64,000 nucleotides of DNA, from contig ONHG01000010.1 of assembly GCA_900317585.1 (NCBI GenBank), forward strand, positions 1 through 64,000, in the 5' to 3' direction. The DNA comes from an uncultured Lachnospiraceae bacterium (GTDB lineage Bacteria; Bacillota; Clostridia; Lachnospirales; Lachnospiraceae). Shown in pieces: positions 1 to 64,000 of this stretch; position 1 is the stretch's first letter, and each line of letters opens with the position of its first letter. The notes beneath the pieces are model-generated. The model saw only the letters and a program-made list of their open reading frames with translations, did no database searches and was not told where the DNA came from. The position numbers were made by a program, and so were the translations under genes.

Positions 1-153
1 CAGAAAACTTTATGCATGGACTACAGGAGAATAAGGAACAGGTAACTTGTTTGTTTAAGCATAGCAAGCTGAAATATATTGAAATATATGGCTGTTAAAC
101 ATTGCGATATTTAACAGCTGAAGTAATAGTAACAAGATATAGGAGAGACGCGC
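1..153. other. leader region with the unresolved end of an upstream gene
   Basis: All three + frames close early here (a reading stretch from base 3 closes with TAA at 96-98), so the end of an upstream gene may lie here, but I cannot tell which frame is coding. A 9-bp stem (gctgttaaa, 91-99; tttaacagc, 110-118) follows that TAA. It has no T-run after it, so it is a weak terminator candidate. A Shine-Dalgarno AGGAGA (141-146) precedes the next gene. Confidence 0.3.
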
Positions 154-639
154 ATGAAGAGAGTTTTGGTACTGAGTGATTCACATGGTAATGTGGGAAA
201 TATGATTCGGGCAGTCAAAAGAGAGGAGCCTGATATGATACTTCATCTGGGAGACTGCGTTGTGGATGCGGATGCCCTTAGGAGAGAGTTCCCTCATATA
301 ACCATGGTCAATGTGCCGGGGAACTGTGATTTTTCACGGGGAGATACAGAGAGACTTATTGATATCGACGGCTATAAGGTACTCATGTGCCATGGACATA
401 CATACGGAGTAAAGATGTCATATATGCATCTGGAGCTTCATGCGAAGGAAATCGGGGCAGACCTGGCGCTCTTTGGCCATACACACAAGCTGTTTTATGA
501 TAAGCATAATGGTCTTGCGATGATGAATCCGGGAAGCATCGGTGCACCGCTGTGGGGCTGCATGCCATCATACGGTATCATCACATTTGACAAAGAACAC
601 GATGTTATGAAGTTGGATGTTGACTATATTGAGTATTGA
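154..639 (+). CDS. YfcE/MJ0936-type metallophosphoesterase
   Basis: This is a 161-residue soluble metal-dependent phosphodiesterase of the calcineurin-like YfcE/YsnB family. The two-metal site motifs are all visible: SDSHGN at the N-terminus, LGDC near residue 33, PGNCD near 55, GHTYG near 81, GHTH near 108 and NPGS near 126. The length is normal for the family. The natural substrate of these proteins is not settled; some hydrolyse phosphodiesters such as bis-pNPP in vitro. The start has AGGAGA eight bases upstream. In many Firmicutes this gene follows an rdgB-type nucleotide pyrophosphatase gene, which would lie just outside the window. Family assignment is firm and the substrate is unknown. 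Confidence 0.88.
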   Translation: MKRVLVLSDSHGNVGNMIRAVKREEPDMILHLGDCVVDADALRREFPHITMVNVPGNCDFSRGDTERLIDIDGYKVLMCHGHTYGVKMSYMHLELHAKEIGADLALFGHTHKLFYDKHNGLAMMNPGSIGAPLWGCMPSYGIITFDKEHDVMKLDVDYIEY

Positions 640-665
640 CGAATGATTTATCAAAGAGGTATAAT
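636..665 (+). promoter_or_regulatory. sigma-A-type promoter for aspartate kinase
   Basis: TTGACG (636-641), an 18-base spacer and TATAAT (660-665) make a near-consensus vegetative promoter. It overlaps the stop codon of the metallophosphoesterase gene and would start transcription about 40 bases before the aspartate kinase start codon. No lysine-riboswitch-sized leader is present. Confidence 0.65.
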
Positions 666-713
666 ATTGGCTAATACAGTTATTTATATAGGAAGCAGAG
701 GAAAAATAGACAA

Positions 714-2033
714 ATGGTAAAGGTAGTAAAGTTTGGCGGCAGCTCGCTCGCCAGCGCAGAGCAGTTCACAAAGGTTGGCGACATCATAAGAAGCGATGAG
801 TCAAGAAAATATGTTGTGCCGAGTGCACCGGGAAAGAGAAATTCCAAAGACACAAAGGTAACAGATATGCTTTATGCATGCTATGATCTGGCTGAGAATG
901 ATCAGGATTTCAAGGTTATGCTCAGAAAAATCAAGGACAGATATGATTCAATCATAAATGGTCTTCATTTAAAGCTGGCGCTTGATGAGGAGTTCAAGAT
1001 TATAGCTGAGAATTTCAAGGCAAAAGCAGGCGTAGATTATGCAGCCTCACGTGGTGAGTACTTAAACGGAATCATCATGGCAAACTATCTCGGATATGAG
1101 TTTATAGATTCGGCAACAGTCATCTTCTTTGATGAGAATGGCAATTTTGATGCAGAAAAGACAGACAAGGTGCTCTCAAAGAAACTTGAGCAGACAGAAA
1201 AGGCTGTTATTCCGGGCTTTTACGGAGCAGGACCTGACGGAAAGGTAGTCACCTTCTCAAGAGGTGGTTCAGATATCACAGGTTCAATCGTCTCAAAGGC
1301 ATGCCGTGCCAGCATGTACGAGAACTGGACAGATGTTTCAGGCTGTCTCGTAGCTGACCCTAGAATTATCGACAATCCACAGCCAATCAAGGTTGTTACA
1401 TACAGAGAGCTCAGAGAGCTTTCATACATGGGAGCATCAGTGCTCCACGAGGATGCTGTTTTCCCTGTAAGAAAGGCAGGCATCCCAATCAATATCAGAA
1501 ATACAAACGACCCGGAAGCACCTGGTACTCTCATCGTTGAGAGCACATGCCAAAAGCCTGATTATACCATCACAGGTATCGCCGGAAAGAAGGGCTTTGT
1601 TGCGGTAAATATCGACAAGGACAAGATGAACTCAGAGGTGGGCTTCTGTAGAAAGGCTCTCCAGGCGTTTGAGGAGAATGGTATCTCTATAGAGCATATG
1701 CCATCAGGTATCGATACTATGACAGTATTCGTACATCAGGCAGAGTTTGAGGGCAAGGAACAGCAGGTTATCAGCTCAATCAGAAGACTTGCTCATCCTG
1801 ATATCATTGACCTAGAGTCAGACCTCGCGCTTATCGCTGTTGTTGGCCGTGGCATGAAGTCAAACCGTGGTACAGCCGGCAGGATTTTCTCTGCACTTGC
1901 ACATGCCAATATCAATGTGCGTATGATTGATCAGGGTTCATCAGAGCTCAATATCATCATCGGTGTAAGCAATGATGATTTTGACAAGGCAATAAAAGCC
2001 ATCTACGATATTTTTGTTGTCACACAGCTGTAA
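714..2033 (+). CDS. lysC: aspartate kinase
   Basis: This is a 439-residue monofunctional aspartokinase, which phosphorylates L-aspartate to aspartyl phosphate, the first step to lysine, threonine, methionine and diaminopimelate. The N-terminal kinase motif KFGGSSLAS (residues 6-14) and the FSRGGSDITGS motif (about 182-192) are intact. The C-terminal third (from about residue 290) has the layout of two ACT domains, the usual site of feedback inhibition. It lies directly upstream of dipicolinate synthase. In Bacillus subtilis spoVFAB also sits with asd and dapG, so the neighbourhood fits supply of the lysine/dipicolinate branch. It has its own promoter and a strong terminator, so it is probably expressed separately from dpaAB. 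The symbol is generic, because the isozyme type cannot be told. Confidence 0.93.
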   Translation: MVKVVKFGGSSLASAEQFTKVGDIIRSDESRKYVVPSAPGKRNSKDTKVTDMLYACYDLAENDQDFKVMLRKIKDRYDSIINGLHLKLALDEEFKIIAENFKAKAGVDYAASRGEYLNGIIMANYLGYEFIDSATVIFFDENGNFDAEKTDKVLSKKLEQTEKAVIPGFYGAGPDGKVVTFSRGGSDITGSIVSKACRASMYENWTDVSGCLVADPRIIDNPQPIKVVTYRELRELSYMGASVLHEDAVFPVRKAGIPINIRNTNDPEAPGTLIVESTCQKPDYTITGIAGKKGFVAVNIDKDKMNSEVGFCRKALQAFEENGISIEHMPSGIDTMTVFVHQAEFEGKEQQVISSIRRLAHPDIIDLESDLALIAVVGRGMKSNRGTAGRIFSALAHANINVRMIDQGSSELNIIIGVSNDDFDKAIKAIYDIFVVTQL

Positions 2034-2105
2034 TAAGCTACGGAGAGATTATCCATTGGAACCGAAATTGAATAGGATAATTTAAAAATTAAATGTAGAA
2101 TTTAT

Positions 2106-2153
2106 AAAAAATACAGAGCTTGGCGGAATATATGCCAAGCTCTGTATTTTTTT
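2106..2153 (+). terminator. intrinsic terminator after aspartate kinase
   Basis: A long perfect stem runs from 2106-2124 to 2134-2153 (core tacagagcttggc / gccaagctctgta) with a nine-base loop, and the descending arm ends in a run of seven T residues. Confidence 0.9.
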
Positions 2154-2216
2154 GAATAGGTAAAGCTTTGAAAAAGCTTTATGAGGAAGCTTTAAGCGAG
2201 AAAACAAAATACCCTC

Positions 2217-2243
2217 ACATAAGCTGGAAATGCGCATATATTA
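2217..2243 (+). promoter_or_regulatory. sigma-K-like promoter before dpaA
   Basis: AC at 2217-2218, 16 bases, then CATATATTA at 2235-2243 match the Bacillus sigma-K consensus AC-N16/17-CATANNNTA. Known biology fits: dipicolinate synthase (spoVF) is transcribed in the mother cell late in sporulation. No good sigma-A promoter is seen between the terminator at 2153 and dpaA. The match is short, so chance cannot be excluded. Confidence 0.5.
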
Positions 2244-2264
2244 TAGCGAAAGGAAGAAGTTATT

Positions 2265-3071
2265 ATGCAAAAAGACACTATAATATATGTTACGGATCAG
2301 AGGCAAAAGTACCTTGCTGATATGCTGGGAGGAGAACAGACAGATTGCAGAAATAACGGCGGGATTGATTATGAGCGTGTTGGGAATATTGTGTTTCCTA
2401 CACCGTTTTCAAAGCTTAAGCTTATAAATAGTGATATAGAAAAATTAAAACATAATATAATAATTAACAATATTGCAGTGTGGGGCGGCATGATGCCGGA
2501 GTGCTTTCCCGGAATTGACAGGGGCTGTGACTTTATGAGAGATGAAACTGTCATAGAGCAGAATGCCATTGTTACGGCCGAGGCCACTGCGTCCATAGCA
2601 ATACAAAAAAGCATACATGGTATATACGGCTCAAAGGTACTTGTGAGCGGGTTTGGAAAATGCGGAAAGGCAATTGCCCGCGTTTTTTCTGCTATGGGAG
2701 CCCATGTCATGGTTATGGCAAGGAGAAAACAGGCAAGGCATGAGGCCGCTGAACTGGGATATGAAACGGTGGATTTTAATGATCCTGCCAAGGCCTGTTT
2801 TGAAACACTGTTTCTCATAAATACAGTACCGGATAGGGTTATAGATGAAAGTTTAATCATGATTTTGCAAAAAGATGCGATAATTATAGACATTGCATCT
2901 AAGCCCGGCGGCTGTGATTTTGAGGCTTGTAAGAGGTATCAGATAAACTGTACGCATGCGCTCGGCCTTCCGGGCATATACTGTCCGAAAACCGGTGCAA
3001 AAATACTTTATGACTGTATGAAAAGAAAAGGTATGACGGAGGGCTTATGGTTATTTCGGATTGCACCGTAG
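2265..3071 (+). CDS. dpaA: dipicolinate synthase subunit A
   Basis: This is a 268-residue homologue of SpoVFA, the oxidoreductase-like subunit of the enzyme that makes dipicolinic acid from the lysine-pathway intermediate for the spore core. A dinucleotide-binding fold is visible near residues 124-137 (SGFGKCGKAIARVF), and a conserved tail motif GLPGIYCPKTGAKI is near the C-terminus. It is slightly shorter than the Bacillus protein of about 297 residues. The start has a good AAGGAAG site. The last 25 bases overlap dpaB, which indicates translational coupling. Its presence implies sporulation capacity or its remnant. Confidence 0.92.
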   Translation: MQKDTIIYVTDQRQKYLADMLGGEQTDCRNNGGIDYERVGNIVFPTPFSKLKLINSDIEKLKHNIIINNIAVWGGMMPECFPGIDRGCDFMRDETVIEQNAIVTAEATASIAIQKSIHGIYGSKVLVSGFGKCGKAIARVFSAMGAHVMVMARRKQARHEAAELGYETVDFNDPAKACFETLFLINTVPDRVIDESLIMILQKDAIIIDIASKPGGCDFEACKRYQINCTHALGLPGIYCPKTGAKILYDCMKRKGMTEGLWLFRIAP

Positions 3072-3625
3072 GAATGGGAATTACAGGCTCCTTCTGTAGT
3101 TTTGAAAAGACTAAGGATGTTGCAAAGCGGCTTGTGGATAGCTTCACGCATGTGACACCTGTATATTCCTATAATGCACAGATGATGAATACACGCTTTG
3201 GAAAGGCGGGAGACTTTATGCATACTATCTCCGAAATCACAGGGGATGAGGGCATCAGGACACTGCAGGAGGCAGAGCGTGTCGGCCCGGGAAAGTTGTT
3301 TGACGTGATGGTGATTTACCCATGCACCGGCAACACAGCGGCAAAGCTTGCAAACGGCATAGTGGATACACCGGTCCTTCTCGCGGCAAAGGCTCATCTG
3401 AGAAACGGCAGACCGCTTGTTATCGGGATTTCCACAAATGATGCGCTCGGCATCAACTTTAAGAATATCGGAAAGCTGATGAATATGAAAAATATTTATT
3501 TTGTGCCGTTTGGGCAGGATGACTGTGTGAAGAAACCGAATTCACTCGTGTGTGACGGCAAACAGGTTGTCGGCACAATAAATGAAGTGATGGCCGGACG
3601 ACAGATTCAGCCGGTAATCCTCTAG
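3047..3625 (+). CDS. dpaB: dipicolinate synthase subunit B (flavoprotein fold)
   Basis: This is a 192-residue homologue of SpoVFB, a member of the UbiX/Dfp flavoprotein family that works with subunit A to form dipicolinate in the mother cell. Family features include the N-terminal GITGSFCSFEK segment (about 8-18), the phosphate-loop-like YPCTGNTAAKLANGI stretch and the closing region with GQDDCVKKPNSL. The start codon is inside the 3' end of dpaA and is preceded by GGAGG (3040-3044). No clear terminator follows directly; a large palindromic element starts about 27 bases further on. Confidence 0.92.
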   Translation: MVISDCTVGMGITGSFCSFEKTKDVAKRLVDSFTHVTPVYSYNAQMMNTRFGKAGDFMHTISEITGDEGIRTLQEAERVGPGKLFDVMVIYPCTGNTAAKLANGIVDTPVLLAAKAHLRNGRPLVIGISTNDALGINFKNIGKLMNMKNIYFVPFGQDDCVKKPNSLVCDGKQVVGTINEVMAGRQIQPVIL

Positions 3626-3651
3626 AGTGGGGGATATTGCTTCATTGAGAC

Positions 3652-3978
3652 TGTAGTATTGTAGTGTTAGTAGTACGGGACGCTGCTTGCGGGCACCACG
3701 GTGGGCTGTATACACTCCGGTGTCCGCGAATAACGAAGCTGCTTAGATACTGTCGAATTATGCGCATGATACACAGAAATGCCGAGGCATGGAAGCCGAG
3801 GCAAGGAGAAATCGAGCCATGGATGGCGAGTTTCGACGGTTTCGTCCTCCTATGAAAGCCTATAAGGCATAATTCATACAGTATCTTGGCTGCGCAGTGT
3901 AGCGGACACCGGAGTGTATACAGCCCACCGTGGTGCCCGCAAGCAGCGTCCCTTACGTTACGGTGTAATACGTTATGG
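3652..3978. repeat. long palindromic MITE-like element (family 1)
   Basis: Two perfect 51-base inverted arms (3677-3727 and 3902-3952) enclose a further, weaker palindrome (around 3728-3768 against 3860-3900) and a central GCCAT-gg-ATGGC dyad near 3816. Similarity continues weakly outwards to about 3652 and 3978. The whole unit could fold into one hairpin of about 300 bases. No transposase gene is present. The small open frame inside it is best read as a by-product of the repeat. A non-autonomous mobile element or a structured RNA are the two readings. No clear target-site duplication was found. It occupies most of the 536-base gap 3626-4161. Confidence 0.7.
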
Positions 3979-4013
3979 CGTAAATAAATATAAGAAAAGA
4001 TTTATGAATCTGA

Positions 4014-4048
4014 ATCATTGCTGGTCACACTGTTATGTGTGTACAGTG
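4014..4048. repeat. short dispersed repeat, copy 1
   Basis: The stretch contains TTGCTGGTCACACT followed by a small hairpin (cacac / gtgtg) and is nearly repeated at 7459-7498. Both copies lie in intergenic DNA. No function can be assigned. Confidence 0.5.
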
Positions 4049-4111
4049 ATTTCTGAATTGAAAAACTGAGTTTGAAAATGTGAAAAAACATAGTAAAGAT
4101 GTAAAAATATA

Positions 4112-4120
4112 TGTTATAAT
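4112..4120 (+). promoter_or_regulatory. extended -10 promoter for the TSCPD gene
   Basis: TGT directly before TATAAT (4115-4120) gives an extended -10 box, about 42 bases before the start codon. No convincing -35 hexamer lies at 17 bases, as is common for extended -10 promoters. Confidence 0.45.
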
Positions 4121-4161
4121 CATGTATACACAAAAAAACTGAAAACACAGGAGGATAAAAT

Positions 4162-4416
4162 ATGTCATATATTTACAAAACAAAAGGAACCTGTTCAACA
4201 CAGATTGAGCTTGACCTCGATGGAGATGTAGTACATAACGTAAAGTTTACAGGAGGCTGCAACGGAAATCTCAAGGCCATCCCAAAGCTCGTTGAAGGAC
4301 TCACAGTTGCCCAGGTAGAGGAAAAAATCGGTGGAATTAAATGTGGATTTAAGAATACATCTTGCGGTGATCAGCTCGCAAAAGCATGCCGCGAAGCATA
4401 TGAAGCCCAGAAGTAA
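4162..4416 (+). CDS. TSCPD domain-containing protein (TIGR03905 type)
   Basis: This 84-residue protein is built almost entirely of a TSCPD domain, a fold also found at the C-terminus of some ribonucleotide reductases. Four cysteines are spaced as expected for the family: CSTQ near residue 11, GGCNGN near 33, IKCGFKNTSCGDQL near 62-72 and CREA near 77. The cysteine pattern suggests metal binding, but the function of the stand-alone family is unknown. A consensus AGGAGG lies seven bases before the start. The gene is monocistronic, with an extended -10 promoter before it and a strong terminator after it, and is flanked on both sides by palindromic elements. Confidence 0.85.
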   Translation: MSYIYKTKGTCSTQIELDLDGDVVHNVKFTGGCNGNLKAIPKLVEGLTVAQVEEKIGGIKCGFKNTSCGDQLAKACREAYEAQK

Positions 4417-4461
4417 TGAAATAACCAGTAAAATAGCTTACGTATGTAAACATGTAGCTCC

Positions 4462-4497
4462 AAAAGCTCTCCCATAAGGAGAGCTTTTGAATTAAAA
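4462..4497 (+). terminator. intrinsic terminator after the TSCPD gene
   Basis: A perfect 11-bp stem (aaaagctctcc / ggagagctttt, 4462-4472 and 4478-4488) with a five-base loop ends in TTTT and then an A-rich stretch. It may work in both directions. Confidence 0.8.
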
Positions 4498-4512
4498 AAA
4501 TAATTCTGCCAT

Positions 4513-4722
4513 GCTTCGCGCACAACAAAGTGGATCCGGGAAGTACACAGTGTGTTCAGAATAAAAAATATGAATTGCCACGGTGTTCCATAAACTCAAA
4601 TAGCATGAAGCACTATCACAAAAACACAGCCTGTCCGGGCAAAAAGCCGTGGCTGACTTCATATTTTTTATGAGGAATATACTGTGTGCTCCCCCGGACC
4701 TCACAGCCTCCCACGCGCGAAG
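4513..4722. repeat. palindromic MITE-like element (family 2)
   Basis: An imperfect inverted repeat spans about 210 bases. The outer GCTTCGCGC (4513-4521) pairs with GCGCGAAGC (4714-4722). Inside, tccggg, acacag, ataaaaaatatgaa and gccacgg each have a reverse-complement partner in the same order. The middle 60 bases or so do not pair as well. It shares no obvious sequence with the element at 3652-3978. No gene is encoded. Together with the terminator and the secA promoter it fills the gap 4417-4871. Confidence 0.65.
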
Positions 4723-4791
4723 CCCCCATTAAAGCTCGACACTCCCGCAAATTTTTTTATAAAATGTTTACAAAACATTCATTCCTTTAGG

Positions 4792-4820
4792 TTGTGCAAT
4801 CATCCTCAAAGTGTTACAAT
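4792..4820 (+). promoter_or_regulatory. secA promoter with dyad over the -10 box
   Basis: TTGTGC (4792-4797), a 17-base spacer and TACAAT (4815-4820) lie about 50 bases before secA. The -10 hexamer lies in a perfect dyad GTGTTA-caa-TAACAC (4811-4825), which could be an operator or a coincidence. Confidence 0.55.
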
Positions 4821-4871
4821 AACACTATTGTGAGCCTGTACAAGGGCAATTTGAAGTTATAGGAGAAAAAT

Positions 4872-7442
4872 ATGAGCGCATTATCAAAGATCTTTGGTTC
4901 TCACAGCGAGAGAGAGCTTAAGAGAATTTACCCGATTGCTGACAAGGTTGAGTCATATAAGGAAGCAATGGGAAAGCTTTCCGATGAAGAATTAAAGGAT
5001 AAGACAAGGGAGTTTAAAAAGCGTCTGGAGGACGGAGCAACACTTGATGATATTCTTCCGGAGGCATTTGCTACAGTAAGAGAGGCTGCTAAGCGTGTGC
5101 TTGGCATGGAGCATTATAGAGTACAGATAATCGGTGGTATTATTTTACATCAGGGACGTATTGCAGAGATGCGAACCGGTGAAGGTAAGACACTTGTTTC
5201 TACACTTCCTGCATACCTTAATGCACTTGAGGGCAAGGGTGTGTGTATTGTCACAGTCAATGATTACCTTGCAAAGCGTGATGCTGAGTGGATGGGACAG
5301 GTTCATGAGTTCTTAGGACTTAAGGTCGGCGTGGTACTTGGCGGCATGGACAATGACGAGCGCAGGGAGGCTTATGGCTGTGATATTACATATATCACAA
5401 ACAATGAGCTTGGATTTGATTACCTGCGTGACAATATGGTTATCTACAAGGAACAGCTTGTTCAGAGAGGTCTCCACTATGCTATCATCGATGAGGTCGA
5501 TTCAGTGCTTATCGATGAGGCACGTACACCTCTTATCATTTCAGGACAGAGTGGCAAGTCGACAAGACTTTACGAGGCATGCGATATCCTGGCTACACAG
5601 ATGAAACGTGGTGAGGATGTTCCTGAGTATTCAAAGATGGATGCCATCATGGGCATTGTCCAGGACGAGACCGGTGATTTCATCGTAAATGAGAAGGATA
5701 AGGTCGTAAACCTCACACAGGATGGTGTGAAAAAGGTAGAACAGTTCTTCCATATCGAGAACCTTGCAGATCCTGAGAACCTTGAAATCCAGCACAATAT
5801 CATACTTGCGCTTCGTGCGCATAACCTCATGTTCAAAGATCAGGATTATGTGGTAAAGGATGATGAGGTGCTTATCGTAGATGAGTTTACCGGACGTATC
5901 ATGCCGGGGCGTCGTTATTCTGATGGACTGCATCAGGCTATCGAGGCAAAGGAGCATGTAAAGGTCAAGAGAGAGAGCAAGACGCTTGCCACAATCACAT
6001 TCCAGAACTTCTTCAATAAGTTTGACAAGAAGGCCGGTATGACAGGTACAGCTCTCACAGAGGAGAAAGAGTTCCGTGATATCTATGGCATGGATGTTGT
6101 CGAGATACCTACAAATAAGCCGGTTGCGCGTATTGATTTGCAGGATGCTGTATACGCTACCAAAAAAGAAAAGTTCAAGGCAGTTGTGGATGCGGTTAAA
6201 GAGGCACATGAAAAGGGACAGCCTGTTCTTGTAGGTACAATCACCATCGAGACATCAGAGCTTTTGAGCGGCATGCTCAAGAGAGAGGGAATCCCTCACA
6301 CAGTATTAAATGCCAAGTTCCATGAGAAAGAGGCAGAGATTGTTGCACTTGCAGGACAGCACGGTGCAGTTACAATAGCAACCAACATGGCAGGACGTGG
6401 TACCGATATCAAGCTTGACGATGAGGCAAAGGCTGCCGGAGGTCTTAAGATTATCGGTACAGAACGCCATGAGTCAAGACGTATAGACAATCAGCTCCGT
6501 GGACGTGCAGGTCGTCAGGGAGATCCGGGTGAGTCACAGTTCTTCATCTCACTTGAGGACGACCTCATGAGACTTTTCGGTTCAGAGCGTTTGATGGGCG
6601 TTTTCAATGCTCTCGGAGTACCGGAGGGCGAGCAGATCCAGCATAAGATGCTCACATCTGCTATCGAGAAGGCTCAGGAGAAAATCGAGGCCAACAACTT
6701 TGGTATTCGTAAAAATCTTCTCGAGTATGACCAGGTGGACAATGACCAGAGAGAGATTATCTACAGCGAGCGTATGAAGGTGCTTAACGGTGACAACATG
6801 CGTGATGCTATCCTTAAGATGGTTCAGGAGCAGGTTGAGAAGTCTGTCGACAGATGTATTTCTGAGGAAATTGACAGAGCTGACTGGGATCTTGTAGAGC
6901 TCAACGAGCTTGTGCTTCCGGTCATTCCTCTTGATCCGATTACAAAAGAGGATATTGAGTCCATCAAGAATGCAAAGCAGCTCAAGCAGTACTTAAAGGA
7001 AAAGGCTGTCATGCTTTATGAGCAGAAGGAGACAGAATTCCCTGAGCCTGAGCAGTTCAGAGAGATTGAGCGTGTCGTGCTTCTTCGTGTAATCGACAGA
7101 AAGTGGATGGATCACATCGATGATATGGCACAGCTTCGTCAGGGAATCGGCTTACAGGCTTATGGACAGAAAGATCCAATCGTAGAGTACAAGATGGCAG
7201 GCTTTGATATGTTTGACGACATGATTTCAGCTATCCAGGAGGATACTGTCAGACTGCTGTATCATGTACAGGTTGAGCAGAAGGTTGAGCGAGAGCAGGT
7301 TGCAAAGATTTCGGGCACAAACAAGGATGAGTCAGCACAGAATGCACCAAAGCGCCGTGCAGCAGCCAAGGTATATCCGAATGACCCATGTCCATGTGGC
7401 AGTGGCAAGAAATATAAGCAGTGCTGTGGACGCGTGAAGTAA
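4872..7442 (+). CDS. secA: preprotein translocase ATPase SecA
   Basis: This is an 856-residue SecA, the ATPase that drives secreted proteins through SecYEG at the inner face of the membrane. Visible landmarks are the Walker A motif RTGEGKT (about 101-107), the DEAD-type box [15 protein letters not shown], the second nucleotide-binding motif [10 protein letters not shown], the [11 protein letters not shown] segment and a C-terminal zinc-binding [14 protein letters not shown] motif. In many relatives prfB follows; here the next genes are uvrB and uvrA behind their own promoter. The start has AGGAGA at normal spacing. Confidence 0.98.
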
Positions 7443-7458
7443 ATTTTAAATGGCTGTA

Positions 7459-7498
7459 ATCGTTGCTGGTCACACTTTTAGGTGTGAATTGTAACATA
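7459..7498. repeat. short dispersed repeat, copy 2
   Basis: This is the second copy of the element at 4014-4048. It has the same TTGCTGGTCACACT core and the same small hairpin (tcacac / gtgtga). It lies in the 3' region of secA and could act as a weak terminator, but the T-run is missing. Confidence 0.5.
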
Positions 7499-7512
7499 AA
7501 ATAAATAAACAA

Positions 7513-7524
7513 GAACGAATGTTC
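7513..7524. promoter_or_regulatory. LexA (SOS) operator before uvrBA
   Basis: GAACGAATGTTC is a perfect GAAC-N4-GTTC dyad, the core of the Gram-positive LexA/DinR box. It lies eight bases upstream of the -35 hexamer of the uvrB promoter. uvrB and uvrA are classic SOS genes, so repression by LexA is a strong inference. Confidence 0.75.
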
Positions 7525-7532
7525 TAAAATTG

Positions 7533-7561
7533 TGGACAAAGTCGATTTTTTGTAGTAAAAT
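7533..7561 (+). promoter_or_regulatory. uvrB promoter
   Basis: TGGACA (7533-7538), a 17-base spacer and TAAAAT (7556-7561) form a sigma-A-type promoter just after the LexA box, about 95 bases before the uvrB start. Confidence 0.6.
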
Positions 7562-7655
7562 AAAGCGCGTAAGTGCATACTATAAATGATTGACTTTGTC
7601 TTTTTATAATTTTACAAAAGCAGTATTTAAGATTTTTTTGGAGGAAGCGTGCGTT

Positions 7656-9638
7656 ATGGAATTTAAACTGCATTCAAAATACAAGCCGACCGGCGACCAG
7701 CCGCAGGCGATAGAGCAGCTTGTAAAGGGCTTTAAGGAGGGCAACCAGTTTGAGACCTTACTTGGAGTTACAGGCTCCGGCAAGACCTTTACCATGGCTA
7801 ATGTCATTGCAGCACTCAATAAGCCTACACTTATCATATCGCACAATAAGACACTGGCGGGGCAGCTCTATGGTGAGATGAAGGAGTTTTTCCCCGAAAA
7901 TGCAGTAGAATACTTTGTTTCCTACTACGACTATTACCAGCCTGAGGCCTATGTGCCGCAGTCTGATACGTACATAGCCAAGGATTCCTCTGTAAATGAT
8001 GAGATAGATAAGCTCAGGCTTTCGGCCACGGCAGCACTCACGGAGCGAAAGGACGTCATTGTCGTGGCATCGGTTTCCTGCATATACGGACTTGGAAGTC
8101 CTGATGAATGGACAGGCATGAGTATTTCGCTGCGCCCGGGGCAGGAGAGGGACAGGGATGATCTCGCGAGGGCTCTCATAGATTTACAGTACACCAGGAA
8201 TGATATGGATTTTCACCGTGGCACATTCAGAGTGCATGGTGATGTGCTTGATATATTTCCGGCAAATGCCGATGATACGGCAATCAGGGTTGAGTTTTTC
8301 GGTGATGAGATAGACCGGATAGTGGAGGTCGATGTGCTGACCGGCGAGGTAAAGTGTTCGCTTGAGCATACGATGATCTTCCCGGCATCGCACTATGTTG
8401 TTTCGCAGGAGAAGATAAATGAGGCCTGCCTCAATATAGAGAAAGAGCTTGAGGAGCGTGTGAAGTATTTTAAGGGCGAGGACAAGCTCATAGAGGCTCA
8501 GCGAATAGCAGAGAGGACCAATTTTGACATAGAGATGATGAGGGAGACAGGCTTCTGCTCAGGAATTGAGAACTATACGAGGCATCTGAACTTTGCAAAG
8601 CCGGGGGAACCTCCTATGACACTCATAGATTTCTTCCCGGATGATTTTCTCATAATCGTGGATGAGTCACATATCACGATTCCGCAGATAGGCGGTATGT
8701 ATGCGGGTGACCGCTCCAGAAAGACCACTCTTGTGGACTATGGCTTCAGACTGCCCTCGGCCCTTGACAACAGACCTCTCAATTTCGAGGAGTTCGAGGG
8801 TAAAATAGACCAGATGCTCTTTGTCTCAGCCACTCCGAATAAGTATGAGAATGAGCATGAGCTGCTTCGTGCGGAGCAGATTATCAGACCGACAGGACTT
8901 TTGGATCCGGAAATATCAGTGCGCCCTGTTGAGGGACAGATTGATGACCTTGTATCAGAGGTCAATAAGGAGACTGCAAACCATCACAAGGTGCTTATCA
9001 CCACGCTCACAAAGCGTATGGCTGAGGATCTCACAAACTATATGGCAGAGCTTGGCATCAGGGTAAAGTACCTGCATTCAGATATAGATACACTTGAGAG
9101 ATCGGAGATAATACGTGACCTGCGTCTTGACGTATTTGACGTGCTCGTCGGCATCAATCTGCTCAGGGAGGGACTTGATATCCCGGAGATTACACTTGTT
9201 GCCATACTTGATGCGGATAAGGAGGGCTTCCTTCGTTCGGAGACCTCACTTATCCAGACGATAGGACGTGCCGCACGTAACAGTGAGGGCCATGTTATAA
9301 TGTACGCGGACAAGATTACAGACTCCATGCGTGTCGCAATTGACGAGACAAAGCGTCGTAGAAAGGTACAGGAAGAGTACAATGAGGCTCACGGCATCAC
9401 ACCGCAGACCATTCAGAAATCCGTGCGTGATCTCATAGCTATCTCAAAGAAGGTAGCGGCCGATGAGAATGCTCTTGACAAAGATCCGGAGTCAATGAGT
9501 AAAAAAGAGCTTGAGAAGCATATCGCGGATATAGAGAAAAAGATGAAAAAAGCAGCGGCAGAGCTCAATTTCGAGGCTGCTGCAGAGTACAGGGATAAGC
9601 TTATTATGCTGAAAAACACACTGAGGGATATACGATAA
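7656..9638 (+). CDS. uvrB: excinuclease ABC subunit B
   Basis: This is UvrB of nucleotide excision repair: the helicase-like subunit that is loaded on damage by UvrA and recruits UvrC. From the ATG at 7656 it has 660 residues, the usual length. GGAGG (7640-7644) sits correctly before this codon, so the longer reading frame from 7590 is not used. Motifs: Walker [10 protein letters not shown], the damage-probing beta-hairpin [13 protein letters not shown], helicase motif [11 protein letters not shown], the QTIGRAARN motif VI and a C-terminal UVR coiled-coil domain. It is in an operon with uvrA, 41 bases apart. Confidence 0.97.
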
Positions 9639-9679
9639 AAGCTTATGATATTTGGAAGCAATTTGGAGGAACACAAATT

Positions 9680-12526
9680 ATGGCAAAGAAGGAAAGAAAA
9701 TACATCAAAATACGAGGTGCCAGTGAGCACAATCTAAAGTGTGTCAGTCTCGACATCCCAAGAGATGAGTTTGTTGTTTTTACAGGGCTTTCAGGCTCCG
9801 GCAAGTCATCACTCGCATTTGATACCATATATGCTGAGGGACAGCGCAGGTACATGGAGTCACTTTCATCGTATGCGCGTCAGTTTTTAGGGCAGATGGA
9901 GAAGCCGAATGTGGAGTCTATAGAGGGACTTCCGCCTGCCATCTCCATTGACCAGAAATCCACCAACAAGAACCCACGTTCAACTGTCGGAACAGTCACA
10001 GAGATATATGATTACTTCAGACTGCTTTATGCCAGAATTGGAATACCACACTGTCCGAAGTGCGGGCGTGCCATTACAAAGCAGACTATAGACCAGATGG
10101 TGGATACTGTTATGGCACTGCCTGAGCGCACACGTATCCAGCTTCTTGCACCGGTGGTCAGAGGCCGCAAGGGTGAGCACCAGAAGCTGTTCGAGAGAGC
10201 CAAAAAGAGCGGATACGTGCGTGTGATTGTAGATGGCAGCATGTATGAGCTCTCTGAGGATATCCCGATGGAGAAAAATATAAAGCACAATATTGATATA
10301 GTAGTGGATCGCCTGGTTGTAAAGCCGGGCATAGAGAAGAGGCTTACTGATTCACTTGAAAATGTATTTGAACTGACAGAGGGCAATGCCATAGTTGATA
10401 TTGTGGATGGCGAACAGATGACCTTTTCCCAGAATTTTGCGTGCCCTGACTGTGGCATAAGCATAGATGAGGTTGAGCCGAGAAGTTTCTCCTTCAACAA
10501 TCCGTTCGGAGCATGTCCGACCTGCTACGGACTCGGCTACAAGATGGAGTTTGACCCACAGCTTATGGTGCCTGACTCATCGCTTTCCATATCAGAGGGC
10601 GCCATACAGGTGATGGGCTGGCAGTCATGTACAGACCCAAAGAGCTATACCTATGCGACACTTCGTGCGCTGCATGAGGGCTATGGGCTTCCTCTGGACA
10701 TACCGATTGATGATTTATCTGCAGATATGAAAAAACTGCTTTTTTACGGTGGAGACGGCAGGGTGCTCAAGGTCAGATACAAGGGGCAGAGAGGCGAAGG
10801 CGTCTATGACCTTGTATGGAACGGCCTTGTGGACAATGTTGAGCGACGATACAAGGAGACCTTTTCTGATACGGCAAAGGCTGAGTATGAGCAGTTTATG
10901 CGCATCACTCCGTGTACGAGCTGTAAGGGGCAGAGGCTTAAGCCGTCGTCACTTGCCGTTACGGTTGCGGACAAGAACATATATGAGATGACGTCCATGT
11001 CTGTGAAGGAGCTTGTGAAGTTCCTTGCTGATATAGAGCTTACAGAGCAGCAGCACTATATAGGAGACCAGATACTAAAGGAAATCCGTGCGAGAGTTGG
11101 CTTTTTGCAGCAGGTCGGCCTTGATTACCTCACCCTTACCCGTGGCACGGCAAGCCTTTCAGGTGGGGAAGCCCAGCGAATCAGGCTTGCCACGCAGATA
11201 GGCTCAGGGCTTGTCGGTGTGGCGTATATACTTGATGAGCCAAGTATTGGACTGCATCAGAGGGATAACGACAAGCTGCTTGGCGCACTTATGAATCTTA
11301 AGAATCTGGGAAATACGCTCATAGTTGTGGAGCATGATGAGGATACCATGCGTGCAGCGGATTATATCGTGGATGTAGGGCCGGGAGCCGGCTCGCACGG
11401 CGGGGAGATAGTGGCGGCAGGCTCATTAAAAGACATCATAAAGTGCAAGAAATCACTCACAGGAGCATATCTGAGCGGTAAAATAAAGATACCGGTGCCA
11501 CAGGAGAGGCGCAAGCCAAGCGGATATATCACGATAAGAGGAGCCAGGGAGAATAACCTGAAAAATATTGATGTGCAGATACCTCTTGGTATCATGACCT
11601 GTGTCACTGGTGTGTCGGGCTCGGGAAAGAGCTCGCTGACCAATGAGATACTCTACAGGCATCTGGCCAAATCCTTAAACAGAGCCAGGTGTATCGCAGG
11701 TGACCACGACGGTATAGATGGTCTTGAACAGCTTGATAAGGTCATAGACATCGACCAGTCACCGATAGGACGTACACCCCGCTCTAATCCCGCCACATAT
11801 ACAGGTGTGTTTGACATGATAAGAGACCTCTTTGCATCCACACCCGATGCCAAGGCAAAGGGCTATAAAAAGGGCCGTTTCAGTTTCAATGTAAAGGGCG
11901 GTCGGTGTGAGGCCTGCGGCGGCGATGGAATCCTTAAGATAGAGATGCATTTCCTGCCTGATGTATATGTGCCGTGTGAGGTCTGCGGAGGCAAGCGATA
12001 TAACAGGGAGACACTTGATGTAAAGTACAAGGGCAAGAGCATATATGATGTGCTGGATATGACAGTGGAGGAGGCACTTGAATTTTTTAAAAATGTGCCA
12101 AAAATCCAAAACAAGATACAGTCGCTCTATGATGTCGGACTATCCTACGTGAAGCTGGGACAGCCGTCCACAGAGCTTTCGGGTGGTGAGGCACAGCGTA
12201 TCAAGCTTGCCACAGAGCTTAGCAGAAAGAGCACCGGAAAGACCATATATATACTCGATGAGCCGACCACGGGACTACACTTTGCAGATGTACACAAGCT
12301 TGTGGAGATACTGCGCAGGCTGTCAGACGGAGGCAATACGGTGGTTGTTATCGAGCACAATCTCGATGTGATAAAGACAGCTGACTATATCATAGACATG
12401 GGACCTGAGGGCGGAGACGGCGGCGGAACCGTCATAGCGCAGGGTACACCTGAGGAGATATGCGAGGTAAAACAGTCATATACGGGCCTGTTTTTGAAAC
12501 CATATCTGGAAAAAGACCGCAAATAG
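9680..12526 (+). CDS. uvrA: excinuclease ABC subunit A
   Basis: This is a 948-residue UvrA, the damage-sensing ABC-type ATPase of nucleotide excision repair. Two Walker A motifs are present (GLSGSGKSS near residue 35 and GVSGSGKSS near 641), along with two LSGGEAQRI signature motifs. Three zinc modules can be seen: CPKCG near 121, CPDCG with CPTCYGLGY near 253-285, and CEACGGDG with [10 protein letters not shown]. It is complete and of normal length. It lies 41 bases downstream of uvrB, with GGAGG before its start, and is probably co-induced through the LexA box before uvrB. Confidence 0.98.
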
Positions 12527-12567
12527 TTTAATTTTTTATTAAAAGTAGCCAATTTTAAAAAAAAAGT

Positions 12568-12595
12568 TTGAAAAATGGGATTTATTGTATATAAT
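12568..12595 (+). promoter_or_regulatory. mreB promoter
   Basis: TTGAAA (12568-12573), a 16-base spacer and TATAAT (12590-12595) lie in the 220-base gap after uvrA. The transcript would have a 5' leader of about 145 bases, in which I see no recognisable riboswitch. Confidence 0.5.
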
Positions 12596-12746
12596 AAGAG
12601 AGTGTATGTGTAAATTTAATGGTGTGGCAGTTATGAATCAGACTCAGTGGCTTGATAAATGACGTTCAGGTAACATAGATTGATAGCTGTAATAGATATA
12701 TGCAATAAACTTTGATAAATATGAAAACAGGAAAGGGGCTATCAAA

Positions 12747-13745
12747 ATGGTCGGATCAGATATCGGAATTGATTTAGGAACAGCAAGTATACTTGTTTAT
12801 ATAAAAGGAAAGGGTGTTGTATTAAAAGAGCCTTCTGTAGTAGCTATTGACAAGGATACAGACAAAATTAAGGCAATCGGAGAGGAAGCCAGACTCATGC
12901 TTGGAAGAACACCGGGCAACATTATGGCAGTAAGACCACTCCGACAGGGTGTTATTTCAGATTACAAGACCACTGAAAAGATGATCAAGTATTTCATCCA
13001 GAAGGCAATCGGCAAAAAGAGCTTTAGAAAGCCGCTTGTCAGCGTATGCGTACCAAGCGGAGTAACAGAGGTCGAGAAAAAGGCAGTAGAGGATGCAACA
13101 TTTGAGGCAGGAGCCAGAGATGTAAAGATTATCGAGGAGCCTATAGCAGCGGCGATAGGTGCCGGAATAGATATTGCAAAGCCATGTGGAAACATGATAG
13201 TAGATATCGGAGGAGGTACATCGGATATTGCGGTGATTTCACTTGGAGGCTCTGTAGTAAGTACATCAATAAAGATTGCCGGAGACGATTTTGATGAGGC
13301 AATCGTGAGATACATGAGAAAGAAGCATAATCTGCTTATCGGAGAAAGAACAGCAGAGGATATCAAGATGAGAATAGGCACATGCTACCCTCTTGCACAG
13401 CCGGAGACACTTGAGGTCAGGGGAAGAAACCTTGTAACAGGACTTCCTAGAACCATCACTGTAAGCTCTGAGGAAACAGAGGAAGCACTCAGAGAGGCTA
13501 CTCTTCAGATAGTTGATGCTGTTCATTCAGTGCTTGAGCAGACACCTCCTGAGCTTGCAGCCGATGTCGCAGACAGAGGAATTGTACTCACAGGTGGGGG
13601 ATCCCTCCTTCGTGGACTTGAGGAGCTTATTGAGGAGAAGACCGGCATCAATACAATAACAGCAGAACAGCCTATGACCTGTGTGGCAATCGGAACAGGA
13701 AAGTATGTTGAGTTTCTTGCAGGTAAAAAGGATGAAGAGTTTTAA
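12747..13745 (+). CDS. mreB: MreB/Mbl-type rod-shape actin
   Basis: This is a 332-residue bacterial actin that organises sidewall peptidoglycan synthesis as membrane-attached filaments. Actin-fold motifs are clear: phosphate 1 IGIDLGTASILVY (about 5-17), connect/phosphate 2 DIGGGTSDIAVISLGG (about 152-167) and the adenosine motif LTGGGSLLRGLEEL. The mreC and mreD partners are not adjacent, so this may be an Mbl- or MreBH-like paralogue. AAAGGGG precedes the start. It is followed by comFC after 128 bases. Confidence 0.93.
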   Translation: MVGSDIGIDLGTASILVYIKGKGVVLKEPSVVAIDKDTDKIKAIGEEARLMLGRTPGNIMAVRPLRQGVISDYKTTEKMIKYFIQKAIGKKSFRKPLVSVCVPSGVTEVEKKAVEDATFEAGARDVKIIEEPIAAAIGAGIDIAKPCGNMIVDIGGGTSDIAVISLGGSVVSTSIKIAGDDFDEAIVRYMRKKHNLLIGERTAEDIKMRIGTCYPLAQPETLEVRGRNLVTGLPRTITVSSEETEEALREATLQIVDAVHSVLEQTPPELAADVADRGIVLTGGGSLLRGLEELIEEKTGINTITAEQPMTCVAIGTGKYVEFLAGKKDEEF

Positions 13746-13873
13746 TTAGATGACGGAAAGAAAGTGGAGAGCAATAAGTTTCTACTGTTAAAGAGATATT
13801 TATTGCACTCCGCTTTTTATATATTAAAGAGTAATAGTTATTGTAAAGATTAACATAAAATTCGGGGATAAAA

Positions 13874-14626
13874 ATGGGAAGGTTTACAGATATATATAGG
13901 GAAATACTGGATGTCATATTTCCGCCAAGATGTCCGGTGTGTGATGGACTCCTCAGTCCTTATGAGCATCTTATACATAGTGATTGTAAAAAGAAACTTA
14001 TAGAGATAAAGCAGCCTGTATGCATGCGCTGTGGAAAAACCGTAGTCACTGAGAGGCATGAGTATTGTGATGACTGCAAGCGTACCGTTGAAGACTGCAG
14101 GAAATACCGGAAAAAAGATTTTTACAAACAGGGAAAAGCCCTGTTTGGTTATAAAGGCAGCATAAAGGAATCAATGTACAGATTTAAATATGCGAATCGC
14201 AGAGAGTATGCAGCTTTTTTTGCAGAAACGGCGGTTGATAAATACGCCGAATGGATAAGGCAATGCGGTATAGAAGTTATTGTCCCGGTACCGATGCACA
14301 AACGAAAGAGAAGGGAAAGGGGCTATAATCAGGCGGAATGCTTTGGCAGACAGTTGTCGGAAAAAACAGGTATCCCGATGGCACGGGGGCTTGTCCGCAG
14401 AGTGAAGAATACAGAGCCGTTGAAGCAGCTGGGATACGTTGAACGCAAAAAAAATCTTGACGGGGCTTTTCAAGTTTTAGATAGTATAGTAAAATATGAC
14501 CATATACTAATAGTTGACGATATATATACCACCGGAAGCACTATTGAGTCTATCGGACATGCAATAGCAAAAAAAGGTGAGTGCAGTGTATATGCCCTTT
14601 GTATTTGCACAGGGCAGGGAAAATAG
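13874..14626 (+). CDS. comFC: ComF family phosphoribosyltransferase-like protein
   Basis: This 250-residue protein has an N-terminal zinc-ribbon-like region with paired cysteines (CPVCDG, CMRCG, CDDC) and a C-terminal phosphoribosyltransferase fold with the PRPP motif ILIVDDIYTTGST (about residues 212-224). ComFC acts with the ComFA helicase in uptake of transforming DNA in Bacillus; no comFA is nearby. The reading frame downstream (yvyF-like) keeps the Bacillus gene order comFC-yvyF, and the two genes are 11 bases apart. Confidence 0.9.
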   Translation: MGRFTDIYREILDVIFPPRCPVCDGLLSPYEHLIHSDCKKKLIEIKQPVCMRCGKTVVTERHEYCDDCKRTVEDCRKYRKKDFYKQGKALFGYKGSIKESMYRFKYANRREYAAFFAETAVDKYAEWIRQCGIEVIVPVPMHKRKRRERGYNQAECFGRQLSEKTGIPMARGLVRRVKNTEPLKQLGYVERKKNLDGAFQVLDSIVKYDHILIVDDIYTTGSTIESIGHAIAKKGECSVYALCICTGQGK

Positions 14627-14637
14627 GAGGTTTTTAT

Positions 14638-15042
14638 ATGAATGTGACAAATTGCAGAGGCTGTGGCAGACTATTTAATCAATTATCAAATGAGCAGCTT
14701 TGTCCAAACTGTATGAAAAAAATGGATGAAAAATTTGAGGTAGTAAAAAAATTCGTGGATGATAATCCGAACGTTCCGGTAGAAACTGTTGCAAAAGAAA
14801 CCGAAACAACCATGAAACAGCTTAACAAATGGATCAGGGAGGAAAGATTGACTTTTGCACCGGGCTCAGTATATGGTCTGCCATGTGAGTGTTGCGGAAA
14901 AACAATACCTACAGGAAAATACTGTGATGAGTGCAAGAAAAAGCTTGCCAATACATTGCAGAGTGTACTGGACAAGCCGGCACAAAAAAGAGAGAATAAG
15001 AGGATAATTGCAGATAAAGAAAAGATGAGATATATTAAGTAG
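14638..15042 (+). CDS. yvyF: YvyF-like flagellar operon protein (TIGR03826 type)
   Basis: This is a 134-residue small zinc-ribbon protein. It has CRGCGRLFNQ at residues 5-14, CPNCMKKM near 22-29 and a second cysteine group CECCGKTIPTGKYCDECKK in the C-terminal half. The middle (PVETVAKETETTMKQLNKW) reads as a helix-turn-helix. The ATG at 14638 has AGGAGG six bases upstream and is preferred over the longer frame from 14581 that overlaps comFC. In Bacillus subtilis yvyF sits between comFC and flgM and binds flagellin secretion factors; here no flagellar gene follows, and unknown membrane proteins and c-di-AMP genes do. Confidence 0.8.
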   Translation: MNVTNCRGCGRLFNQLSNEQLCPNCMKKMDEKFEVVKKFVDDNPNVPVETVAKETETTMKQLNKWIREERLTFAPGSVYGLPCECCGKTIPTGKYCDECKKKLANTLQSVLDKPAQKRENKRIIADKEKMRYIK

Positions 15043-15073
15043 TATAATATTGCGTCTTAAGCGAGGAAAATTT

Positions 15074-15478
15074 ATGATTAATGAAGAAAAAGTGAAAGAG
15101 CTTTTCCATGTCGCTGTGTATGACAGCAAGGATAAACGCGTTGATAAGCAGGCAGCGTCATATTACGGCTGGGACTATTTATGGAAGGAAGGCTTAAAAA
15201 GCTTTTTTACCGGAACATTTGCATTTGCTGGTCTGGTAGTTTTATGGATGGCAATCAATGCAGAGGATCTTATTAACCGGATAAACAACCTTGATTTTAA
15301 ATCAATAGGAATTACAACCGGGGTGTTATATGTGGCATTTTTAGCAGTTTACATTTTTGTCACAATTGTGGTGTATGCTTCAAGATATAAGGCAGGCCGA
15401 AAAGAAGTTCATGAATATATGAGTCATCTTAAGGAGGTCGGAAAGATATACTCAAGAGAGGAAAAAATAAAGAGATAG
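15074..15478 (+). CDS. small two-helix membrane protein, unknown
   Basis: From the ATG at 15074, which follows AGGAAA, this is a 134-residue protein (a TTG eight codons earlier lacks a site). The N-terminal half is charged, with many lysines. Two likely membrane segments follow (FFTGTFAFAGLVVLWMAI, and IGITTGVLYVAFLAVYIFV), then a charged tail. I do not recognise the family. It stands between yvyF and another membrane protein, with spacing of 31 and 9 bases, so it is probably co-transcribed with the c-di-AMP genes. Confidence 0.7.
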   Translation: MINEEKVKELFHVAVYDSKDKRVDKQAASYYGWDYLWKEGLKSFFTGTFAFAGLVVLWMAINAEDLINRINNLDFKSIGITTGVLYVAFLAVYIFVTIVVYASRYKAGRKEVHEYMSHLKEVGKIYSREEKIKR

Positions 15479-15487
15479 GGAGCCCTT

Positions 15488-16528
15488 ATGAATAAATTAC
15501 TGGAAATTAGAGACAAGGCAGTAAAGTTTTACGGTGAATATGAAAACTATATATTCCCAATAATAAAATTTATTATTGCATTTACTGCATTTTTGACAAT
15601 AGATTTGAATATTGGTTATATGACACAGATCAGCTCATTGCCGGTGGCACTTGTTCTTGCACTTTTGTGTGCGCTTTTCCCGGCAAATACGGCTATATTT
15701 ATTGCATCGGTAATGATATTGCTTGATATGTATGCGCTCTCGATTGAGGCTGCCACTATCACCTTTGTGCTGTTTATAGTATTATATTTTTTATATTTCA
15801 GGTTTGCACCGAAGGACAGCATGGTGACATTACTCACCCCGGTGTGCTTTCAGCTTCATATTCCTTATGTGATGCCTGTGGCAGCAGGTTTGCTGAGAAA
15901 GGCCTATTCAGTAATTGCGATAGTATGTGGTACTCTTGTTTATTATTTCCTTGATGGGATCAGGCAGAATGCCTCTGCTCTTGCGGAGGTTGCCGACAAA
16001 AAGGGCGGCAGTGCAACAAAGATTAATGTCACAATGGGACAGCTCCTTGAAAACAAGGAAATGCTCATGGTGATGGTAGTGTTTGTGATTACGACTCTGG
16101 TTGTATATCAGGTGAGGCGGCTTAATGTCAATAATTCATGGAATATTGCGACGGTGGCCGGCATACTCATTCAGTTTGTTTCGCTGTTAGTCGGATATTT
16201 AGTACTTGGAATGACGTCAAGACTTGTATGGCTGGTTGTTGGAAGTATTTTTTCACTGTTAGTCGGTGTTATAATCAGATTTATATTTATGGATCTTGAT
16301 TATGCACGTACTGAAAATGTACAGTTTGAGGATGACGAATATTATTATTATGTGAAGGCTGTTCCAAAGAAGATGATTGCCACAGAGGAAAAGGTGGTAA
16401 AGCATTTTGGAAATACAGGAAGCCTGGGAAAGAAAATACCGAAACACAATCAGGAGAATATCAGCAGAAAATCTATAGCGAGAGAGCTTGATATTGATGA
16501 AGACATATTTAAAGACAATAATGATTAA
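15488..16528 (+). CDS. polytopic membrane protein, unknown, upstream of cdaA
   Basis: This 346-residue protein has about eight hydrophobic segments in the first 270 residues and then a soluble, acidic-to-basic tail of about 75 residues that starts with a tyrosine run (EDDEYYYYVK). I cannot name a family. It is co-directional with cdaA, 36 bases before it, so a link to c-di-AMP synthesis at the membrane is possible but rests only on position. The start at 15488 is preceded by a weak TAGGGAG site. Confidence 0.7.
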   Translation: MNKLLEIRDKAVKFYGEYENYIFPIIKFIIAFTAFLTIDLNIGYMTQISSLPVALVLALLCALFPANTAIFIASVMILLDMYALSIEAATITFVLFIVLYFLYFRFAPKDSMVTLLTPVCFQLHIPYVMPVAAGLLRKAYSVIAIVCGTLVYYFLDGIRQNASALAEVADKKGGSATKINVTMGQLLENKEMLMVMVVFVITTLVVYQVRRLNVNNSWNIATVAGILIQFVSLLVGYLVLGMTSRLVWLVVGSIFSLLVGVIIRFIFMDLDYARTENVQFEDDEYYYYVKAVPKKMIATEEKVVKHFGNTGSLGKKIPKHNQENISRKSIARELDIDEDIFKDNND

Positions 16529-16564
16529 AGAAAGGCAGAATAACTGTTGGGAAAGGAGGGTACG

Positions 16565-17470
16565 ATGGAAAATGTGAGTGGTGTATTGGTGCGTTTTAAA
16601 GACCAGTTTCTTACTTTTACAAATGTGCCGGGTGTAAAAATCTGTGTCATAGATATTATAGAGATACTCATTATTTCAGTACTCTTCTATAACATACTTT
16701 TGTGGATTAAGACAACAAGAGCGTGGAATCTCTTTAAGGGAATCATAGTTATATTGCTTTTTGTGCTTGTGGCGGCAATATTCCAGATGGACACCATATT
16801 GTGGCTTGCAGAGAGACTGTTTAATATAGGACTTGTTGCAATGGTTGTTATTTTTCAGCCGGAGCTTCGAAATGCATTGGAAAACCTGGGAGGAAAAACA
16901 ATTCTTGGGGATTTTTTTAGTACGTCGCATGGTGAGGTTGAAAAATTTTCAGATAAGACCATAGAAGAGCTTATAAGAGCATGCTTTGCAATGGGAAAAG
17001 TAAAAACAGGAGCGCTTATAGTTATAGAGGATGAGATTAATCTTGGAGAGTATATCAGAACAGGAATTGATGTTGATGCTATACTTACAAGCCAGCTTCT
17101 CATCAATATATTTGAGAAAAATACACCGCTTCATGACGGAGCAGTGATAGTCCGGGGCAATCGTGTCGTTTCAGCGACATGTTATCTGCCGTTGTCGGAC
17201 AGCCTGACGCTTTCAAAGGATCTTGGAACAAGGCATCGTGCGGCAGTTGGTGTCAGTGAGGTCAGTGATTCACTTACCATAGTGGTTTCAGAGGAGACCG
17301 GAGCGGTGTCAACTGCTTATAAGGGGCATATTGAGCATGATATAGATTCAAAATATCTGAAAGAACAGCTCAAACAGCTCCAGAACAGACACAGAGAGGC
17401 AACAAGATTTGAATTGATAAAAAGGAGGTTTAAGAATGGGAAACAGGATTCTAAAGACCTTCACAAATAA
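16565..17470 (+). CDS. cdaA: diadenylate cyclase CdaA
   Basis: This is a 301-residue membrane-bound diadenylate cyclase that makes c-di-AMP from two ATP. It has three N-terminal membrane helices (about 25-110) and then the DAC domain with the catalytic LHDGAVIV (Asp191-Gly-Ala) and GTRHRAAVG (Arg223-His-Arg) motifs. The ATG at 16565 is preceded by AAAGGAGG (16552-16559) and is preferred to an in-frame TTG at 16547. The 3' end overlaps cdaR by 35 bases, the usual coupling of cyclase and regulator. Known roles of the product are potassium and wall homeostasis. Confidence 0.95.
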   Translation: MENVSGVLVRFKDQFLTFTNVPGVKICVIDIIEILIISVLFYNILLWIKTTRAWNLFKGIIVILLFVLVAAIFQMDTILWLAERLFNIGLVAMVVIFQPELRNALENLGGKTILGDFFSTSHGEVEKFSDKTIEELIRACFAMGKVKTGALIVIEDEINLGEYIRTGIDVDAILTSQLLINIFEKNTPLHDGAVIVRGNRVVSATCYLPLSDSLTLSKDLGTRHRAAVGVSEVSDSLTIVVSEETGAVSTAYKGHIEHDIDSKYLKEQLKQLQNRHREATRFELIKRRFKNGKQDSKDLHK

Positions 17471-18887
17471 TATTGGATATAAAATACTGGCAGTTGCATT
17501 TGCTTTTATATTATGGCTGGTTGTATACAATCTGAATGATCCGGTAAAGACAAAGACATTTACCACGACAGTGTCGGTTACAGGCAAAGAAGCAGTGGTA
17601 GATATGGGTAAATGGCCTACTATAAAAGAGTCTGACAAAACAGTGACCTTTTCCGTATCGGCAAAGAGAAGCTATCTGTCTGAGCTTGATGACTCTGATT
17701 TTTATGCAGACGTTGATTTATCGAATATAGTTGTAGACAAGGATGATCCGAATTCTGCTACGGTCAAGGTGGATATAGGCTGTACAAAATATAAGCATTC
17801 CATTACATTCAACGGAGGTGAGCATCAGATACCGGTTTCAATTGAGGAATATATGCAAAAGCAGTTTGCGGTCAAGGTATCGCTTGAAGGAAGTGTGTCC
17901 GGCAACAGGGCTTTAGGGGATAATCCGGAGGCAAACCCAAAGGTTGTAAAGGTTGGAGGACCAAAATCACTGGTATCAGAGATTGCTTCTGCAAATGTGA
18001 CAGTCAAGGTTGATGAGAATACAATAGTAGCAGATAATCAGATTACTGACAGAGGCGAGCTTATATTGCTTGATGAAAATGGTGATGAGGTCGATATGTC
18101 AAAGCTTGATATTGACAGCCAGTACAAGTCAGTAGCTATTTCAGTTGATGTGCTCAGTACCAAGGAGGTTCCAATCAAATGCTCAACAACAGGATCACCG
18201 GCAGGTGGAAAGAGTGTGCTTGGAGTAAATCTGTCTGAGGAATCCGTTCTCATAAAGGGTGCGGCTGAAAGTCTCAACAGTATTACATCGATAGATGTGG
18301 GACCGATTGATATTACAAGTGCGACAGAGGATATAAAGACATCTGTAGATTTGTCGGGATATCTGCCTGATAATGTATCACTTGTCAATTCAGGAAAGTC
18401 TAAGCTTAGCATAGATATACAGATTGAGACAAATGCAACTGCAACACTGACCTTAAACAGCAGTAACATATCCTATGATGGTGTTTCAGATGGACATAAA
18501 CTTTCATTTGCAACAGACAAGACCAGTGTGGTTGTCAGTGGAACACAATCAAACATCAACAAGCTTTCGGGAATGACACTCAGGGGCAGGATAGATGTGA
18601 CAGGACTAGACGATGGTACACATACGGTAACAGTCACACCAAATCTTGATAATACCGAATATACCTGGGGTGAGATAAAGGTGCAGGTGATTATTTCATC
18701 CGAGAATGAGGACAGCTCAGACACCGGGGATTCAAATACCGGCAACACCGGTAATACGGGCAATACCGGAAGCTCAGGAAATACCGGAAGCAGCGGAACT
18801 GCCGGAGATACAGGAACTACCGGTACAGGAAGTAATACCGGAAGCAATAGCAGCGAATCAAAATCAACAAATGATGATGGAATATAA
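17436..18887 (+). CDS. cdaR: CdaR-type YbbR-domain protein with collagen-like tail
   Basis: This is a 483-residue regulator of CdaA. It has one N-terminal membrane helix (about residues 14-35) and then an extracytoplasmic part made of repeated YbbR beta-domains (about 45-425). In Bacillus and Listeria the homologue binds and modulates the cyclase from outside the membrane. The last 60 residues are unusual: Gly, Thr, Asn and Ser only, with nine consecutive Gly-X-X triplets (residues 436-462), like a short bacterial collagen-like tail. It overlaps cdaA at its start. glmM, the usual third gene, does not follow. Confidence 0.92.
   Translation: MGNRILKTFTNNIGYKILAVAFAFILWLVVYNLNDPVKTKTFTTTVSVTGKEAVVDMGKWPTIKESDKTVTFSVSAKRSYLSELDDSDFYADVDLSNIVVDKDDPNSATVKVDIGCTKYKHSITFNGGEHQIPVSIEEYMQKQFAVKVSLEGSVSGNRALGDNPEANPKVVKVGGPKSLVSEIASANVTVKVDENTIVADNQITDRGELILLDENGDEVDMSKLDIDSQYKSVAISVDVLSTKEVPIKCSTTGSPAGGKSVLGVNLSEESVLIKGAAESLNSITSIDVGPIDITSATEDIKTSVDLSGYLPDNVSLVNSGKSKLSIDIQIETNATATLTLNSSNISYDGVSDGHKLSFATDKTSVVVSGTQSNINKLSGMTLRGRIDVTGLDDGTHTVTVTPNLDNTEYTWGEIKVQVIISSENEDSSDTGDSNTGNTGNTGNTGSSGNTGSSGTAGDTGTTGTGSNTGSNSSESKSTNDDGI
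18741..18821 (+). repeat. Gly-X-X triplet repeat in cdaR
   Basis: Nine consecutive codon triplets encode GNT, GNT, GNT, GSS, GNT, GSS, GTA, GDT and GTT. The DNA is built from degenerate nine-base units around ggnaanacc. Such repeats are prone to slippage, so the count may vary between strains. Confidence 0.75.
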
Positions 18888-18918
18888 TCCTTAAATAAAA
18901 CAAAACCGAAAAGAGGTA

Positions 18919-19191
18919 ATGAAATTGTTATCACAAAAAATTACAATCAAGAATCCTACAGGATTACACTTGCGTCCGGCAGGGAATCTCTGCAAGGAGG
19001 CAATGAAATTTAAGTCAAAGGTAAACTTCAGATACGATGAACAAAATACTGCAAATGCAAAAAGTGTTTTGTCAGTGCTTGGAGCATGCATCAAATCCGG
19101 AGATGAGATAGAGCTTATCTGTGATGGAGAGGATGAAGCTGAGGCTCTGGAATATCTGATACAGTATATAGAGGATGGACTTGGAGAATAA
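18919..19191 (+). CDS. HPr family phosphocarrier protein
   Basis: This 90-residue HPr-like protein keeps the active-site histidine (NPTGLHLRPAG, His17) and the regulatory serine region (NAKSVLSVLG, Ser49, equivalent to Ser46 of HPr). It can therefore in principle take part in phosphotransfer and in HPr kinase regulation. The start is preceded by AAGAGG. It sits three bases before a glycosyltransferase gene and not next to ptsI. It could be the main HPr, or a second, Crh-like copy used for control of envelope genes. The sequence alone cannot decide. Confidence 0.88.
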   Translation: MKLLSQKITIKNPTGLHLRPAGNLCKEAMKFKSKVNFRYDEQNTANAKSVLSVLGACIKSGDEIELICDGEDEAEALEYLIQYIEDGLGE

Positions 19192-19194
19192 CAG

Positions 19195-20187
19195 ATGGAA
19201 AAGCTTCTTACCATAGTAGTGCCGGCCTACAATGTGGAAAAGTATATAAAGAACTGTCTGGATTCACTGATTGAGATATCCGTGCTTAGAAGTCTTGAGA
19301 TATTGGTTGTGAATGACGGCTCCACAGACCGGACACTCCAGATTGCTAAAACCTATGAAAATAAATATCCCTACAGTATAAAGGTTTTGTCAAAGGAAAA
19401 TGGAGGGCATGGCTCTGCCATAAACTATGCCATTCCACGAGCTACAGGAAAGTATTTTAAGGTGCTCGACGGAGATGACTGGGTGGCTAAGAGTCAACTG
19501 CCAAAGTTTGTTGAGCTGTTGAAACATACACATTCCGATATGATCTCAAATGATTTTAATCTGGTTGATGACAGGACAATGAAGGTCACAAAGCGCAGAA
19601 AGGCAGCATCAAACAGCTACCACTACAACAGAGAGTGGGGCTTTGCAGAGGCAGTTATGGACCCTCTTGTGACAATACATTCCATGACGATACGTACTGA
19701 TATTTTGCAAAAAAATGACATCAGGGTGGATGAGCATTGTTTTTATGAGGATCAGGAGTATATACTGTATCCCATACCATATTGCACAAGCATCACCTTT
19801 TCACCAATTCCGCTATACCAGTACAGGCTTGGCAGAAGCGGACAGAGCGTGGATATAAAAATGATGATTAAGCGTCATGACCAGCATTTAAGGGTGCTTA
19901 ATGCGCTTTTTGATTACAATAATGTGCATGGTAGTCTTCAGACCTACAAGAAGCTGTATTTAGAGCGTGGCATAGCAGAAGCGGTGGATGACGAATATCA
20001 GATTTTTCTTGCTAAAGGAAATGATGAGAAAAACATTGAACAGATGAAAGCGTTTGATTTAAAGCTGAGAGAGGAGCATCCGGGAGTTTATGCAGCCTGC
20101 TCCAGAAAGAGTGTATGGCTTCTTCGCAAGACACAGTTTAAGCTATTTCCTATGGCTGCATGGGTATACAGCAGGCTTCGTGGATAG
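19195..20187 (+). CDS. GT2 family glycosyltransferase (envelope block, copy 1)
   Basis: This is a 330-residue GT-A fold glycosyltransferase family 2 protein. The nucleotide-sugar fold starts at residue 5 (TIVVPAYNVEKYI), with VVNDGSTD near 39 and the DXD-like metal motif LDGDDW near 91. The C-terminal region is soluble and helical. There is no membrane segment, so it probably acts on a lipid-linked or wall precursor at the inner face. It follows the HPr gene by three bases. The donor and acceptor sugars cannot be told. Confidence 0.88.
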   Translation: MEKLLTIVVPAYNVEKYIKNCLDSLIEISVLRSLEILVVNDGSTDRTLQIAKTYENKYPYSIKVLSKENGGHGSAINYAIPRATGKYFKVLDGDDWVAKSQLPKFVELLKHTHSDMISNDFNLVDDRTMKVTKRRKAASNSYHYNREWGFAEAVMDPLVTIHSMTIRTDILQKNDIRVDEHCFYEDQEYILYPIPYCTSITFSPIPLYQYRLGRSGQSVDIKMMIKRHDQHLRVLNALFDYNNVHGSLQTYKKLYLERGIAEAVDDEYQIFLAKGNDEKNIEQMKAFDLKLREEHPGVYAACSRKSVWLLRKTQFKLFPMAAWVYSRLRG

Positions 20188-20250
20188 TAACCATTTGCTA
20201 GTCGGGCAATATTACAACATTATGGAAACCAGGACGGATATAACATATAA

Positions 20251-21378
20251 ATGAGTAAAATATTATCAATAATAATACCAACCTATAATGCAGAAAAGTT
20301 TCTCAATAAGGGCCTTTCTTCTTTTTTGATATGTAGGAATACAGACGAAACAACTGCATATCACAATTACGTATCGGCAAAGGATGACCGCTTTGAGGAA
20401 ATAGATGTCGATATGAATATGCTTGATAAGCTAGAGATTATCGTTGTGAATGACGGTACACCGGATAATAGTGTTTCAGTGGCGCAAAGATTTGTGAACT
20501 GGTACCCAGGCACGTTTAAAATCATAAATAAAAAAAATGGTGGTCATGGATCAGCAATAAATATAGGTGTGGAGCATGTATCGGGAAAGTACTTTAAGGT
20601 TGTAGATGCAGATGATTGGGCAGATACACTTGCCCTTAAGCATTTAATCAATTCTCTAGAGCATACTGAAGCAGATGCTATAATACAAAGCTTCAGATAT
20701 TATGACATTTCGAAGAATGAGTACAGACCGGCGGATATCAAAGTGCCTGATTTTAACAGAGAGTATGGGCTTAATGATGTGCTGAATATGTGGGATGATG
20801 TATATGATGGGCTATCATTCCATGGTGTGTTATATAATACAGCGTTTTACAAATCACTCAATTATAGTCTTGCAGAGCATGTGTTCTATGAGGATCAGGA
20901 ATATGCCACTGTACCGTTTTCGTTTGCAGAGACAATTAGATTTGTAGAAGAAGAATTGTATGTTTACAGGGTTGGGGATGTAAATCAGAGTGTATCAGCC
21001 GCCAGCCAGGTAAAGAGACTGCCGGATTTGGACAAGGTGATATTTAAGGTGCTTGAGGCAGAGAAAAGTTTTGATAAAATGCCGGCGGGCGGAAAAGAAC
21101 ATTTCATAAGAAAAACCTCGGGTATTATTACAAGCTATTATCAGATAGCACTTATCAAGAATACAGACAGGAAAAATGGCCGCAGCATGGTTGAAGCATT
21201 TAACAGTAGGCTTGCCAAAGAAAGTGCACTGATGTATGATACGGTACAGCGCAAGTACAAGGTTTTTATGATCTTTAATAAGTTTCATATGAGTAATAAA
21301 TTTTATGAGAATCAGTTTTCAAAAATACTGGAATTTTTTAAAAAAACTGGTGGTGTTGAAAAACTGTATAGGAAATAG
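20251..21378 (+). CDS. GT2 family glycosyltransferase (envelope block, copy 2)
   Basis: This 375-residue GT2 enzyme starts with SIIIPTYNAEKFLNKGLSSF and has VVNDGTPDNSV, GGHGSAIN and the metal motif VDADDW. It is clearly a paralogue of the next gene: both share FLxKGLSSFL, NDGTPDNSVxVAQ, NKKNGGHGSAIN, YFKVVDADDW, FYEDQE and YRVGDVNQSVS, so a tandem duplication is likely. This copy has an insert near residues 28-50 before the second strand. No membrane helix is present. The sugar specificity is unknown. Confidence 0.88.
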   Translation: MSKILSIIIPTYNAEKFLNKGLSSFLICRNTDETTAYHNYVSAKDDRFEEIDVDMNMLDKLEIIVVNDGTPDNSVSVAQRFVNWYPGTFKIINKKNGGHGSAINIGVEHVSGKYFKVVDADDWADTLALKHLINSLEHTEADAIIQSFRYYDISKNEYRPADIKVPDFNREYGLNDVLNMWDDVYDGLSFHGVLYNTAFYKSLNYSLAEHVFYEDQEYATVPFSFAETIRFVEEELYVYRVGDVNQSVSAASQVKRLPDLDKVIFKVLEAEKSFDKMPAGGKEHFIRKTSGIITSYYQIALIKNTDRKNGRSMVEAFNSRLAKESALMYDTVQRKYKVFMIFNKFHMSNKFYENQFSKILEFFKKTGGVEKLYRK

Positions 21379-21380
21379 GG

Positions 21381-22442
21381 ATGGATAGAGAGACAAACAA
21401 GATTTTATCGATAATTGTGCCGACATATAATGCAGAAAAGTTTTTGGATAAAGGGTTATCATCTTTTTTAGTGGATGATAACTCTATTTTAAATGAGATA
21501 GAAGTCGTTGTTGTAAATGATGGAACACCTGACAATAGTGTGGCAGTTGCACAGAAATATGTTGACAGATATCCAAATGTATATAGGATACTTAATAAAA
21601 AGAATGGAGGTCATGGTTCGGCAATTAATGCAGGAGTTGGCATAATAAATGGCAGATATTTTAAAGTAGTAGATGCTGATGACTGGGTGGATACTCAGAT
21701 ATTAAAGGAGACCGTTTGTTATCTTAAGCAGCACGAGCAGCAAAAGGAGAATTTTGCAGATGTTGTGTTGATGAGTTACAAATCATATGTTTTGCAACGT
21801 GAAGGAACAAATAAGTATCCATATGATAATAAGTTTATCAAACAAAATGGAGGACCTTACGATGCAGAATATATCAATGAGCATTTATATGATTTCTGGT
21901 GGGGGCTCAGTCTTCATGGAGTGATATACAACACCGGATTTTATCGAAGTATTGGCAGAACACTCATTGAAGGGGTGTTCTATGAGGATCAGGAATTTTC
22001 TATAGTTCCTATGGCATATGCACGGCGGTTTTATGCATACGACAAACCATTATATGAGTACAGGGTTGGAGATGTAAATCAGAGTGTTTCTATAGAAAGT
22101 TCGTTAAAGAGGCTTGATCATTATGAGAAGGTTATAATGAGACTTATTGATGCAGGAAATGATGCTGCTAATTTCAGCAAAGGCGGAAAAGCCTTGTGGT
22201 TTAGCAAAACAAGTAAGTTCATCAATGACTATATGCAGCTTTGCCTGATAAGAAACAGTGATAAAAGACAACTAAGAGAGAGAATGAAGCATTTTGTGGA
22301 GCAGATTAACGATAAGAATCCTGAAATGTATGACTGTGTCAATAAAAATTATAGGGTATTTTGTGCATTGAATAAGCTTCATATGAGTGACAACATATAC
22401 AGGAGATTTTTTATTCCTTTATTACATGTGATAAGACACTAA
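21381..22442 (+). CDS. GT2 family glycosyltransferase (envelope block, copy 3)
   Basis: This is a 353-residue GT2 paralogue of the preceding gene, two bases away. It has SIIVPTYNAEKFLDKG, VVVNDGTPDN, GGHGSAINAGV and VDADDW, and lacks the N-terminal insert of copy 2. Its DNA is more AT-rich than copy 1. The C-terminal half is predicted soluble. Role inferred from context: addition of sugars to a cell-envelope polymer together with the neighbouring transferases. Confidence 0.88.
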   Translation: MDRETNKILSIIVPTYNAEKFLDKGLSSFLVDDNSILNEIEVVVVNDGTPDNSVAVAQKYVDRYPNVYRILNKKNGGHGSAINAGVGIINGRYFKVVDADDWVDTQILKETVCYLKQHEQQKENFADVVLMSYKSYVLQREGTNKYPYDNKFIKQNGGPYDAEYINEHLYDFWWGLSLHGVIYNTGFYRSIGRTLIEGVFYEDQEFSIVPMAYARRFYAYDKPLYEYRVGDVNQSVSIESSLKRLDHYEKVIMRLIDAGNDAANFSKGGKALWFSKTSKFINDYMQLCLIRNSDKRQLRERMKHFVEQINDKNPEMYDCVNKNYRVFCALNKLHMSDNIYRRFFIPLLHVIRH

Positions 22443-22502
22443 ATAAGAGCATAATGATGAAGAATTACAAACAAAATTAAGAAAATATGTGACAAATCTC
22501 AC

Positions 22503-22531
22503 TTGAGTCAGTTCATATAAAGTGATAAAAT
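22503..22531 (+). promoter_or_regulatory. promoter of the L,D-transpeptidase gene
   Basis: TTGAGT (22503-22508), a 17-base spacer and TAAAAT (22526-22531) with an upstream TGA (extended -10) lie about 48 bases before the lipoprotein start. Confidence 0.55.
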
Positions 22532-22578
22532 ATGTTGCTGTGATAATAATAAAAGATTGTATATAAAAGAGGAACAAG

Positions 22579-24669
22579 ATGAAAAAGTCAAATGTAAAAC
22601 TTCTATTAGTTGGTGCCTGCGTGATTGGAGCGCTGGGAATGGCAGGCTGTGGAAAAAAGAATTATGATACATTCCCTGAAAAATATTCACTTGCATCTGT
22701 TGATGTGGGAGGAATGACGGCTAAGGAAGCAAAAAAAGCTGTAAAAGACGCAGTAAAGAAATATCAGATAGCGGTTAAGCTGGATGATGCTTCATTTGAT
22801 ATGAATGCTGATGAACTGGGACTTGAATACAATGACAAGACAGATATGCAGATGCTTATCAATGCAGCTAATAAGGATGAGAAACCGGAAAAAAAGGTCG
22901 AGCTTTTTAAGACTAAAAATGCCGAGGAGCTTGAAAGTGCACTGGTGGATTCCTATATTACTGCGAAGACACAGGAACAGTCAGATGCAGCAACACAAAG
23001 CGCAGACGATTCTGATACTGATAAAAAGCAGGAATCTGAAACAACACAGGATTCGACAGGTGAAGCACAGACCTTTGATATCAGGACAATACAGCCATAT
23101 CGCGCTACAATAGCTTACAATGCAGAAGCAGGAGCGTTTGTAGGTGTTGATGGAGTGGCAGGAGAAGCTCCTGTATATGACACAGCCACAAAAAATCTTA
23201 AAAAGGCTGTAAAAGAATTAAAGAAAAAAGCAGAGCTTGCATCAGAGACAGGCAATGTTGAAGGAGATGTGGCAGCAGACAGCGATTATGTCCAGAATGC
23301 GCTCAAGGAAGCCAATGCATACCTTGATGTTACGGTAACCTGTAATTTTAATCCTTCTACAGGTAAAGCTTCGACAGAGACTGTTGGAAAGGATCAGATT
23401 TCACAGTGGCTTATTGTAGGCAATGATGGACTTTCAGTATCCCTTGATGGTGAGAGCATGGCTAATTACTGCACAGAGCTTGCCCAAAAGCATGATGTTT
23501 CAAAGACAAAAAAAGGACAGTTCAAAACAACCTCAGGAAGTGTAATTAGTGTAAATGTACCGGCGGCAGGACAGACTGTGGATGGTAACAAGTTATACGA
23601 GTCGATTGCTGATGCAATAAATAAGAAACAGTCAGCAACAGTTGAGGCTGTTTATAGTGAGGCACAGGAGGAAGAAACCGGAGAATACGTTACATATGGT
23701 GGCAATTATTGTGAGGTTGACCTGACAAATCAGATGGTATATGTGTACAAAAATGGACAGCAGGTAGTGTCCAGCCCATGTGTTACAGGCTGTATAGCAA
23801 AGGGACACGGTACACCAACTGGCGTATATTCCATATTCTCAATGGACAAGAACAGATACTTAAATGGTGACGGCTACAGGTCATGGGTTAATTTCTTTGT
23901 TCCATTTAACGGTGGAATCGGATTCCATGATGCATCATGGAGAAGCACCTTCGGCGGCAATATTTATCTGTACAGCGGAAGCCATGGATGTATCAATATG
24001 CCATATGCACAGGTACAGAAGCTTTTTGCAAATGTATCAATGGGTGAAAAGGTTATTGTATACGGTGGTGTAGATAAGGTAGAGAGCAAGTCACAGAGCC
24101 TTGGCGGGGCAGATTCACATACGGTTACCGAAGGAGATGCACCATTTAACCTCGGTGTGACAGCACAGGACAACGCAAAGCTCACATACTCAAGTGACAA
24201 CGAGGGTGTGGCAAGCGTAGATGCAAGCGGAAATGTAACAATCAATGGTGTGGGAACAGCGACAATCACGGTCAAGTCAGAGGCTACATCAGCCTACAAG
24301 GCTGGCAGCAAAACAATAACAATTACTGTAAATGCAAAGCCACAGCCGCAGCCTGAGCCACAGCCACAACCTGAGCCACAGCCACAACCAATTCAGACAC
24401 CATCGGTTTCAATAGGATGCGGAAATGTGACAAAGACAGTAGGTGATGGAGATTTTCCTGTAAATGCGAGTGTAAATAATGGAGCACCTCTTACATATGA
24501 GTCAAGTAACCATTCAGTAGCAACAGTTGATGGAAACGGAAAGGTTCATATTGTTGGGCAGGGACAGGCAACAATCACTGTTACAGCAAGAGCTATATCT
24601 GGCTGGGGTGGTGCAAGCAGTTCAATAAACATAACTGTAAATCCAAAGCCGGATTCAGAAGTACAATAA
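22579..24669 (+). CDS. L,D-transpeptidase lipoprotein with Ig-like repeats
   Basis: This is a 696-residue envelope protein. It begins with a lipoprotein signal (lipobox MAGC, Cys24) and then a YoaR/PG_binding_4-like region (DVGGMTAKEAKKAVKDAV). A Ser/Thr/Gln/Asp-rich linker, a second such region and a YkuD catalytic domain follow. The active-site motif SHGCINMP carries Cys471 with His469, and HGTPTGVYSI precedes it. After the catalytic domain come two Big_2-type Ig-like domains (GNVTINGVGTATITV, and GKVHIVGQGQATITV) joined by a Pro-Gln-Glu spacer. The likely role is 3-3 crosslinking of peptidoglycan or attachment of proteins. The Ig domains after the catalytic domain may hold the enzyme to the wall. 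Confidence 0.92.
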   Translation: MKKSNVKLLLVGACVIGALGMAGCGKKNYDTFPEKYSLASVDVGGMTAKEAKKAVKDAVKKYQIAVKLDDASFDMNADELGLEYNDKTDMQMLINAANKDEKPEKKVELFKTKNAEELESALVDSYITAKTQEQSDAATQSADDSDTDKKQESETTQDSTGEAQTFDIRTIQPYRATIAYNAEAGAFVGVDGVAGEAPVYDTATKNLKKAVKELKKKAELASETGNVEGDVAADSDYVQNALKEANAYLDVTVTCNFNPSTGKASTETVGKDQISQWLIVGNDGLSVSLDGESMANYCTELAQKHDVSKTKKGQFKTTSGSVISVNVPAAGQTVDGNKLYESIADAINKKQSATVEAVYSEAQEEETGEYVTYGGNYCEVDLTNQMVYVYKNGQQVVSSPCVTGCIAKGHGTPTGVYSIFSMDKNRYLNGDGYRSWVNFFVPFNGGIGFHDASWRSTFGGNIYLYSGSHGCINMPYAQVQKLFANVSMGEKVIVYGGVDKVESKSQSLGGADSHTVTEGDAPFNLGVTAQDNAKLTYSSDNEGVASVDASGNVTINGVGTATITVKSEATSAYKAGSKTITITVNAKPQPQPEPQPQPEPQPQPIQTPSVSIGCGNVTKTVGDGDFPVNASVNNGAPLTYESSNHSVATVDGNGKVHIVGQGQATITVTARAISGWGGASSSINITVNPKPDSEVQ
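24340..24390 (+). repeat. Pro-Gln-rich spacer repeat
   Basis: Tandem units of the type cctgagccacagccacaa encode a PQPQPEPQ spacer between the two Ig-like domains of the transpeptidase. It is probably an extended wall-spanning linker. Confidence 0.7.
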
Positions 24670-24686
24670 TAACTTAAATGGTTTTA

Positions 24687-24730
24687 TAAAAGAGAAAAAT
24701 GTCAGGAAACGGCATTTTTCTCTTTTATTG
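24687..24730 (+). terminator. intrinsic terminator after the transpeptidase gene
   Basis: A 15-bp stem (taaaagagaaaaatg / catttttctctttta, 24687-24701 and 24713-24727) has an 11-base loop and a T-rich descending arm. Confidence 0.75.
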
Positions 24731-24787
24731 CATAATTATTTACAAAATATGACATATTCTTAACATTTTTTTTGTGACATCTAAAAA

Positions 24788-24816
24788 TAGACAAAAATCT
24801 GAAAATATAGTAATAT
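24788..24816 (+). promoter_or_regulatory. possible promoter of the cpsC-cpsD block
   Basis: TAGACA (24788-24793), a 17-base spacer and TAATAT (24811-24816) lie about 50 bases before the CpsC-like gene, just behind the terminator. Both hexamers deviate from consensus. Confidence 0.4.
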
Positions 24817-24866
24817 ATCATAGGATACAACCGAAATAATAAGAAATAAATGTAAAGGGCAGGAAA

Positions 24867-25637
24867 ATGGAAAACAACGAACCAATAAGAGACCAGGAAA
24901 TTGAAATTGATTTAGTAGCATTATTCCACGAATTATTAAAGCATTGGAAGGCACTAGTTGCATCAATGGTGCTTCTTGCAGCAGTATTTGGATTATATTC
25001 CAAGATTACATTTGTACCGGAGTATGATGCCTCAGCCGAGATGTATGTACTTACCAAGTCTACATCTATCACAAGTCTTGCTGATATACAGGTAGGCTCC
25101 AGCCTTACAAATGATTATGAGTATGTAATCACCGGAAGAACAGTACTCTCAAAGGTTATTGACAATCTGAATATGGATGAGACATATGAAGAACTCAAGC
25201 AGAGAGTTTCAATTGAAAACCCAACAGATACCCGTGTATTAAGAATTGTAGTTACAGACACTGATTATGATGAGGCAAAAGCTGTGGCGGATGAGATAGC
25301 AAATGTTTCATCACAGTACATAGCAGACAACATGGATCAGTCACAGCCGAAGATTATTCAGACAGCATATGCGTCAAAGACACCTGTAAACAACAATATT
25401 CTGAAGAATACTGTAATCGGTGCAGTGCTTGGACTTTTCCTTGCAGCGGGAATGGTAGTACTTGGATATATGCTTGACGATACAATCTCTAATGCTGATG
25501 ATATGGAGAACAGAACAGGTCTCAAGGTACTTGCATCGCTTCCAGTTGACGAAACAGAGTATGACGGTGCAAAGTCAAAGAAGAAAAAGAAAAAATCTAA
25601 AACATCTAATTCAAGCAGTAATAAGAGGGCAGTTTAA
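24867..25637 (+). CDS. CpsC/Wzz-type polysaccharide chain-length and kinase modulator
   Basis: This 256-residue protein has the classic Wzz/CpsC layout: a short cytoplasmic N-terminus (EIEIDLVALFHELLKHWK), membrane helix 1 (about 33-50), an extracytoplasmic part, membrane helix 2 (about 178-200) and a cytoplasmic tail with a lysine run. Known partners activate the CpsD tyrosine kinase and control polymer length or attachment. Its stop codon shares one base with the start of the kinase gene, so the two are translationally coupled. Confidence 0.9.
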   Translation: MENNEPIRDQEIEIDLVALFHELLKHWKALVASMVLLAAVFGLYSKITFVPEYDASAEMYVLTKSTSITSLADIQVGSSLTNDYEYVITGRTVLSKVIDNLNMDETYEELKQRVSIENPTDTRVLRIVVTDTDYDEAKAVADEIANVSSQYIADNMDQSQPKIIQTAYASKTPVNNNILKNTVIGAVLGLFLAAGMVVLGYMLDDTISNADDMENRTGLKVLASLPVDETEYDGAKSKKKKKKSKTSNSSSNKRAV

Positions 25638-26374
25638 TGGAAACAGTAGTAATTAATCAGATAAAAGACCAGAGCTATACAATGAAAGAATCACTCCGAG
25701 CTTTAAAGACAAGCATCAGTTTCAGTGGTAAGGGAGTGAAATCAATACTTTTTACAAGTAGTGTTCCTAATGAAGGAAAAACTACTGTTGTTATGGATCT
25801 TGCCAGGTCAATGGCAGACTCAAAGAAGTCAGTACTTGTTGTAGATACAGATATGCGTAAGTCAGTCTTAGTTGGACGACTCAGAGCAAAGGTTGAAAGC
25901 GGAACAAAGATCTACGGACTTTCACATTACCTTTCGGGACAGGTATCACTGGATAAGGTTGTTTATGCGACCAATATAAAAGGTGTGTTTATTTTATTTG
26001 CAGGACATGAGGTGCCAAATCCTACAGAGCTTCTTGAGACAAAAGAATTTGCAGAACTTATAGAGTTTGGAGAGAAAAATTTTGACTATGTGCTTGTTGA
26101 TACACCGCCTACAGGAGCTGCAATCGATGCTGCTGTAGTCGGAAAGAATGTTGATGGAGCTGTCATTGTTGCAGCACAGAATGTTACAAGCAGCCGTGCA
26201 ATCATCAATACAAAGCGTACACTTGAGGATTCAGGAGTGAAGATTCTTGGGGCGGTTCTCAATAAGTGCAAGTTTGAGGAATCCAAATACGGTCACTATT
26301 ATGGTAAATATTATGGCAGCTACTATGGTAACTACTACGGGAATTACTACGGTAGGGACGAGGACGAAAAATAA
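25637..26374 (+). CDS. CpsD/CapB-type tyrosine kinase (BY-kinase)
   Basis: This is a 245-residue bacterial tyrosine autokinase. It has Walker A SSVPNEGKTT (about 37-46), Walker A' VLVVDTDMRKS (about 73-83) and the Walker B-like YVLVDTPPTG (about 150-159). The last 30 residues hold five YYG units with 11 tyrosines, the usual phosphorylated cluster. In capsule systems the cycle of phosphorylation and dephosphorylation controls chain assembly. It is coupled to the CpsC-like gene by a one-base overlap. A cognate tyrosine phosphatase (CpsB) is not in the window. Confidence 0.93.
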   Translation: METVVINQIKDQSYTMKESLRALKTSISFSGKGVKSILFTSSVPNEGKTTVVMDLARSMADSKKSVLVVDTDMRKSVLVGRLRAKVESGTKIYGLSHYLSGQVSLDKVVYATNIKGVFILFAGHEVPNPTELLETKEFAELIEFGEKNFDYVLVDTPPTGAAIDAAVVGKNVDGAVIVAAQNVTSSRAIINTKRTLEDSGVKILGAVLNKCKFEESKYGHYYGKYYGSYYGNYYGNYYGRDEDEK

Positions 26375-26419
26375 GGTGTTGCTGATATACGAAACATTGA
26401 TGACGGAGAATTGTGGCAG

Positions 26420-27493
26420 ATGAAGAAAAAGAAAAATATAATAATAGCAGTTGTATTTGTTGCTTTGATTGTAATAATAGCAGTTGTACTTGTTAAAATT
26501 AACGGCAGTAAGGTTCAGAATAATAATGGAACAAATGATGTAAAGAAGGGTTCAGAGGCAGTGAAGACCGAAGATGAAAGTCAGAAAGCGGATGAGAATA
26601 CTCCTGATAAATCAGGAATAGAAGAATTTGCATTGTTTGGTGTTGACAGCCGTTCAGATCAGCTTGACAAGGGAACCAGATCAGATTCTATTATGATTGT
26701 AAAGGTTGACCATGATGCTAAAAAGATACGTATGGTATCCATTTTTAGAGACTGTATGATGAATATTGATGGTCATGGATATCAGAAAGTGACACATGCT
26801 CATGCATTTGGTGGTCCGAAGCTTGCAGTTGATACGCTTAACAAAAATCTGGATCTTGATATTAAAAATTATGTAACTGTAAACTTTAACACAGTCGGTG
26901 AGATAATAGATGAAGTTGGAGGTATTGTGCAGGATCTTGATGATTCAGAGGTTAAAGTAATTAACGGATATATTGATGAGGTCAATAAAGTGCGTGGTAC
27001 AAGCTCTGACCATATTACATCAGCCGGTACATATACACTTGATGGAACACAGGCAGTTGCATATTCAAGAATCCGTTATACAGCAGGTGGGGATTATAAA
27101 CGTGCTGAGAGACAGAGAACTGTTCTTTTTAAGGTTTTTGAATCGGCTAAAGAGATGAATACAGCTGCAAAAATTAAGATGGTATCAGATCTTATCAGCC
27201 ATGTTAATACCAATTATGATACAAATGAGATTCTTTCAGTGTTCAAAAACCTTGCAGACTATACAGTAGAGGATTCGACGGCATATCCACAGGTGTTCTA
27301 TGGTGGAAAGGTTGATGGTGCATGGGTTGAGGTGCCTACTACACTTGCAGACATGGCAACAGGTGTTCATCAGTTTCTTGACGGAGATACAGGTTACACT
27401 CCTAGTGCGACTGTTAACGAATACAGCAGTGCATTATCAGGAAAAGTAAGCGGACCTAATAATGATTTAACAAATACAAATTTTGGGGATTAA
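26420..27493 (+). CDS. LytR-CpsA-Psr family wall glycopolymer ligase
   Basis: This 357-residue LCP protein has a short basic N-terminus, one membrane helix (about 6-27), a charged linker and an extracytoplasmic LCP domain with LFGVDSRSD, GTRSDSIMIVKVD, SIFRDCMM and RIRYTAGGDYKRAERQR. LCP enzymes move lipid-linked glycopolymers to peptidoglycan. The ATG at 26420 has GGAG about 12 bases before it; a TTG at 26411 is too close to that site. It lies directly after the CpsCD pair and two bases before a GH3 gene, so it is probably the attachment step of the polymer made by this block. Confidence 0.9.
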   Translation: MKKKKNIIIAVVFVALIVIIAVVLVKINGSKVQNNNGTNDVKKGSEAVKTEDESQKADENTPDKSGIEEFALFGVDSRSDQLDKGTRSDSIMIVKVDHDAKKIRMVSIFRDCMMNIDGHGYQKVTHAHAFGGPKLAVDTLNKNLDLDIKNYVTVNFNTVGEIIDEVGGIVQDLDDSEVKVINGYIDEVNKVRGTSSDHITSAGTYTLDGTQAVAYSRIRYTAGGDYKRAERQRTVLFKVFESAKEMNTAAKIKMVSDLISHVNTNYDTNEILSVFKNLADYTVEDSTAYPQVFYGGKVDGAWVEVPTTLADMATGVHQFLDGDTGYTPSATVNEYSSALSGKVSGPNNDLTNTNFGD

Positions 27494-27495
27494 AT

Positions 27496-28743
27496 ATGAA
27501 CTTCAGACAAAATGGAGATAAGTACCTCATCACAATAGAAGTAATTGCACTGATAGTTGTGCTGGTATTTGGAGCAGTGCATTTTGTGATGCCGGGGAAT
27601 AAGGCGAATAAGAAAATAACAGAAAGCCAGCAGGAGACACAGAATCCTACTCAGGAGACGGATGGAACTCAGCAGGTACAAGCTGATGGACAGCAGGCAG
27701 CATCGGCATTTACTCCGTCAGATTCTGTCAAGACAAAGCTGTCTTCTATGACAACAGAGGAAAAGGTAGCTCAGCTATTCATTACGAGACCTGAGGAGAT
27801 TACAGGTGTATCACAGTTCACTCAGGCCGGTAACAAGACAAAGGAAGCTATTGGTACATATCCTCTTGGTGGTTTTGTTTTTAGACAGGAGAATTTCTCA
27901 GGTGAGGCTGCAGTTACAAAGATGATGAGCAGTCTTCAGTCATTTTCGCAGGAGCGACTGGGCGTGAATCTGTTTCTTGCAATTGATGAAGAAGGTGGAG
28001 AAAGACTTCCTCTTGCTTCAGCTAATGGATATGAGGCACAGCAGGCACCATCACAGCTTGGAGATGCTGATGCAGCGGGCAGTAGTGCAGGAAAGATAGG
28101 CTCATATATGGCTACCAATGGCCTTAATATGAATTTTGGGCCGACAGCGGATATAGCATATGGTGATAATGCAGATAACGATACATATGCATTTGGCAGC
28201 GAGTCAGCGACTGTAGGTGACTGTGTTGCAGCACAGGTAAGCAGCTATAATGGTGCCGGAATCAATTCTGTTGCAAAGTGCTTTCCGGGAAAAGGAAAGG
28301 CTACTACAGATTCAGCGACAGGAATGCTCTGGATGACAGACAAGCTGGAGGATCTTGAGGCATCTGATTTTGTGCCATATCAGAAGGCAATTGAAGCAGG
28401 TGTTCCGGCAATCATGATGGGAAATGTGCTTTGTCAGAGTGTGACAGGAGAGGAAACCACGCCATGCTCTACATCAGCAGGTGCCGTAAACTATATGAGA
28501 ACTACAATGGGCTTTAATGGCCTTTTGATTACAGATGATTTATCAGACGAATCTCTTAATAAGGTATGTACACAGGATGAGGCGGCTGTGGCAGCGGTTA
28601 AAGCAGGAATGAGCATGATTTATGTTTCAACAGGCTTCGAGGGCAGCTATAATGCGGTATTATCAGCGGTTAACAGTGGAGAGATACCGGCAGAAAAATT
28701 AGATGATGCAGTTGGAAGAATTCTTACAACAAAAGGAATTTAA
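27496..28743 (+). CDS. GH3-like membrane-anchored protein lacking the NagZ catalytic His
   Basis: This 415-residue protein has an N-terminal membrane anchor (about 10-32), a Gln/Thr-rich linker and a glycoside hydrolase family 3 N-terminal (NagZ-like) barrel from about residue 75. The nucleophile motif ITDDLS is present (Asp347). The catalytic-dyad segment, normally K-H-x-P-G-H-G with D-S-H, reads KCFPGKGKATTDSATG (261-276). His262 is Cys, and the dyad histidine is Ala274, while Asp272 remains. NagZ-type beta-N-acetylglucosaminidase activity is therefore doubtful. It may be a phosphorylase-like, altered or non-catalytic sugar-binding form. It ends the CpsCD-LCP operon before a terminator. Confidence 0.85.
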   Translation: MNFRQNGDKYLITIEVIALIVVLVFGAVHFVMPGNKANKKITESQQETQNPTQETDGTQQVQADGQQAASAFTPSDSVKTKLSSMTTEEKVAQLFITRPEEITGVSQFTQAGNKTKEAIGTYPLGGFVFRQENFSGEAAVTKMMSSLQSFSQERLGVNLFLAIDEEGGERLPLASANGYEAQQAPSQLGDADAAGSSAGKIGSYMATNGLNMNFGPTADIAYGDNADNDTYAFGSESATVGDCVAAQVSSYNGAGINSVAKCFPGKGKATTDSATGMLWMTDKLEDLEASDFVPYQKAIEAGVPAIMMGNVLCQSVTGEETTPCSTSAGAVNYMRTTMGFNGLLITDDLSDESLNKVCTQDEAAVAAVKAGMSMIYVSTGFEGSYNAVLSAVNSGEIPAEKLDDAVGRILTTKGI

Positions 28744-28758
28744 TATATGCAAATAAAC

Positions 28759-28797
28759 AAAAATCCGTTATACTATAGAGTATAGCGGATTTTTGTT
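28759..28797 (+). terminator. intrinsic terminator after the GH3-like gene
   Basis: A 16-bp stem with one mismatch (aaaaatccgttatact / agtatagcggattttt) and loop ATAG ends in TTTTT. It closes the envelope operon. Confidence 0.85.
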
Positions 28798-28831
28798 ATA
28801 TATTTTGTATATTTAAAGGAGAATTGTTAAT

Positions 28832-30319
28832 ATGTCAAATTGTTTCAATACGGCAAATATTCTTTTGCCAAACGATGATATAGATATGGAAAAATGGTCA
28901 GTTATCGCCTGTGACCAGTTCACAAGTCAGGCGGATTATTGGGATGCTGTGGAAAAGTATGTGGCTGATGCACCCTCAACGCTTAATGTGGTGTTCCCTG
29001 AGATATATCTGGGAACAATTACAAAACAGGAGAATGATTGCAATTCGTCAGGGGATGGTGTCAAAAATGACAAAGAAACCGGCAGGAAAACAAAATATGC
29101 TTCAATGACAGATGATGAGAGAATCAAATATATCAATACCACGATGGATACATATCTCACAGATGGAACCTTAAAGCAGGCAGTGACAGACGGATATGTG
29201 CTTGTTGAGCGTACTACAGAGTCTGGGGTACGCCTTGGAATAGTAGGACTTATTGATTTGGATGACTATGATTTCGACCCGAAAAAGAAGACACTTATCA
29301 GAGCTACCGAGGGAACTGTAATCTCGCGTATACCACCGAGAGTGAAAATCAGGGAGCATGCTGCGATTGAGCTGCCACATGTTATGCTGCTTGTTGATGA
29401 TCCGATAGACGGACAAAATACTGATGGATGCATGGAAGCTTCAAGGAAAAATGTTATAAATATAGGAGCTGTAAAGCATGGTATAATCGAGTGTGTGTAT
29501 GCCATCAGGGATACTCTTCGTAAGCTTTACGATACAGACCTTATGCAGGGTGGCGGACATATCCGCGGCTATGCTGTCGAGGGTGAGGCAGCAAAGCAGG
29601 TGACAGAGGCATTTGCAGCAAAACAGAATAGCTGTGGAGGCTTTTTGTTTGCAGTAGGTGATGGAAACCATTCGCTTGCGACAGCGAAGACCTGCTGGGA
29701 AAATATCAAAAAATCAGGAAAATTCACAGAGGAGCAGTTGAAAACTCATCCTGCAAGGTATGCTCTTGTGGAAATCTGCAATCTGCATAGTGGGGCACTT
29801 GAGTTTAAGCCTATTCACAGACTTCTTACAAATGTTGATGTAAAGGATATGCTGTCGTTTTTTGAAGCTGAAATCACAAAACAGGGGCTTGAGAGCACTG
29901 AGGGCGATGAGATAGTATTTGAGTATATTGAATCAGGAAGCGGTGACAGTGCAAAAATGGCAAATGGCAATGAAGCGGTTCTGGAAAATAATGATGGAAC
30001 CTGCACAGCAGCAATTAAGACACATGGAATAAATATTACAAACCGCGGTGATCGTCTTCCGGTTGAGATACTTCAGGGCATTTTAGATAAATATCTTGAG
30101 ACACATGCCAATGTGGCAATTGACTATATCCATGGTGATGAGGCACTTCACGGACTGGTACAGGAGACTAAAGGATGTGGCATTTTTCTTCAGTCGATAG
30201 ACAAGAGCACATTGTTTCCTGCAATCAATGCGGGCGGAGTACTTCCGAGAAAGACATTCTCAATCGGAGAAGCAAATGAGAAGAGATACTATATGGAGTG
30301 TCATAAGATATCTATGTAG
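28832..30319 (+). CDS. DUF1015 family protein
   Basis: This 495-residue soluble protein belongs to the DUF1015 family (start region NILLPNDDIDMEKWSVIACD, then the conserved RTTESGVRLGIVGLIDLDDY and VGDGNHSLATAKTCW). The family is common in clostridia, often near serine biosynthesis genes; the reaction is not firmly known. Length is typical, with an insertion near residues 65-90 (acidic, Asn/Lys-rich). It is preceded by AAAGGAG and stands alone between a terminator and the glmM leader. Confidence 0.85.
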   Translation: MSNCFNTANILLPNDDIDMEKWSVIACDQFTSQADYWDAVEKYVADAPSTLNVVFPEIYLGTITKQENDCNSSGDGVKNDKETGRKTKYASMTDDERIKYINTTMDTYLTDGTLKQAVTDGYVLVERTTESGVRLGIVGLIDLDDYDFDPKKKTLIRATEGTVISRIPPRVKIREHAAIELPHVMLLVDDPIDGQNTDGCMEASRKNVINIGAVKHGIIECVYAIRDTLRKLYDTDLMQGGGHIRGYAVEGEAAKQVTEAFAAKQNSCGGFLFAVGDGNHSLATAKTCWENIKKSGKFTEEQLKTHPARYALVEICNLHSGALEFKPIHRLLTNVDVKDMLSFFEAEITKQGLESTEGDEIVFEYIESGSGDSAKMANGNEAVLENNDGTCTAAIKTHGINITNRGDRLPVEILQGILDKYLETHANVAIDYIHGDEALHGLVQETKGCGIFLQSIDKSTLFPAINAGGVLPRKTFSIGEANEKRYYMECHKISM

Positions 30320-30468
30320 CTTTGATTTACATAATATGTCAATTTTATCACATTAATAAACAATTGATTTTATGAAGTCGAATAATTTAACAAATAAGCT
30401 TATTTTACTACACAAACATATTTATTAAGTGTATAATATAAGAAAAATTTATTCACAAGGGGACGACA

Positions 30469-31836
30469 ATGGGAAAATACTTTGGAACAGACGGCTTCCG
30501 TGGAGAGGCCAATGTCAATTTAACAGCAGAGCACGCATATCAGATTGGTAGATTTTTGGGCTGGTATTATGGAGAGCTTAAGAAGCAGAAACAGCTAGAC
30601 GAGCCGGCAAAGATAGTAATAGGAAAGGATACAAGACGTTCAAGCTACATGTTTGAGTATTCGCTGGTATCAGGACTTACAGCATCGGGAGCAGATGCAT
30701 ATCTATTACACGTTACCACAACTCCATCAGTAGCATATGTAGCCAGAACAGATGATTTTGACTGTGGTATCATGATTTCAGCAAGCCACAATCCTTACTA
30801 TGATAACGGAATCAAGCTTATCAATAGCAATGGAGAGAAGATGGATGAGGAGACAATTCTCCTTGTCGAGGACTATATAGACGGCAAGCTCCGCCTGTTT
30901 GGTCAGGAGTGGAAGGAGCTGCCTTATGCACATAAGGATGCTATCGGATGCACAGTTGACTATGTGGCAGGCCGTAACCGTTACATGGGATACCTCATAT
31001 CGCTTGGAGTCTACTCATTCAAGGGCATGAAGGTTGGTCTTGACTGTGCCAACGGAAGCTCATGGAATATGGCAAAGTCTATTTTTGAGGCACTCGGAGC
31101 AAAGTGCTATGTCATCAACAATGAGCCAAACGGTCTCAACATCAATAACAATGCCGGTTCTACACATATCGAGGGCTTACAGAAATATGTAGTGGACAAT
31201 GGACTTGATGTAGGCTTCGCATACGATGGAGATGCAGACAGATGTCTTTGTGTAGACGAACTGGGCAATGTAATTACAGGAGACCATATTCTCTACATTT
31301 ATGGAAAGTACATGAAAGAGAGAGGAAAGCTCGATAACAATACTGTTGTCACAACAGTTATGTCTAACTTTGGACTCTATAAGGCCCTTGATGAGCTTGG
31401 AATCGGCTACGCAAAGACTGCAGTAGGTGATAAATATGTATACGAGTACATGCAGCAGAACGGCTGCCGCATCGGCGGAGAGCAGTCAGGACATATCATT
31501 TTCTCTAAGTATGCATCAACAGGCGACGGTATCCTTACCAGCCTTAAGATGATGGAGGTCATGATGGCGAGAAAACAGAAGATGAGCCAGTTATGTGAGG
31601 GACTTAACATTTACCCACAGGTACTTCAGAATGTGCGTGTAGCTGACAAGGCTGAGGCACTTGCCAATACTGAGGTTCAGGCGGCCATCGACCAGGTTAC
31701 TGCAGAGCTTGGTGATACAGGACGTATACTTGTGCGTGAGTCCGGCACAGAGCCTGTTATCCGTGTCATGGTTGAGGCGGAGAGCGAAGAAATCTGTCAG
31801 AAATATGTGGATATGGTTGTTGCAAAATTGAAATAA
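30469..31836 (+). CDS. glmM: phosphoglucosamine mutase
   Basis: This 455-residue alpha-D-phosphohexomutase interconverts glucosamine-6-phosphate and glucosamine-1-phosphate on the way to UDP-GlcNAc. The start GKYFGTDGFRGEAN fits GlmM. The catalytic phosphoserine loop ISASHNPYYDNGIKL (about 103-117), the metal loop DGDADRC (about 253-259), the sugar-binding GGEQSGHI and the phosphate-binding RESGTEPVIRVM loop are all present. In many Firmicutes it is the third gene of cdaA-cdaR-glmM. Here it lies about 11.6 kb behind cdaR with the envelope block between. Phosphoglucomutase activity is an alternative. Confidence 0.9.
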   Translation: MGKYFGTDGFRGEANVNLTAEHAYQIGRFLGWYYGELKKQKQLDEPAKIVIGKDTRRSSYMFEYSLVSGLTASGADAYLLHVTTTPSVAYVARTDDFDCGIMISASHNPYYDNGIKLINSNGEKMDEETILLVEDYIDGKLRLFGQEWKELPYAHKDAIGCTVDYVAGRNRYMGYLISLGVYSFKGMKVGLDCANGSSWNMAKSIFEALGAKCYVINNEPNGLNINNNAGSTHIEGLQKYVVDNGLDVGFAYDGDADRCLCVDELGNVITGDHILYIYGKYMKERGKLDNNTVVTTVMSNFGLYKALDELGIGYAKTAVGDKYVYEYMQQNGCRIGGEQSGHIIFSKYASTGDGILTSLKMMEVMMARKQKMSQLCEGLNIYPQVLQNVRVADKAEALANTEVQAAIDQVTAELGDTGRILVRESGTEPVIRVMVEAESEEICQKYVDMVVAKLK

Positions 31837-31868
31837 AGGTTAATGCCAAAGATAATACACGTAATATA

Positions 31869-31901
31869 CAAAAGCTGTGTGAGAATATCATGCAGCTTTT
31901 G
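31869..31901 (+). terminator. possible terminator after glmM
   Basis: A nine-bp stem (caaaagctg / cagcttttg) has a 15-base loop. The T residues lie in the stem and no T-run follows, so efficiency is doubtful. Confidence 0.35.
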
Positions 31902-32003
31902 CTGTTATCAGGGTTCATAAATGAGTGAATTAAGATAAATTAAGTGGATATAATTTAATCTGTAGAGAGAATAGGAATTAAATTCTGCCGGAGGAAATAG
32001 TCT

Positions 32004-32174
32004 ATGCCTGAAATCTTAATTATTTTTATATTATGTGCCGGTATTATTGTAATTGGCATAATATTGTGTATAATTATTAAAGTGAGTCATATGTCTGATG
32101 ACGAACAGAAAAAGGACGATGAACGACAGCTGGAGTTCATTCGTGCCTACAAGGAGCATAAAAAAGGACATTGA
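32004..32174 (+). CDS. 56-residue small membrane protein
   Basis: The short gene encodes one strong membrane helix (ILIIFILCAGIIVIGIILCI, residues 4-23) followed by a charged tail rich in Asp, Glu, Lys and Arg. CGGAGG (31989-31994) lies about nine bases before the ATG, so translation is very plausible. The stop TGA (32172-32174) overlaps the TTG start of the VanZ gene in the sequence ATTGA, which suggests translational coupling. No family is recognised; a role as accessory subunit of the VanZ or glycosyltransferase product is a guess. Confidence 0.65.
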   Translation: MPEILIIFILCAGIIVIGIILCIIIKVSHMSDDEQKKDDERQLEFIRAYKEHKKGH

Positions 32175-32755
32175 GTTTAAAGGATTATATAATAAGAGAC
32201 ATACAGGAAAAGTTCAAATATCTTCCGTCAGCGGTATATTTGGCTTTAATCTGCATTGCGATGTATATTTTTGTGTGTCTGTTGCGATATCTTTTCACAA
32301 TGAGAGAGGTATCACAGGCAGATGAGAGAAGAAAAAAGATAGTGGGCAAAATATGGCATATGCTGTTCTGCGGCGCATTTGTGGCTTATATGTATACGCT
32401 TATAATGATAGTGTATTATTCAAGGGAGCCGGGAAGCAGAACGGGCTTCGCCGATATGGTGCTGTGGAGCACTTGGGGCATGACACTGCAGATGCACGCT
32501 TATTTTATAGAAAATATAGTATTGTTTATACCATTTGGACTTTTGTTTCCGCTGGTTTTTAAAAACTGGATGAGATGGTTTACAATACCCGTTGGTGCTT
32601 TTATAAGCGCAGCAATTGAGTACACGCAGCTGGTTACCGGCAGGGGATATTGTCAGCTTGATGATTTTGTGACCAATACGGCAGGAGCAGCAATCGGATT
32701 TTTTATTTATTTGATATTATATGCAGGGTGGCTTATATGGAAAAAAATAAGATAA
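32171..32755 (+). CDS. VanZ family membrane protein
   Basis: This 194-residue protein has four or five membrane helices and the VanZ family signatures (ENIVLFIPFGLLFP, then SAAIEYTQLVTGRGYCQLDDFVTNTAGAAIG; the conserved E, Q and D-D-x-x-N residues are present). VanZ proteins give low-level teicoplanin resistance in enterococci; their biochemical role is unclear. The proposed start is TTG at 32171, with AAGGA at normal distance and overlap with the upstream small gene. The 3' end overlaps the next gene by 19 bases. Confidence 0.85.
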   Translation: MSLKDYIIRDIQEKFKYLPSAVYLALICIAMYIFVCLLRYLFTMREVSQADERRKKIVGKIWHMLFCGAFVAYMYTLIMIVYYSREPGSRTGFADMVLWSTWGMTLQMHAYFIENIVLFIPFGLLFPLVFKNWMRWFTIPVGAFISAAIEYTQLVTGRGYCQLDDFVTNTAGAAIGFFIYLILYAGWLIWKKIR

Positions 32756-33711
32756 GCATTGTGGTACCATGCTTTAACGAGAAAGAGGCTCTGCCTCTTT
32801 TTTATAATAAAATAACCCAGGTGTTTAATCAGATGAGTCAAGAGAGTAAGTCAGTGGGATTGTCCTATGAGCTGATTATAGTGGATGACGGCTCATCAGA
32901 TGGGACACTTGATGTCGCAAAGGAGCTTGCGACGAATGATTCCGGTGTGAAATACATATCTTTTTCGCGTAATTTTGGCAAGGAGGCAGCCATGTATGCA
33001 GGCTTGCAGCATGCTGTGGGTGAGTATGTGGCAATAATGGATGCAGACCTTCAGGATCCCCCGGAGATGCTTCCGAAGATGTATCAGGTTCTTACTAAAG
33101 AGGGGTATGATGCAGTCGGCACGAGGCGGGTGACACGCAAGGGTGAGCCACCGATCAGATCTTTTTTTGCCAGAAAATTTTACAGGCTCATGAGCAGAAT
33201 ATCAAAGGCCAATATGGTTGACGGCGCACGCGACTACAGGCTTATGAACAGGAAATACGTGGATGCACTGCTGTCCCTCAAGGAATACAACAGGTTTTCA
33301 AAGGGACTGTTTGGATGGGTTGGTTTTAAGGTGAAGTGGCTTGAGTTTGAGAATGTAAATAGGGTGGCAGGTGAGACAAAATGGTCATTCTGGCAGCTCT
33401 TTTTGTATAGCCTTGACGGAATAGTGGCGTTTTCCAACGCTCCGCTATACATTGCATCGATAGCGGGGGTGTTCAGCTTTATTGTGGCGATAACAGCCAT
33501 GCTTTTTATCATAATCAGAAGACTTGTGTTTGGTGATCCGGTAGCAGGCTGGGCATCAACGGTGGTCATCATTCTTTTTATCGGTGGCATACAGCTTCTT
33601 AGCATAGGGATACTTGGACTGTATCTGTCAAAGCTTTATCTCGAGGCAAAGGACAGACCGATATATTTAATAGGAGAATCAAATATAGAAAAACCTACAG
33701 AGAAGTATTAA
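32737..33711 (+). CDS. GtrB/DPM1-like polyprenyl-phosphate glycosyltransferase
   Basis: This 324-residue GT2 enzyme has the DPM1/GtrB layout. A catalytic domain (SIVVPCFNEKEALPLFY, VDDGSSDGT, MDADLQDPPEMLP) is followed by two C-terminal membrane helices (about 232-257 and 268-293). Such enzymes load a single sugar onto undecaprenyl phosphate for use outside the membrane. The ATG at 32737 follows AGGGTGG, and a GTG nine bases earlier is less likely. It overlaps the VanZ gene and is closed by a terminator. Confidence 0.9.
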   Translation: MEKNKISIVVPCFNEKEALPLFYNKITQVFNQMSQESKSVGLSYELIIVDDGSSDGTLDVAKELATNDSGVKYISFSRNFGKEAAMYAGLQHAVGEYVAIMDADLQDPPEMLPKMYQVLTKEGYDAVGTRRVTRKGEPPIRSFFARKFYRLMSRISKANMVDGARDYRLMNRKYVDALLSLKEYNRFSKGLFGWVGFKVKWLEFENVNRVAGETKWSFWQLFLYSLDGIVAFSNAPLYIASIAGVFSFIVAITAMLFIIIRRLVFGDPVAGWASTVVIILFIGGIQLLSIGILGLYLSKLYLEAKDRPIYLIGESNIEKPTEKY

Positions 33712-33736
33712 GGCTTTCTTAAGAATTCTTAATTCG

Positions 33737-33780
33737 ATAGCACATGACATTTTTTTCGGATGTTATGTGCTATAATTTTT
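33737..33780 (+). terminator. intrinsic terminator after the GtrB-like gene
   Basis: The stem atagcacat-g-acat pairs with atgt-t-atgtgctat (33737-33750 and 33760-33773) and is followed by AATTTTT. A perfect 14-base palindrome ttaagaattcttaa lies just before it (33719-33732) and may extend the structure or bind a regulator. Confidence 0.7.
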
Positions 33781-33817
33781 CCCGGCAACATTTATTATTG
33801 CATGAAAGAGGAATAAG

Positions 33818-35464
33818 ATGAAAAACGTACTGGAGTGGCTTGAGGCCACAGTGGCAAAATATCCTGACAAGGCTGCGTTTTCAGATACTGAATGCAGCAT
33901 TACGTTTGCGCAGGTGTATGATATAGCAAGAAATACAGGAGCATATCTGATAGAACAGCTTGGAGTGGACAGAACCCCTGTTGCAGTATTTGCCGGAAGG
34001 AAAATGGTGACACCGGCATACTTCCTGGGAGTGGTATATGCAGGCAGACCGTATGCGCCGATTGATGCATCGCTTCCTGACAAGAGAATTGAGAAAATTC
34101 TTGAAAATCTGTGTCCAAGGGCTATTGTTGCAGACAGGGAAAGCCTTGAGCATGTGGAGAGCATAGTGGATGAGCTGGCAAAGTCAGAAGGCTTCGATAG
34201 ACCGCAGATATTTATTGCTGAGGATATATCGCGCTTCGAGCAGGTGGCGTGCGCTGATAGTAATTGTAAAATCAGTGAATCATCAGGAGACGCTGTGACG
34301 GATAGTGAGAACGATACAGATGGTGGTGTTGTCGCAGGCTGTGCAGGAAAAACAGATGACAGCTCACTGGAGAAGCTCGCAGCAGTCCGCCGACAGATGT
34401 CCATGACAGACCCGCTGTACATTATCTACACGTCAGGATCCACCGGCAATCCGAAGGGAGTCATGACATCACATCTGTCACTTATGACGTACATCAACGC
34501 ATATTGTGAAGTGATGCATATTGAAGGCGACGATGTGCTGGGCAATCAGTCGCCGCTTGACTATATTGCGGCAATCAGGGACATTTATCTGCCGCTAAAA
34601 ACCGGCTGCAGCACAGCGATTATTCCAAAAGAGTATTTTATGGAGCCAAATGCCCTGTTTGATTACATGAATGATAAGAAGGTCAGCAGTGTCGGCTGGA
34701 GTGTTTCGGCATTTACCATCCTCACATCGCTTGGCGCATTTGAGGAAGTAGGGCTTAAGAGTCTCAGAAAAATCTGCTTCTCAGGCTCAGTGATGCCGTG
34801 CAGGGTACTCAGAAAATGGCAGGAAAATCTGCCGGAAGCACATTTTGTGAACCAGTATGGACCGACAGAGGCCACAGCATCATGCACATACTATAGCGTG
34901 GATCATATAGTGGAAGATGACGAGGTGCTTCCGATAGGCCGCGCTTATGACAATTACAGAGTTTTCCTGATAGATGAGCATGGAAATGAGCCGGCTGTCG
35001 GAGAACAGGGCGAGATATGCGTATGTGGACCAATCCTGGCGCTGGGGTATTATAATGACAAGGAGAGAACCGAAGCGGCATTTACACTCAATCCACTCAA
35101 CAGGGCTTATCCTGAGCGGATGTACCGCACAGGGGATTACGGAAGGCTCGATGAGGACGGCATACTTCATTTCTGTGGACGTATGGACCGCCAGATAAAG
35201 CACATGGGACACCGTGTGGAGCTTGATGAGGTGGAGCATGCCGCCAATGTGGTCGATGGAGTCGCAGAAAGCTGCGTTATATATAATAAAGCAAAAGAGG
35301 TGCTGATACTTTTCTACACAGGTGACTGTGACAGGAGAAGCCTTGCGCTGGCACTGAGGGACGAGCTACCGGGCTTTATGGTGCCAAGGAAAATCAAGAA
35401 ACTGGAGCAGCTTCCTAAGCTTCCAAACGGAAAATATGATATGAAAAAACTGGAGGAAATGTAA
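33818..35464 (+). CDS. DltA-like amino acid adenylation enzyme
   Basis: This 548-residue stand-alone adenylation enzyme of the ANL superfamily is closest in feel to D-alanine:carrier ligase DltA. Core motifs are YTSGSTGNPKGVM (about 206-218), NQYGPTEATASCTYY, YRTGDYGRLDEDG, GRMDRQIKHMGHRVEL and the C-terminal lysine in LPNGKYDMKK. An acidic Ser/Asp/Gly-rich insertion of about 45 residues (about 143-190) interrupts the N-terminal domain and is not typical of DltA. The carrier protein gene starts two bases after its stop codon, and a PLP decarboxylase gene comes next; dltB and dltD are absent. The activated amino acid is unknown. Confidence 0.85.
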   Translation: MKNVLEWLEATVAKYPDKAAFSDTECSITFAQVYDIARNTGAYLIEQLGVDRTPVAVFAGRKMVTPAYFLGVVYAGRPYAPIDASLPDKRIEKILENLCPRAIVADRESLEHVESIVDELAKSEGFDRPQIFIAEDISRFEQVACADSNCKISESSGDAVTDSENDTDGGVVAGCAGKTDDSSLEKLAAVRRQMSMTDPLYIIYTSGSTGNPKGVMTSHLSLMTYINAYCEVMHIEGDDVLGNQSPLDYIAAIRDIYLPLKTGCSTAIIPKEYFMEPNALFDYMNDKKVSSVGWSVSAFTILTSLGAFEEVGLKSLRKICFSGSVMPCRVLRKWQENLPEAHFVNQYGPTEATASCTYYSVDHIVEDDEVLPIGRAYDNYRVFLIDEHGNEPAVGEQGEICVCGPILALGYYNDKERTEAAFTLNPLNRAYPERMYRTGDYGRLDEDGILHFCGRMDRQIKHMGHRVELDEVEHAANVVDGVAESCVIYNKAKEVLILFYTGDCDRRSLALALRDELPGFMVPRKIKKLEQLPKLPNGKYDMKKLEEM

Positions 35465-35465
35465 A

Positions 35466-35696
35466 ATGAGAGACACAATTTTAGAGATTTTAGAGGAATT
35501 AAGACCGGATGTGGATTTTGAGAAGGAGACAAAGCTTATCGATGACAAAATTCTTGAGTCATTTGATATAGTTTCACTCGTATCGGAGCTGACTGATGAG
35601 TTTGATATCACAATCAGACCAAAGGATCTGGTTCCTGAGAATTTCAACTCAGTAGATGCAATCGAGAAGCTTGTGAAAGAGCTTGTGGAGGAATAA
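35466..35696 (+). CDS. acyl/peptidyl carrier protein
   Basis: This 76-residue acidic four-helix carrier has the phosphopantetheine site in LESFDIVSLV (Ser32); the family pattern D-S-L reads E-S-F here. It sits between the adenylation enzyme and the decarboxylase with spacings of one and five bases, so it is the obvious partner that receives the adenylated amino acid as a thioester. It is not likely to be the fatty-acid ACP, since no fab genes are near. Confidence 0.88.
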   Translation: MRDTILEILEELRPDVDFEKETKLIDDKILESFDIVSLVSELTDEFDITIRPKDLVPENFNSVDAIEKLVKELVEE

Positions 35697-35701
35697 AGCA
35701 T

Positions 35702-36985
35702 ATGAGACAGACACCGTACTATGTATTTGATACGGATGAGTTTGCAAAAAGAGCAGCCATGATAAGGGCTGCTCTTGATTGTAAAGGAGGACGTAGGATA
35801 CCGCTTTGCTTTTCGATAAAGGCAAACCCATTTCTGCTTCACAGGCTGCCGGAGGGCTTAGATCATGTGGAGGTGTGCAGCCCGGGAGAGCTTGAGATAT
35901 GTATTGCACTTGGCGTGAAGCCGGAGAGCATCATCTATTCAGGTGTGATGAAGGAAAAATGCGATATAGAGCGAGCAGTTTCATATGGCGCCGGCATACT
36001 GACATGTGAGAGCATAAGACATGCGACGCTGATATCAGAAGTGATGCTTGAATGTATACAGGAAGGTGCGCATGAAACCGAGTTTGTCGAAACGAAAGCA
36101 CATGTCATACTGCGCCTGACAAGTGGCAACCAGTTTGGCATGTCGCTTGAGGATATTGAATACATCATTTCGCATCCGGATGAGTTTAAGGGTATTGCGG
36201 TAATGGGTATCCACTACTATTCCGGCACACAGAAGAGCCTGCGCAAAATAAATAAGGACTTGGAAAAAATAAAGTCTGCACTGACCGGATTAAAAGAAAA
36301 ATACGGCTTTGAGCCACAGCTTGTAGAGTATGGCCCGGGACTTTGTGTGGAGTATTTTGAGGATGACTGGCAGGAAAGGGAAAAACAATCACTTGATGAG
36401 GCAGCAGAGGTGCTTAGAGAATTTGCTGTGGAATATCCGCTTGGCATTGAGATGGGACGTTTCCTCGCAGCTTCATGCGGTAAATATTACACACAGGTAA
36501 AGGATCTTAAATCGACAGGAGATGCCAATTATGCGATTCTGGATGGAGGAATCCACCACCTGAATTACTTCGGGCAGAGGATGGCTATGCAGGTGCCGCC
36601 GATTAAGGTGTTTGATGGTATTGATTGGGAACTTGAAAAATCATCTGATGTATGTAGAGTACGTGGCATGGTCGGATATGAATGTATGAACGATATTATT
36701 AATAAAAATATGCAGAAAGCAAATGATTGTGAGGACTATACCTTGTGTGGAAGTTTATGTACAGTTGCAGATGTCATGGTGCGTGAAGTTGTCTTGCCAA
36801 GACTGGAAATTGATAATATTATAGAGTTCGGGCACTGTGGCGCGTACTCTGTGACAGAAGCACCGGCGCTATTTCTTTCAAGACCGCTTCCGGCTATATA
36901 TGCGTATTCGAAGGAATGCGGATATGAGTGCCTGAGGGAGCATATTCCTGCGGCTGAGATAAATCTGGCCGGAAAAAAATTGTAA
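35702..36985 (+). CDS. fold-type III PLP-dependent decarboxylase-like enzyme
   Basis: This 427-residue protein of the ornithine/diaminopimelate decarboxylase family has an alanine-racemase-type barrel. The PLP lysine is in CFSIKANPF (Lys40). GIHYYSGTQ, the phosphate-binding GMxR-like EMGRFLA and the catalytic-cysteine segment CGSLCTVADV are present, with GHCGAYS near the C-terminus. It resembles the decarboxylase found with an AMP ligase and a carrier protein in exosortase-associated gene sets. Here the same trio lies in a Gram-positive envelope region without an exosortase. The substrate may be a free amino acid or one held on the carrier. Confidence 0.85.
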   Translation: MRQTPYYVFDTDEFAKRAAMIRAALDCKGGRRIPLCFSIKANPFLLHRLPEGLDHVEVCSPGELEICIALGVKPESIIYSGVMKEKCDIERAVSYGAGILTCESIRHATLISEVMLECIQEGAHETEFVETKAHVILRLTSGNQFGMSLEDIEYIISHPDEFKGIAVMGIHYYSGTQKSLRKINKDLEKIKSALTGLKEKYGFEPQLVEYGPGLCVEYFEDDWQEREKQSLDEAAEVLREFAVEYPLGIEMGRFLAASCGKYYTQVKDLKSTGDANYAILDGGIHHLNYFGQRMAMQVPPIKVFDGIDWELEKSSDVCRVRGMVGYECMNDIINKNMQKANDCEDYTLCGSLCTVADVMVREVVLPRLEIDNIIEFGHCGAYSVTEAPALFLSRPLPAIYAYSKECGYECLREHIPAAEINLAGKKL

Positions 36986-36996
36986 TTTGTATCTTT

Positions 36997-37037
36997 ATCA
37001 GCTATACTATAAACATTAGTATAGCTGATTTATTTTT
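36997..37037 (+). terminator. intrinsic terminator after the decarboxylase gene
   Basis: A perfect 13-bp stem (atcagctatacta / tagtatagctgat, 36997-37009 and 37017-37029) with a seven-base loop is followed by TTATTTTTG. Confidence 0.88.
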
Positions 37038-37064
37038 GTTAAGTATATAGTATGGGTATATATT
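37036..37064 (+). promoter_or_regulatory. promoter of the ATPase/nuclease-like gene
   Basis: TTGTTA (37036-37041), a 17-base spacer and TATATT (37059-37064) lie just behind the terminator and about 43 bases before the start codon. Confidence 0.5.
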
Positions 37065-37106
37065 TTTATACAAACAAGATTATTGAATAAAAATCGGAGG
37101 GTCAGT

Positions 37107-38798
37107 ATGAAGAGGCTTCCAATAGGAATAGAGAATTTTCCTGATATGATAAAAAAGGATTATTATTATGTGGATAAGACCGGATTGATAGAGACACTCG
37201 TTAATCGAGGAGGAGTGGCCAATCTTTTTACCAGACCGAGAAGATTTGGAAAATCACTCAATATGAGTATGCTGCAGAGCTTCTTTGAGATAGGCACAGA
37301 CGAGACGCTTTTTGATGGATTATATATTTCTAAAAATAAAGCGCTGTGTGAGAGGTATATGGGACAGTATCCGGTGATTTCAGTCTCATTAAAGAGTGTT
37401 GAGGCTTTAAACTTTGATGATGCATTTGATATGGTGTGCGACATGGTATTTGAAGTGGCACTGGAAAATCAGTTCTTATTAGAAAGCAGTCAATTGACAG
37501 ATGTCGAGAAAATGACCTTTAAGGGTTTGCTGGAAAATAAAACGAGCCGAAGGATTGCTGTAAATGGATTAAAAACCGTTACCACACTGCTTGAGAAGCA
37601 TTTTAATAAGAAGGTTATTATACTGATAGATGAGTATGATGTTCCGCTGGCAAAGGCAAATCAGAATGGATATTATGAGCAGATGGTAGATTTAATCAGA
37701 AATATGCTCTCAAGTGTTTTGAAAACAAATGACAGCCTTGAATTTGCGGTACTTACCGGGTGCCTTCGGGTGGCGAAGGAAAGTATTTTTACAGGACTCA
37801 ATAATTTTAATGTATTTTCAATAACAGATGAGGAATTTGACGAGAGCTTTGGATTTACTGATGACGAAGTCAGACAATTGCTTCACTATTATGGTCAGGA
37901 TGATAAATACGATATTGTGAAGGCATGGTATGATGGATATCGTTTTGGAAGTGAGGATGTATACTGTCCGTGGGATGTGATTAATTATTGCAACAGTCAT
38001 ATAACAAATCCTGATCTGGAACCGAAAAATTACTGGCTCAACACAAGCGGTAATGACGTGATAAAACACTTTATAGATATTGCAGATGGACAGAATAAAG
38101 CAGCAAAAAGTGAACTTGAGAGGCTGGTCAATGGAGAAATCATTCAGAAGGAAATATACGAGGAGCTTACCTATAGTGAGATGTATGACTCTATAGAAAA
38201 TCTGTGGAGTGCACTTTTTATGACAGGCTATCTGACTTACAGAGGAAAGCCGAATGGCAGAAGATATGATCTGATAGCACCTAATCTGGAAATCAGAAAT
38301 ATTATCACAGAGCATATACTTACGCTTTTTAGAGCAAGGCTGTCTGCTGATGAACAGAGGGTGAATGCTTTTTGCATTGCATTGCTTGGCGCAGATGCGA
38401 AAATGGTAGAAAAACTGTTTACGGAATTTATGGAGTCTACCATAAGCGTCAGAGATACATTTGTACGGAAAAATATCAGGGAGAATTTTTATCATGGAAT
38501 CCTGCTTGGCATATTGGGCTGCAAGGCGGGCTGGTCAGTAAGGTCTAACTGTGAGTCAGGGGATGGTTTTAGTGATATTCAGGTGCTTATAGATGACAGC
38601 GATACAGGAATTGTTATTGAAGTTAAATATGCAGATGACGGAAATGTTGATGAATTGGCGGAAGAGGCAATTAAACAGATTGATAAAATGAGATATACGT
38701 CTTATTTGTATCAGTATGATGTGAAGCATGTATTAAAATACGGAATAGCCTGCTATAAGAAGAAATGCACAGTAGCGATGCATGAAGAGTGGAAATGA
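37107..38798 (+). CDS. AAA-ATPase-like protein with PD-(D/E)XK domain
   Basis: From the ATG at 37107 (CGGAGG upstream) this is a 563-residue member of the large gut-anaerobe family with an AAA-ATPase_like N-terminal domain and a PDDEXK_9/DUF1703 C-terminal domain. A P-loop-like motif TRPRRFGKSLN lies near residue 38. A Walker B-like VIILIDEYDVPL is near 170. The C-terminal nuclease-like motif is SDIQVLIDD with IVIEVKYA. Genomes of this group often carry many copies, and the function is not known; links to mobile DNA or defence have been suggested by analogy only. It is monocistronic and lies between two terminators. Confidence 0.85.
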   Translation: MKRLPIGIENFPDMIKKDYYYVDKTGLIETLVNRGGVANLFTRPRRFGKSLNMSMLQSFFEIGTDETLFDGLYISKNKALCERYMGQYPVISVSLKSVEALNFDDAFDMVCDMVFEVALENQFLLESSQLTDVEKMTFKGLLENKTSRRIAVNGLKTVTTLLEKHFNKKVIILIDEYDVPLAKANQNGYYEQMVDLIRNMLSSVLKTNDSLEFAVLTGCLRVAKESIFTGLNNFNVFSITDEEFDESFGFTDDEVRQLLHYYGQDDKYDIVKAWYDGYRFGSEDVYCPWDVINYCNSHITNPDLEPKNYWLNTSGNDVIKHFIDIADGQNKAAKSELERLVNGEIIQKEIYEELTYSEMYDSIENLWSALFMTGYLTYRGKPNGRRYDLIAPNLEIRNIITEHILTLFRARLSADEQRVNAFCIALLGADAKMVEKLFTEFMESTISVRDTFVRKNIRENFYHGILLGILGCKAGWSVRSNCESGDGFSDIQVLIDDSDTGIVIEVKYADDGNVDELAEEAIKQIDKMRYTSYLYQYDVKHVLKYGIACYKKKCTVAMHEEWK

Positions 38799-38821
38799 GC
38801 TTCAATTATATTTAATAACTA

Positions 38822-38857
38822 AAAACCGCCCGTGGCAAATATGCTATGGGCGGTTTT
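38822..38857. terminator. bidirectional terminator between convergent genes
   Basis: The stem aaaaccgccc / gggcggtttt is extended by a G-U-containing inner stem. T-runs are present on both strands. It would end both the ATPase-like gene (+) and glf (-). Confidence 0.8.
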
Positions 38858-38902
38858 GATATAACATAAGCAAAGCCTTTTACAGGCTGCTTAAATAAAA
38901 TA

Positions 38903-40018
38903 TTAGCCAAGCTCCTTCTCACACATATCAAGTACAGAAGCAATGGTAGTATCCATATCATAGTACTTGTACTCGCCGAGACGACCACCGAATATAACAC
39001 CGTTCTCCCTATCGGCAAGCTCCTTGTACTTGGCGTAGAGCTGTCCGTTTTTCTCATCGTTTACAGGGTAGTAAGGCTCATCGCCTGCCTTCCACTCAGA
39101 AGAGTACTCACGGCTGATGATAGTTTTTGGCAGGTCATTGCCATCCTCATCCTTGCCGAACTCGAACCACTTGTGCTCGATGATACGTGTCCATGGAGTC
39201 TCGCGGTCAGTATAGTTGACAGCGGCATTGCCCTGGAAGTTAGGAATATCGAGGGTTTCATTCTCAAAGCGCACTGAGCGGTACTCCAAGGTGCCGAGCT
39301 TAAAGCCAAAGTATGCGTCAATCGGACCTGTGTATACAACCTTGTCAGCAAGAGCATCAAGCTCAGCCTTGTGCTCAAGGTAGTCGGTATTTAATCTGAC
39401 CTCAATGCCGTCGAGCAGATTTTCAACCATCTTTGTGTATCCACCGATTGGAATACCCTGATAAAGAGCGTTGAAGTAATTGTTGTCAAAGGTAAGTCTA
39501 ACAGGAAGTCGCTTGATGATGAAAGCCGGAAGCTCCTTACAATCACGCCCCCACTGCTTCTCAGTGTAGCCCTTTACGAGCTTCTCATAGATATCACGGC
39601 CAACGAGTGAAATAGCCTGCTCCTCGAGATTTTTTGGCTCACCGGTGATTTCCTTTTTCTGCTCCTCAATCTTTGCAGCAGCCTCCTCCGGTGTCACCAC
39701 ACCCCACATCTTGTTGAAGGTGTACATATTGAAAGGCATTGAGTACAGCTCGCCCTTGTAGTTTGCCACAGGGCTGTTTGTGAAGCGGTTGAACTCAGCA
39801 AACTGTGTGATGTAGTTCCAGACCCTCTTATCATTTGTGTGGAATATGTGGGCTCCGTACATGTGTACATTGATGCCCTCCTGCTTTTGGGTGTAAACAT
39901 TTCCTGCTATGTTAGGACGCTTGTCCACAACAAGCACAGATTTGCCTTTGGCCTTTGCCTCATGAGCAAAGATGGCTCCGTAGAGACCGGAACCTACTAT
40001 TAAATAATCGTATTTCAT
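38903..40018 (-). CDS. glf: UDP-galactopyranose mutase
   Basis: This 371-residue FAD enzyme converts UDP-galactopyranose to UDP-galactofuranose. The FAD-binding fold is at the start (YLIVGSGLYGAIFAHEA, from residue 4), and the family motifs HMYGAHIFHT, FNMYTFNKMWG and EKQWGRDCKELP are present. The ATG at 40018 has TTTGGAG before it and is preferred over a TTG four codons earlier. It is the only gene of the window on the minus strand. It supplies a galactofuranose donor, most likely for the polysaccharide locus that follows. Confidence 0.96.
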   Translation of the reverse strand: MKYDYLIVGSGLYGAIFAHEAKAKGKSVLVVDKRPNIAGNVYTQKQEGINVHMYGAHIFHTNDKRVWNYITQFAEFNRFTNSPVANYKGELYSMPFNMYTFNKMWGVVTPEEAAAKIEEQKKEITGEPKNLEEQAISLVGRDIYEKLVKGYTEKQWGRDCKELPAFIIKRLPVRLTFDNNYFNALYQGIPIGGYTKMVENLLDGIEVRLNTDYLEHKAELDALADKVVYTGPIDAYFGFKLGTLEYRSVRFENETLDIPNFQGNAAVNYTDRETPWTRIIEHKWFEFGKDEDGNDLPKTIISREYSSEWKAGDEPYYPVNDEKNGQLYAKYKELADRENGVIFGGRLGEYKYYDMDTTIASVLDMCEKELG

Positions 40019-40052
40019 TGTATTCTCCAAATTAATTTAGATAAATTTTTAA

Positions 40053-40080
40053 AGAGTGATTGATTTATCAACCACTCTAT
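40053..40080 (-). terminator. minus-strand hairpin and terminator in the glf leader
   Basis: On the minus strand, agagtggttga pairs with tcaatcactct across loop TAAA, followed by TTTAAAAATTT. It could end a transcript that comes from the toxin remnant at 40179-40247 before it enters glf. Confidence 0.55.
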
Positions 40081-40088
40081 TGTATAAT
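40060..40088 (+). promoter_or_regulatory. promoter of a putative small RNA
   Basis: TTGATT (40060-40065), exactly 17 bases and TATAAT (40083-40088) on the + strand lie in the gap between glf and the MerR-type gene. The promoter faces the intrinsic terminator at 40151-40190, so a transcript of about 95 bases is expected. Confidence 0.55.
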
Positions 40089-40094
40089 CTACTC

Positions 40095-40190
40095 AAAGGT
40101 AATCGGATGTTATTCCGATTTGCCCTCAGTGATTGATTAGTATAAAGATTAGCACCCTCACTTTAGGCGGTTGGGGTGCTATTTCTTTTT
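40095..40190 (+). ncRNA. putative antitoxin-like small RNA
   Basis: The interval from the expected start at about 40095 contains a small hairpin (aatcgga / tccgatt, 40101-40120) and then a terminator hairpin (agcaccc / gggtgct, 40151-40180) with a T-rich tail (ATTTCTTTTT). No open frame lies within. It is antisense to the 3' end of a degraded minus-strand reading frame at 40179-40247. This layout is that of antisense RNAs of type I toxin-antitoxin loci such as txpA/ratA and Fst/holin-like toxins. It could also be a leader of the downstream MerR-type gene. Confidence 0.45.
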
Positions 40191-40247
40191 GTGGTTGTCT
40201 ATAATCAGAATTAACACCCGAGCTTTTTCGATTACCCAATGATTATA
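40179..40247 (-). pseudogene. possible remnant of a small hydrophobic toxin
   Basis: The minus strand reads RVLILIIDNHKKK and then a TAG stop (40179-40181) that touches the terminator hairpin. A hydrophobic run followed by Asp and a lysine tail is the C-terminal signature of small membrane toxins of the Fst/TxpA/holin-like kind. Upstream, the frame closes after 23 codons with no ATG, so the N-terminal membrane part is lost. The match is short and this call depends on the layout around it. Confidence 0.35.
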
Positions 40248-40287
40248 TCATAGAGTATATGGGCTATCAAGGAGGCAATTAGAGAAT

Positions 40288-41469
40288 ATGAAACTACCCG
40301 GCTACTACTCCTCAGGAGAATTTGCAAAAAAAGCGCATATTACAAAAAAGACTGTCAGGTATTATGACGAGCACAATATTTTAAAACCATCCTACGTAAA
40401 CGAAAACGGAGCCAGATTCTATAATGATGACGACTTTGCTCGTCTACAGCAGATACTGTTCCTCAAATATCTGGGCTTTTCCCTGGATGATATCAAGGAG
40501 ATGACACTCAGAAACACGGACAGCAAAGTCATGTCTGAGTCGCTTCACATGCAGCTTGGCCTCGTGGAGGAGAGGATAGAGCAGATGAAGCTTATGAAAT
40601 CAGCACTGCAGGAGGCTTCAGAGGTAATAGATGAGGGGCGAAGCGTGGACTGGAGCCATATGCTTGAGCTGGTCAATATAAATGAGATGGAGCAAAAGCT
40701 AAAGCAGCAGTACAGGGATGCTTCGAATATATCAGCCAGAATTAAACTTCACAGGGATTTCTCAATGAATCCGGTGAGCTGGTTTAGCTGGGTGTTTGAT
40801 GAGTGTGACTTTTTCAAGGGGGAGAAAGTGCTTGAGGTGGGCTGTGGTGATGCCTCTCTATGGACACAGAACATAGACCGGATACCGGCAGATATGCAGA
40901 TAACCCTGACCGACATATCATATGGCATGGTAAGGGATGCAACGAGAAATGTAGGCGCAGATGACAGGCGCTTCACATATGAGGTGATGGATGCCCACAG
41001 GCTGTATAAACCGGATGCATCGTATGACTGCGTGATAGCAGACCATGTACTGTTCTATTGTGACAATCTGGATGCCGTGTGCAGTGAAATCCTAAGGGTG
41101 CTAAAGCCCGGTGGTGTGTTCGTGTGCAGTACATACAGCTCACGGCACATGAAGGAAATAAACGACCTGGTGCAGGAGTTTGATGACCGTATAGAGCTGT
41201 CAGCGGAAAGGCTGTATGAGCAATTCGGTAAAGAAAATGGTGAGGCAATACTGGGAAAATACTTTGGTGAGGTAAGCTGGCATGAATACAAGGATGAGCT
41301 TGTGGTAGAAAAAGCAGAGCCTGTGATAGAGTATGTGCTCTCGTGCCATGGCAACCAGAACAGGTATATTGTGGACCGCTATAAGGAATTTGCGGCATTT
41401 GTCAGAAAGAAGACAGAGGGAGGGTTCCATATTACAAAGGATGCAGGTGTATTTATTGCACGAAAATGA
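40288..41469 (+). CDS. MerR-type regulator fused to an SAM methyltransferase
   Basis: This 393-residue fusion has an N-terminal MerR winged-helix DNA-binding domain (YYSSGEFAKKAHITKKTVRY, about 5-24, through FLKYLGFSLDDIKEM near 70) and a coiled-coil linker (about 80-150). A class I methyltransferase domain follows, with the SAM motif VLEVGCGDAS (181-190) and the later LKPGGVFVCSTYS. A regulator that carries an enzyme as its sensor domain could respond to SAM or to a substrate. AAGGAGG precedes the start. It lies just before the rml genes but is separated from them by a terminator. Confidence 0.9.
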   Translation: MKLPGYYSSGEFAKKAHITKKTVRYYDEHNILKPSYVNENGARFYNDDDFARLQQILFLKYLGFSLDDIKEMTLRNTDSKVMSESLHMQLGLVEERIEQMKLMKSALQEASEVIDEGRSVDWSHMLELVNINEMEQKLKQQYRDASNISARIKLHRDFSMNPVSWFSWVFDECDFFKGEKVLEVGCGDASLWTQNIDRIPADMQITLTDISYGMVRDATRNVGADDRRFTYEVMDAHRLYKPDASYDCVIADHVLFYCDNLDAVCSEILRVLKPGGVFVCSTYSSRHMKEINDLVQEFDDRIELSAERLYEQFGKENGEAILGKYFGEVSWHEYKDELVVEKAEPVIEYVLSCHGNQNRYIVDRYKEFAAFVRKKTEGGFHITKDAGVFIARK

Positions 41470-41534
41470 TTCAAAAACAGGATATTATAAGCATATATTT
41501 TGTGAAAAATGCTAAAAATATAAAAAAGTACTTG

Positions 41535-41560
41535 AAGGTGCCCTTGGGGCACCTTTTATA
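41535..41560 (+). terminator. intrinsic terminator before the rml genes
   Basis: A nine-bp stem (aaggtgccc / gggcacctt) with loop TTG is followed by TTATAAT. Read-through would feed rmlA. Confidence 0.8.
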
Positions 41561-41648
41561 ATGCAGATAAATGATGAATCAGGTCAGTGGATTCTACAGA
41601 CCGAAAGCATCAAGTGCAGCACGTAGTTTCAGTTTAAAGGAGAACAAC

Positions 41649-42545
41649 ATGAAAGGTATTATATTAGCGGGAGGTTCAGGCACACGTCTTTACCCACTCA
41701 CAATGGTAACATCAAAGCAGTTACTTCCAATTTATGACAAGCCAATGATCTACTATCCAATGTCAGTGCTTATGAATGCAGGCATCAGAGATATCCTGAT
41801 CATTTCAACACCACAGGATACACCAAGATTCAAGGAGCTCTTAGGAGACGGACATCAGTTTGGTGTCAACCTCACCTACGAGGTACAGCCAAGCCCGGAC
41901 GGACTGGCGCAGGCATTCGTTATCGGTGAGAAATTTATCGGTGATGACACCGTAGCCATGGTTCTCGGAGACAACATCTTCGCAGGACACGGACTCAACA
42001 AGAGACTAAGGGCAGCAGTTGAAAACGCAGAGAGCGGTAAGGGCGCCACAGTATTCGGATACTATGTAGACGATCCTGAGAGATTCGGTATCGTAGAGTT
42101 CGATAAAGAGGGAAAGGCTATTTCAATCGAGGAAAAGCCGGAGCATCCAAAGAGCAATTACTGTGTCACAGGTCTTTATTTCTACGACAACAACGTAGTA
42201 GAGTACGCAAAGAACCTTAAGCCATCAGCAAGAGGAGAGCTTGAGATAACAGACCTTAACAGAATCTATCTAGAGAAAAAGGCACTCAATGTAGAGCTTT
42301 TAGGACAGGGCTTTACATGGCTTGACACAGGAACACATGAGAGTCTTGTAGATGCCACAAACTTTGTCAAGACAGTCGAGACACATCAGCACCGCAAGAT
42401 AGCATGTCTTGAGGAAATCGCTTACTTAAACGGCTGGATTACAAAGGATGAAGTATTAAAGACATATGAGCTCGTAAAGAAGAACCAGTACGGACAGTAC
42501 TTAAAGGATGTACTTGATGGAAAATACCGCGAGCAACTGTACTAA
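41649..42545 (+). CDS. rmlA: glucose-1-phosphate thymidylyltransferase
   Basis: This is a 298-residue RmlA, which makes dTDP-glucose from dTTP and glucose-1-phosphate, the first step to dTDP-L-rhamnose. The nucleotidyltransferase signature [11 protein letters not shown] lies at residues 8-18. Further on are GLAQAF, VLGDNIF and [10 protein letters not shown]. The ATG at 41649 follows AAAGGAG; the frame is open upstream but has no site there. It is the first gene of the order rmlA-B-D-C. Confidence 0.96.
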
Positions 42546-42645
42546 TTATAGTAAAATCGACATTGCGTTAGTTAGCCAGTAGATTAATTTAATACAAATA
42601 ATTTAAATCTCGCTTGCAAAAAGCGGAAATCAGGAGGAAATCAAA

Positions 42646-43665
42646 ATGACAATTATCGTAACAGGTGGAGCAGGATTTATCGGAAGCAACTTCGTATTTC
42701 ACATGCTTAACAAATATCCGGATTACCGTATCGTATGCTTAGACTGTCTCACATATGCAGGAAATCTCTCAACACTTGAGCCTGTAATGGACAATCCAAA
42801 CTTCCGTTTCGTAAAGGAGAGCATCACAGACCGTGACGCTGTATACAAATTATTTGAGGAAGAGCATCCTGATATGGTTGTAAACTTCGCAGCAGAGTCA
42901 CACGTTGACCGTTCAATCGAAAACCCACAGGTATTCCTTGATACAAATATCATCGGAACATCAGTGCTTATGGACGCATGCCGCAAGTATGGTATTAAAA
43001 GATATCACCAGGTATCAACAGATGAGGTATACGGAGATCTGCCACTTGACCGCCCTGACCTTTTCTTCCATGAGGATACACCAATTCATACGTCAAGCCC
43101 ATATTCATCATCAAAGGCAGCAGCAGACTTACTCGTGCTTGCTTACCACCGCACATATGGACTTCCTGTAACAATCAGCCGTTGCTCAAACAACTACGGA
43201 CCATACCATTTCCCGGAGAAGCTTATCCCACTTATGATTGCAAATGCACTTAATGATAAGCCACTCCCGGTATACGGAACAGGCGAGAACGTGCGTGACT
43301 GGCTCTATGTAGAGGATCACTGCAAGGCAATCGACCTTATCATCCACAACGGACGTGTAGGAGAGGTTTACAACGTAGGTGGACACAATGAGAAGACAAA
43401 CCTTGAAATCGTAAAGATTATCTGCAAGGAGCTCAACAAGCCGGAGAGCCTTATCACATTCGTAGGAGACCGTAAGGGCCATGATATGCGTTACGCAATC
43501 GACCCAACAAAGATTCACAACGAGCTCGGATGGCTTCCTGAGACCAAGTTTGAGGACGGCATCAAGAAGACAATCAAGTGGTACCTCGACAACCGAGAGT
43601 GGTGGGAGACAATCATCAGCGGAGAGTACCAGAACTATTACGAGAAGATGTACGCGAATAGATAG
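42646..43665 (+). CDS. rmlB: dTDP-glucose 4,6-dehydratase
   Basis: This 339-residue extended short-chain dehydrogenase converts dTDP-glucose to dTDP-4-keto-6-deoxyglucose. The NAD fold is TGGAGFIGSNF (6-16); STDEVYGDL and the catalytic Tyr-x3-Lys in SPYSSSKAAAD follow, with RCSNNYGPYHFPEKL further on. AGGAGG precedes the start. It is separated from rmlA by 100 bases and from rmlD by an 80-base gap holding a long hairpin. Confidence 0.97.
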   Translation: MTIIVTGGAGFIGSNFVFHMLNKYPDYRIVCLDCLTYAGNLSTLEPVMDNPNFRFVKESITDRDAVYKLFEEEHPDMVVNFAAESHVDRSIENPQVFLDTNIIGTSVLMDACRKYGIKRYHQVSTDEVYGDLPLDRPDLFFHEDTPIHTSSPYSSSKAAADLLVLAYHRTYGLPVTISRCSNNYGPYHFPEKLIPLMIANALNDKPLPVYGTGENVRDWLYVEDHCKAIDLIIHNGRVGEVYNVGGHNEKTNLEIVKIICKELNKPESLITFVGDRKGHDMRYAIDPTKIHNELGWLPETKFEDGIKKTIKWYLDNREWWETIISGEYQNYYEKMYANR

Positions 43666-43726
43666 TTATTATCGTTTGTCTGGTGGTTTTGCGCATATAT
43701 GGTGATGTTAGTCACGATAATAATTA
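43663..43726 (+). other. long-range stem-loop between rmlB and rmlD
   Basis: The sequence tagttattatcgt (43663-43675, including the rmlB stop) pairs with acgataataatta (43714-43726) with one mismatch, leaving a 38-base loop. There is no T-run, so it is more likely an mRNA processing or stability element than a terminator. Confidence 0.4.
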
Positions 43727-43745
43727 AGCATAAAGGAGACCCTAA

Positions 43746-44687
43746 ATGAAAGTATTTGTTACAGGAGTTGCAGGTCAGCTCGGACACGACGTAATGAATG
43801 ACCTGGCAGCGCGTGGTTACGAAGGAATCGGAACAGATATAGCACCACAGTACAGCGGAGCAGATGATGGCACAGCAGTTACAACTATGCCATATGTCTC
43901 ACTTGACATCACAGACCGTGATGCAGTGGAAAAAACAATCACAGAGCTTAAGCCTGACGTGATAGTGCACTGTGCAGCATGGACAGCAGTAGATCTGGCA
44001 GAGGATGATGACAAAAAAGCAAAGGTGCATGCAATCAACGCAGACGGCACTCAGAATATCGCTGATGCCTGCAAGAAGATAGATGCCAAGATGGTATATA
44101 TCAGCACAGACTATGTATTTGACGGACAGGGCACCACACCATGGCAGCCTGACTGCAAGGACTATGCACCGCTCAACGTATATGGACAGACAAAGCTCGA
44201 CGGAGAGCTTGCAGTGGCAAATACCCTTGAGAAGTACTTTATCGTGCGTATAGCATGGGTATTTGGAGTGAATGGCAAGAACTTCATCAAGACAATGCTG
44301 AATGTCGGCAAGACACATGACAAGCTCACAGTAGTAAGTGACCAGATTGGTACACCGACATACACACTTGATCTTTCAAGATTGCTCGTAGATATGATAG
44401 AGACTGATAAATATGGTTACTATCACGCTACAAACGAGGGCGGATATATCAGCTGGTATGATTTCACAAAGGAAATCTTCAAGCAGGCAGTGGAGCTTGG
44501 TCATACAGAGTATTCTGAGGACAGACTCACAGTCGCACCTGTTACCACAGCAGAGTATGGTGTGTCAAAGGCAGCACGTCCGTTTAACAGCAGACTAGAC
44601 AAGAGCAAGCTCGTGGAGAATGGATTTAAGCCACTCCCTACATGGCAGGATGCGTTGCACAGATATCTGCAGGAGATTAACTTTTAG
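43746..44687 (+). CDS. rmlD: dTDP-4-dehydrorhamnose reductase
   Basis: This 313-residue NAD(P)H-dependent reductase makes dTDP-L-rhamnose in the last step. The N-terminal GVAGQLGHDVMNDL fold, STDYVFDG and the active-site YGQTKLDGE are visible. It is longer at the N-terminal part than some RmlD proteins because of an insert around residues 38-50. AAGGAG precedes the start. rmlC follows after 16 bases. Confidence 0.95.
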   Translation: MKVFVTGVAGQLGHDVMNDLAARGYEGIGTDIAPQYSGADDGTAVTTMPYVSLDITDRDAVEKTITELKPDVIVHCAAWTAVDLAEDDDKKAKVHAINADGTQNIADACKKIDAKMVYISTDYVFDGQGTTPWQPDCKDYAPLNVYGQTKLDGELAVANTLEKYFIVRIAWVFGVNGKNFIKTMLNVGKTHDKLTVVSDQIGTPTYTLDLSRLLVDMIETDKYGYYHATNEGGYISWYDFTKEIFKQAVELGHTEYSEDRLTVAPVTTAEYGVSKAARPFNSRLDKSKLVENGFKPLPTWQDALHRYLQEINF

Positions 44688-44703
44688 AAAGGATATAGAA
44701 ATC

Positions 44704-45312
44704 ATGGGACAGATTAAAGTACAGAAAAACGTAGGTGGAATCGAAGGACTTTGCATCATCGAGCCTACAGTACACGGAGACAACCGTGGATACTTTATGG
44801 AGACATACAATTCAAAGGACATGCAGGAGGCAGGCATTGACAGAGTATTCGTACAGGATAATCAGTCTTGCTCCACAAAGGGAGTGCTCCGCGGACTTCA
44901 TTTCCAGAAGGAATACCCACAGGCAAAGCTTGTGCGTGCGGTAAAGGGCTCAGTATTTGATGTGGCTGTAGACTTAAGAAGCGATTCAAAGACATACGGC
45001 AAGTGGTTCGGAGTAGAGCTAACAGAAGAGAACAAGAAGCAGTTCCTTATACCGGAGGGCTTTGCACACGGATTTTTAGTACTCTCAGATGTAGCAGAGT
45101 TCTGCTACAAGGTTACAGATTTCTGGCATCTTGGAGACGAGAGCGGTCTTGCATGGAATGATCCTGCAATCGGCATCGAGTGGCCACAGCTTGTCGGAGA
45201 GTATCCTGGAAGTGCTGACGGAAGCGGATACACACTTGAGGATGGCACACCAATCAATTTAAGTGATAAGGATCAGAAGTGGGAGACACTGGAGAATACA
45301 TTTAAGTTCTAG
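44704..45312 (+). CDS. rmlC: dTDP-4-dehydrorhamnose 3,5-epimerase
   Basis: This 202-residue cupin epimerase inverts C3 and C5 of the keto sugar. The family motifs DNRGYFMETYN, DNQSCSTKGVLRGLHFQ (with the catalytic histidine) and IPEGFAHGFLVLSD are present. The ATG at 44704 follows AAAGGA; a longer open frame upstream overlaps rmlD and is not needed. It closes the rml group and a hairpin follows. Confidence 0.96.
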   Translation: MGQIKVQKNVGGIEGLCIIEPTVHGDNRGYFMETYNSKDMQEAGIDRVFVQDNQSCSTKGVLRGLHFQKEYPQAKLVRAVKGSVFDVAVDLRSDSKTYGKWFGVELTEENKKQFLIPEGFAHGFLVLSDVAEFCYKVTDFWHLGDESGLAWNDPAIGIEWPQLVGEYPGSADGSGYTLEDGTPINLSDKDQKWETLENTFKF

Positions 45313-45328
45313 AATAAATAAAACTTGC

Positions 45329-45366
45329 AATAAGCTATGGATGGTTTATACTGTTCATAGCTTATT
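45329..45366 (+). terminator. probable terminator after rmlC
   Basis: An 11-bp stem (aataagctatg / catagcttatt, 45329-45339 and 45356-45366) has a 16-base loop and a short T tail. Confidence 0.55.
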
Positions 45367-45414
45367 TTGGTATAGAAATTTAATATAGATTTAATATGGA
45401 TATACAATAATAAG

Positions 45415-45443
45415 TGGCAAATATATTACAAATATGTTAAAAT
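45415..45443 (+). promoter_or_regulatory. promoter of the polymerase gene, possibly leaderless
   Basis: TGGCAA (45415-45420), a 17-base spacer and TAAAAT (45438-45443) with an upstream TGT form an extended -10 promoter. The expected transcription start (about 45450) falls directly at the ATG at 45451, and no Shine-Dalgarno sequence is present. Confidence 0.5.
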
Positions 45444-45450
45444 ATCTTTT

Positions 45451-46668
45451 ATGGACAAAAATAAATCAATTTCAACACAGAAAAATAACAGATGGGATGT
45501 AGTATACTTTATATTGTATGGCATTGTGCTCGCAAAATGTGTATACGAGACTACCATGTTTTCGCAGCAGGTGCTGGTAGGAACCTTTAAGCTTTTTCTT
45601 GCAGCGATGGTTTTGTATACAGGAGCCAAGGTTCTTTTTTCTGGATACTACAGCAGAAAAGAGCAGCTTGCAATTGCCGTAGTTATTCTTATATTTGGAA
45701 TAGTAGGTTTACGGACCGGTTATTATGAGCTGCTACAGCCGGTACTGCTTATTGTCGGGGCAAAAAATGTGAGGTTTGACGATATATTAAAGGTATATAC
45801 GGCGGTAGTATCGGTCATGCTTATAGTGGCAGCTATAGCCAGTCAGACAGGTGTGATAGCGGATGTGATAGGCTATTCACCTAGAAATGCAGCGGCAGCC
45901 AGACATTCATACGGCATCATATATCCGACGGACTTTGCGGCACATATATTTTATCTGATATTGGCGGTGAGCTGCCTTGGTATATGGAAGAGAGTACAGG
46001 AAAACGAAAAATACAGATATCCGGCATGGCTCAGATGGCTTATCGTGATAGCAGCAGCTGTATTTATATATATAAAAGCAGGAGCATTTACAGGAACAGT
46101 CTGCCTGATGGGATTTTTGGTTTTGATGGGCCTGATTTATCTGCTTGAGAGGAAAAATCTGGCGCGCAGGGTGTGTGAGATATTTAAATATCTGCCGATA
46201 GTGTGGGCGAGTCTTTTTCTTGGACTCAGCTATTTTTATAGCGAGAGCAATGCTATAATGGTTAAAATAGATACTGTACTATCTCAAAGGCTGATGGTAA
46301 GCCACAAAGTTTGGAGTGAGTATAGCGTTAAGCCATTTGGACAGTTTATAGAGGAACAGGGCTGGGGAGGCATTGCAGACCCGACCGGGATAGACCCTGC
46401 AAAGTATTTCTTTATAGATGATATGTATCTTAGAATGCTGTTTGAGTATGGAATAATAGTGTTTGCTGTAGTGCTGATATTATTAATATTTATTGGTCAC
46501 AAGGCAATAGGAGCAAATCAATATGTGCTTTTTGCAGTAATAGTCATGATTGGCGTGCACTCTTTTATGGAGCATCATCTGCTGGAGGTGGCATATGATC
46601 CGTTCCTGCTTGTATTGTTTGCCGACATAGATACTGCTGATAAGGAAAAATCCGGGAGAAAGATATGA
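45451..46668 (+). CDS. Wzy-like polysaccharide polymerase, O-antigen ligase type
   Basis: This 405-residue protein has about ten membrane helices and one larger extracytoplasmic loop between the late helices (about 270-320, RLMVSHKVWSEYSVKPFGQ), the usual form of Wzy polymerases and WaaL-like ligases. These families are too divergent for a sure assignment. No ribosome binding site precedes the ATG. It overlaps the phosphoglycosyltransferase gene by four bases (ATGA), so the two are coupled. A Wzx flippase is not seen in the window. Confidence 0.75.
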   Translation: MDKNKSISTQKNNRWDVVYFILYGIVLAKCVYETTMFSQQVLVGTFKLFLAAMVLYTGAKVLFSGYYSRKEQLAIAVVILIFGIVGLRTGYYELLQPVLLIVGAKNVRFDDILKVYTAVVSVMLIVAAIASQTGVIADVIGYSPRNAAAARHSYGIIYPTDFAAHIFYLILAVSCLGIWKRVQENEKYRYPAWLRWLIVIAAAVFIYIKAGAFTGTVCLMGFLVLMGLIYLLERKNLARRVCEIFKYLPIVWASLFLGLSYFYSESNAIMVKIDTVLSQRLMVSHKVWSEYSVKPFGQFIEEQGWGGIADPTGIDPAKYFFIDDMYLRMLFEYGIIVFAVVLILLIFIGHKAIGANQYVLFAVIVMIGVHSFMEHHLLEVAYDPFLLVLFADIDTADKEKSGRKI

Positions 46669-48794
46669 ACTCAAAAAAATGGATAATCCAGTACCTTGAG
46701 GTACTTCTTGATATAATTGTGATGTTTACATCTTATCTGATTGCAAACTGGTACAAGTTCGGTTTCTTTAGAACGGGACTTATAAACCATACAGAGCACT
46801 ATCTTACGCTTTTTCTGGTAGAGCTCGTGGCATATGTGGTAGTACATTTTGTGGCATTTGCAGATGATAATCTGATAAATCGAAAGCTCTTTCCTGAAAT
46901 ATACAATGTCCTGAAGATGTATGTATATGTGGGTGCAATCACAGTCGGCTGTGTATATTTCACAAAAACAAGTGAATATTTCTCGAGAGGGCAGATGGGT
47001 ATGACCTTCATAATGAGTACTATATTCACGGTGATAGTCAGACAGCTGCTGAAAAGACTGGTGACAAAGGAATATCACCGCTCAGGGGCCAATGAGAAAA
47101 TCATGCTTGTCACAACCTCGGACCAGGTGGAGAGAGTGATAAAAAAGATAAAGACCACAAGAAACTGGGATTTTCGTATATCAAACATAGCAATACTTGA
47201 CTGTGATATGGTCGGTGAGATAGTAGACAAGATAGAGGTCGTCGCAACTGCCGATAACCTGCTTCAGGTGATATCAACAGCAGAGATAGACTCAGTGTTT
47301 GTACATCTGCCGGACGGCTATCCGTTTAAGCAGAGAGAGTTTGTTACAGTACTCAATGAGATGGGCAAGACAGTGCACCTGAATGTCAACGAGTATGAGG
47401 CCAAGGTCGGTGAGCACTATATGGATTTCCTTGGAAAATACGCAGTGGTCACATGGAAGAATAAGACATACCGTGTAAGGCATCTGCTTATTAAAAAACT
47501 GATGGACCTGCTGTTTGGCGTGGCAGGAAGCATACTTATAGTGCCTGTGTGGTTTGTTGCATTTATAGGCAAAATAGTCACAGGCGATCATGGACCGGTG
47601 CTCATATCGCTTGTCAGAGTCGGCAAAAACGGACGAAGATTTTATTACTATAAATTCCGCACCATGTATATGGATGCGAGGGATAGATATGACAAATGGA
47701 TACTCGATGGAAAGAAGGGGAAAGACCCGAGATTTACACCGGTTGGAAGAATGCTTGGGGCATTAAGGCTTGAAAATCTGCCATCAGCCTGGAATGTGCT
47801 GTGGGGAGATATGAGCATGGTGGGAAATCCTGCTCCATCACTGCCGGAGTTTATAGAATACTCTGCATTTCACAGAAAAAGTCTATCGGTAAAGCCCGGA
47901 ATCATAGGCTTCTGGCAGGTATACAGCAGGGAACACAGGCTGCTTACCGAGGAGGAGCAAAGCGAGTACGACCAGGAATATATACTGAACTGGACGGTGG
48001 GCCTTGATCTGAGGATTATCTTCAGGGCAGTATGTCCTCTGTGCAGGTCTGTGTCAAAGAGAGAGCTTGTCATGCCGGCACAGCTGGTTGATGAGATGAG
48101 ATGCTTGAGCGAGCTAGTGAAGGATAGAGAGCCTTTAAGCTATGACATCCAGGCATATCAGGCCACTGAAGACAGCGGAAAGCCGGTATACAGATTTATA
48201 AAGCGTCTGGTAGATATTGTTGCCTCACTGCTTGGACTTATAGTACTGTCACCGGTGTTTATCATACTCGCTGTGATAATCAGAATGAGTGATGGCGGCA
48301 GCGTGTTCTATGGGCACACAAGAGTCGGCTATAAGGGAAAGAAAATATCTGTATACAAGTTCAGGAGCATGAAGACGAACGCAGGTGATCTGGAAAAGAT
48401 ACTGACACCTGAACAGCTGGAGCAGTATGTAAAGGAATTCAAGATAGACAATGATCCTCGAATCACAAAAATAGGAGGCTTTCTGCGAAAGACCAGCCTT
48501 GATGAACTGCCACAGCTAATCAACATACTTAAGGGAGAGCTCTCCATAGTGGGACCGCGTCCAATCGTGGAGAAGGAAACCGAGATATACGGTAAGGACA
48601 TCGTAAAGCTTCTGAGCGTAAAGCCGGGGCTGACAGGCTACTGGCAGGCATATGCCAGAAACAATGCCACCTATGAGAGCGGAGAGCGCCAGAGGATGGA
48701 GATGTACTATGTGGAGCACTGCTCACTTTGGCTGGATATAAAGATACTTTTCAGAACCGTTTTTTCTGTAATCAGGGAGGATGGAGCACAATAA
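46665..48794 (+). CDS. tandem phosphoglycosyltransferase fusion
   Basis: This 709-residue protein carries two complete bacterial sugar-transferase domains. Residues 1-130 hold four membrane helices and 140-265 a CoA-binding-like soluble domain, as in WbaP/CpsE. The first transferase (about 275-480) has YKFRTM, but the catalytic Asp-Glu dyad is replaced: the usual S-L-D-E-L-P-Q reads RLENLPS (Glu370-Asn371). The second (about 515-705) has a full SLDELPQ (Asp613-Glu614), SIVGPRP and KPGLTGYWQ. The second domain is thus the likely active enzyme that puts the first sugar-phosphate on undecaprenyl phosphate. The first may be regulatory or structural. It overlaps the polymerase gene at its start. 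Confidence 0.9.
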   Translation: MNSKKWIIQYLEVLLDIIVMFTSYLIANWYKFGFFRTGLINHTEHYLTLFLVELVAYVVVHFVAFADDNLINRKLFPEIYNVLKMYVYVGAITVGCVYFTKTSEYFSRGQMGMTFIMSTIFTVIVRQLLKRLVTKEYHRSGANEKIMLVTTSDQVERVIKKIKTTRNWDFRISNIAILDCDMVGEIVDKIEVVATADNLLQVISTAEIDSVFVHLPDGYPFKQREFVTVLNEMGKTVHLNVNEYEAKVGEHYMDFLGKYAVVTWKNKTYRVRHLLIKKLMDLLFGVAGSILIVPVWFVAFIGKIVTGDHGPVLISLVRVGKNGRRFYYYKFRTMYMDARDRYDKWILDGKKGKDPRFTPVGRMLGALRLENLPSAWNVLWGDMSMVGNPAPSLPEFIEYSAFHRKSLSVKPGIIGFWQVYSREHRLLTEEEQSEYDQEYILNWTVGLDLRIIFRAVCPLCRSVSKRELVMPAQLVDEMRCLSELVKDREPLSYDIQAYQATEDSGKPVYRFIKRLVDIVASLLGLIVLSPVFIILAVIIRMSDGGSVFYGHTRVGYKGKKISVYKFRSMKTNAGDLEKILTPEQLEQYVKEFKIDNDPRITKIGGFLRKTSLDELPQLINILKGELSIVGPRPIVEKETEIYGKDIVKLLSVKPGLTGYWQAYARNNATYESGERQRMEMYYVEHCSLWLDIKILFRTVFSVIREDGAQ

Positions 48795-48863
48795 TCAGAA
48801 CATATGTGAACACATAATGCCGGGTGTGCAAGATGTGAATTAAACATAACAGATGTGAGAAAT

Positions 48864-49754
48864 ATGATGAAAAAACTGGATTTAATTAATATAAAAATAA
48901 GTCTCATAATACCTACACTCAACGCTGCAGAGTATATGCCCGGTCTGATAGATATACTGGGCAGACAGAGCCGTAAGCCCGATGAGATAATAGTGATAGA
49001 CTCGGAATCCGAGGATGCCACAGTGCGCATGGCAGAGCAGGCAGGCTTTAGGACACTGAAGGTCAAGAGAAGCGAATTTGATCATGGTGGCACGAGAAAC
49101 TATGCTGTAGCCATGTCAAGGGGTGATATAGTGATGTTTCTGTCGCAGGATGCGCTGCCTTCAGATGAACACTATGTTGAAAATATGCTGGCAGGCTTTG
49201 AAAACGAAGAAGTCGTTATGATATCAGCCAGACAGCTCCCGAGAAGGGATGCTAAGCCTGACGAGGCATTAGTCAGGGAGTTTAATTATCCGGCAGAAAG
49301 CTTTGTCAGAAGTAAAGAGGATATACCACGACTTGGGATAAAGGCATATTTCTTCTCGGATGTATGCTCAGCCTACAGACGTGATTTCTTTGAAGACATA
49401 GGCGGCTTTGAAAGCCCACTGCTCACAAATGAGGATATGCTGATGGCAGCCAGGGCGCTTAAGGCAGGATACAAGATAGGCTATTGTGCCACAGCACAGG
49501 TGTATCACTCACACAACTATACATTTAAGCAGCAGTACAAGCGCAACTTTGAGGTAGCGGTCTTTATGGAGACCTATAAAGATGAGATAAAGTGTGATGG
49601 CACCACAGGTGAGGGTGTCAGGATGGTGCTTTTCATAGAAAAACAGCTCTTAAAGCAGTTCAAGATAGGAGCAGCAGTGCACTGCATATTTGACAGTGCG
49701 GCAAAGTTTCTGGGCAACAGGGCCGGAAGGAAGTGGAAGAGGAAGAATGCATAG
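48864..49754 (+). CDS. GT2 family glycosyltransferase, rhamnosyltransferase-like
   Basis: This GT2 enzyme has about 296 residues (in-frame starts at 48855, 48864 and 48867 are all possible, none with a clear ribosome site). SLIIPTLNAAEYMPGL, VIDSESEDAT, DHGGTRNYAVAMSRGDI and FLSQDALPSD are the type seen in rhamnosyltransferases of streptococcal and enterococcal rhamnan loci. Given rmlABDC just upstream, transfer of rhamnose is likely. It overlaps the next gene by eight bases. Confidence 0.87.
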   Translation: MMKKLDLINIKISLIIPTLNAAEYMPGLIDILGRQSRKPDEIIVIDSESEDATVRMAEQAGFRTLKVKRSEFDHGGTRNYAVAMSRGDIVMFLSQDALPSDEHYVENMLAGFENEEVVMISARQLPRRDAKPDEALVREFNYPAESFVRSKEDIPRLGIKAYFFSDVCSAYRRDFFEDIGGFESPLLTNEDMLMAARALKAGYKIGYCATAQVYHSHNYTFKQQYKRNFEVAVFMETYKDEIKCDGTTGEGVRMVLFIEKQLLKQFKIGAAVHCIFDSAAKFLGNRAGRKWKRKNA

Positions 49755-50673
49755 CACAGACAAGATAGCCATTCTAATGGCTACATACAATGGAGAAAAA
49801 TATATATGTCAGCAGATAGACTCTATCCTGTCGCAGACCTGCAAGGACTGGGAGATATATATACACGATGATGGCTCTACAGACGACACGATAGCTGCAG
49901 TAGAAAGTTATGTGGAAAAATATCCGGATAAGATACATCTGATAGATGGTAAATCAACCGGCGGCGCAAAGTACAACTTTTTCTATATGTTTGGTCAGGT
50001 GGAAGCGCCATACTATATGACCTGTGATCAGGACGATGTATGGCTGGAAAAGAAGATAGAGCTGACATATGATAAGATGCTGGCTATTGAGGACAAAGCA
50101 GATATTCCGTGCCTGGTATACACGGAGCTTCGCGTGGTAGATAGCGAGCTGAATACAATAGCGGACACGATGAGCGAATACCAGAGTCTTGACTGTCACA
50201 AGCGCACAATCAATCAGTTTATATTGCAGAATTCTGTGACAGGCTGTACAATGATGATGAACAGAGCTTTAAGAGATAAGATGCTTCACATCACAAATAT
50301 AGACAACACAATAATGCATGACTGGTGGGCAGCACTTGTAGCTGCGCAGTTTGGCAAAACAGCATTCATAGATGAGCCAACGATATTGTACAGACAGCAT
50401 GGAGACAACAGTTTGGGGGCACTTGGGATAAATAGGTTCTCATATATTGTACGCCGTGTCTGGCAGAAAAAACAGATACAGGAGAGTCTGAGGCTGGGAC
50501 GGCTTCAGGCGAGAGAATTTGCAAAGACATATAATCTTCCCGATGACAGCCTGGCGGTAAGGTATGCGGCACTGGAAGGTGAATCCAGACGCGTGAGACA
50601 ACGGTTTTATAAGGAAAATGATATGTATAAGACCGGGACCATGAGACGGCTGGGACAGGCTGTGTGGGGATGA
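49747..50673 (+). CDS. GT2 family glycosyltransferase, RgpB/RfbF-like
   Basis: This 308-residue GT2 enzyme has ILMATYNGEKYICQQIDSIL, IHDDGSTDDT, MTCDQDDVWLEKK (metal motif) and a following MHDWWAALVA with YRQHGDNSLG, features shared with rhamnosyltransferases of Gram-positive rhamnose polysaccharides. The ATG at 49747 lies within the end of the preceding gene and has GGAAGAGGAAG before it. The last gene before the sharp fall in GC content. Confidence 0.88.
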   Translation: MHSTDKIAILMATYNGEKYICQQIDSILSQTCKDWEIYIHDDGSTDDTIAAVESYVEKYPDKIHLIDGKSTGGAKYNFFYMFGQVEAPYYMTCDQDDVWLEKKIELTYDKMLAIEDKADIPCLVYTELRVVDSELNTIADTMSEYQSLDCHKRTINQFILQNSVTGCTMMMNRALRDKMLHITNIDNTIMHDWWAALVAAQFGKTAFIDEPTILYRQHGDNSLGALGINRFSYIVRRVWQKKQIQESLRLGRLQAREFAKTYNLPDDSLAVRYAALEGESRRVRQRFYKENDMYKTGTMRRLGQAVWG

Positions 50674-50691
50674 TTTGATAGGAATTAAAAA

Positions 50692-52311
50692 ATGGGTAAA
50701 ATTATAGATTTTATAAAAGATAAGGGTATTAGAGGAACGTGGGATACGGTTAAATTTCATTATCATAGTGATATAAAATATAATTATTGGTTTAAAAAAC
50801 ATCGAGTAACTGAAAAAGAACTTTTGAGACAGAAAAATGTCAAGTTTAAATACGAACCTAAAATTAGCATTATAGTTCCCGCATTTTATACGGAGATAAC
50901 TATGATAGAAGAATTAATTGATTCTGTTAAAAATCAAAGTTACAGTAACTGGGAGCTATGTATTTCTATTGGATCACCGGAAGATAGAAAATTAATTGAG
51001 ATTTTATCACAATATTCCAATTGTGATAAGATAAAATATATTATTTCGGAAAGAAATTTGGGAATTTCTGACAATACTAATTGTGCATTAAAATTGGCTT
51101 CAGGTGATTATATAGCTTTACTTGATCATGACGATGTTATTGAACCTAATGCTTTATATGAGATAGCAAATGCTGTTCAAGACAAGACTATAGACATGAT
51201 TTATACTGATGAAGATAAAGTTAATTATAAACTTACAAGATATGTCAGCCCGTATTTTAAACCAGATTTTAGTATTGATTTATTAAGATCGCAAAACTAT
51301 ATAACACATTTATTAGTGATAAAAAATGAATTATTGCAGAAGGCCGGAAGTTTATTACCTGAAATGGATGGAGCACAGGATTATGATTTGATATTGAGAT
51401 GTGCAGAGTATGCTAATAAAATTAAACATATACCAAAGGTGTTATATCATTGGAGAATTATAGAAGGTTCAACAGCAGGAAATGCAGAAAGTAAAATGTA
51501 TTGTTATGAGGCTGGAAAAAGGGCATTAGAGAATCATTTAGATAGATGCAATATAGAAGCAGAGGTTTGCTATGCTAAATTGTTAGGAAGATACCATATA
51601 AAATATAAATTGTTAGGGAAGCCACTATTGTCTGTAGTGGTTGCTAATGCTACGTTAAAGGATAAAAGAAGGATAAAAGAGGCAATCGTTAGTACAGATG
51701 GGAACACAAATATAGAATTTATATTTGTAAGTGATGATGATTTGTATAAGGCATATAATAATGGAGCTAGACAGACAAAAGGGAAGATTATTTTATTTGT
51801 TTTAGGAGCTTGTTTTCCTATAGAAAAAAATTCAATTTATGAGTTATTGTCATTAAGTATGCAGGAGAAAGTGGGAATTGTTGCTCCCAAGATACTTTAT
51901 CGGGATAATAAAATCAAGCATGCTGGAATGATTTTAGGCTTTAAAAATAAAGTTGGTTACGCATTTAGGGGATGCGATAGAAGGGCAACGACATATATGA
52001 ATAGAGCAGAACAAAATGGAAATTATAGTGTTGTGTCACCTGAAGTTTTTATTATATCGAAAGAGGTATTTGATAATGTTGGTGGATATGATATAAAAAA
52101 TGATTGTGAATTAACTCAAGTTTTATTTTGTGATAAAATAATAAAAAAAGGCTTGCGAATAGTATATAATGCGTTTTCTGAATGGCGCAGTGAAAATATT
52201 GAGACTGAAAAAAATAAATCGAGAGTATGTGATTGGAGCAATATAAACAAGAAAGATCCATATTATAATGAAAATCTTTCACTACACAAGAGATTGTTTG
52301 AATTAGAATAA
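50692..52311 (+). CDS. two-domain GT2 glycosyltransferase
   Basis: This 539-residue protein holds two GT2 units. The first (about 58-290) is complete: ISIIVPAFYTEITMIEEL, LLDHDDVIEPNAL as the metal motif and VLYHWRI at the end. The second (about 315-510) keeps the general fold (LLSVVVANATLKDKRRI) but lacks a DXD motif at the expected place (LGACFP). Such pairs occur in rhamnan and teichoic-type loci, where the second unit can be non-catalytic. The gene is the first of the AT-rich section; its codon use (AAA, ATA, TTA, GAA) differs from the genes before it. Confidence 0.85.
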   Translation: MGKIIDFIKDKGIRGTWDTVKFHYHSDIKYNYWFKKHRVTEKELLRQKNVKFKYEPKISIIVPAFYTEITMIEELIDSVKNQSYSNWELCISIGSPEDRKLIEILSQYSNCDKIKYIISERNLGISDNTNCALKLASGDYIALLDHDDVIEPNALYEIANAVQDKTIDMIYTDEDKVNYKLTRYVSPYFKPDFSIDLLRSQNYITHLLVIKNELLQKAGSLLPEMDGAQDYDLILRCAEYANKIKHIPKVLYHWRIIEGSTAGNAESKMYCYEAGKRALENHLDRCNIEAEVCYAKLLGRYHIKYKLLGKPLLSVVVANATLKDKRRIKEAIVSTDGNTNIEFIFVSDDDLYKAYNNGARQTKGKIILFVLGACFPIEKNSIYELLSLSMQEKVGIVAPKILYRDNKIKHAGMILGFKNKVGYAFRGCDRRATTYMNRAEQNGNYSVVSPEVFIISKEVFDNVGGYDIKNDCELTQVLFCDKIIKKGLRIVYNAFSEWRSENIETEKNKSRVCDWSNINKKDPYYNENLSLHKRLFELE

Positions 52312-52321
52312 TAGAGGCTAT

Positions 52322-53395
52322 ATGAAGATAAATTTTGTTATTCCTACGCCGGGAAATACTGGTGGGTTACAAGTTATATATAAATATGCAGAAGAATTTC
52401 AAAAAAAAGGGCATGATGTTAGAATATATTATCCTTTGAAACTATATTTACTTGATTATAGTTTAAACAAGTTTCGACAGATAATGTTTGTTATATACAG
52501 GACTTTGGTAAATATTTTTCATTTTTGTATTTGTCATAATGAAAAAAAGTACAATTCGAAAATTATTATGAAATATGTTCCTGTTATTAATGATTTTTTT
52601 ATGCCTAATGCTGATTATATTATTGCAACAGCATGGCCGACAGCATATGATGTTGCAAAATTGAGTGACAAAAAGGGAAAAAAATATTATTTTATTCAGG
52701 ATTTTGAAGTTTGGGATGATAAAAAAAGGGGGATGCAAAGTTATAGGTTGCCACTTAGACATATTGTCATAGCCAAATGGATATCTGATATTCTAGATGA
52801 AAAAATTGGAATAAAGGAAAGAGTAATTATAAATAATGGAATAGATTTAGATGAATATTATAATGATAATAAGAATGTGAATTATAATATGCCATTACAT
52901 TTCTTGATGTTATATCATAAACTACCAAAAAAAGGTGTCAAATATGGATTGAAAGTTTTTGATAAGGTGCTAGAAAAATATCCAGGATCAACGCTGACGA
53001 TGTTTGGAATAAAGAAAGAAGAAAGTCTTCCAAAATATGTTCACTTTGTAGAAAATCCAACTAAAAGTGAAATAAGAAAACTGTATTGTGAAGCGGATGT
53101 GTATATTTATCCTAGTTTAATAGAAGGTTGGGGACTGACAGTAGTTGAAGCAATGGCAGCTAAGTGTGCTGTTATAGGAACAAATACAGGATGCATGTTG
53201 GACATTGGAAAAGATGGTGAAAATACATTGTTATCTGAACCGGGAGATATAGATGGTATGTTTGATAATATTGAAAAGGTAATACAAAATCGCAATCTTT
53301 TGAAAAAAATAAGTTTTGCTGGTTATGAAACTGCGTGTACATTGTCTTGGGAAAAGTCAGTTGAGAAATTTCTAGACATTTTGCAAAATTATTGA
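52322..53395 (+). CDS. GT4 family glycosyltransferase
   Basis: This 357-residue GT-B fold enzyme has an N-terminal acceptor domain starting with NFVIPTPGNTGGLQVIYKYA and a C-terminal donor domain with the GT4 signature YPSLIEGWGLTVVEAMAAKC (E-x7-E near residues 264-272). It is a retaining nucleotide-sugar transferase. It is AT-rich like its neighbours. Spacing of 10 bases on either side suggests one operon with the flanking transferases. The donor is unknown. Confidence 0.88.
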   Translation: MKINFVIPTPGNTGGLQVIYKYAEEFQKKGHDVRIYYPLKLYLLDYSLNKFRQIMFVIYRTLVNIFHFCICHNEKKYNSKIIMKYVPVINDFFMPNADYIIATAWPTAYDVAKLSDKKGKKYYFIQDFEVWDDKKRGMQSYRLPLRHIVIAKWISDILDEKIGIKERVIINNGIDLDEYYNDNKNVNYNMPLHFLMLYHKLPKKGVKYGLKVFDKVLEKYPGSTLTMFGIKKEESLPKYVHFVENPTKSEIRKLYCEADVYIYPSLIEGWGLTVVEAMAAKCAVIGTNTGCMLDIGKDGENTLLSEPGDIDGMFDNIEKVIQNRNLLKKISFAGYETACTLSWEKSVEKFLDILQNY

Positions 53396-53405
53396 GGTTA
53401 GTATA

Positions 53406-54548
53406 ATGAGACTGATTAATAAAATAGTTAATAAAATAACAAAAAGACAAGAAAAAAAATGGTATGCGGAAGTGAGTGAGTATGAAGGAACAGCAGATAT
53501 CCTTTTTGTCAATGGATGTGAATTAGAACATCCATTTAGATATAGAGTGTTGCATCAGAAGGAACAGCTTGAAAAAGTGGGGTATTCATGTCATTGGGTA
53601 TATATTAAGCAAATTAATCGGCTGAATGTTGAGAATATGGTAAAAAATCATAAAGTTATAATTATATATAGATGTCCATTTCAGAATGCTGTAAGAAAAT
53701 TGATGAATTATGCGTCAAAGTATAGAAGAAAAGTATTATTTGATATAGATGATTTAGTAATAGATACAGTTTATACAAATACAATACCTTATGTGCAAAA
53801 ATTATCAAATAGACAGAAACGGAAATATGATTCAAATGTGCTTAAAATGAAAAAAACAATGTTGATGACATATGGGGTTATTACTACAACACAGCAACTA
53901 CAAATAGAATTGTTGAAGTTTTCGAATAATGTGTTTATTAACAGAAATACAGCATCTGAGAAAATGGTTGAACTTTCAGAAAAAAGATTAAAACTGAAAG
54001 AAAATAATTTATCAGGATTAATTAGGATAGGATATTTTAGTGGCAGTATAACGCATAATGCAGATATAGAATTAATAGCTGAGGCTGTGCAATATATTAT
54101 GGAAAAACATAGAAATGTTATGTTGTGTGTTGTTGGAGAATTAAATTTGCCAGAAAAATTTAAAAGGTTTGAAGAAAGGATAGTAAGATATCCATTTGTT
54201 GATTGGAAGAAATTACCTGAATACATTGCTTCAGTGGATATAAATATATGTCCGCTAGAAAATACTATTTTTAATGCAGCAAAATCTGAAATTAAATGGA
54301 TAGAGGCTGCTTTAGTAAAAGTCCCTACGGTGGCAAGTAGAATAGGAGCATTTGAAGAAGTGATAGATGATGGAGTCACAGGTGTTCTATGCAGTTCGAT
54401 AGAAGAATGGAAAAATAAATTAGATGATTTGATCAGTTCAGAACAACTAAGAAAAAAAATTGCAAATAAGGCATATGATAAGGTGCATAGCACTTGTCTA
54501 ACAGATAACACAGGAATAAAATTAGGAAATTATCTTATGAAAATATGA
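53406..54548 (+). CDS. GT-B glycosyltransferase, single-module form
   Basis: This 380-residue protein is a clear paralogue of the N-terminal half of the 729-residue transferase at 58823. Both share ADILFVNGCxLxHPxRYRVxHQ, a VLFDIDDLVID segment, VFINRN, GYFSGSITH, a DWKKLPEYIASVDINICPLEN-type segment and KWIEAALVKVPTVAS. A shorter version of the same module is fused to the ABC ATPase at 56074. It has no membrane helix. The role is probably sugar transfer to the chain exported by the neighbouring ABC transporter. The family is GT4-like, with sequence far from well-studied members. Confidence 0.83.
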   Translation: MRLINKIVNKITKRQEKKWYAEVSEYEGTADILFVNGCELEHPFRYRVLHQKEQLEKVGYSCHWVYIKQINRLNVENMVKNHKVIIIYRCPFQNAVRKLMNYASKYRRKVLFDIDDLVIDTVYTNTIPYVQKLSNRQKRKYDSNVLKMKKTMLMTYGVITTTQQLQIELLKFSNNVFINRNTASEKMVELSEKRLKLKENNLSGLIRIGYFSGSITHNADIELIAEAVQYIMEKHRNVMLCVVGELNLPEKFKRFEERIVRYPFVDWKKLPEYIASVDINICPLENTIFNAAKSEIKWIEAALVKVPTVASRIGAFEEVIDDGVTGVLCSSIEEWKNKLDDLISSEQLRKKIANKAYDKVHSTCLTDNTGIKLGNYLMKI

Positions 54549-54553
54549 GAATG

Positions 54554-54582
54554 TTGAAATTTGCCTAATATTATGATATAAT
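54554..54582 (+). promoter_or_regulatory. strong promoter of the ABC exporter genes
   Basis: TTGAAA (54554-54559), exactly 17 bases and TATAAT (54577-54582) with an upstream TGA (extended -10) lie just behind the stop of the preceding gene. The leader is about 48 bases. The exporter operon can thus be driven separately. Confidence 0.7.
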
Positions 54583-54637
54583 GCATCGATATGATGTTCG
54601 AATTTAAGTTAGAATTTTAGGTTGAAAGGACTAATTT

Positions 54638-56059
54638 ATGAATAAAAAATATCTTAATTGGAAAAAATTAGCTCAGATTATGATAATAGTTGTTGTTATT
54701 GAGGCTTTATTTCTTCTGGGAGCGTTTCATCAGATTAATTACAAATCTAACAATCAAGCGCAGAGTGTTACGGATGAAAATGTCGGTGAAATCACAGATG
54801 GAGTAGATGTTGTACAAACATTCAAATACAATGGTGATTATATTAATAAAATATCAATTAAAGCTGGAACATATGAACGAAATAATTCTGGAACAGTTTC
54901 TATTACATTAACAGGTGATGGGAAAAAAATAGCTGATAATAAATTTGATGTTTCAAAGGTGGAGAATAACAAAGATATTGTATTAAAAGTTAATAAAAGG
55001 GTTGATGATAAATATAATAGATATAAGTTGACTATAAGTGGAAGTGAAAGTACAAAGAACGATTCTATTACGTTATATTCAAACTCAAAAGGTAATATTC
55101 ATGATGGAAAATTGTTTGTTAATAATAAGAGTATTGATGGCGAGTTAGAGATGACTGTATATGGCGATAATATAAGATATATCGGAAAATTCTGGCCAAT
55201 ATTCTTTGCTGTATTTATTTTGATTATTGCTACATTTTATTGTGTACAGAAAAAAAGAGAGAGTTTGGGTAAAAAAAGTATTCTTCATAATTTGTTTTAT
55301 AATCTTGAACGATATCATTTTTTGATTAAACAGCTTGTTTCTAGAGATTTTAAAACAAAGTATAAAAGATCTGTTTTAGGTTTTTTTTGGAGTTTCTTAA
55401 ATCCGTTGATGACAATGTTAGTGCAGTATGCGGTATTTTCGACTATTTTTAGAGCAAATATAGATAATTATCCAGTATATTTGTTGAGCGCAACAGTTTT
55501 ATTTAGTTTTTTCACTGAAGCAGTTGGTGGGGGATTAGGATCCATTGTATTCAATGCGCCATTGATTAAAAAAGTATATGTGCCAAAGTATATATATCCA
55601 GTCTCAAAAGTTTTATCTACAGCTATTAATTTATGTATTTCTCTTGTGCCATTGGCAGCTGTTATTTTGATTACTGGAGAATTACCTAATAAAGCATATA
55701 TATTGATTCCATTTGTTTTAGTATGTTTAATTGTATTTTGTATAGGAATGTCTTTGATTTTGTCATCTTTGATGGTTTTCTTTAGGGATGTGCAGTTTTT
55801 ATGGAGTATAATTAGTCTATTGTGGATGTATGCAACTCCTATGTTTTATCCTGAGGATATAATTCCTAAACAGTTTCATTTTGTTTTAACGTTGAATCCA
55901 ATGTACCATTATATATCTTTTTTTAGAACAATAGTTTTAGAGGGGACATCACCGCAGATGGTAGAGTATGTTTATTGTTTGGGATTCTCTGTTGTAATAT
56001 GTGGAATTGGAGCCGCAATATTTAATCATACCCAGAAAAAATTTGTTCTTTATCTATAA
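54638..56059 (+). CDS. ABC-2 polysaccharide export permease with N-terminal ectodomain
   Basis: This 473-residue permease is of the Wzm/TagG type. The transporter part (about 215-473) has six membrane helices and the family stretch FLIKQLVSRDFKTKYKRSVL with GFFWSFLNPLMTML. Unlike ordinary Wzm proteins of about 260 residues it carries an N-terminal addition: a first helix (about 11-31), a beta-rich extracytoplasmic domain (about 32-178, many Thr/Ser/Asn/Lys) and a second helix (about 182-203). The addition could bind the polymer or a wall protein outside the cell. The ATPase gene follows after 14 bases. Confidence 0.9.
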   Translation: MNKKYLNWKKLAQIMIIVVVIEALFLLGAFHQINYKSNNQAQSVTDENVGEITDGVDVVQTFKYNGDYINKISIKAGTYERNNSGTVSITLTGDGKKIADNKFDVSKVENNKDIVLKVNKRVDDKYNRYKLTISGSESTKNDSITLYSNSKGNIHDGKLFVNNKSIDGELEMTVYGDNIRYIGKFWPIFFAVFILIIATFYCVQKKRESLGKKSILHNLFYNLERYHFLIKQLVSRDFKTKYKRSVLGFFWSFLNPLMTMLVQYAVFSTIFRANIDNYPVYLLSATVLFSFFTEAVGGGLGSIVFNAPLIKKVYVPKYIYPVSKVLSTAINLCISLVPLAAVILITGELPNKAYILIPFVLVCLIVFCIGMSLILSSLMVFFRDVQFLWSIISLLWMYATPMFYPEDIIPKQFHFVLTLNPMYHYISFFRTIVLEGTSPQMVEYVYCLGFSVVICGIGAAIFNHTQKKFVLYL

Positions 56060-56073
56060 TTATGGAGGCCGAT

Positions 56074-58782
56074 ATGATAAAAGTAGAAAATGTATCTATG
56101 AAATTCAGAATGACAAATGATAATATGTCAAGCTTAAAAGAATTTGCCATAGCGGCATTGAAGCACAAAATCAATTATAATGATTTTTGGGTTTTTAAAA
56201 ACATAAATTTTGAAGTGAAAAAAGGTGAAGTCGTTGGAATTGTTGGAAGAAATGGTGCTGGTAAATCTACAATATTAAAGATTATATCTGGAATTCTTAC
56301 TCCGACCACAGGGAAGGTTACATTAAATGGAAATGTAGTTCCGATGTTGGAATTGGGATCGGGATTTGATCAAGACTTAACAGGTCGAGAAAATATATTT
56401 TTAAATGGATCAATTCTTGGTTATTCTGAGGAATTCTTGAAAGAAAAATATGACGAGATAGTAGAATTTTCGGAGTTGGGCGAGTTTATTGAATCTCCAA
56501 TTAGAAATTATTCTTCAGGAATGATGATGCGCTTGGCGTTTTCTATTGCCACGATTGTACAGCCGGAAATATTAATTGTTGATGAGATACTTGCGGTAGG
56601 AGATGAGGCTTTTCAGAAAAAAAGCAAAAGAAAAATGTTGGAGTTGATGGGAGGTGGAACTACAGTTCTGTTTGTATCACACAGTATTGATCAAATTAGA
56701 GAAATGTGTAACAGAGTTATATGGCTTGAAAAGGGAGAAGTTAAAATGGAAGGCGAAACAAAAATGGTTTGTGACGCCTATCAAAAATATATTAATCCGG
56801 TTGCTGATGATGGAGATAAGAAGCATAAGGCATCTGATGCACCTAAATTCTTTTCAGATGTTCTTTTTATATACGGTGAAGATGAAGAGGCATATGATTG
56901 GAGAGTAACAAATATTCGAGAACAATTACAGACGGGACAGATGAATTCCAATGAAGTATATTATGAGAATTTATCGCAGGATTTAGTGAAAAAATATCGT
57001 ATATTCATATTTGTGGGGTGTAGTGAGGAAGAAGGAATAATTGATTTCATTAAATTAGCAAAAAAACTTAATAAAACGGTAATAGTTGATATTAATAAAT
57101 GCAACAGTGATGTGATTTATTTTAAGCATCAAAATGAATTACTTGAGAATGTACGTGAATATTGTGATGGGGTTATGGTTTCTAATACGTATTTGCAAGA
57201 AACATATAATGCCATTGGATATACAACTATACTGAATGAATTGGTTACATCTGAGAGAATAGCTGAGTATGCAGCGTGGTCGATTTATGATAGAGATGTT
57301 CTTCCAAATATGAAAACAAAATATATGAGTGAAGATGAACTTATAAATTATAATAAAGCTTGTCTTGTAAGAAATAATAGATTATCTGATGGAATGCGTA
57401 TCGGATTTTTTGGAGATACTTTAATCAGCGATAGATTTAATCTAATAATAAATAATGTTGTTGATTTGATGAAAAATAATGGGACATTGAAATTATATGC
57501 GGAGGATTTAGAACAGAGGCTTCCGGCTGAATTAGAGAATTACAGAAGTCGTATAATATTTAAATCATTGACTGAAAAAGAGGATATATTAAGAGATTTT
57601 GCAGAAGTGGATATTGCTGTTTTTGCAACAAGAGATGCTATTGAAGAAAATGATATTATTATTAAAAATGAAATTTATGCTGGTTTGGTTAAGGTGCCAT
57701 ATTTAGCATATTCAGATAATGACTCATTAGAAAAAGATAATGTATTTAATGACTTACAGAGTTTTGAATCAGAATTACAGAGATTAATTGATAATAGAAA
57801 ACTATGTGAAGAAATTGGACAGAAATTATATGTTACTATAAGAAATGAAAAATGTGCCATATATAATTGTGACGAAATAGTAAAAGTTTTAAAAACTCTT
57901 ATTTCCGAAAATATGATTTTTTCAGTCGTAGGAGATTACTGGTCTCCAATAAATTATCAAGTGTTCGAGAAAGCAGCGCAGTTACAAATGTCTGGAAAAG
58001 ATGTAACTATTGTTTGTATGGGGAAAGAACAGAAGGATATCGTGGTTGATGATGTTTTATTACCTGTAGTTTCAAGAGAACTTATTTATTTTAATGCGGA
58101 TGTGGATTGTTCATTGGCAACAGATTGCGAAGGAATTCTTTGGTTACAGGATTATGCTCGAGCTAAAAAAATGTATTATTATGTTACCTGTAATGAGTTA
58201 TTGTGTTGTTCAGCTGGTGATAGAATGAAGATGATGGCTCAAAAGGCATTACATCCATACCGAAATATTGAATTTGTTACTACATCTAAAATAATAGAAG
58301 AATGGCTGAAATTAAATTATAATATTTCAGCAATGTATGTAGAGCCTTTTATAAAATTAGAAGATTATAGGAAAATTAAAAAAAATAATAATAGTAAGCA
58401 CAGAGTACTTATAGTTGGTGATTGTTTGAATAAAAATGATAATTTAGACTTCGCTTTTAATGTGGTAGATAGGCTTGATAAAAATAAATTTGAAGTGATT
58501 TTTTGGGCATTTGGAAGAGAACCATATAAATATTATAATTATGATAAATTATATTGGGAATTGAATAAATGTGATATAATAGAATTATATAATATGTGTG
58601 ATATTTTGTTAGTTACATGTAAATCTGGTAATACCTATGATTGTGACAAGATAATGGATTTATGTGGTGGAAAAATAGTTTGTTCAGACGCTTATAGTAG
58701 TACAGTTTATTCATCAAATTATATTGTATATGAAGATGGAAATATTGATTCAGCAGTAGAAGCGATAGAGCATACGTTATAA
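56074..58782 (+). CDS. Wzt-type ABC ATPase fused to glycosyltransferase-like domains
   Basis: From the ATG at 56074 (GGAGG at 56064-56068) this is a 902-residue protein. Residues 1-245 are a polysaccharide-export ABC ATPase: Walker A VGRNGAGKST (about 57-66), signature NYSSGMMMRLAFS (about 145-157), Walker B ILIVDEIL and switch VSHSID. Instead of a Wzt sugar-binding domain, the rest resembles the two-module transferase encoded at 58823. A first module starts at Asp262 (DVLFIYGEDEEAYDWRV) and a second near 614 (FSVVGDYWSPINYQVFEK). The equivalents of FDIDDLVID and of the GT4 E-x7-E region are poorly kept, so it may bind glycan and not transfer sugar. Confidence 0.88.
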   Translation: MIKVENVSMKFRMTNDNMSSLKEFAIAALKHKINYNDFWVFKNINFEVKKGEVVGIVGRNGAGKSTILKIISGILTPTTGKVTLNGNVVPMLELGSGFDQDLTGRENIFLNGSILGYSEEFLKEKYDEIVEFSELGEFIESPIRNYSSGMMMRLAFSIATIVQPEILIVDEILAVGDEAFQKKSKRKMLELMGGGTTVLFVSHSIDQIREMCNRVIWLEKGEVKMEGETKMVCDAYQKYINPVADDGDKKHKASDAPKFFSDVLFIYGEDEEAYDWRVTNIREQLQTGQMNSNEVYYENLSQDLVKKYRIFIFVGCSEEEGIIDFIKLAKKLNKTVIVDINKCNSDVIYFKHQNELLENVREYCDGVMVSNTYLQETYNAIGYTTILNELVTSERIAEYAAWSIYDRDVLPNMKTKYMSEDELINYNKACLVRNNRLSDGMRIGFFGDTLISDRFNLIINNVVDLMKNNGTLKLYAEDLEQRLPAELENYRSRIIFKSLTEKEDILRDFAEVDIAVFATRDAIEENDIIIKNEIYAGLVKVPYLAYSDNDSLEKDNVFNDLQSFESELQRLIDNRKLCEEIGQKLYVTIRNEKCAIYNCDEIVKVLKTLISENMIFSVVGDYWSPINYQVFEKAAQLQMSGKDVTIVCMGKEQKDIVVDDVLLPVVSRELIYFNADVDCSLATDCEGILWLQDYARAKKMYYYVTCNELLCCSAGDRMKMMAQKALHPYRNIEFVTTSKIIEEWLKLNYNISAMYVEPFIKLEDYRKIKKNNNSKHRVLIVGDCLNKNDNLDFAFNVVDRLDKNKFEVIFWAFGREPYKYYNYDKLYWELNKCDIIELYNMCDILLVTCKSGNTYDCDKIMDLCGGKIVCSDAYSSTVYSSNYIVYEDGNIDSAVEAIEHTL

Positions 58783-58822
58783 GTAACTATTGGATAAATA
58801 TGTTTAGTGAAATGGAGAAGAG

Positions 58823-61012
58823 ATGAGTGAATTAAGAATGCTTGCACATAAAACAGTTAAAACATACAAAGAGGCTGGTGCAAAAAAGGTAGTTAAAAAG
58901 GCAACTGTTAAATTGCTTAGACATTTAGTAAATGGAGAAATGGTTGATGGCAGTCCTAATAAAACTTTTGCAGATGTTTTATTTATAAATGGATGCTATT
59001 TGCCACATCCATCAAGATATAGAGTAGCTCATCAAATGGAACAGTTGGAAGCTGCAGACATTTCTTCAAACACAATTTTTTATACAGATGTTACACCTGA
59101 GCTTGCTAGATTATACAGAGTGTTTGTTTTTTTTAGATGTCCATATACTGAGCAAGTTGGAAAATTAATAGAAAGAGCTAAAGAAGACAATAAGGTGGTT
59201 TTGTTTGACATAGACGATTTAGTAATAGATAGAGAGTATACTAAATCAATTCAGTATTTGAATAAGATGTCAGATCAGGAAAAACAGGAGTATTATAATG
59301 GGATTGATCTTACTCAAAAAACATTAAAAATGTGCGATGCTGCTATAACAACAACTGAGAGAATGGCGGAAGAACTTTCTAAATATGTTCCTCAGGTTTT
59401 CATTAATAGAAATGTGGCTTCTGATGAAATGTTAAAATTATCTTTAGATGCTCAAAAGAATAAAGAAAAGCAGGAAAATTCGTTAACGTTAGGATATTTT
59501 TCAGGAAGTATTACACATGATGCTGATTTTATGTTAATTCTTCCGGTTATAAAAAAATTGATGATTAAGTATTGCAACTTAAAATTAGCTCTTGTAGGCG
59601 AAATTACTGTTCCAAAAGAGCTTGAAGATGTTAAAGATAGAATTATATTTCATAAGTTTGGAGATTGGAAAGAATTACCTAGAAAAATAGCATCAGTTGA
59701 CATTAATCTAGCGCCTTTAGAAAATAGCATATTTAATGAAGCAAAGTCTGAAAATAAATGGGTAGAAGCTGCATTAGTAAGAGTTCCTACTGTAGCAAGT
59801 AAAGTTGGCGCTTTTGAACATATGATAGAAAATGGTGTCACAGGCATGCTGTGTGATAATATTCAAGAATGGGAAAATGCTCTTGAACGGTTAATAACTG
59901 ATAAACAATATAGAAAAAAAATAGCGGATAATGCTTTTGATTATTGTAAAGAAAATTGTACCTCTGTATATTCTGCTCAGAGACTAGGAAATTATATAAA
60001 ACAAATAATGAAGCCTAATATCGCGTTTATACTTCCCGTTCTCCAAATTAGTGGAGGAGCTTTGGTTATATTGAAACATTGTGTTATGCTTAAAGAGGCA
60101 GGATATGATGTTACAATTATAAATCAGGGAAATGAAGAGGATGAGTATGTATACAAAGATGGAGCTAGAATTAATGTGATTTCCTATAAGCAAAATCCTA
60201 TTATTGCGCATTTGGATAAGGCTGTTGCTACTTTATGGTCTACAGTTGATTTTTTTGATGTTTTTTCGAAGATTGGTAAAAGATATTATAATGTACAGAA
60301 TTTTGAAACCGACTTTTATGAGGCTGGTGACTATTTGAAAATAAAGGCAAATAGAACATATAATTCTTCGTTAAATATGAAATATATTACAATATCAAAA
60401 TGGTGCCAAAAATGGTTGTTAGAAAAATATGGTAAAGAATCACAATATGCTCCTAATGGATTGTATGTTGATCGTTTTTATCCTGTCGAAAGAAAATTCG
60501 ACAGAGATAAGATAAGAATTTTAGTTGAGGGAAATAGTGATGATTACTATAAGAATGTTGATGAAAGCTTTAAAATTATAGATTTGTTAGACAAAGATAA
60601 ATATGAAATATGGTTTATGTCATATCAGGGCAAGCCAAAAGAAAATTATAGAGTGGACAAATTTATGCATCAAGTTCCTTATGAGAAGGTTCCGAATGTA
60701 TATAGAGAATGCGATATTTTGCTTAAAAGTAGTTTGCTTGAAAGTTTTTCATATCCGCCACTTGAAATGATGGCAACAGGAGGGTTTGTTGTTGTTGCTC
60801 CTAATGATGGCAATGTAGAGTATCTTGAGGATGGCAAGAATTGTCTATTTTATAATCATGATAATTTGAATTCTGCAAAAGAGGCTATAGAAAAGATTGT
60901 TAATGATGCAGCGTTAAGGAGAACTTTAACTGAAAATGCGAGAAAAACTGCGGAACAGAGGGACTGGAAGAAAGTAAAAACGGATATATTATCCTTATAC
61001 GATATTGAATAG
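58823..61012 (+). CDS. two-module GT-B glycosyltransferase
   Basis: This 729-residue protein has two consecutive GT-B type units. Unit 1 (about 45-390) starts ADVLFINGCYLPHPSRYRVA and holds VVLFDIDDLVIDREY, GYFSGSITHDADFM and KWVEAALVRVPTVAS. Unit 2 (about 395-729) starts NIAFILPVLQISGGALVILK and holds SSLLESFSYPPLEMMATGG (E-x7-E signature), so it looks catalytic. Unit 1 is paralogous to the protein at 53406. The complete two-unit order is mirrored in the C-terminal part of the ABC ATPase fusion just upstream. It lies in the exporter operon. A bifunctional role, with two linkages of the repeat unit, is a reasonable inference. Confidence 0.85.
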   Translation: MSELRMLAHKTVKTYKEAGAKKVVKKATVKLLRHLVNGEMVDGSPNKTFADVLFINGCYLPHPSRYRVAHQMEQLEAADISSNTIFYTDVTPELARLYRVFVFFRCPYTEQVGKLIERAKEDNKVVLFDIDDLVIDREYTKSIQYLNKMSDQEKQEYYNGIDLTQKTLKMCDAAITTTERMAEELSKYVPQVFINRNVASDEMLKLSLDAQKNKEKQENSLTLGYFSGSITHDADFMLILPVIKKLMIKYCNLKLALVGEITVPKELEDVKDRIIFHKFGDWKELPRKIASVDINLAPLENSIFNEAKSENKWVEAALVRVPTVASKVGAFEHMIENGVTGMLCDNIQEWENALERLITDKQYRKKIADNAFDYCKENCTSVYSAQRLGNYIKQIMKPNIAFILPVLQISGGALVILKHCVMLKEAGYDVTIINQGNEEDEYVYKDGARINVISYKQNPIIAHLDKAVATLWSTVDFFDVFSKIGKRYYNVQNFETDFYEAGDYLKIKANRTYNSSLNMKYITISKWCQKWLLEKYGKESQYAPNGLYVDRFYPVERKFDRDKIRILVEGNSDDYYKNVDESFKIIDLLDKDKYEIWFMSYQGKPKENYRVDKFMHQVPYEKVPNVYRECDILLKSSLLESFSYPPLEMMATGGFVVVAPNDGNVEYLEDGKNCLFYNHDNLNSAKEAIEKIVNDAALRRTLTENARKTAEQRDWKKVKTDILSLYDIE

Positions 61013-61032
61013 AAAAGAGGAAAATTTTTTTT

Positions 61033-62445
61033 ATGATTTTTAAAAACTGGTCATGTGAGCGAATATTTCTTGTTGTAGCCATGATAGTTGGGACTATATT
61101 AATTTTTTTGACACCACCAATGTGTACACCTGATGAGAATTGTCATTTTTTAAATAGCTATGCTTTCTCTACAGGTCAATTTACTCCATCTGTTAAGGAT
61201 GGAAAAGTGGGAAAATATATTAGAAATGATATAATAAATTTTGTGGATGGGTATAATGGAAAGTACACGTCAAATTTTGGTGTAGAATATACTTTTCAAG
61301 AAATGTATTTTAATAGTCATTTACAAGTTTCAGATAGAAGTGGATCATTCTATGAAAGCAGACTACTAAATGCCAATCCATTTACATATACCTTTTCGAC
61401 ATTAGGAATACTAGCAGGAAAGGCGCTTTTAAGATTATGGGGAAGTGGATTTGATACACCGTATAATTTGTTAATATTTGCAAAGATTGGTAATTTTATT
61501 TTCTTTTTAATAGCTGGTTATTTGGCATTAAAGGGTGCTGTTTGTATGAAAAAGACTATGTTACTTTTGCTATTAATGCCAATGACTTTGTATTTAGGTG
61601 CTTCAGTATCATATGATGCTATTTTGATTGCTGGTTCTTTATGGTTTTTTTCTGTGTTTATGAGATTGTATTTGGCACCAGATGAATATGTGATAGATAA
61701 AAATGATATAATACAGACAATGATATGTGCTTTTGTATTAATTACTGTTAAACAAGTGATGATTCCGTTCTTGCTACTTCTTTTTTTGATTGATAAAAAA
61801 AAATTTGGTGGTACAAAGAAATATGTATGTTGTATAGTTGCAGTAATATTAATAGGAGTTATTTGTTATCTATGTCCTACTATAATTAATGGTATTAGTA
61901 AAAATGATATTGTTACTGAATATGAAATAAATAGTTTGAAACAAAAGAATTATATAATTGATAATCCTATAAACTTTTTTGTTATATTATTAAGGTCAAT
62001 TAAAGAACAGAGAATTTTTTATATGCAAGGTTTCTATGGAAGTTTGGGATTACAGGATACAAACTTTCCTATACCAATTTCTGTTATTTCATTAATTTTT
62101 CTTTTTATGGTTAGTGTGTTTGAAATGTGCAAGGTTGATTATGTTAAAATAAGATGTAAAGTGTTAAATATTTTTGCTATTTTAATTTCAATTTTAGGTA
62201 TGTTTTATGAAACTTATATAGGCTGGACAGCGAATATTGCAGGAATTGGTGTAGATACTGTGACGGGTATTCAGGGAAGATATTTTATTCCTATTTACAT
62301 ATTTATATTTATAAGTTTCATGAATAAAAAATTAGTGAAAAGTAAAAATAGGACTGGAAGAGTTATTGATTGTGTAGTTGATTGTTTTGTTCTATTAGGT
62401 GCTATTTGGACTGTAATAATAATATTCTTGAGATATTGGAACTGA
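61033..62445 (+). CDS. DUF2142-type polytopic membrane protein
   Basis: This 470-residue protein has about eleven membrane helices. The conserved first loop TPDENCHFLNSYAFSTGQF matches the P-D-E-x-x-H pattern of DUF2142, a family related to GT-C type transferases such as PMT and GtrC-like enzymes that use polyprenyl-linked sugars outside the membrane. The acidic D-E pair in the first loop fits a GT-C active site. Two GT2 genes of the lipid-carrier type follow, so it may take the sugar that they load. Function is inferred. Confidence 0.8.
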   Translation: MIFKNWSCERIFLVVAMIVGTILIFLTPPMCTPDENCHFLNSYAFSTGQFTPSVKDGKVGKYIRNDIINFVDGYNGKYTSNFGVEYTFQEMYFNSHLQVSDRSGSFYESRLLNANPFTYTFSTLGILAGKALLRLWGSGFDTPYNLLIFAKIGNFIFFLIAGYLALKGAVCMKKTMLLLLLMPMTLYLGASVSYDAILIAGSLWFFSVFMRLYLAPDEYVIDKNDIIQTMICAFVLITVKQVMIPFLLLLFLIDKKKFGGTKKYVCCIVAVILIGVICYLCPTIINGISKNDIVTEYEINSLKQKNYIIDNPINFFVILLRSIKEQRIFYMQGFYGSLGLQDTNFPIPISVISLIFLFMVSVFEMCKVDYVKIRCKVLNIFAILISILGMFYETYIGWTANIAGIGVDTVTGIQGRYFIPIYIFIFISFMNKKLVKSKNRTGRVIDCVVDCFVLLGAIWTVIIIFLRYWN

Positions 62446-62489
62446 AGAAATATTACATTGAATTTTATAGAGGACTAAAGGAAGTAATT

Positions 62490-63275
62490 ATGAATGATCA
62501 TACATTTGCAATATGTGCGTATAAAGAAAGTGAATATCTTGAAGAGTGTATTAAATCTTTAAAAAATCAAACTGTTTCTACTAATATTATATTAGCAACA
62601 TCTACACCAAATGATTACATTAGTGGTTTGTGCAGTAAATACAATATAGAAATGTTTGTGAATAATGGGGAACATGGAATTACACAGGATTGGAATTTTG
62701 CATACGCAAAGGCTGATTCAAAATATGTAACAATTGCTCATCAGGATGATGTTTATGAGCCTGAGTATTTAGAGAATTTACTTAGTTATATTCAAAATGT
62801 TGACAAACCTATTATATTTTTTACAGACTATGGCGAACTAAGAGATGGCAAAAAGGTATATGATAATAAGCTTTTAAAGATAAAAAGAATTATGCTTTTA
62901 CCATTAAGGCGAAAGCTGTTTTGGAACAGTAAATTTGTAAGACGTAGAATCTTATCCCTTGGATCACCAATCTGCTGTCCGGCAGTTACTTACATAAAGG
63001 AAAACTGTCCGGAGGTTGTATTTAAAAGTGGCTTTAGATCAGATGAAGATTGGGAAGCCTGGGAGATGTTGTCAAGGCGAAAGGGAGCATTTGTTTATTG
63101 TAAGAAACCACTCACTTTGCATAGGATACATGAGGATTCTGAAACATCAAAAATATTAGGCGATAATGCAAGAACAAAAGAGGATTATGTAATGTTCTGC
63201 AAGTTTTGGCCAAAGTTTATTGCCAAAATACTTACTAAAGTTTACGGTACCAGTGAGAAATCAAATGATTTATAG
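62490..63275 (+). CDS. GT2 family glycosyltransferase
   Basis: From the ATG at 62490 (AAAGGAAG upstream) this is a 261-residue GT2-like enzyme with TFAICAYKESEYLEECIKSL, a NGEHGITQDWNFA segment and the metal motif HQDDVYEPEYL. A longer frame overlapping the membrane protein gene is not needed. It is short for the class and lacks a membrane helix. GC content begins to rise again in its second half. The sugar is unknown. Confidence 0.85.
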   Translation: MNDHTFAICAYKESEYLEECIKSLKNQTVSTNIILATSTPNDYISGLCSKYNIEMFVNNGEHGITQDWNFAYAKADSKYVTIAHQDDVYEPEYLENLLSYIQNVDKPIIFFTDYGELRDGKKVYDNKLLKIKRIMLLPLRRKLFWNSKFVRRRILSLGSPICCPAVTYIKENCPEVVFKSGFRSDEDWEAWEMLSRRKGAFVYCKKPLTLHRIHEDSETSKILGDNARTKEDYVMFCKFWPKFIAKILTKVYGTSEKSNDL

Positions 63276-63286
63276 GGAGAAAATTA

Positions 63287-63982
63287 ATGAGAAAACTTAT
63301 AATTATTCCTGCATACAATGAGGGAATGAATATTGAGGCAACAGTTAAAGATATTCAAGAAAATGCGCCTGATTTTGACTATGTTATTATCAATGACTGT
63401 TCAAAAGATGATACATTGGAAATCTGTAAAAAGAATAATTACAATTATGTTAATTTGCCAATAAACTTAGGCATTGGTGGAGCTGTTCAGACGGGATACA
63501 AATATGCTGAAAAATATGAGTATGATCTGGCAGTGCAGGTTGATGGCGATGGACAGCATGATCCGGCATTCTTGAGAACAATGGCAGAATATATGGAGAC
63601 ACATGATCTTGATATGGTTATAGGATCAAGATTTATAACTAAAGAGGGCTTTCAGTCTTCTTTCACTCGAAGATTAGGTATTAAATATTTTACTGTATTG
63701 ATCAAACTGGTTACGGGAAAGAAAATAACTGATGCAACATCTGGATTAAGAATGGCTGGCAAAAATGTTATAAAGCTTTTTGCTAATAGCTATCCAAAAG
63801 ATTATCCGGAACCTGAAACTGTGGTTGCTGTATTAAAGCAGGGATATAAAGTGGAGGAAATACCTGTAGTAATGAGAGCTCGTCAGGGAGGTGTTTCGTC
63901 TATAACCATGAAAAAGTCAGTATACTATATGATAAAGGTATCGTTAGCAATACTGATGGAAGCGCTAAGGGGGAAGAGATAG
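63287..63982 (+). CDS. DPM1/GtrB-like GT2 enzyme without membrane helices
   Basis: This 231-residue GT2 enzyme is of the dolichyl-phosphate-mannose-synthase type (LIIIPAYNEGMNIEAT, NDCSKDDT, GIGGAVQTGYKYA, VDGDGQHDP). The C-terminal membrane helices of full GtrB proteins are missing; enzymes of this short kind often work with a separate small DUF2304 membrane protein. A start codon for another gene lies four bases after the stop, which would fit that pairing. The probable role is loading of a sugar on undecaprenyl phosphate for the DUF2142 protein. Confidence 0.88.
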   Translation: MRKLIIIPAYNEGMNIEATVKDIQENAPDFDYVIINDCSKDDTLEICKKNNYNYVNLPINLGIGGAVQTGYKYAEKYEYDLAVQVDGDGQHDPAFLRTMAEYMETHDLDMVIGSRFITKEGFQSSFTRRLGIKYFTVLIKLVTGKKITDATSGLRMAGKNVIKLFANSYPKDYPEPETVVAVLKQGYKVEEIPVVMRARQGGVSSITMKKSVYYMIKVSLAILMEALRGKR

Positions 63983-63985
63983 AAA

Positions 63986-64000
63986 ATGATGACTACAAGA
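63986..64000 (+). CDS. start of next gene, cut by window end
   Basis: ATG at 63986 with GGGGAAGAG upstream opens a frame (MMTTR) that runs off the window. By context a DUF2304-type small membrane protein is expected, but five codons cannot show it. Confidence 0.4.

Follow-up and report, generated by a model that had tools for sequence, protein, structure and literature searches.

A Wzm/Wzt-type exporter ATPase fused to a degraded, transferase-derived C-terminus in a Lachnospiraceae bacterium

Genes of the Locus

The window, by which we mean the whole stretch of 64,000 nucleotides analysed here, belongs to an uncultured Lachnospiraceae bacterium (genome G000) and contains genes for glycan synthesis and export; the Rml-type genes, the two GT genes and the two export genes described in this section lie on the forward strand. 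Genes of the RmlA, RmlB (an epimerase, assigned by context), RmlD and RmlC types (41571..45312) lie upstream of the glycosyltransferase (GT) and export genes and are the probable dTDP-rhamnose supply. At 46665-48794, a 709-aa protein contains two Bac_transf (sugar-phosphate transferase) stretches, the first reading by eye LRLENLPS and the second TSLDELPQ; on these letters, the first stretch is possibly a further degraded copy next to an intact one. A single-module GT of 380 aa (53406..54548) shares 47% identity with the first module of the two-module GT discussed next. That two-module GT (58823..61012, 729 aa) stands alone and keeps the motif SYPPLE, a WsaF-like possible rhamnose signature; its Pfam WsaF_C match falls below the cut-off (22.1 of 27 bits). 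Between these two GT genes are the two export genes. The first (54638..56059) encodes a Wzm-type permease that matches exporter permeases in the PDB, TarG among them, and has an ABC2_membrane domain at residues 230-432 (65.7 bits) and an N-terminal extension of about 210 residues. This extension (54638-55282) is modeled as a helix, a beta-sandwich and a helix ahead of the ABC2 core (pLDDT 67). It has no Foldseek match at E<=0.001, the best being a phage baseplate (1.7e-3), and carbohydrate-binding modules (CBM36 at 5e-3) and lectins are among its weak matches.

The second export gene (56062..58782) encodes the fused exporter ATPase that is the subject of this report, which consists of a nucleotide-binding domain (NBD), a linker and two GT-B modules. 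Translation from the ATG at 56062 gives 906 aa, and residues are numbered from there; the ATG at 56074, which has GGAGG closely 5′ and gives a product of 902 aa, is the likelier start, and the residue numbers of the first-pass annotation of this DNA are lower by 4. The NBD (residues 1-245, 56062..56796) is of the Wzt/TagH type. It carries GRNGAGKST, YSSGM, LIVDE and SHS, which we take to be the Walker A, signature, Walker B and H-loop motifs, matches ABC_tran at 79.8 bits (Pfam cut-off 25) and is close to solved exporter ATPase chains including TarH. Its best NCBIfam models are TagH and Wzt/RfbE, both below their full-length cut-offs. The NBD is followed by a linker (residues 246-262, 56797..56847) containing GDKKHKASDAP and then by module 1 (residues 263-615, 56848..57906) and module 2 (residues 616-906, 57907..58779), which are delimited as pseudo-GT modules by homology to GTs, by counts of invariant columns and by a fold model. 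By the features tested, the protein is a Wzm/Wzt-type exporter ATPase with an untypical C-terminal part.

Homology and Predicted Fold of the C-Terminus

The 650-aa C-terminus, used as query P0006, reached no Pfam family at cut-off (the best was Glyco_trans_1_4 with 15.5 bits against a cut-off of 27), no NCBIfam model at E<=1 and no PHROGs model at E<=0.01. Wzt_C (PF14524), the jelly-roll domain of other Wzts, had no match in the protein at E<=1 and none in the whole G000 assembly (86.6% complete) at E<=0.001. Against the 729-aa GT, the C-terminus aligns end to end, with 177 of 671 columns identical (26%), 184 bits and an E-value of 5e-54, and its alignment with the single-module GT at 53406 is limited to module 1 (E 1e-12). 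A further GT4 gene from this locus (52322) served as a negative control and gave 17 bits with an E-value of 1.2; the distance between 5e-54 and 1.2 rules out chance or generic GT4 similarity. The first-pass annotation had claimed that an NBD of 245 residues is tied to about 650 transferase-derived residues that follow the order of the 729-residue transferase. Visible ATPase motifs, GT homology throughout and a 671-column alignment that includes the second module bear this out.

The C-terminus (window positions 56839-58779) was modeled with AlphaFold2 from five sequences, namely two fused C-termini, two stand-alone GTs and one single-module GT. Strands and helices alternate throughout the model, which has a mean pLDDT of 79.5 and a pTM of 0.74. 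Foldseek returned 153 PDB matches at E<=0.001, and the best 50 of the 153 are mostly GT4/GT-B enzymes, headed by the capsule synthesis multienzyme 8qoy (E 8.7e-10), PimA and MshA, with PimB', PglA, TarM and WaaG lower down. The match to the GT-B fold is approximate, with target-normalized TM-scores of 0.23-0.60 that are low to moderate partly because many of the targets consist of a single GT-B unit, against two in the query. As predicted, then, the C-terminus resembles GT4/GT-B enzymes and not a Wzt jelly roll. The structure prediction that had been proposed at first pass came out on the side of a GT-B fold and not of an ordinary Wzt carbohydrate-binding domain, and with PF14524 also failing to match, an ordinary jelly-roll Wzt can be ruled out.

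Loss of Active-Site Residues

The first-pass annotation had also described the catalytic-looking segments as weakened, and a count of conserved positions agrees. Seventeen stand-alone GTs, including those of the window and of a second genome, G298, that has a similar fused protein, share 160 invariant columns, 82 in module 1 and 78 in module 2 (the GT of G126 was left out because its contig ends inside the gene). The window protein keeps 57 of the 160, made up of 27/82 in module 1 and 30/78 in module 2, and the fused protein of G298 keeps 71, of which 44 of the possible 78 are in module 2. For comparison, the 53406 GT, which took no part in choosing the columns, keeps 73/82 in module 1. Most of the DIDDL, YFSGS.TH and AKSENKW.EA blocks of module 1 are lost in both fused proteins, with a few more positions kept in G298; the DIDDL of stand-alone relatives reads DINKC in the window protein. 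Both also have Asp at K577, a lysine shared by all 17 stand-alone GTs. In module 2, alignment with the stand-alone GTs places the ESFSYPPLE site at 58627..58653 (forward strand), where the window protein reads GNTYDCDKI and has lost both EX7E glutamates and SYPP. The G298 protein reads ECFQTASLE at this site, so that SYPP is lost and both EX7E glutamates are kept. In the WsaF study (PMC3898925), the Tyr of PHPSYPPLE stacks on rhamnose, its final Glu supplies the second glutamate of EX7E, and the SYPP-type motif is termed a possible rhamnose signature. The window protein also lacks the last approximately 35 residues present in G298 and the stand-alone GTs, and matches none of the Pfam GT families at cut-off. 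Because EX7E, SYPP, K577 and most invariant columns are lost, the window protein is, from its sequence, very probably inactive as a GT. Inactivity appears less certain for module 2 of G298, which matches Pfam Glycos_transf_1 at 46.8 bits (cut-off 26.4).

A Second Fused Protein and Constraint on the Frame

G298 belongs to the same genus as G000, and its fused protein, which measures 946 aa from the equivalent ATG and is 49% identical overall, repeats the layout of the window protein within the same gene order of Wzm, NBD-GT fusion and GT. Occurrence in a second genome rules out an assembly artifact. The G298 Wzm is 58% identical to that of the window, with 75% in the core and 36% in the N-terminal extension, a divergence of the extension similar to that of the fused GT modules; the stand-alone GT is 64% identical to the 58823 GT. 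Within the fused protein, identity is 86% for the NBD, 82% for residues 235-262, which span the linker, 39% for module 1 and 30% for module 2. Divergence focused in the fused modules and the Wzm extension suits parts that face a changing glycan and suits relaxed constraint equally well.

The reading frame of the fused C-terminus is under constraint and is not a pseudogene. When 643 aligned codons of the window and G298 proteins were compared (353 in module 1 and 290 in module 2), neither protein contained an internal stop, and pN was 0.41 and 0.48 for modules 1 and 2 against a pS of 0.82 and 0.78, at synonymous sites that are saturated. Second codon positions differ at 0.35-0.42 and third positions at 0.65.

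Rarity of the Fusion and Wzt C-Termini in Relatives

A search for other NBD-GT fusions, suggested at first pass, found one more, that of G298, and the arrangement is rare among the genomes scanned. In samples of the family, order and class that overlap one another, P0006 had matches in 10 of 250 family genomes (its own counted) and in 2 of 62 genomes of the window's genus. Profile A1 matched 39 of 295 order genomes at 1e-3, 16 of 397 family genomes at 1e-15 and, among 291 class genomes, only the window's own. A contig collection yielded only the G298 contig with profile A1 and no match with the single sequence P0006. Among 129 loci, an NBD and a GT shared one frame only in G000 and G298. Thirteen wider stretches, fetched around weak order-wide matches in long frames, contained no frame with both an NBD and a profile match; nine of the long frames there matched profile A1 again, and the others did not at E 0.001. 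Literature searches, judged by titles and abstracts, turned up no Wzt-GT fusion, and an earlier description may exist, for instance in the Wzt survey of Mann, Kimber and Whitfield (2019).

The stand-alone form is more common and occurs here and there across the family. Apart from G000 itself and from G708 with its partial match, fourteen of 397 family genomes have a two-module GT that matches most of profile A1 in a frame of 665-773 aa, none of them fused to an NBD, and G515, from another family, has one in a 782-aa frame, also without NBD fusion. Near these GTs in the 14 family genomes, the Wzt measures 244-247 aa in six (G191, G005, G599, G652, G647 and G658) and 425-443 aa in six (G181, G098, G142, G118, G083 and G707); G126 and G681 have no Wzt within the stretch fetched around the GT. 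Wzt_C was confirmed in both long Wzts tested (G181 and G118), was not found in G599 and is present in a 439-aa frame on another contig of G298. Because the Wzt near the same GT is short in six genomes and 425-443 aa long in six, we read the Wzt C-terminus from these sequences as an exchangeable slot that holds nothing, a jelly roll, a sugar enzyme or a pseudo-transferase in related gut bacteria. The module-1-type GT is likewise mixed and matched across loci, as it is found near the C-terminus of 1129-1140-aa frames in relatives (L121:5690-9112, L122:8706-12095, L124:5499-8918 and L022:12671-16087, all on the minus strand).

Sugar enzymes attached to the same NBD type came from a search of 397 family genomes, 354 of which have an NBD match. 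Nine frames of at least 596 aa, with the window's own excluded, were inspected among the matches listed, and their partners are UDP-galactopyranose mutase (Glf) in four, a pyruvyl transferase-like protein in one and nucleotidyltransferase/kinase-like proteins in two. The four NBD-Glf fusions (L088:955-2892 (+), L089:839-2758 (-), L091:1401-3383 (+) and L093:1113-3086 (+)) match GLF at 265-285 bits (cut-off 26.3), and their Glf domains are apparently intact and 60-67% identical to the window's own Glf. In L096:1464-3239 (+), the NBD is fused to a polysaccharide pyruvyl transferase domain (111.5 bits). L090:1481-3865 (-) combines it with nucleotidyltransferase (32.2 bits) and APH (25.5 bits) domains, both above cut-off, and L092:1475-3778 (-) with a kinase-like APH region in which APH is below cut-off. 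L094:2240-4000 (-) and L095:2293-3999 (-), whose frames run off the edge of the stretch fetched, have the NBD last, behind a basic/membrane-like segment. L073, one of two frames whose ends were examined among those of 340-389 aa listed, has a short extension. Fusing this NBD type to sugar enzymes therefore recurs in the family, and the pseudo-transferase version is a further variant.

Origin of the Fusion

G599 shows the unfused arrangement, with Wzm, a Wzt of 247 aa, a two-module GT (769-aa frame) and a 61033-like gene in the same order as in the window and an NBD 75% identical to that of the window. Wzt and GT are separate genes in this genome, with the stop codon of the first overlapping the probable start of the second (TAATG). 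The GTs of G599 and G515 contain an insert, IY[DN]RD.LP (IYNRDKLP.. and IYDRDELP..), that is present in both fused proteins (IYDRDVLP.. and TYDRDILP..) and absent from the 58823 GT. The idea that the C-terminus is a copy of its neighbor was accordingly inaccurate, since the insert is absent from the 58823 GT and the C-terminus has diverged far more than that neighbor; a direct recent duplicate is unsupported. The insert points instead to a related GT lineage as the possible source of the fused part, and it is a lead and not proof because insert-bearing rows form one group in 5% of 200 bootstrap trees in a GT tree without the window protein. Branches of the fused proteins in the GT tree measure 5.34 and 1.53 changes per column, and because they are so long, the GT trees do not settle the attachment point of the fused clade. 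The NBD tree groups both fused proteins as one clade (support 100/95), next to which stand G599 and G016 (85/83, not firm). A single origin of the two fusions has support in each of the two trees that include both proteins, with a long-branch caveat for the GT tree. The genomes whose NBDs lie nearest in the NBD tree (G599, G016, G592, G166 and G019) have bare Wzts of 241-258 aa. Probably, then, the fused part was added to a bare Wzt and no jelly roll was displaced, and we infer that adjacent Wzt and GT genes fused in a G599-like locus in which a second GT was retained or acquired downstream.

What the Fused Part May Do

How synthesis and export are coupled is understood where a jelly roll reads the chain and, to our knowledge, much less so where there is none, and a transporter carrying a dead copy of a pathway transferase would offer a direct handle on it. 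The most economical reading, to which we give somewhat less than even credence, is that the pseudo-transferase C-terminus reads the glycan or hands it over to the exporter. Its more specific form, put forward tentatively, is that the acceptor cleft of a dead two-module GT serves as a chain-gripping, substrate-reading domain, an independent counterpart of the Wzt jelly roll. A short-type Wzt gene would have fused with the two-module GT gene downstream of it while the locus kept or gained another GT, and the fused copy would have lost donor-sugar catalysis and kept the cleft that binds the acceptor glycan. This cleft would then bind the lipid-linked chain, whether complete or still being extended, and deliver it to the Wzm channel, and the pseudoenzyme would take over the role that the jelly roll has in E. 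coli O9a-type systems. If this is true, a whole two-module GT was recruited as the substrate-reading domain of an exporter.

Several results favor such a reader. GT homology extends along the whole C-terminus with a clean negative control, the model has a GT-B/GT4 fold, active-site columns are lost in both fused proteins and kept in the 53406 GT, and the same architecture recurs in G298 in a constrained frame. Residues 235-262 are conserved while the modules are not, the G000 assembly has no Wzt_C, and the slot is exchangeable in relatives. The modules also diverge much faster than the NBD, the Wzm core and the neighboring GT, as a glycan-specific reader should. Fast divergence, however, is expected equally of a decaying passenger, and loss of the donor site says nothing of survival of the acceptor site, with most module-1 signature columns gone as well. 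The truncated end of the window protein and the jelly-roll frame that G298 encodes elsewhere also count against a reader. As the closest NBD relatives are bare Wzts, this lineage probably had no jelly roll to displace, and such exporters need not have a reader.

The strongest rival, which we consider unlikely but well worth weighing, is a docking platform: paired with the 58823 GT, the pseudo-GT would keep the polymerase at the exporter and so couple synthesis and export in space, without touching sugar itself. An intact-looking two-module GT lies directly downstream of both fused genes, enzymes are repeatedly tethered to this NBD type in the long frames described above, and the Wzt and GT genes of G599 overlap (TAATG). 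Against docking, a surface that binds a partner would be expected to stay conserved along with it, yet identity between the two species is 30-39% for the modules and 64% for the partner GT. Less probable again is an accidental fusion whose NBD functions by itself, with the C-terminus a decaying passenger that is only kept soluble. The long branches in the GT tree, the missing C-terminal end and the bare Wzts of 244-247 aa in six relatives with the same GT speak for this explanation. It accords poorly with 643 codons that contain no stop at saturated synonymous divergence and have second positions better kept than third, with the conserved linker region and with a folded model. Finally, it is very improbable that module 2, at least in G298, is still an enzyme that transfers a sugar, as a cap or a branch, at the exporter, as the capping role raised at first pass would have it: G298 module 2 does keep both EX7E glutamates, 44/78 columns and its Glycos_transf_1 match, but K577 has become Asp, SYPP is lost and the module-1 signature is mostly gone in both proteins, and the window protein lacks both glutamates and any Pfam GT family at cut-off.

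Comparison with Known Systems

Characterized Wzts with PF14524, such as those of E. coli O9a, K. pneumoniae O12 and A. aeolicus, share with the window protein the NBD class, the position of the extra domain and the pairing of Wzm and Wzt genes. According to two studies (PMC9445017 and PMC11231755), export is licensed by their jelly roll, which binds the capped end of the chain, and by analogy the extra part of the window protein may do the same chain-reading job. What differs is the part itself, a 650-residue double GT-B unit from a biosynthetic enzyme in place of a jelly roll. Short Wzt/TagH-type proteins (TarH, the RfbE type and the Wzts of G599, G191 and G005) have the same NBD type and, in G599, the same gene order, but they end at about 245 aa, where the window protein carries a fused pseudo-GT. 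Likeness to WsaF-like GT4 rhamnosyltransferases is seen in the 58823 GT, to which the fused part is homologous over its full length and whose module 2 SYPPLE resembles the PHPSYPPLE of WsaF; unlike these enzymes, the fused copy has lost the motifs and is joined to an ATPase. A parallel in form comes from the fusions of Glf and other sugar enzymes in the same family, which likewise join this NBD type to a C-terminal protein of a glycan pathway. In the NBD-Glf fusions, that domain looks intact, whereas in the window protein it is degraded.
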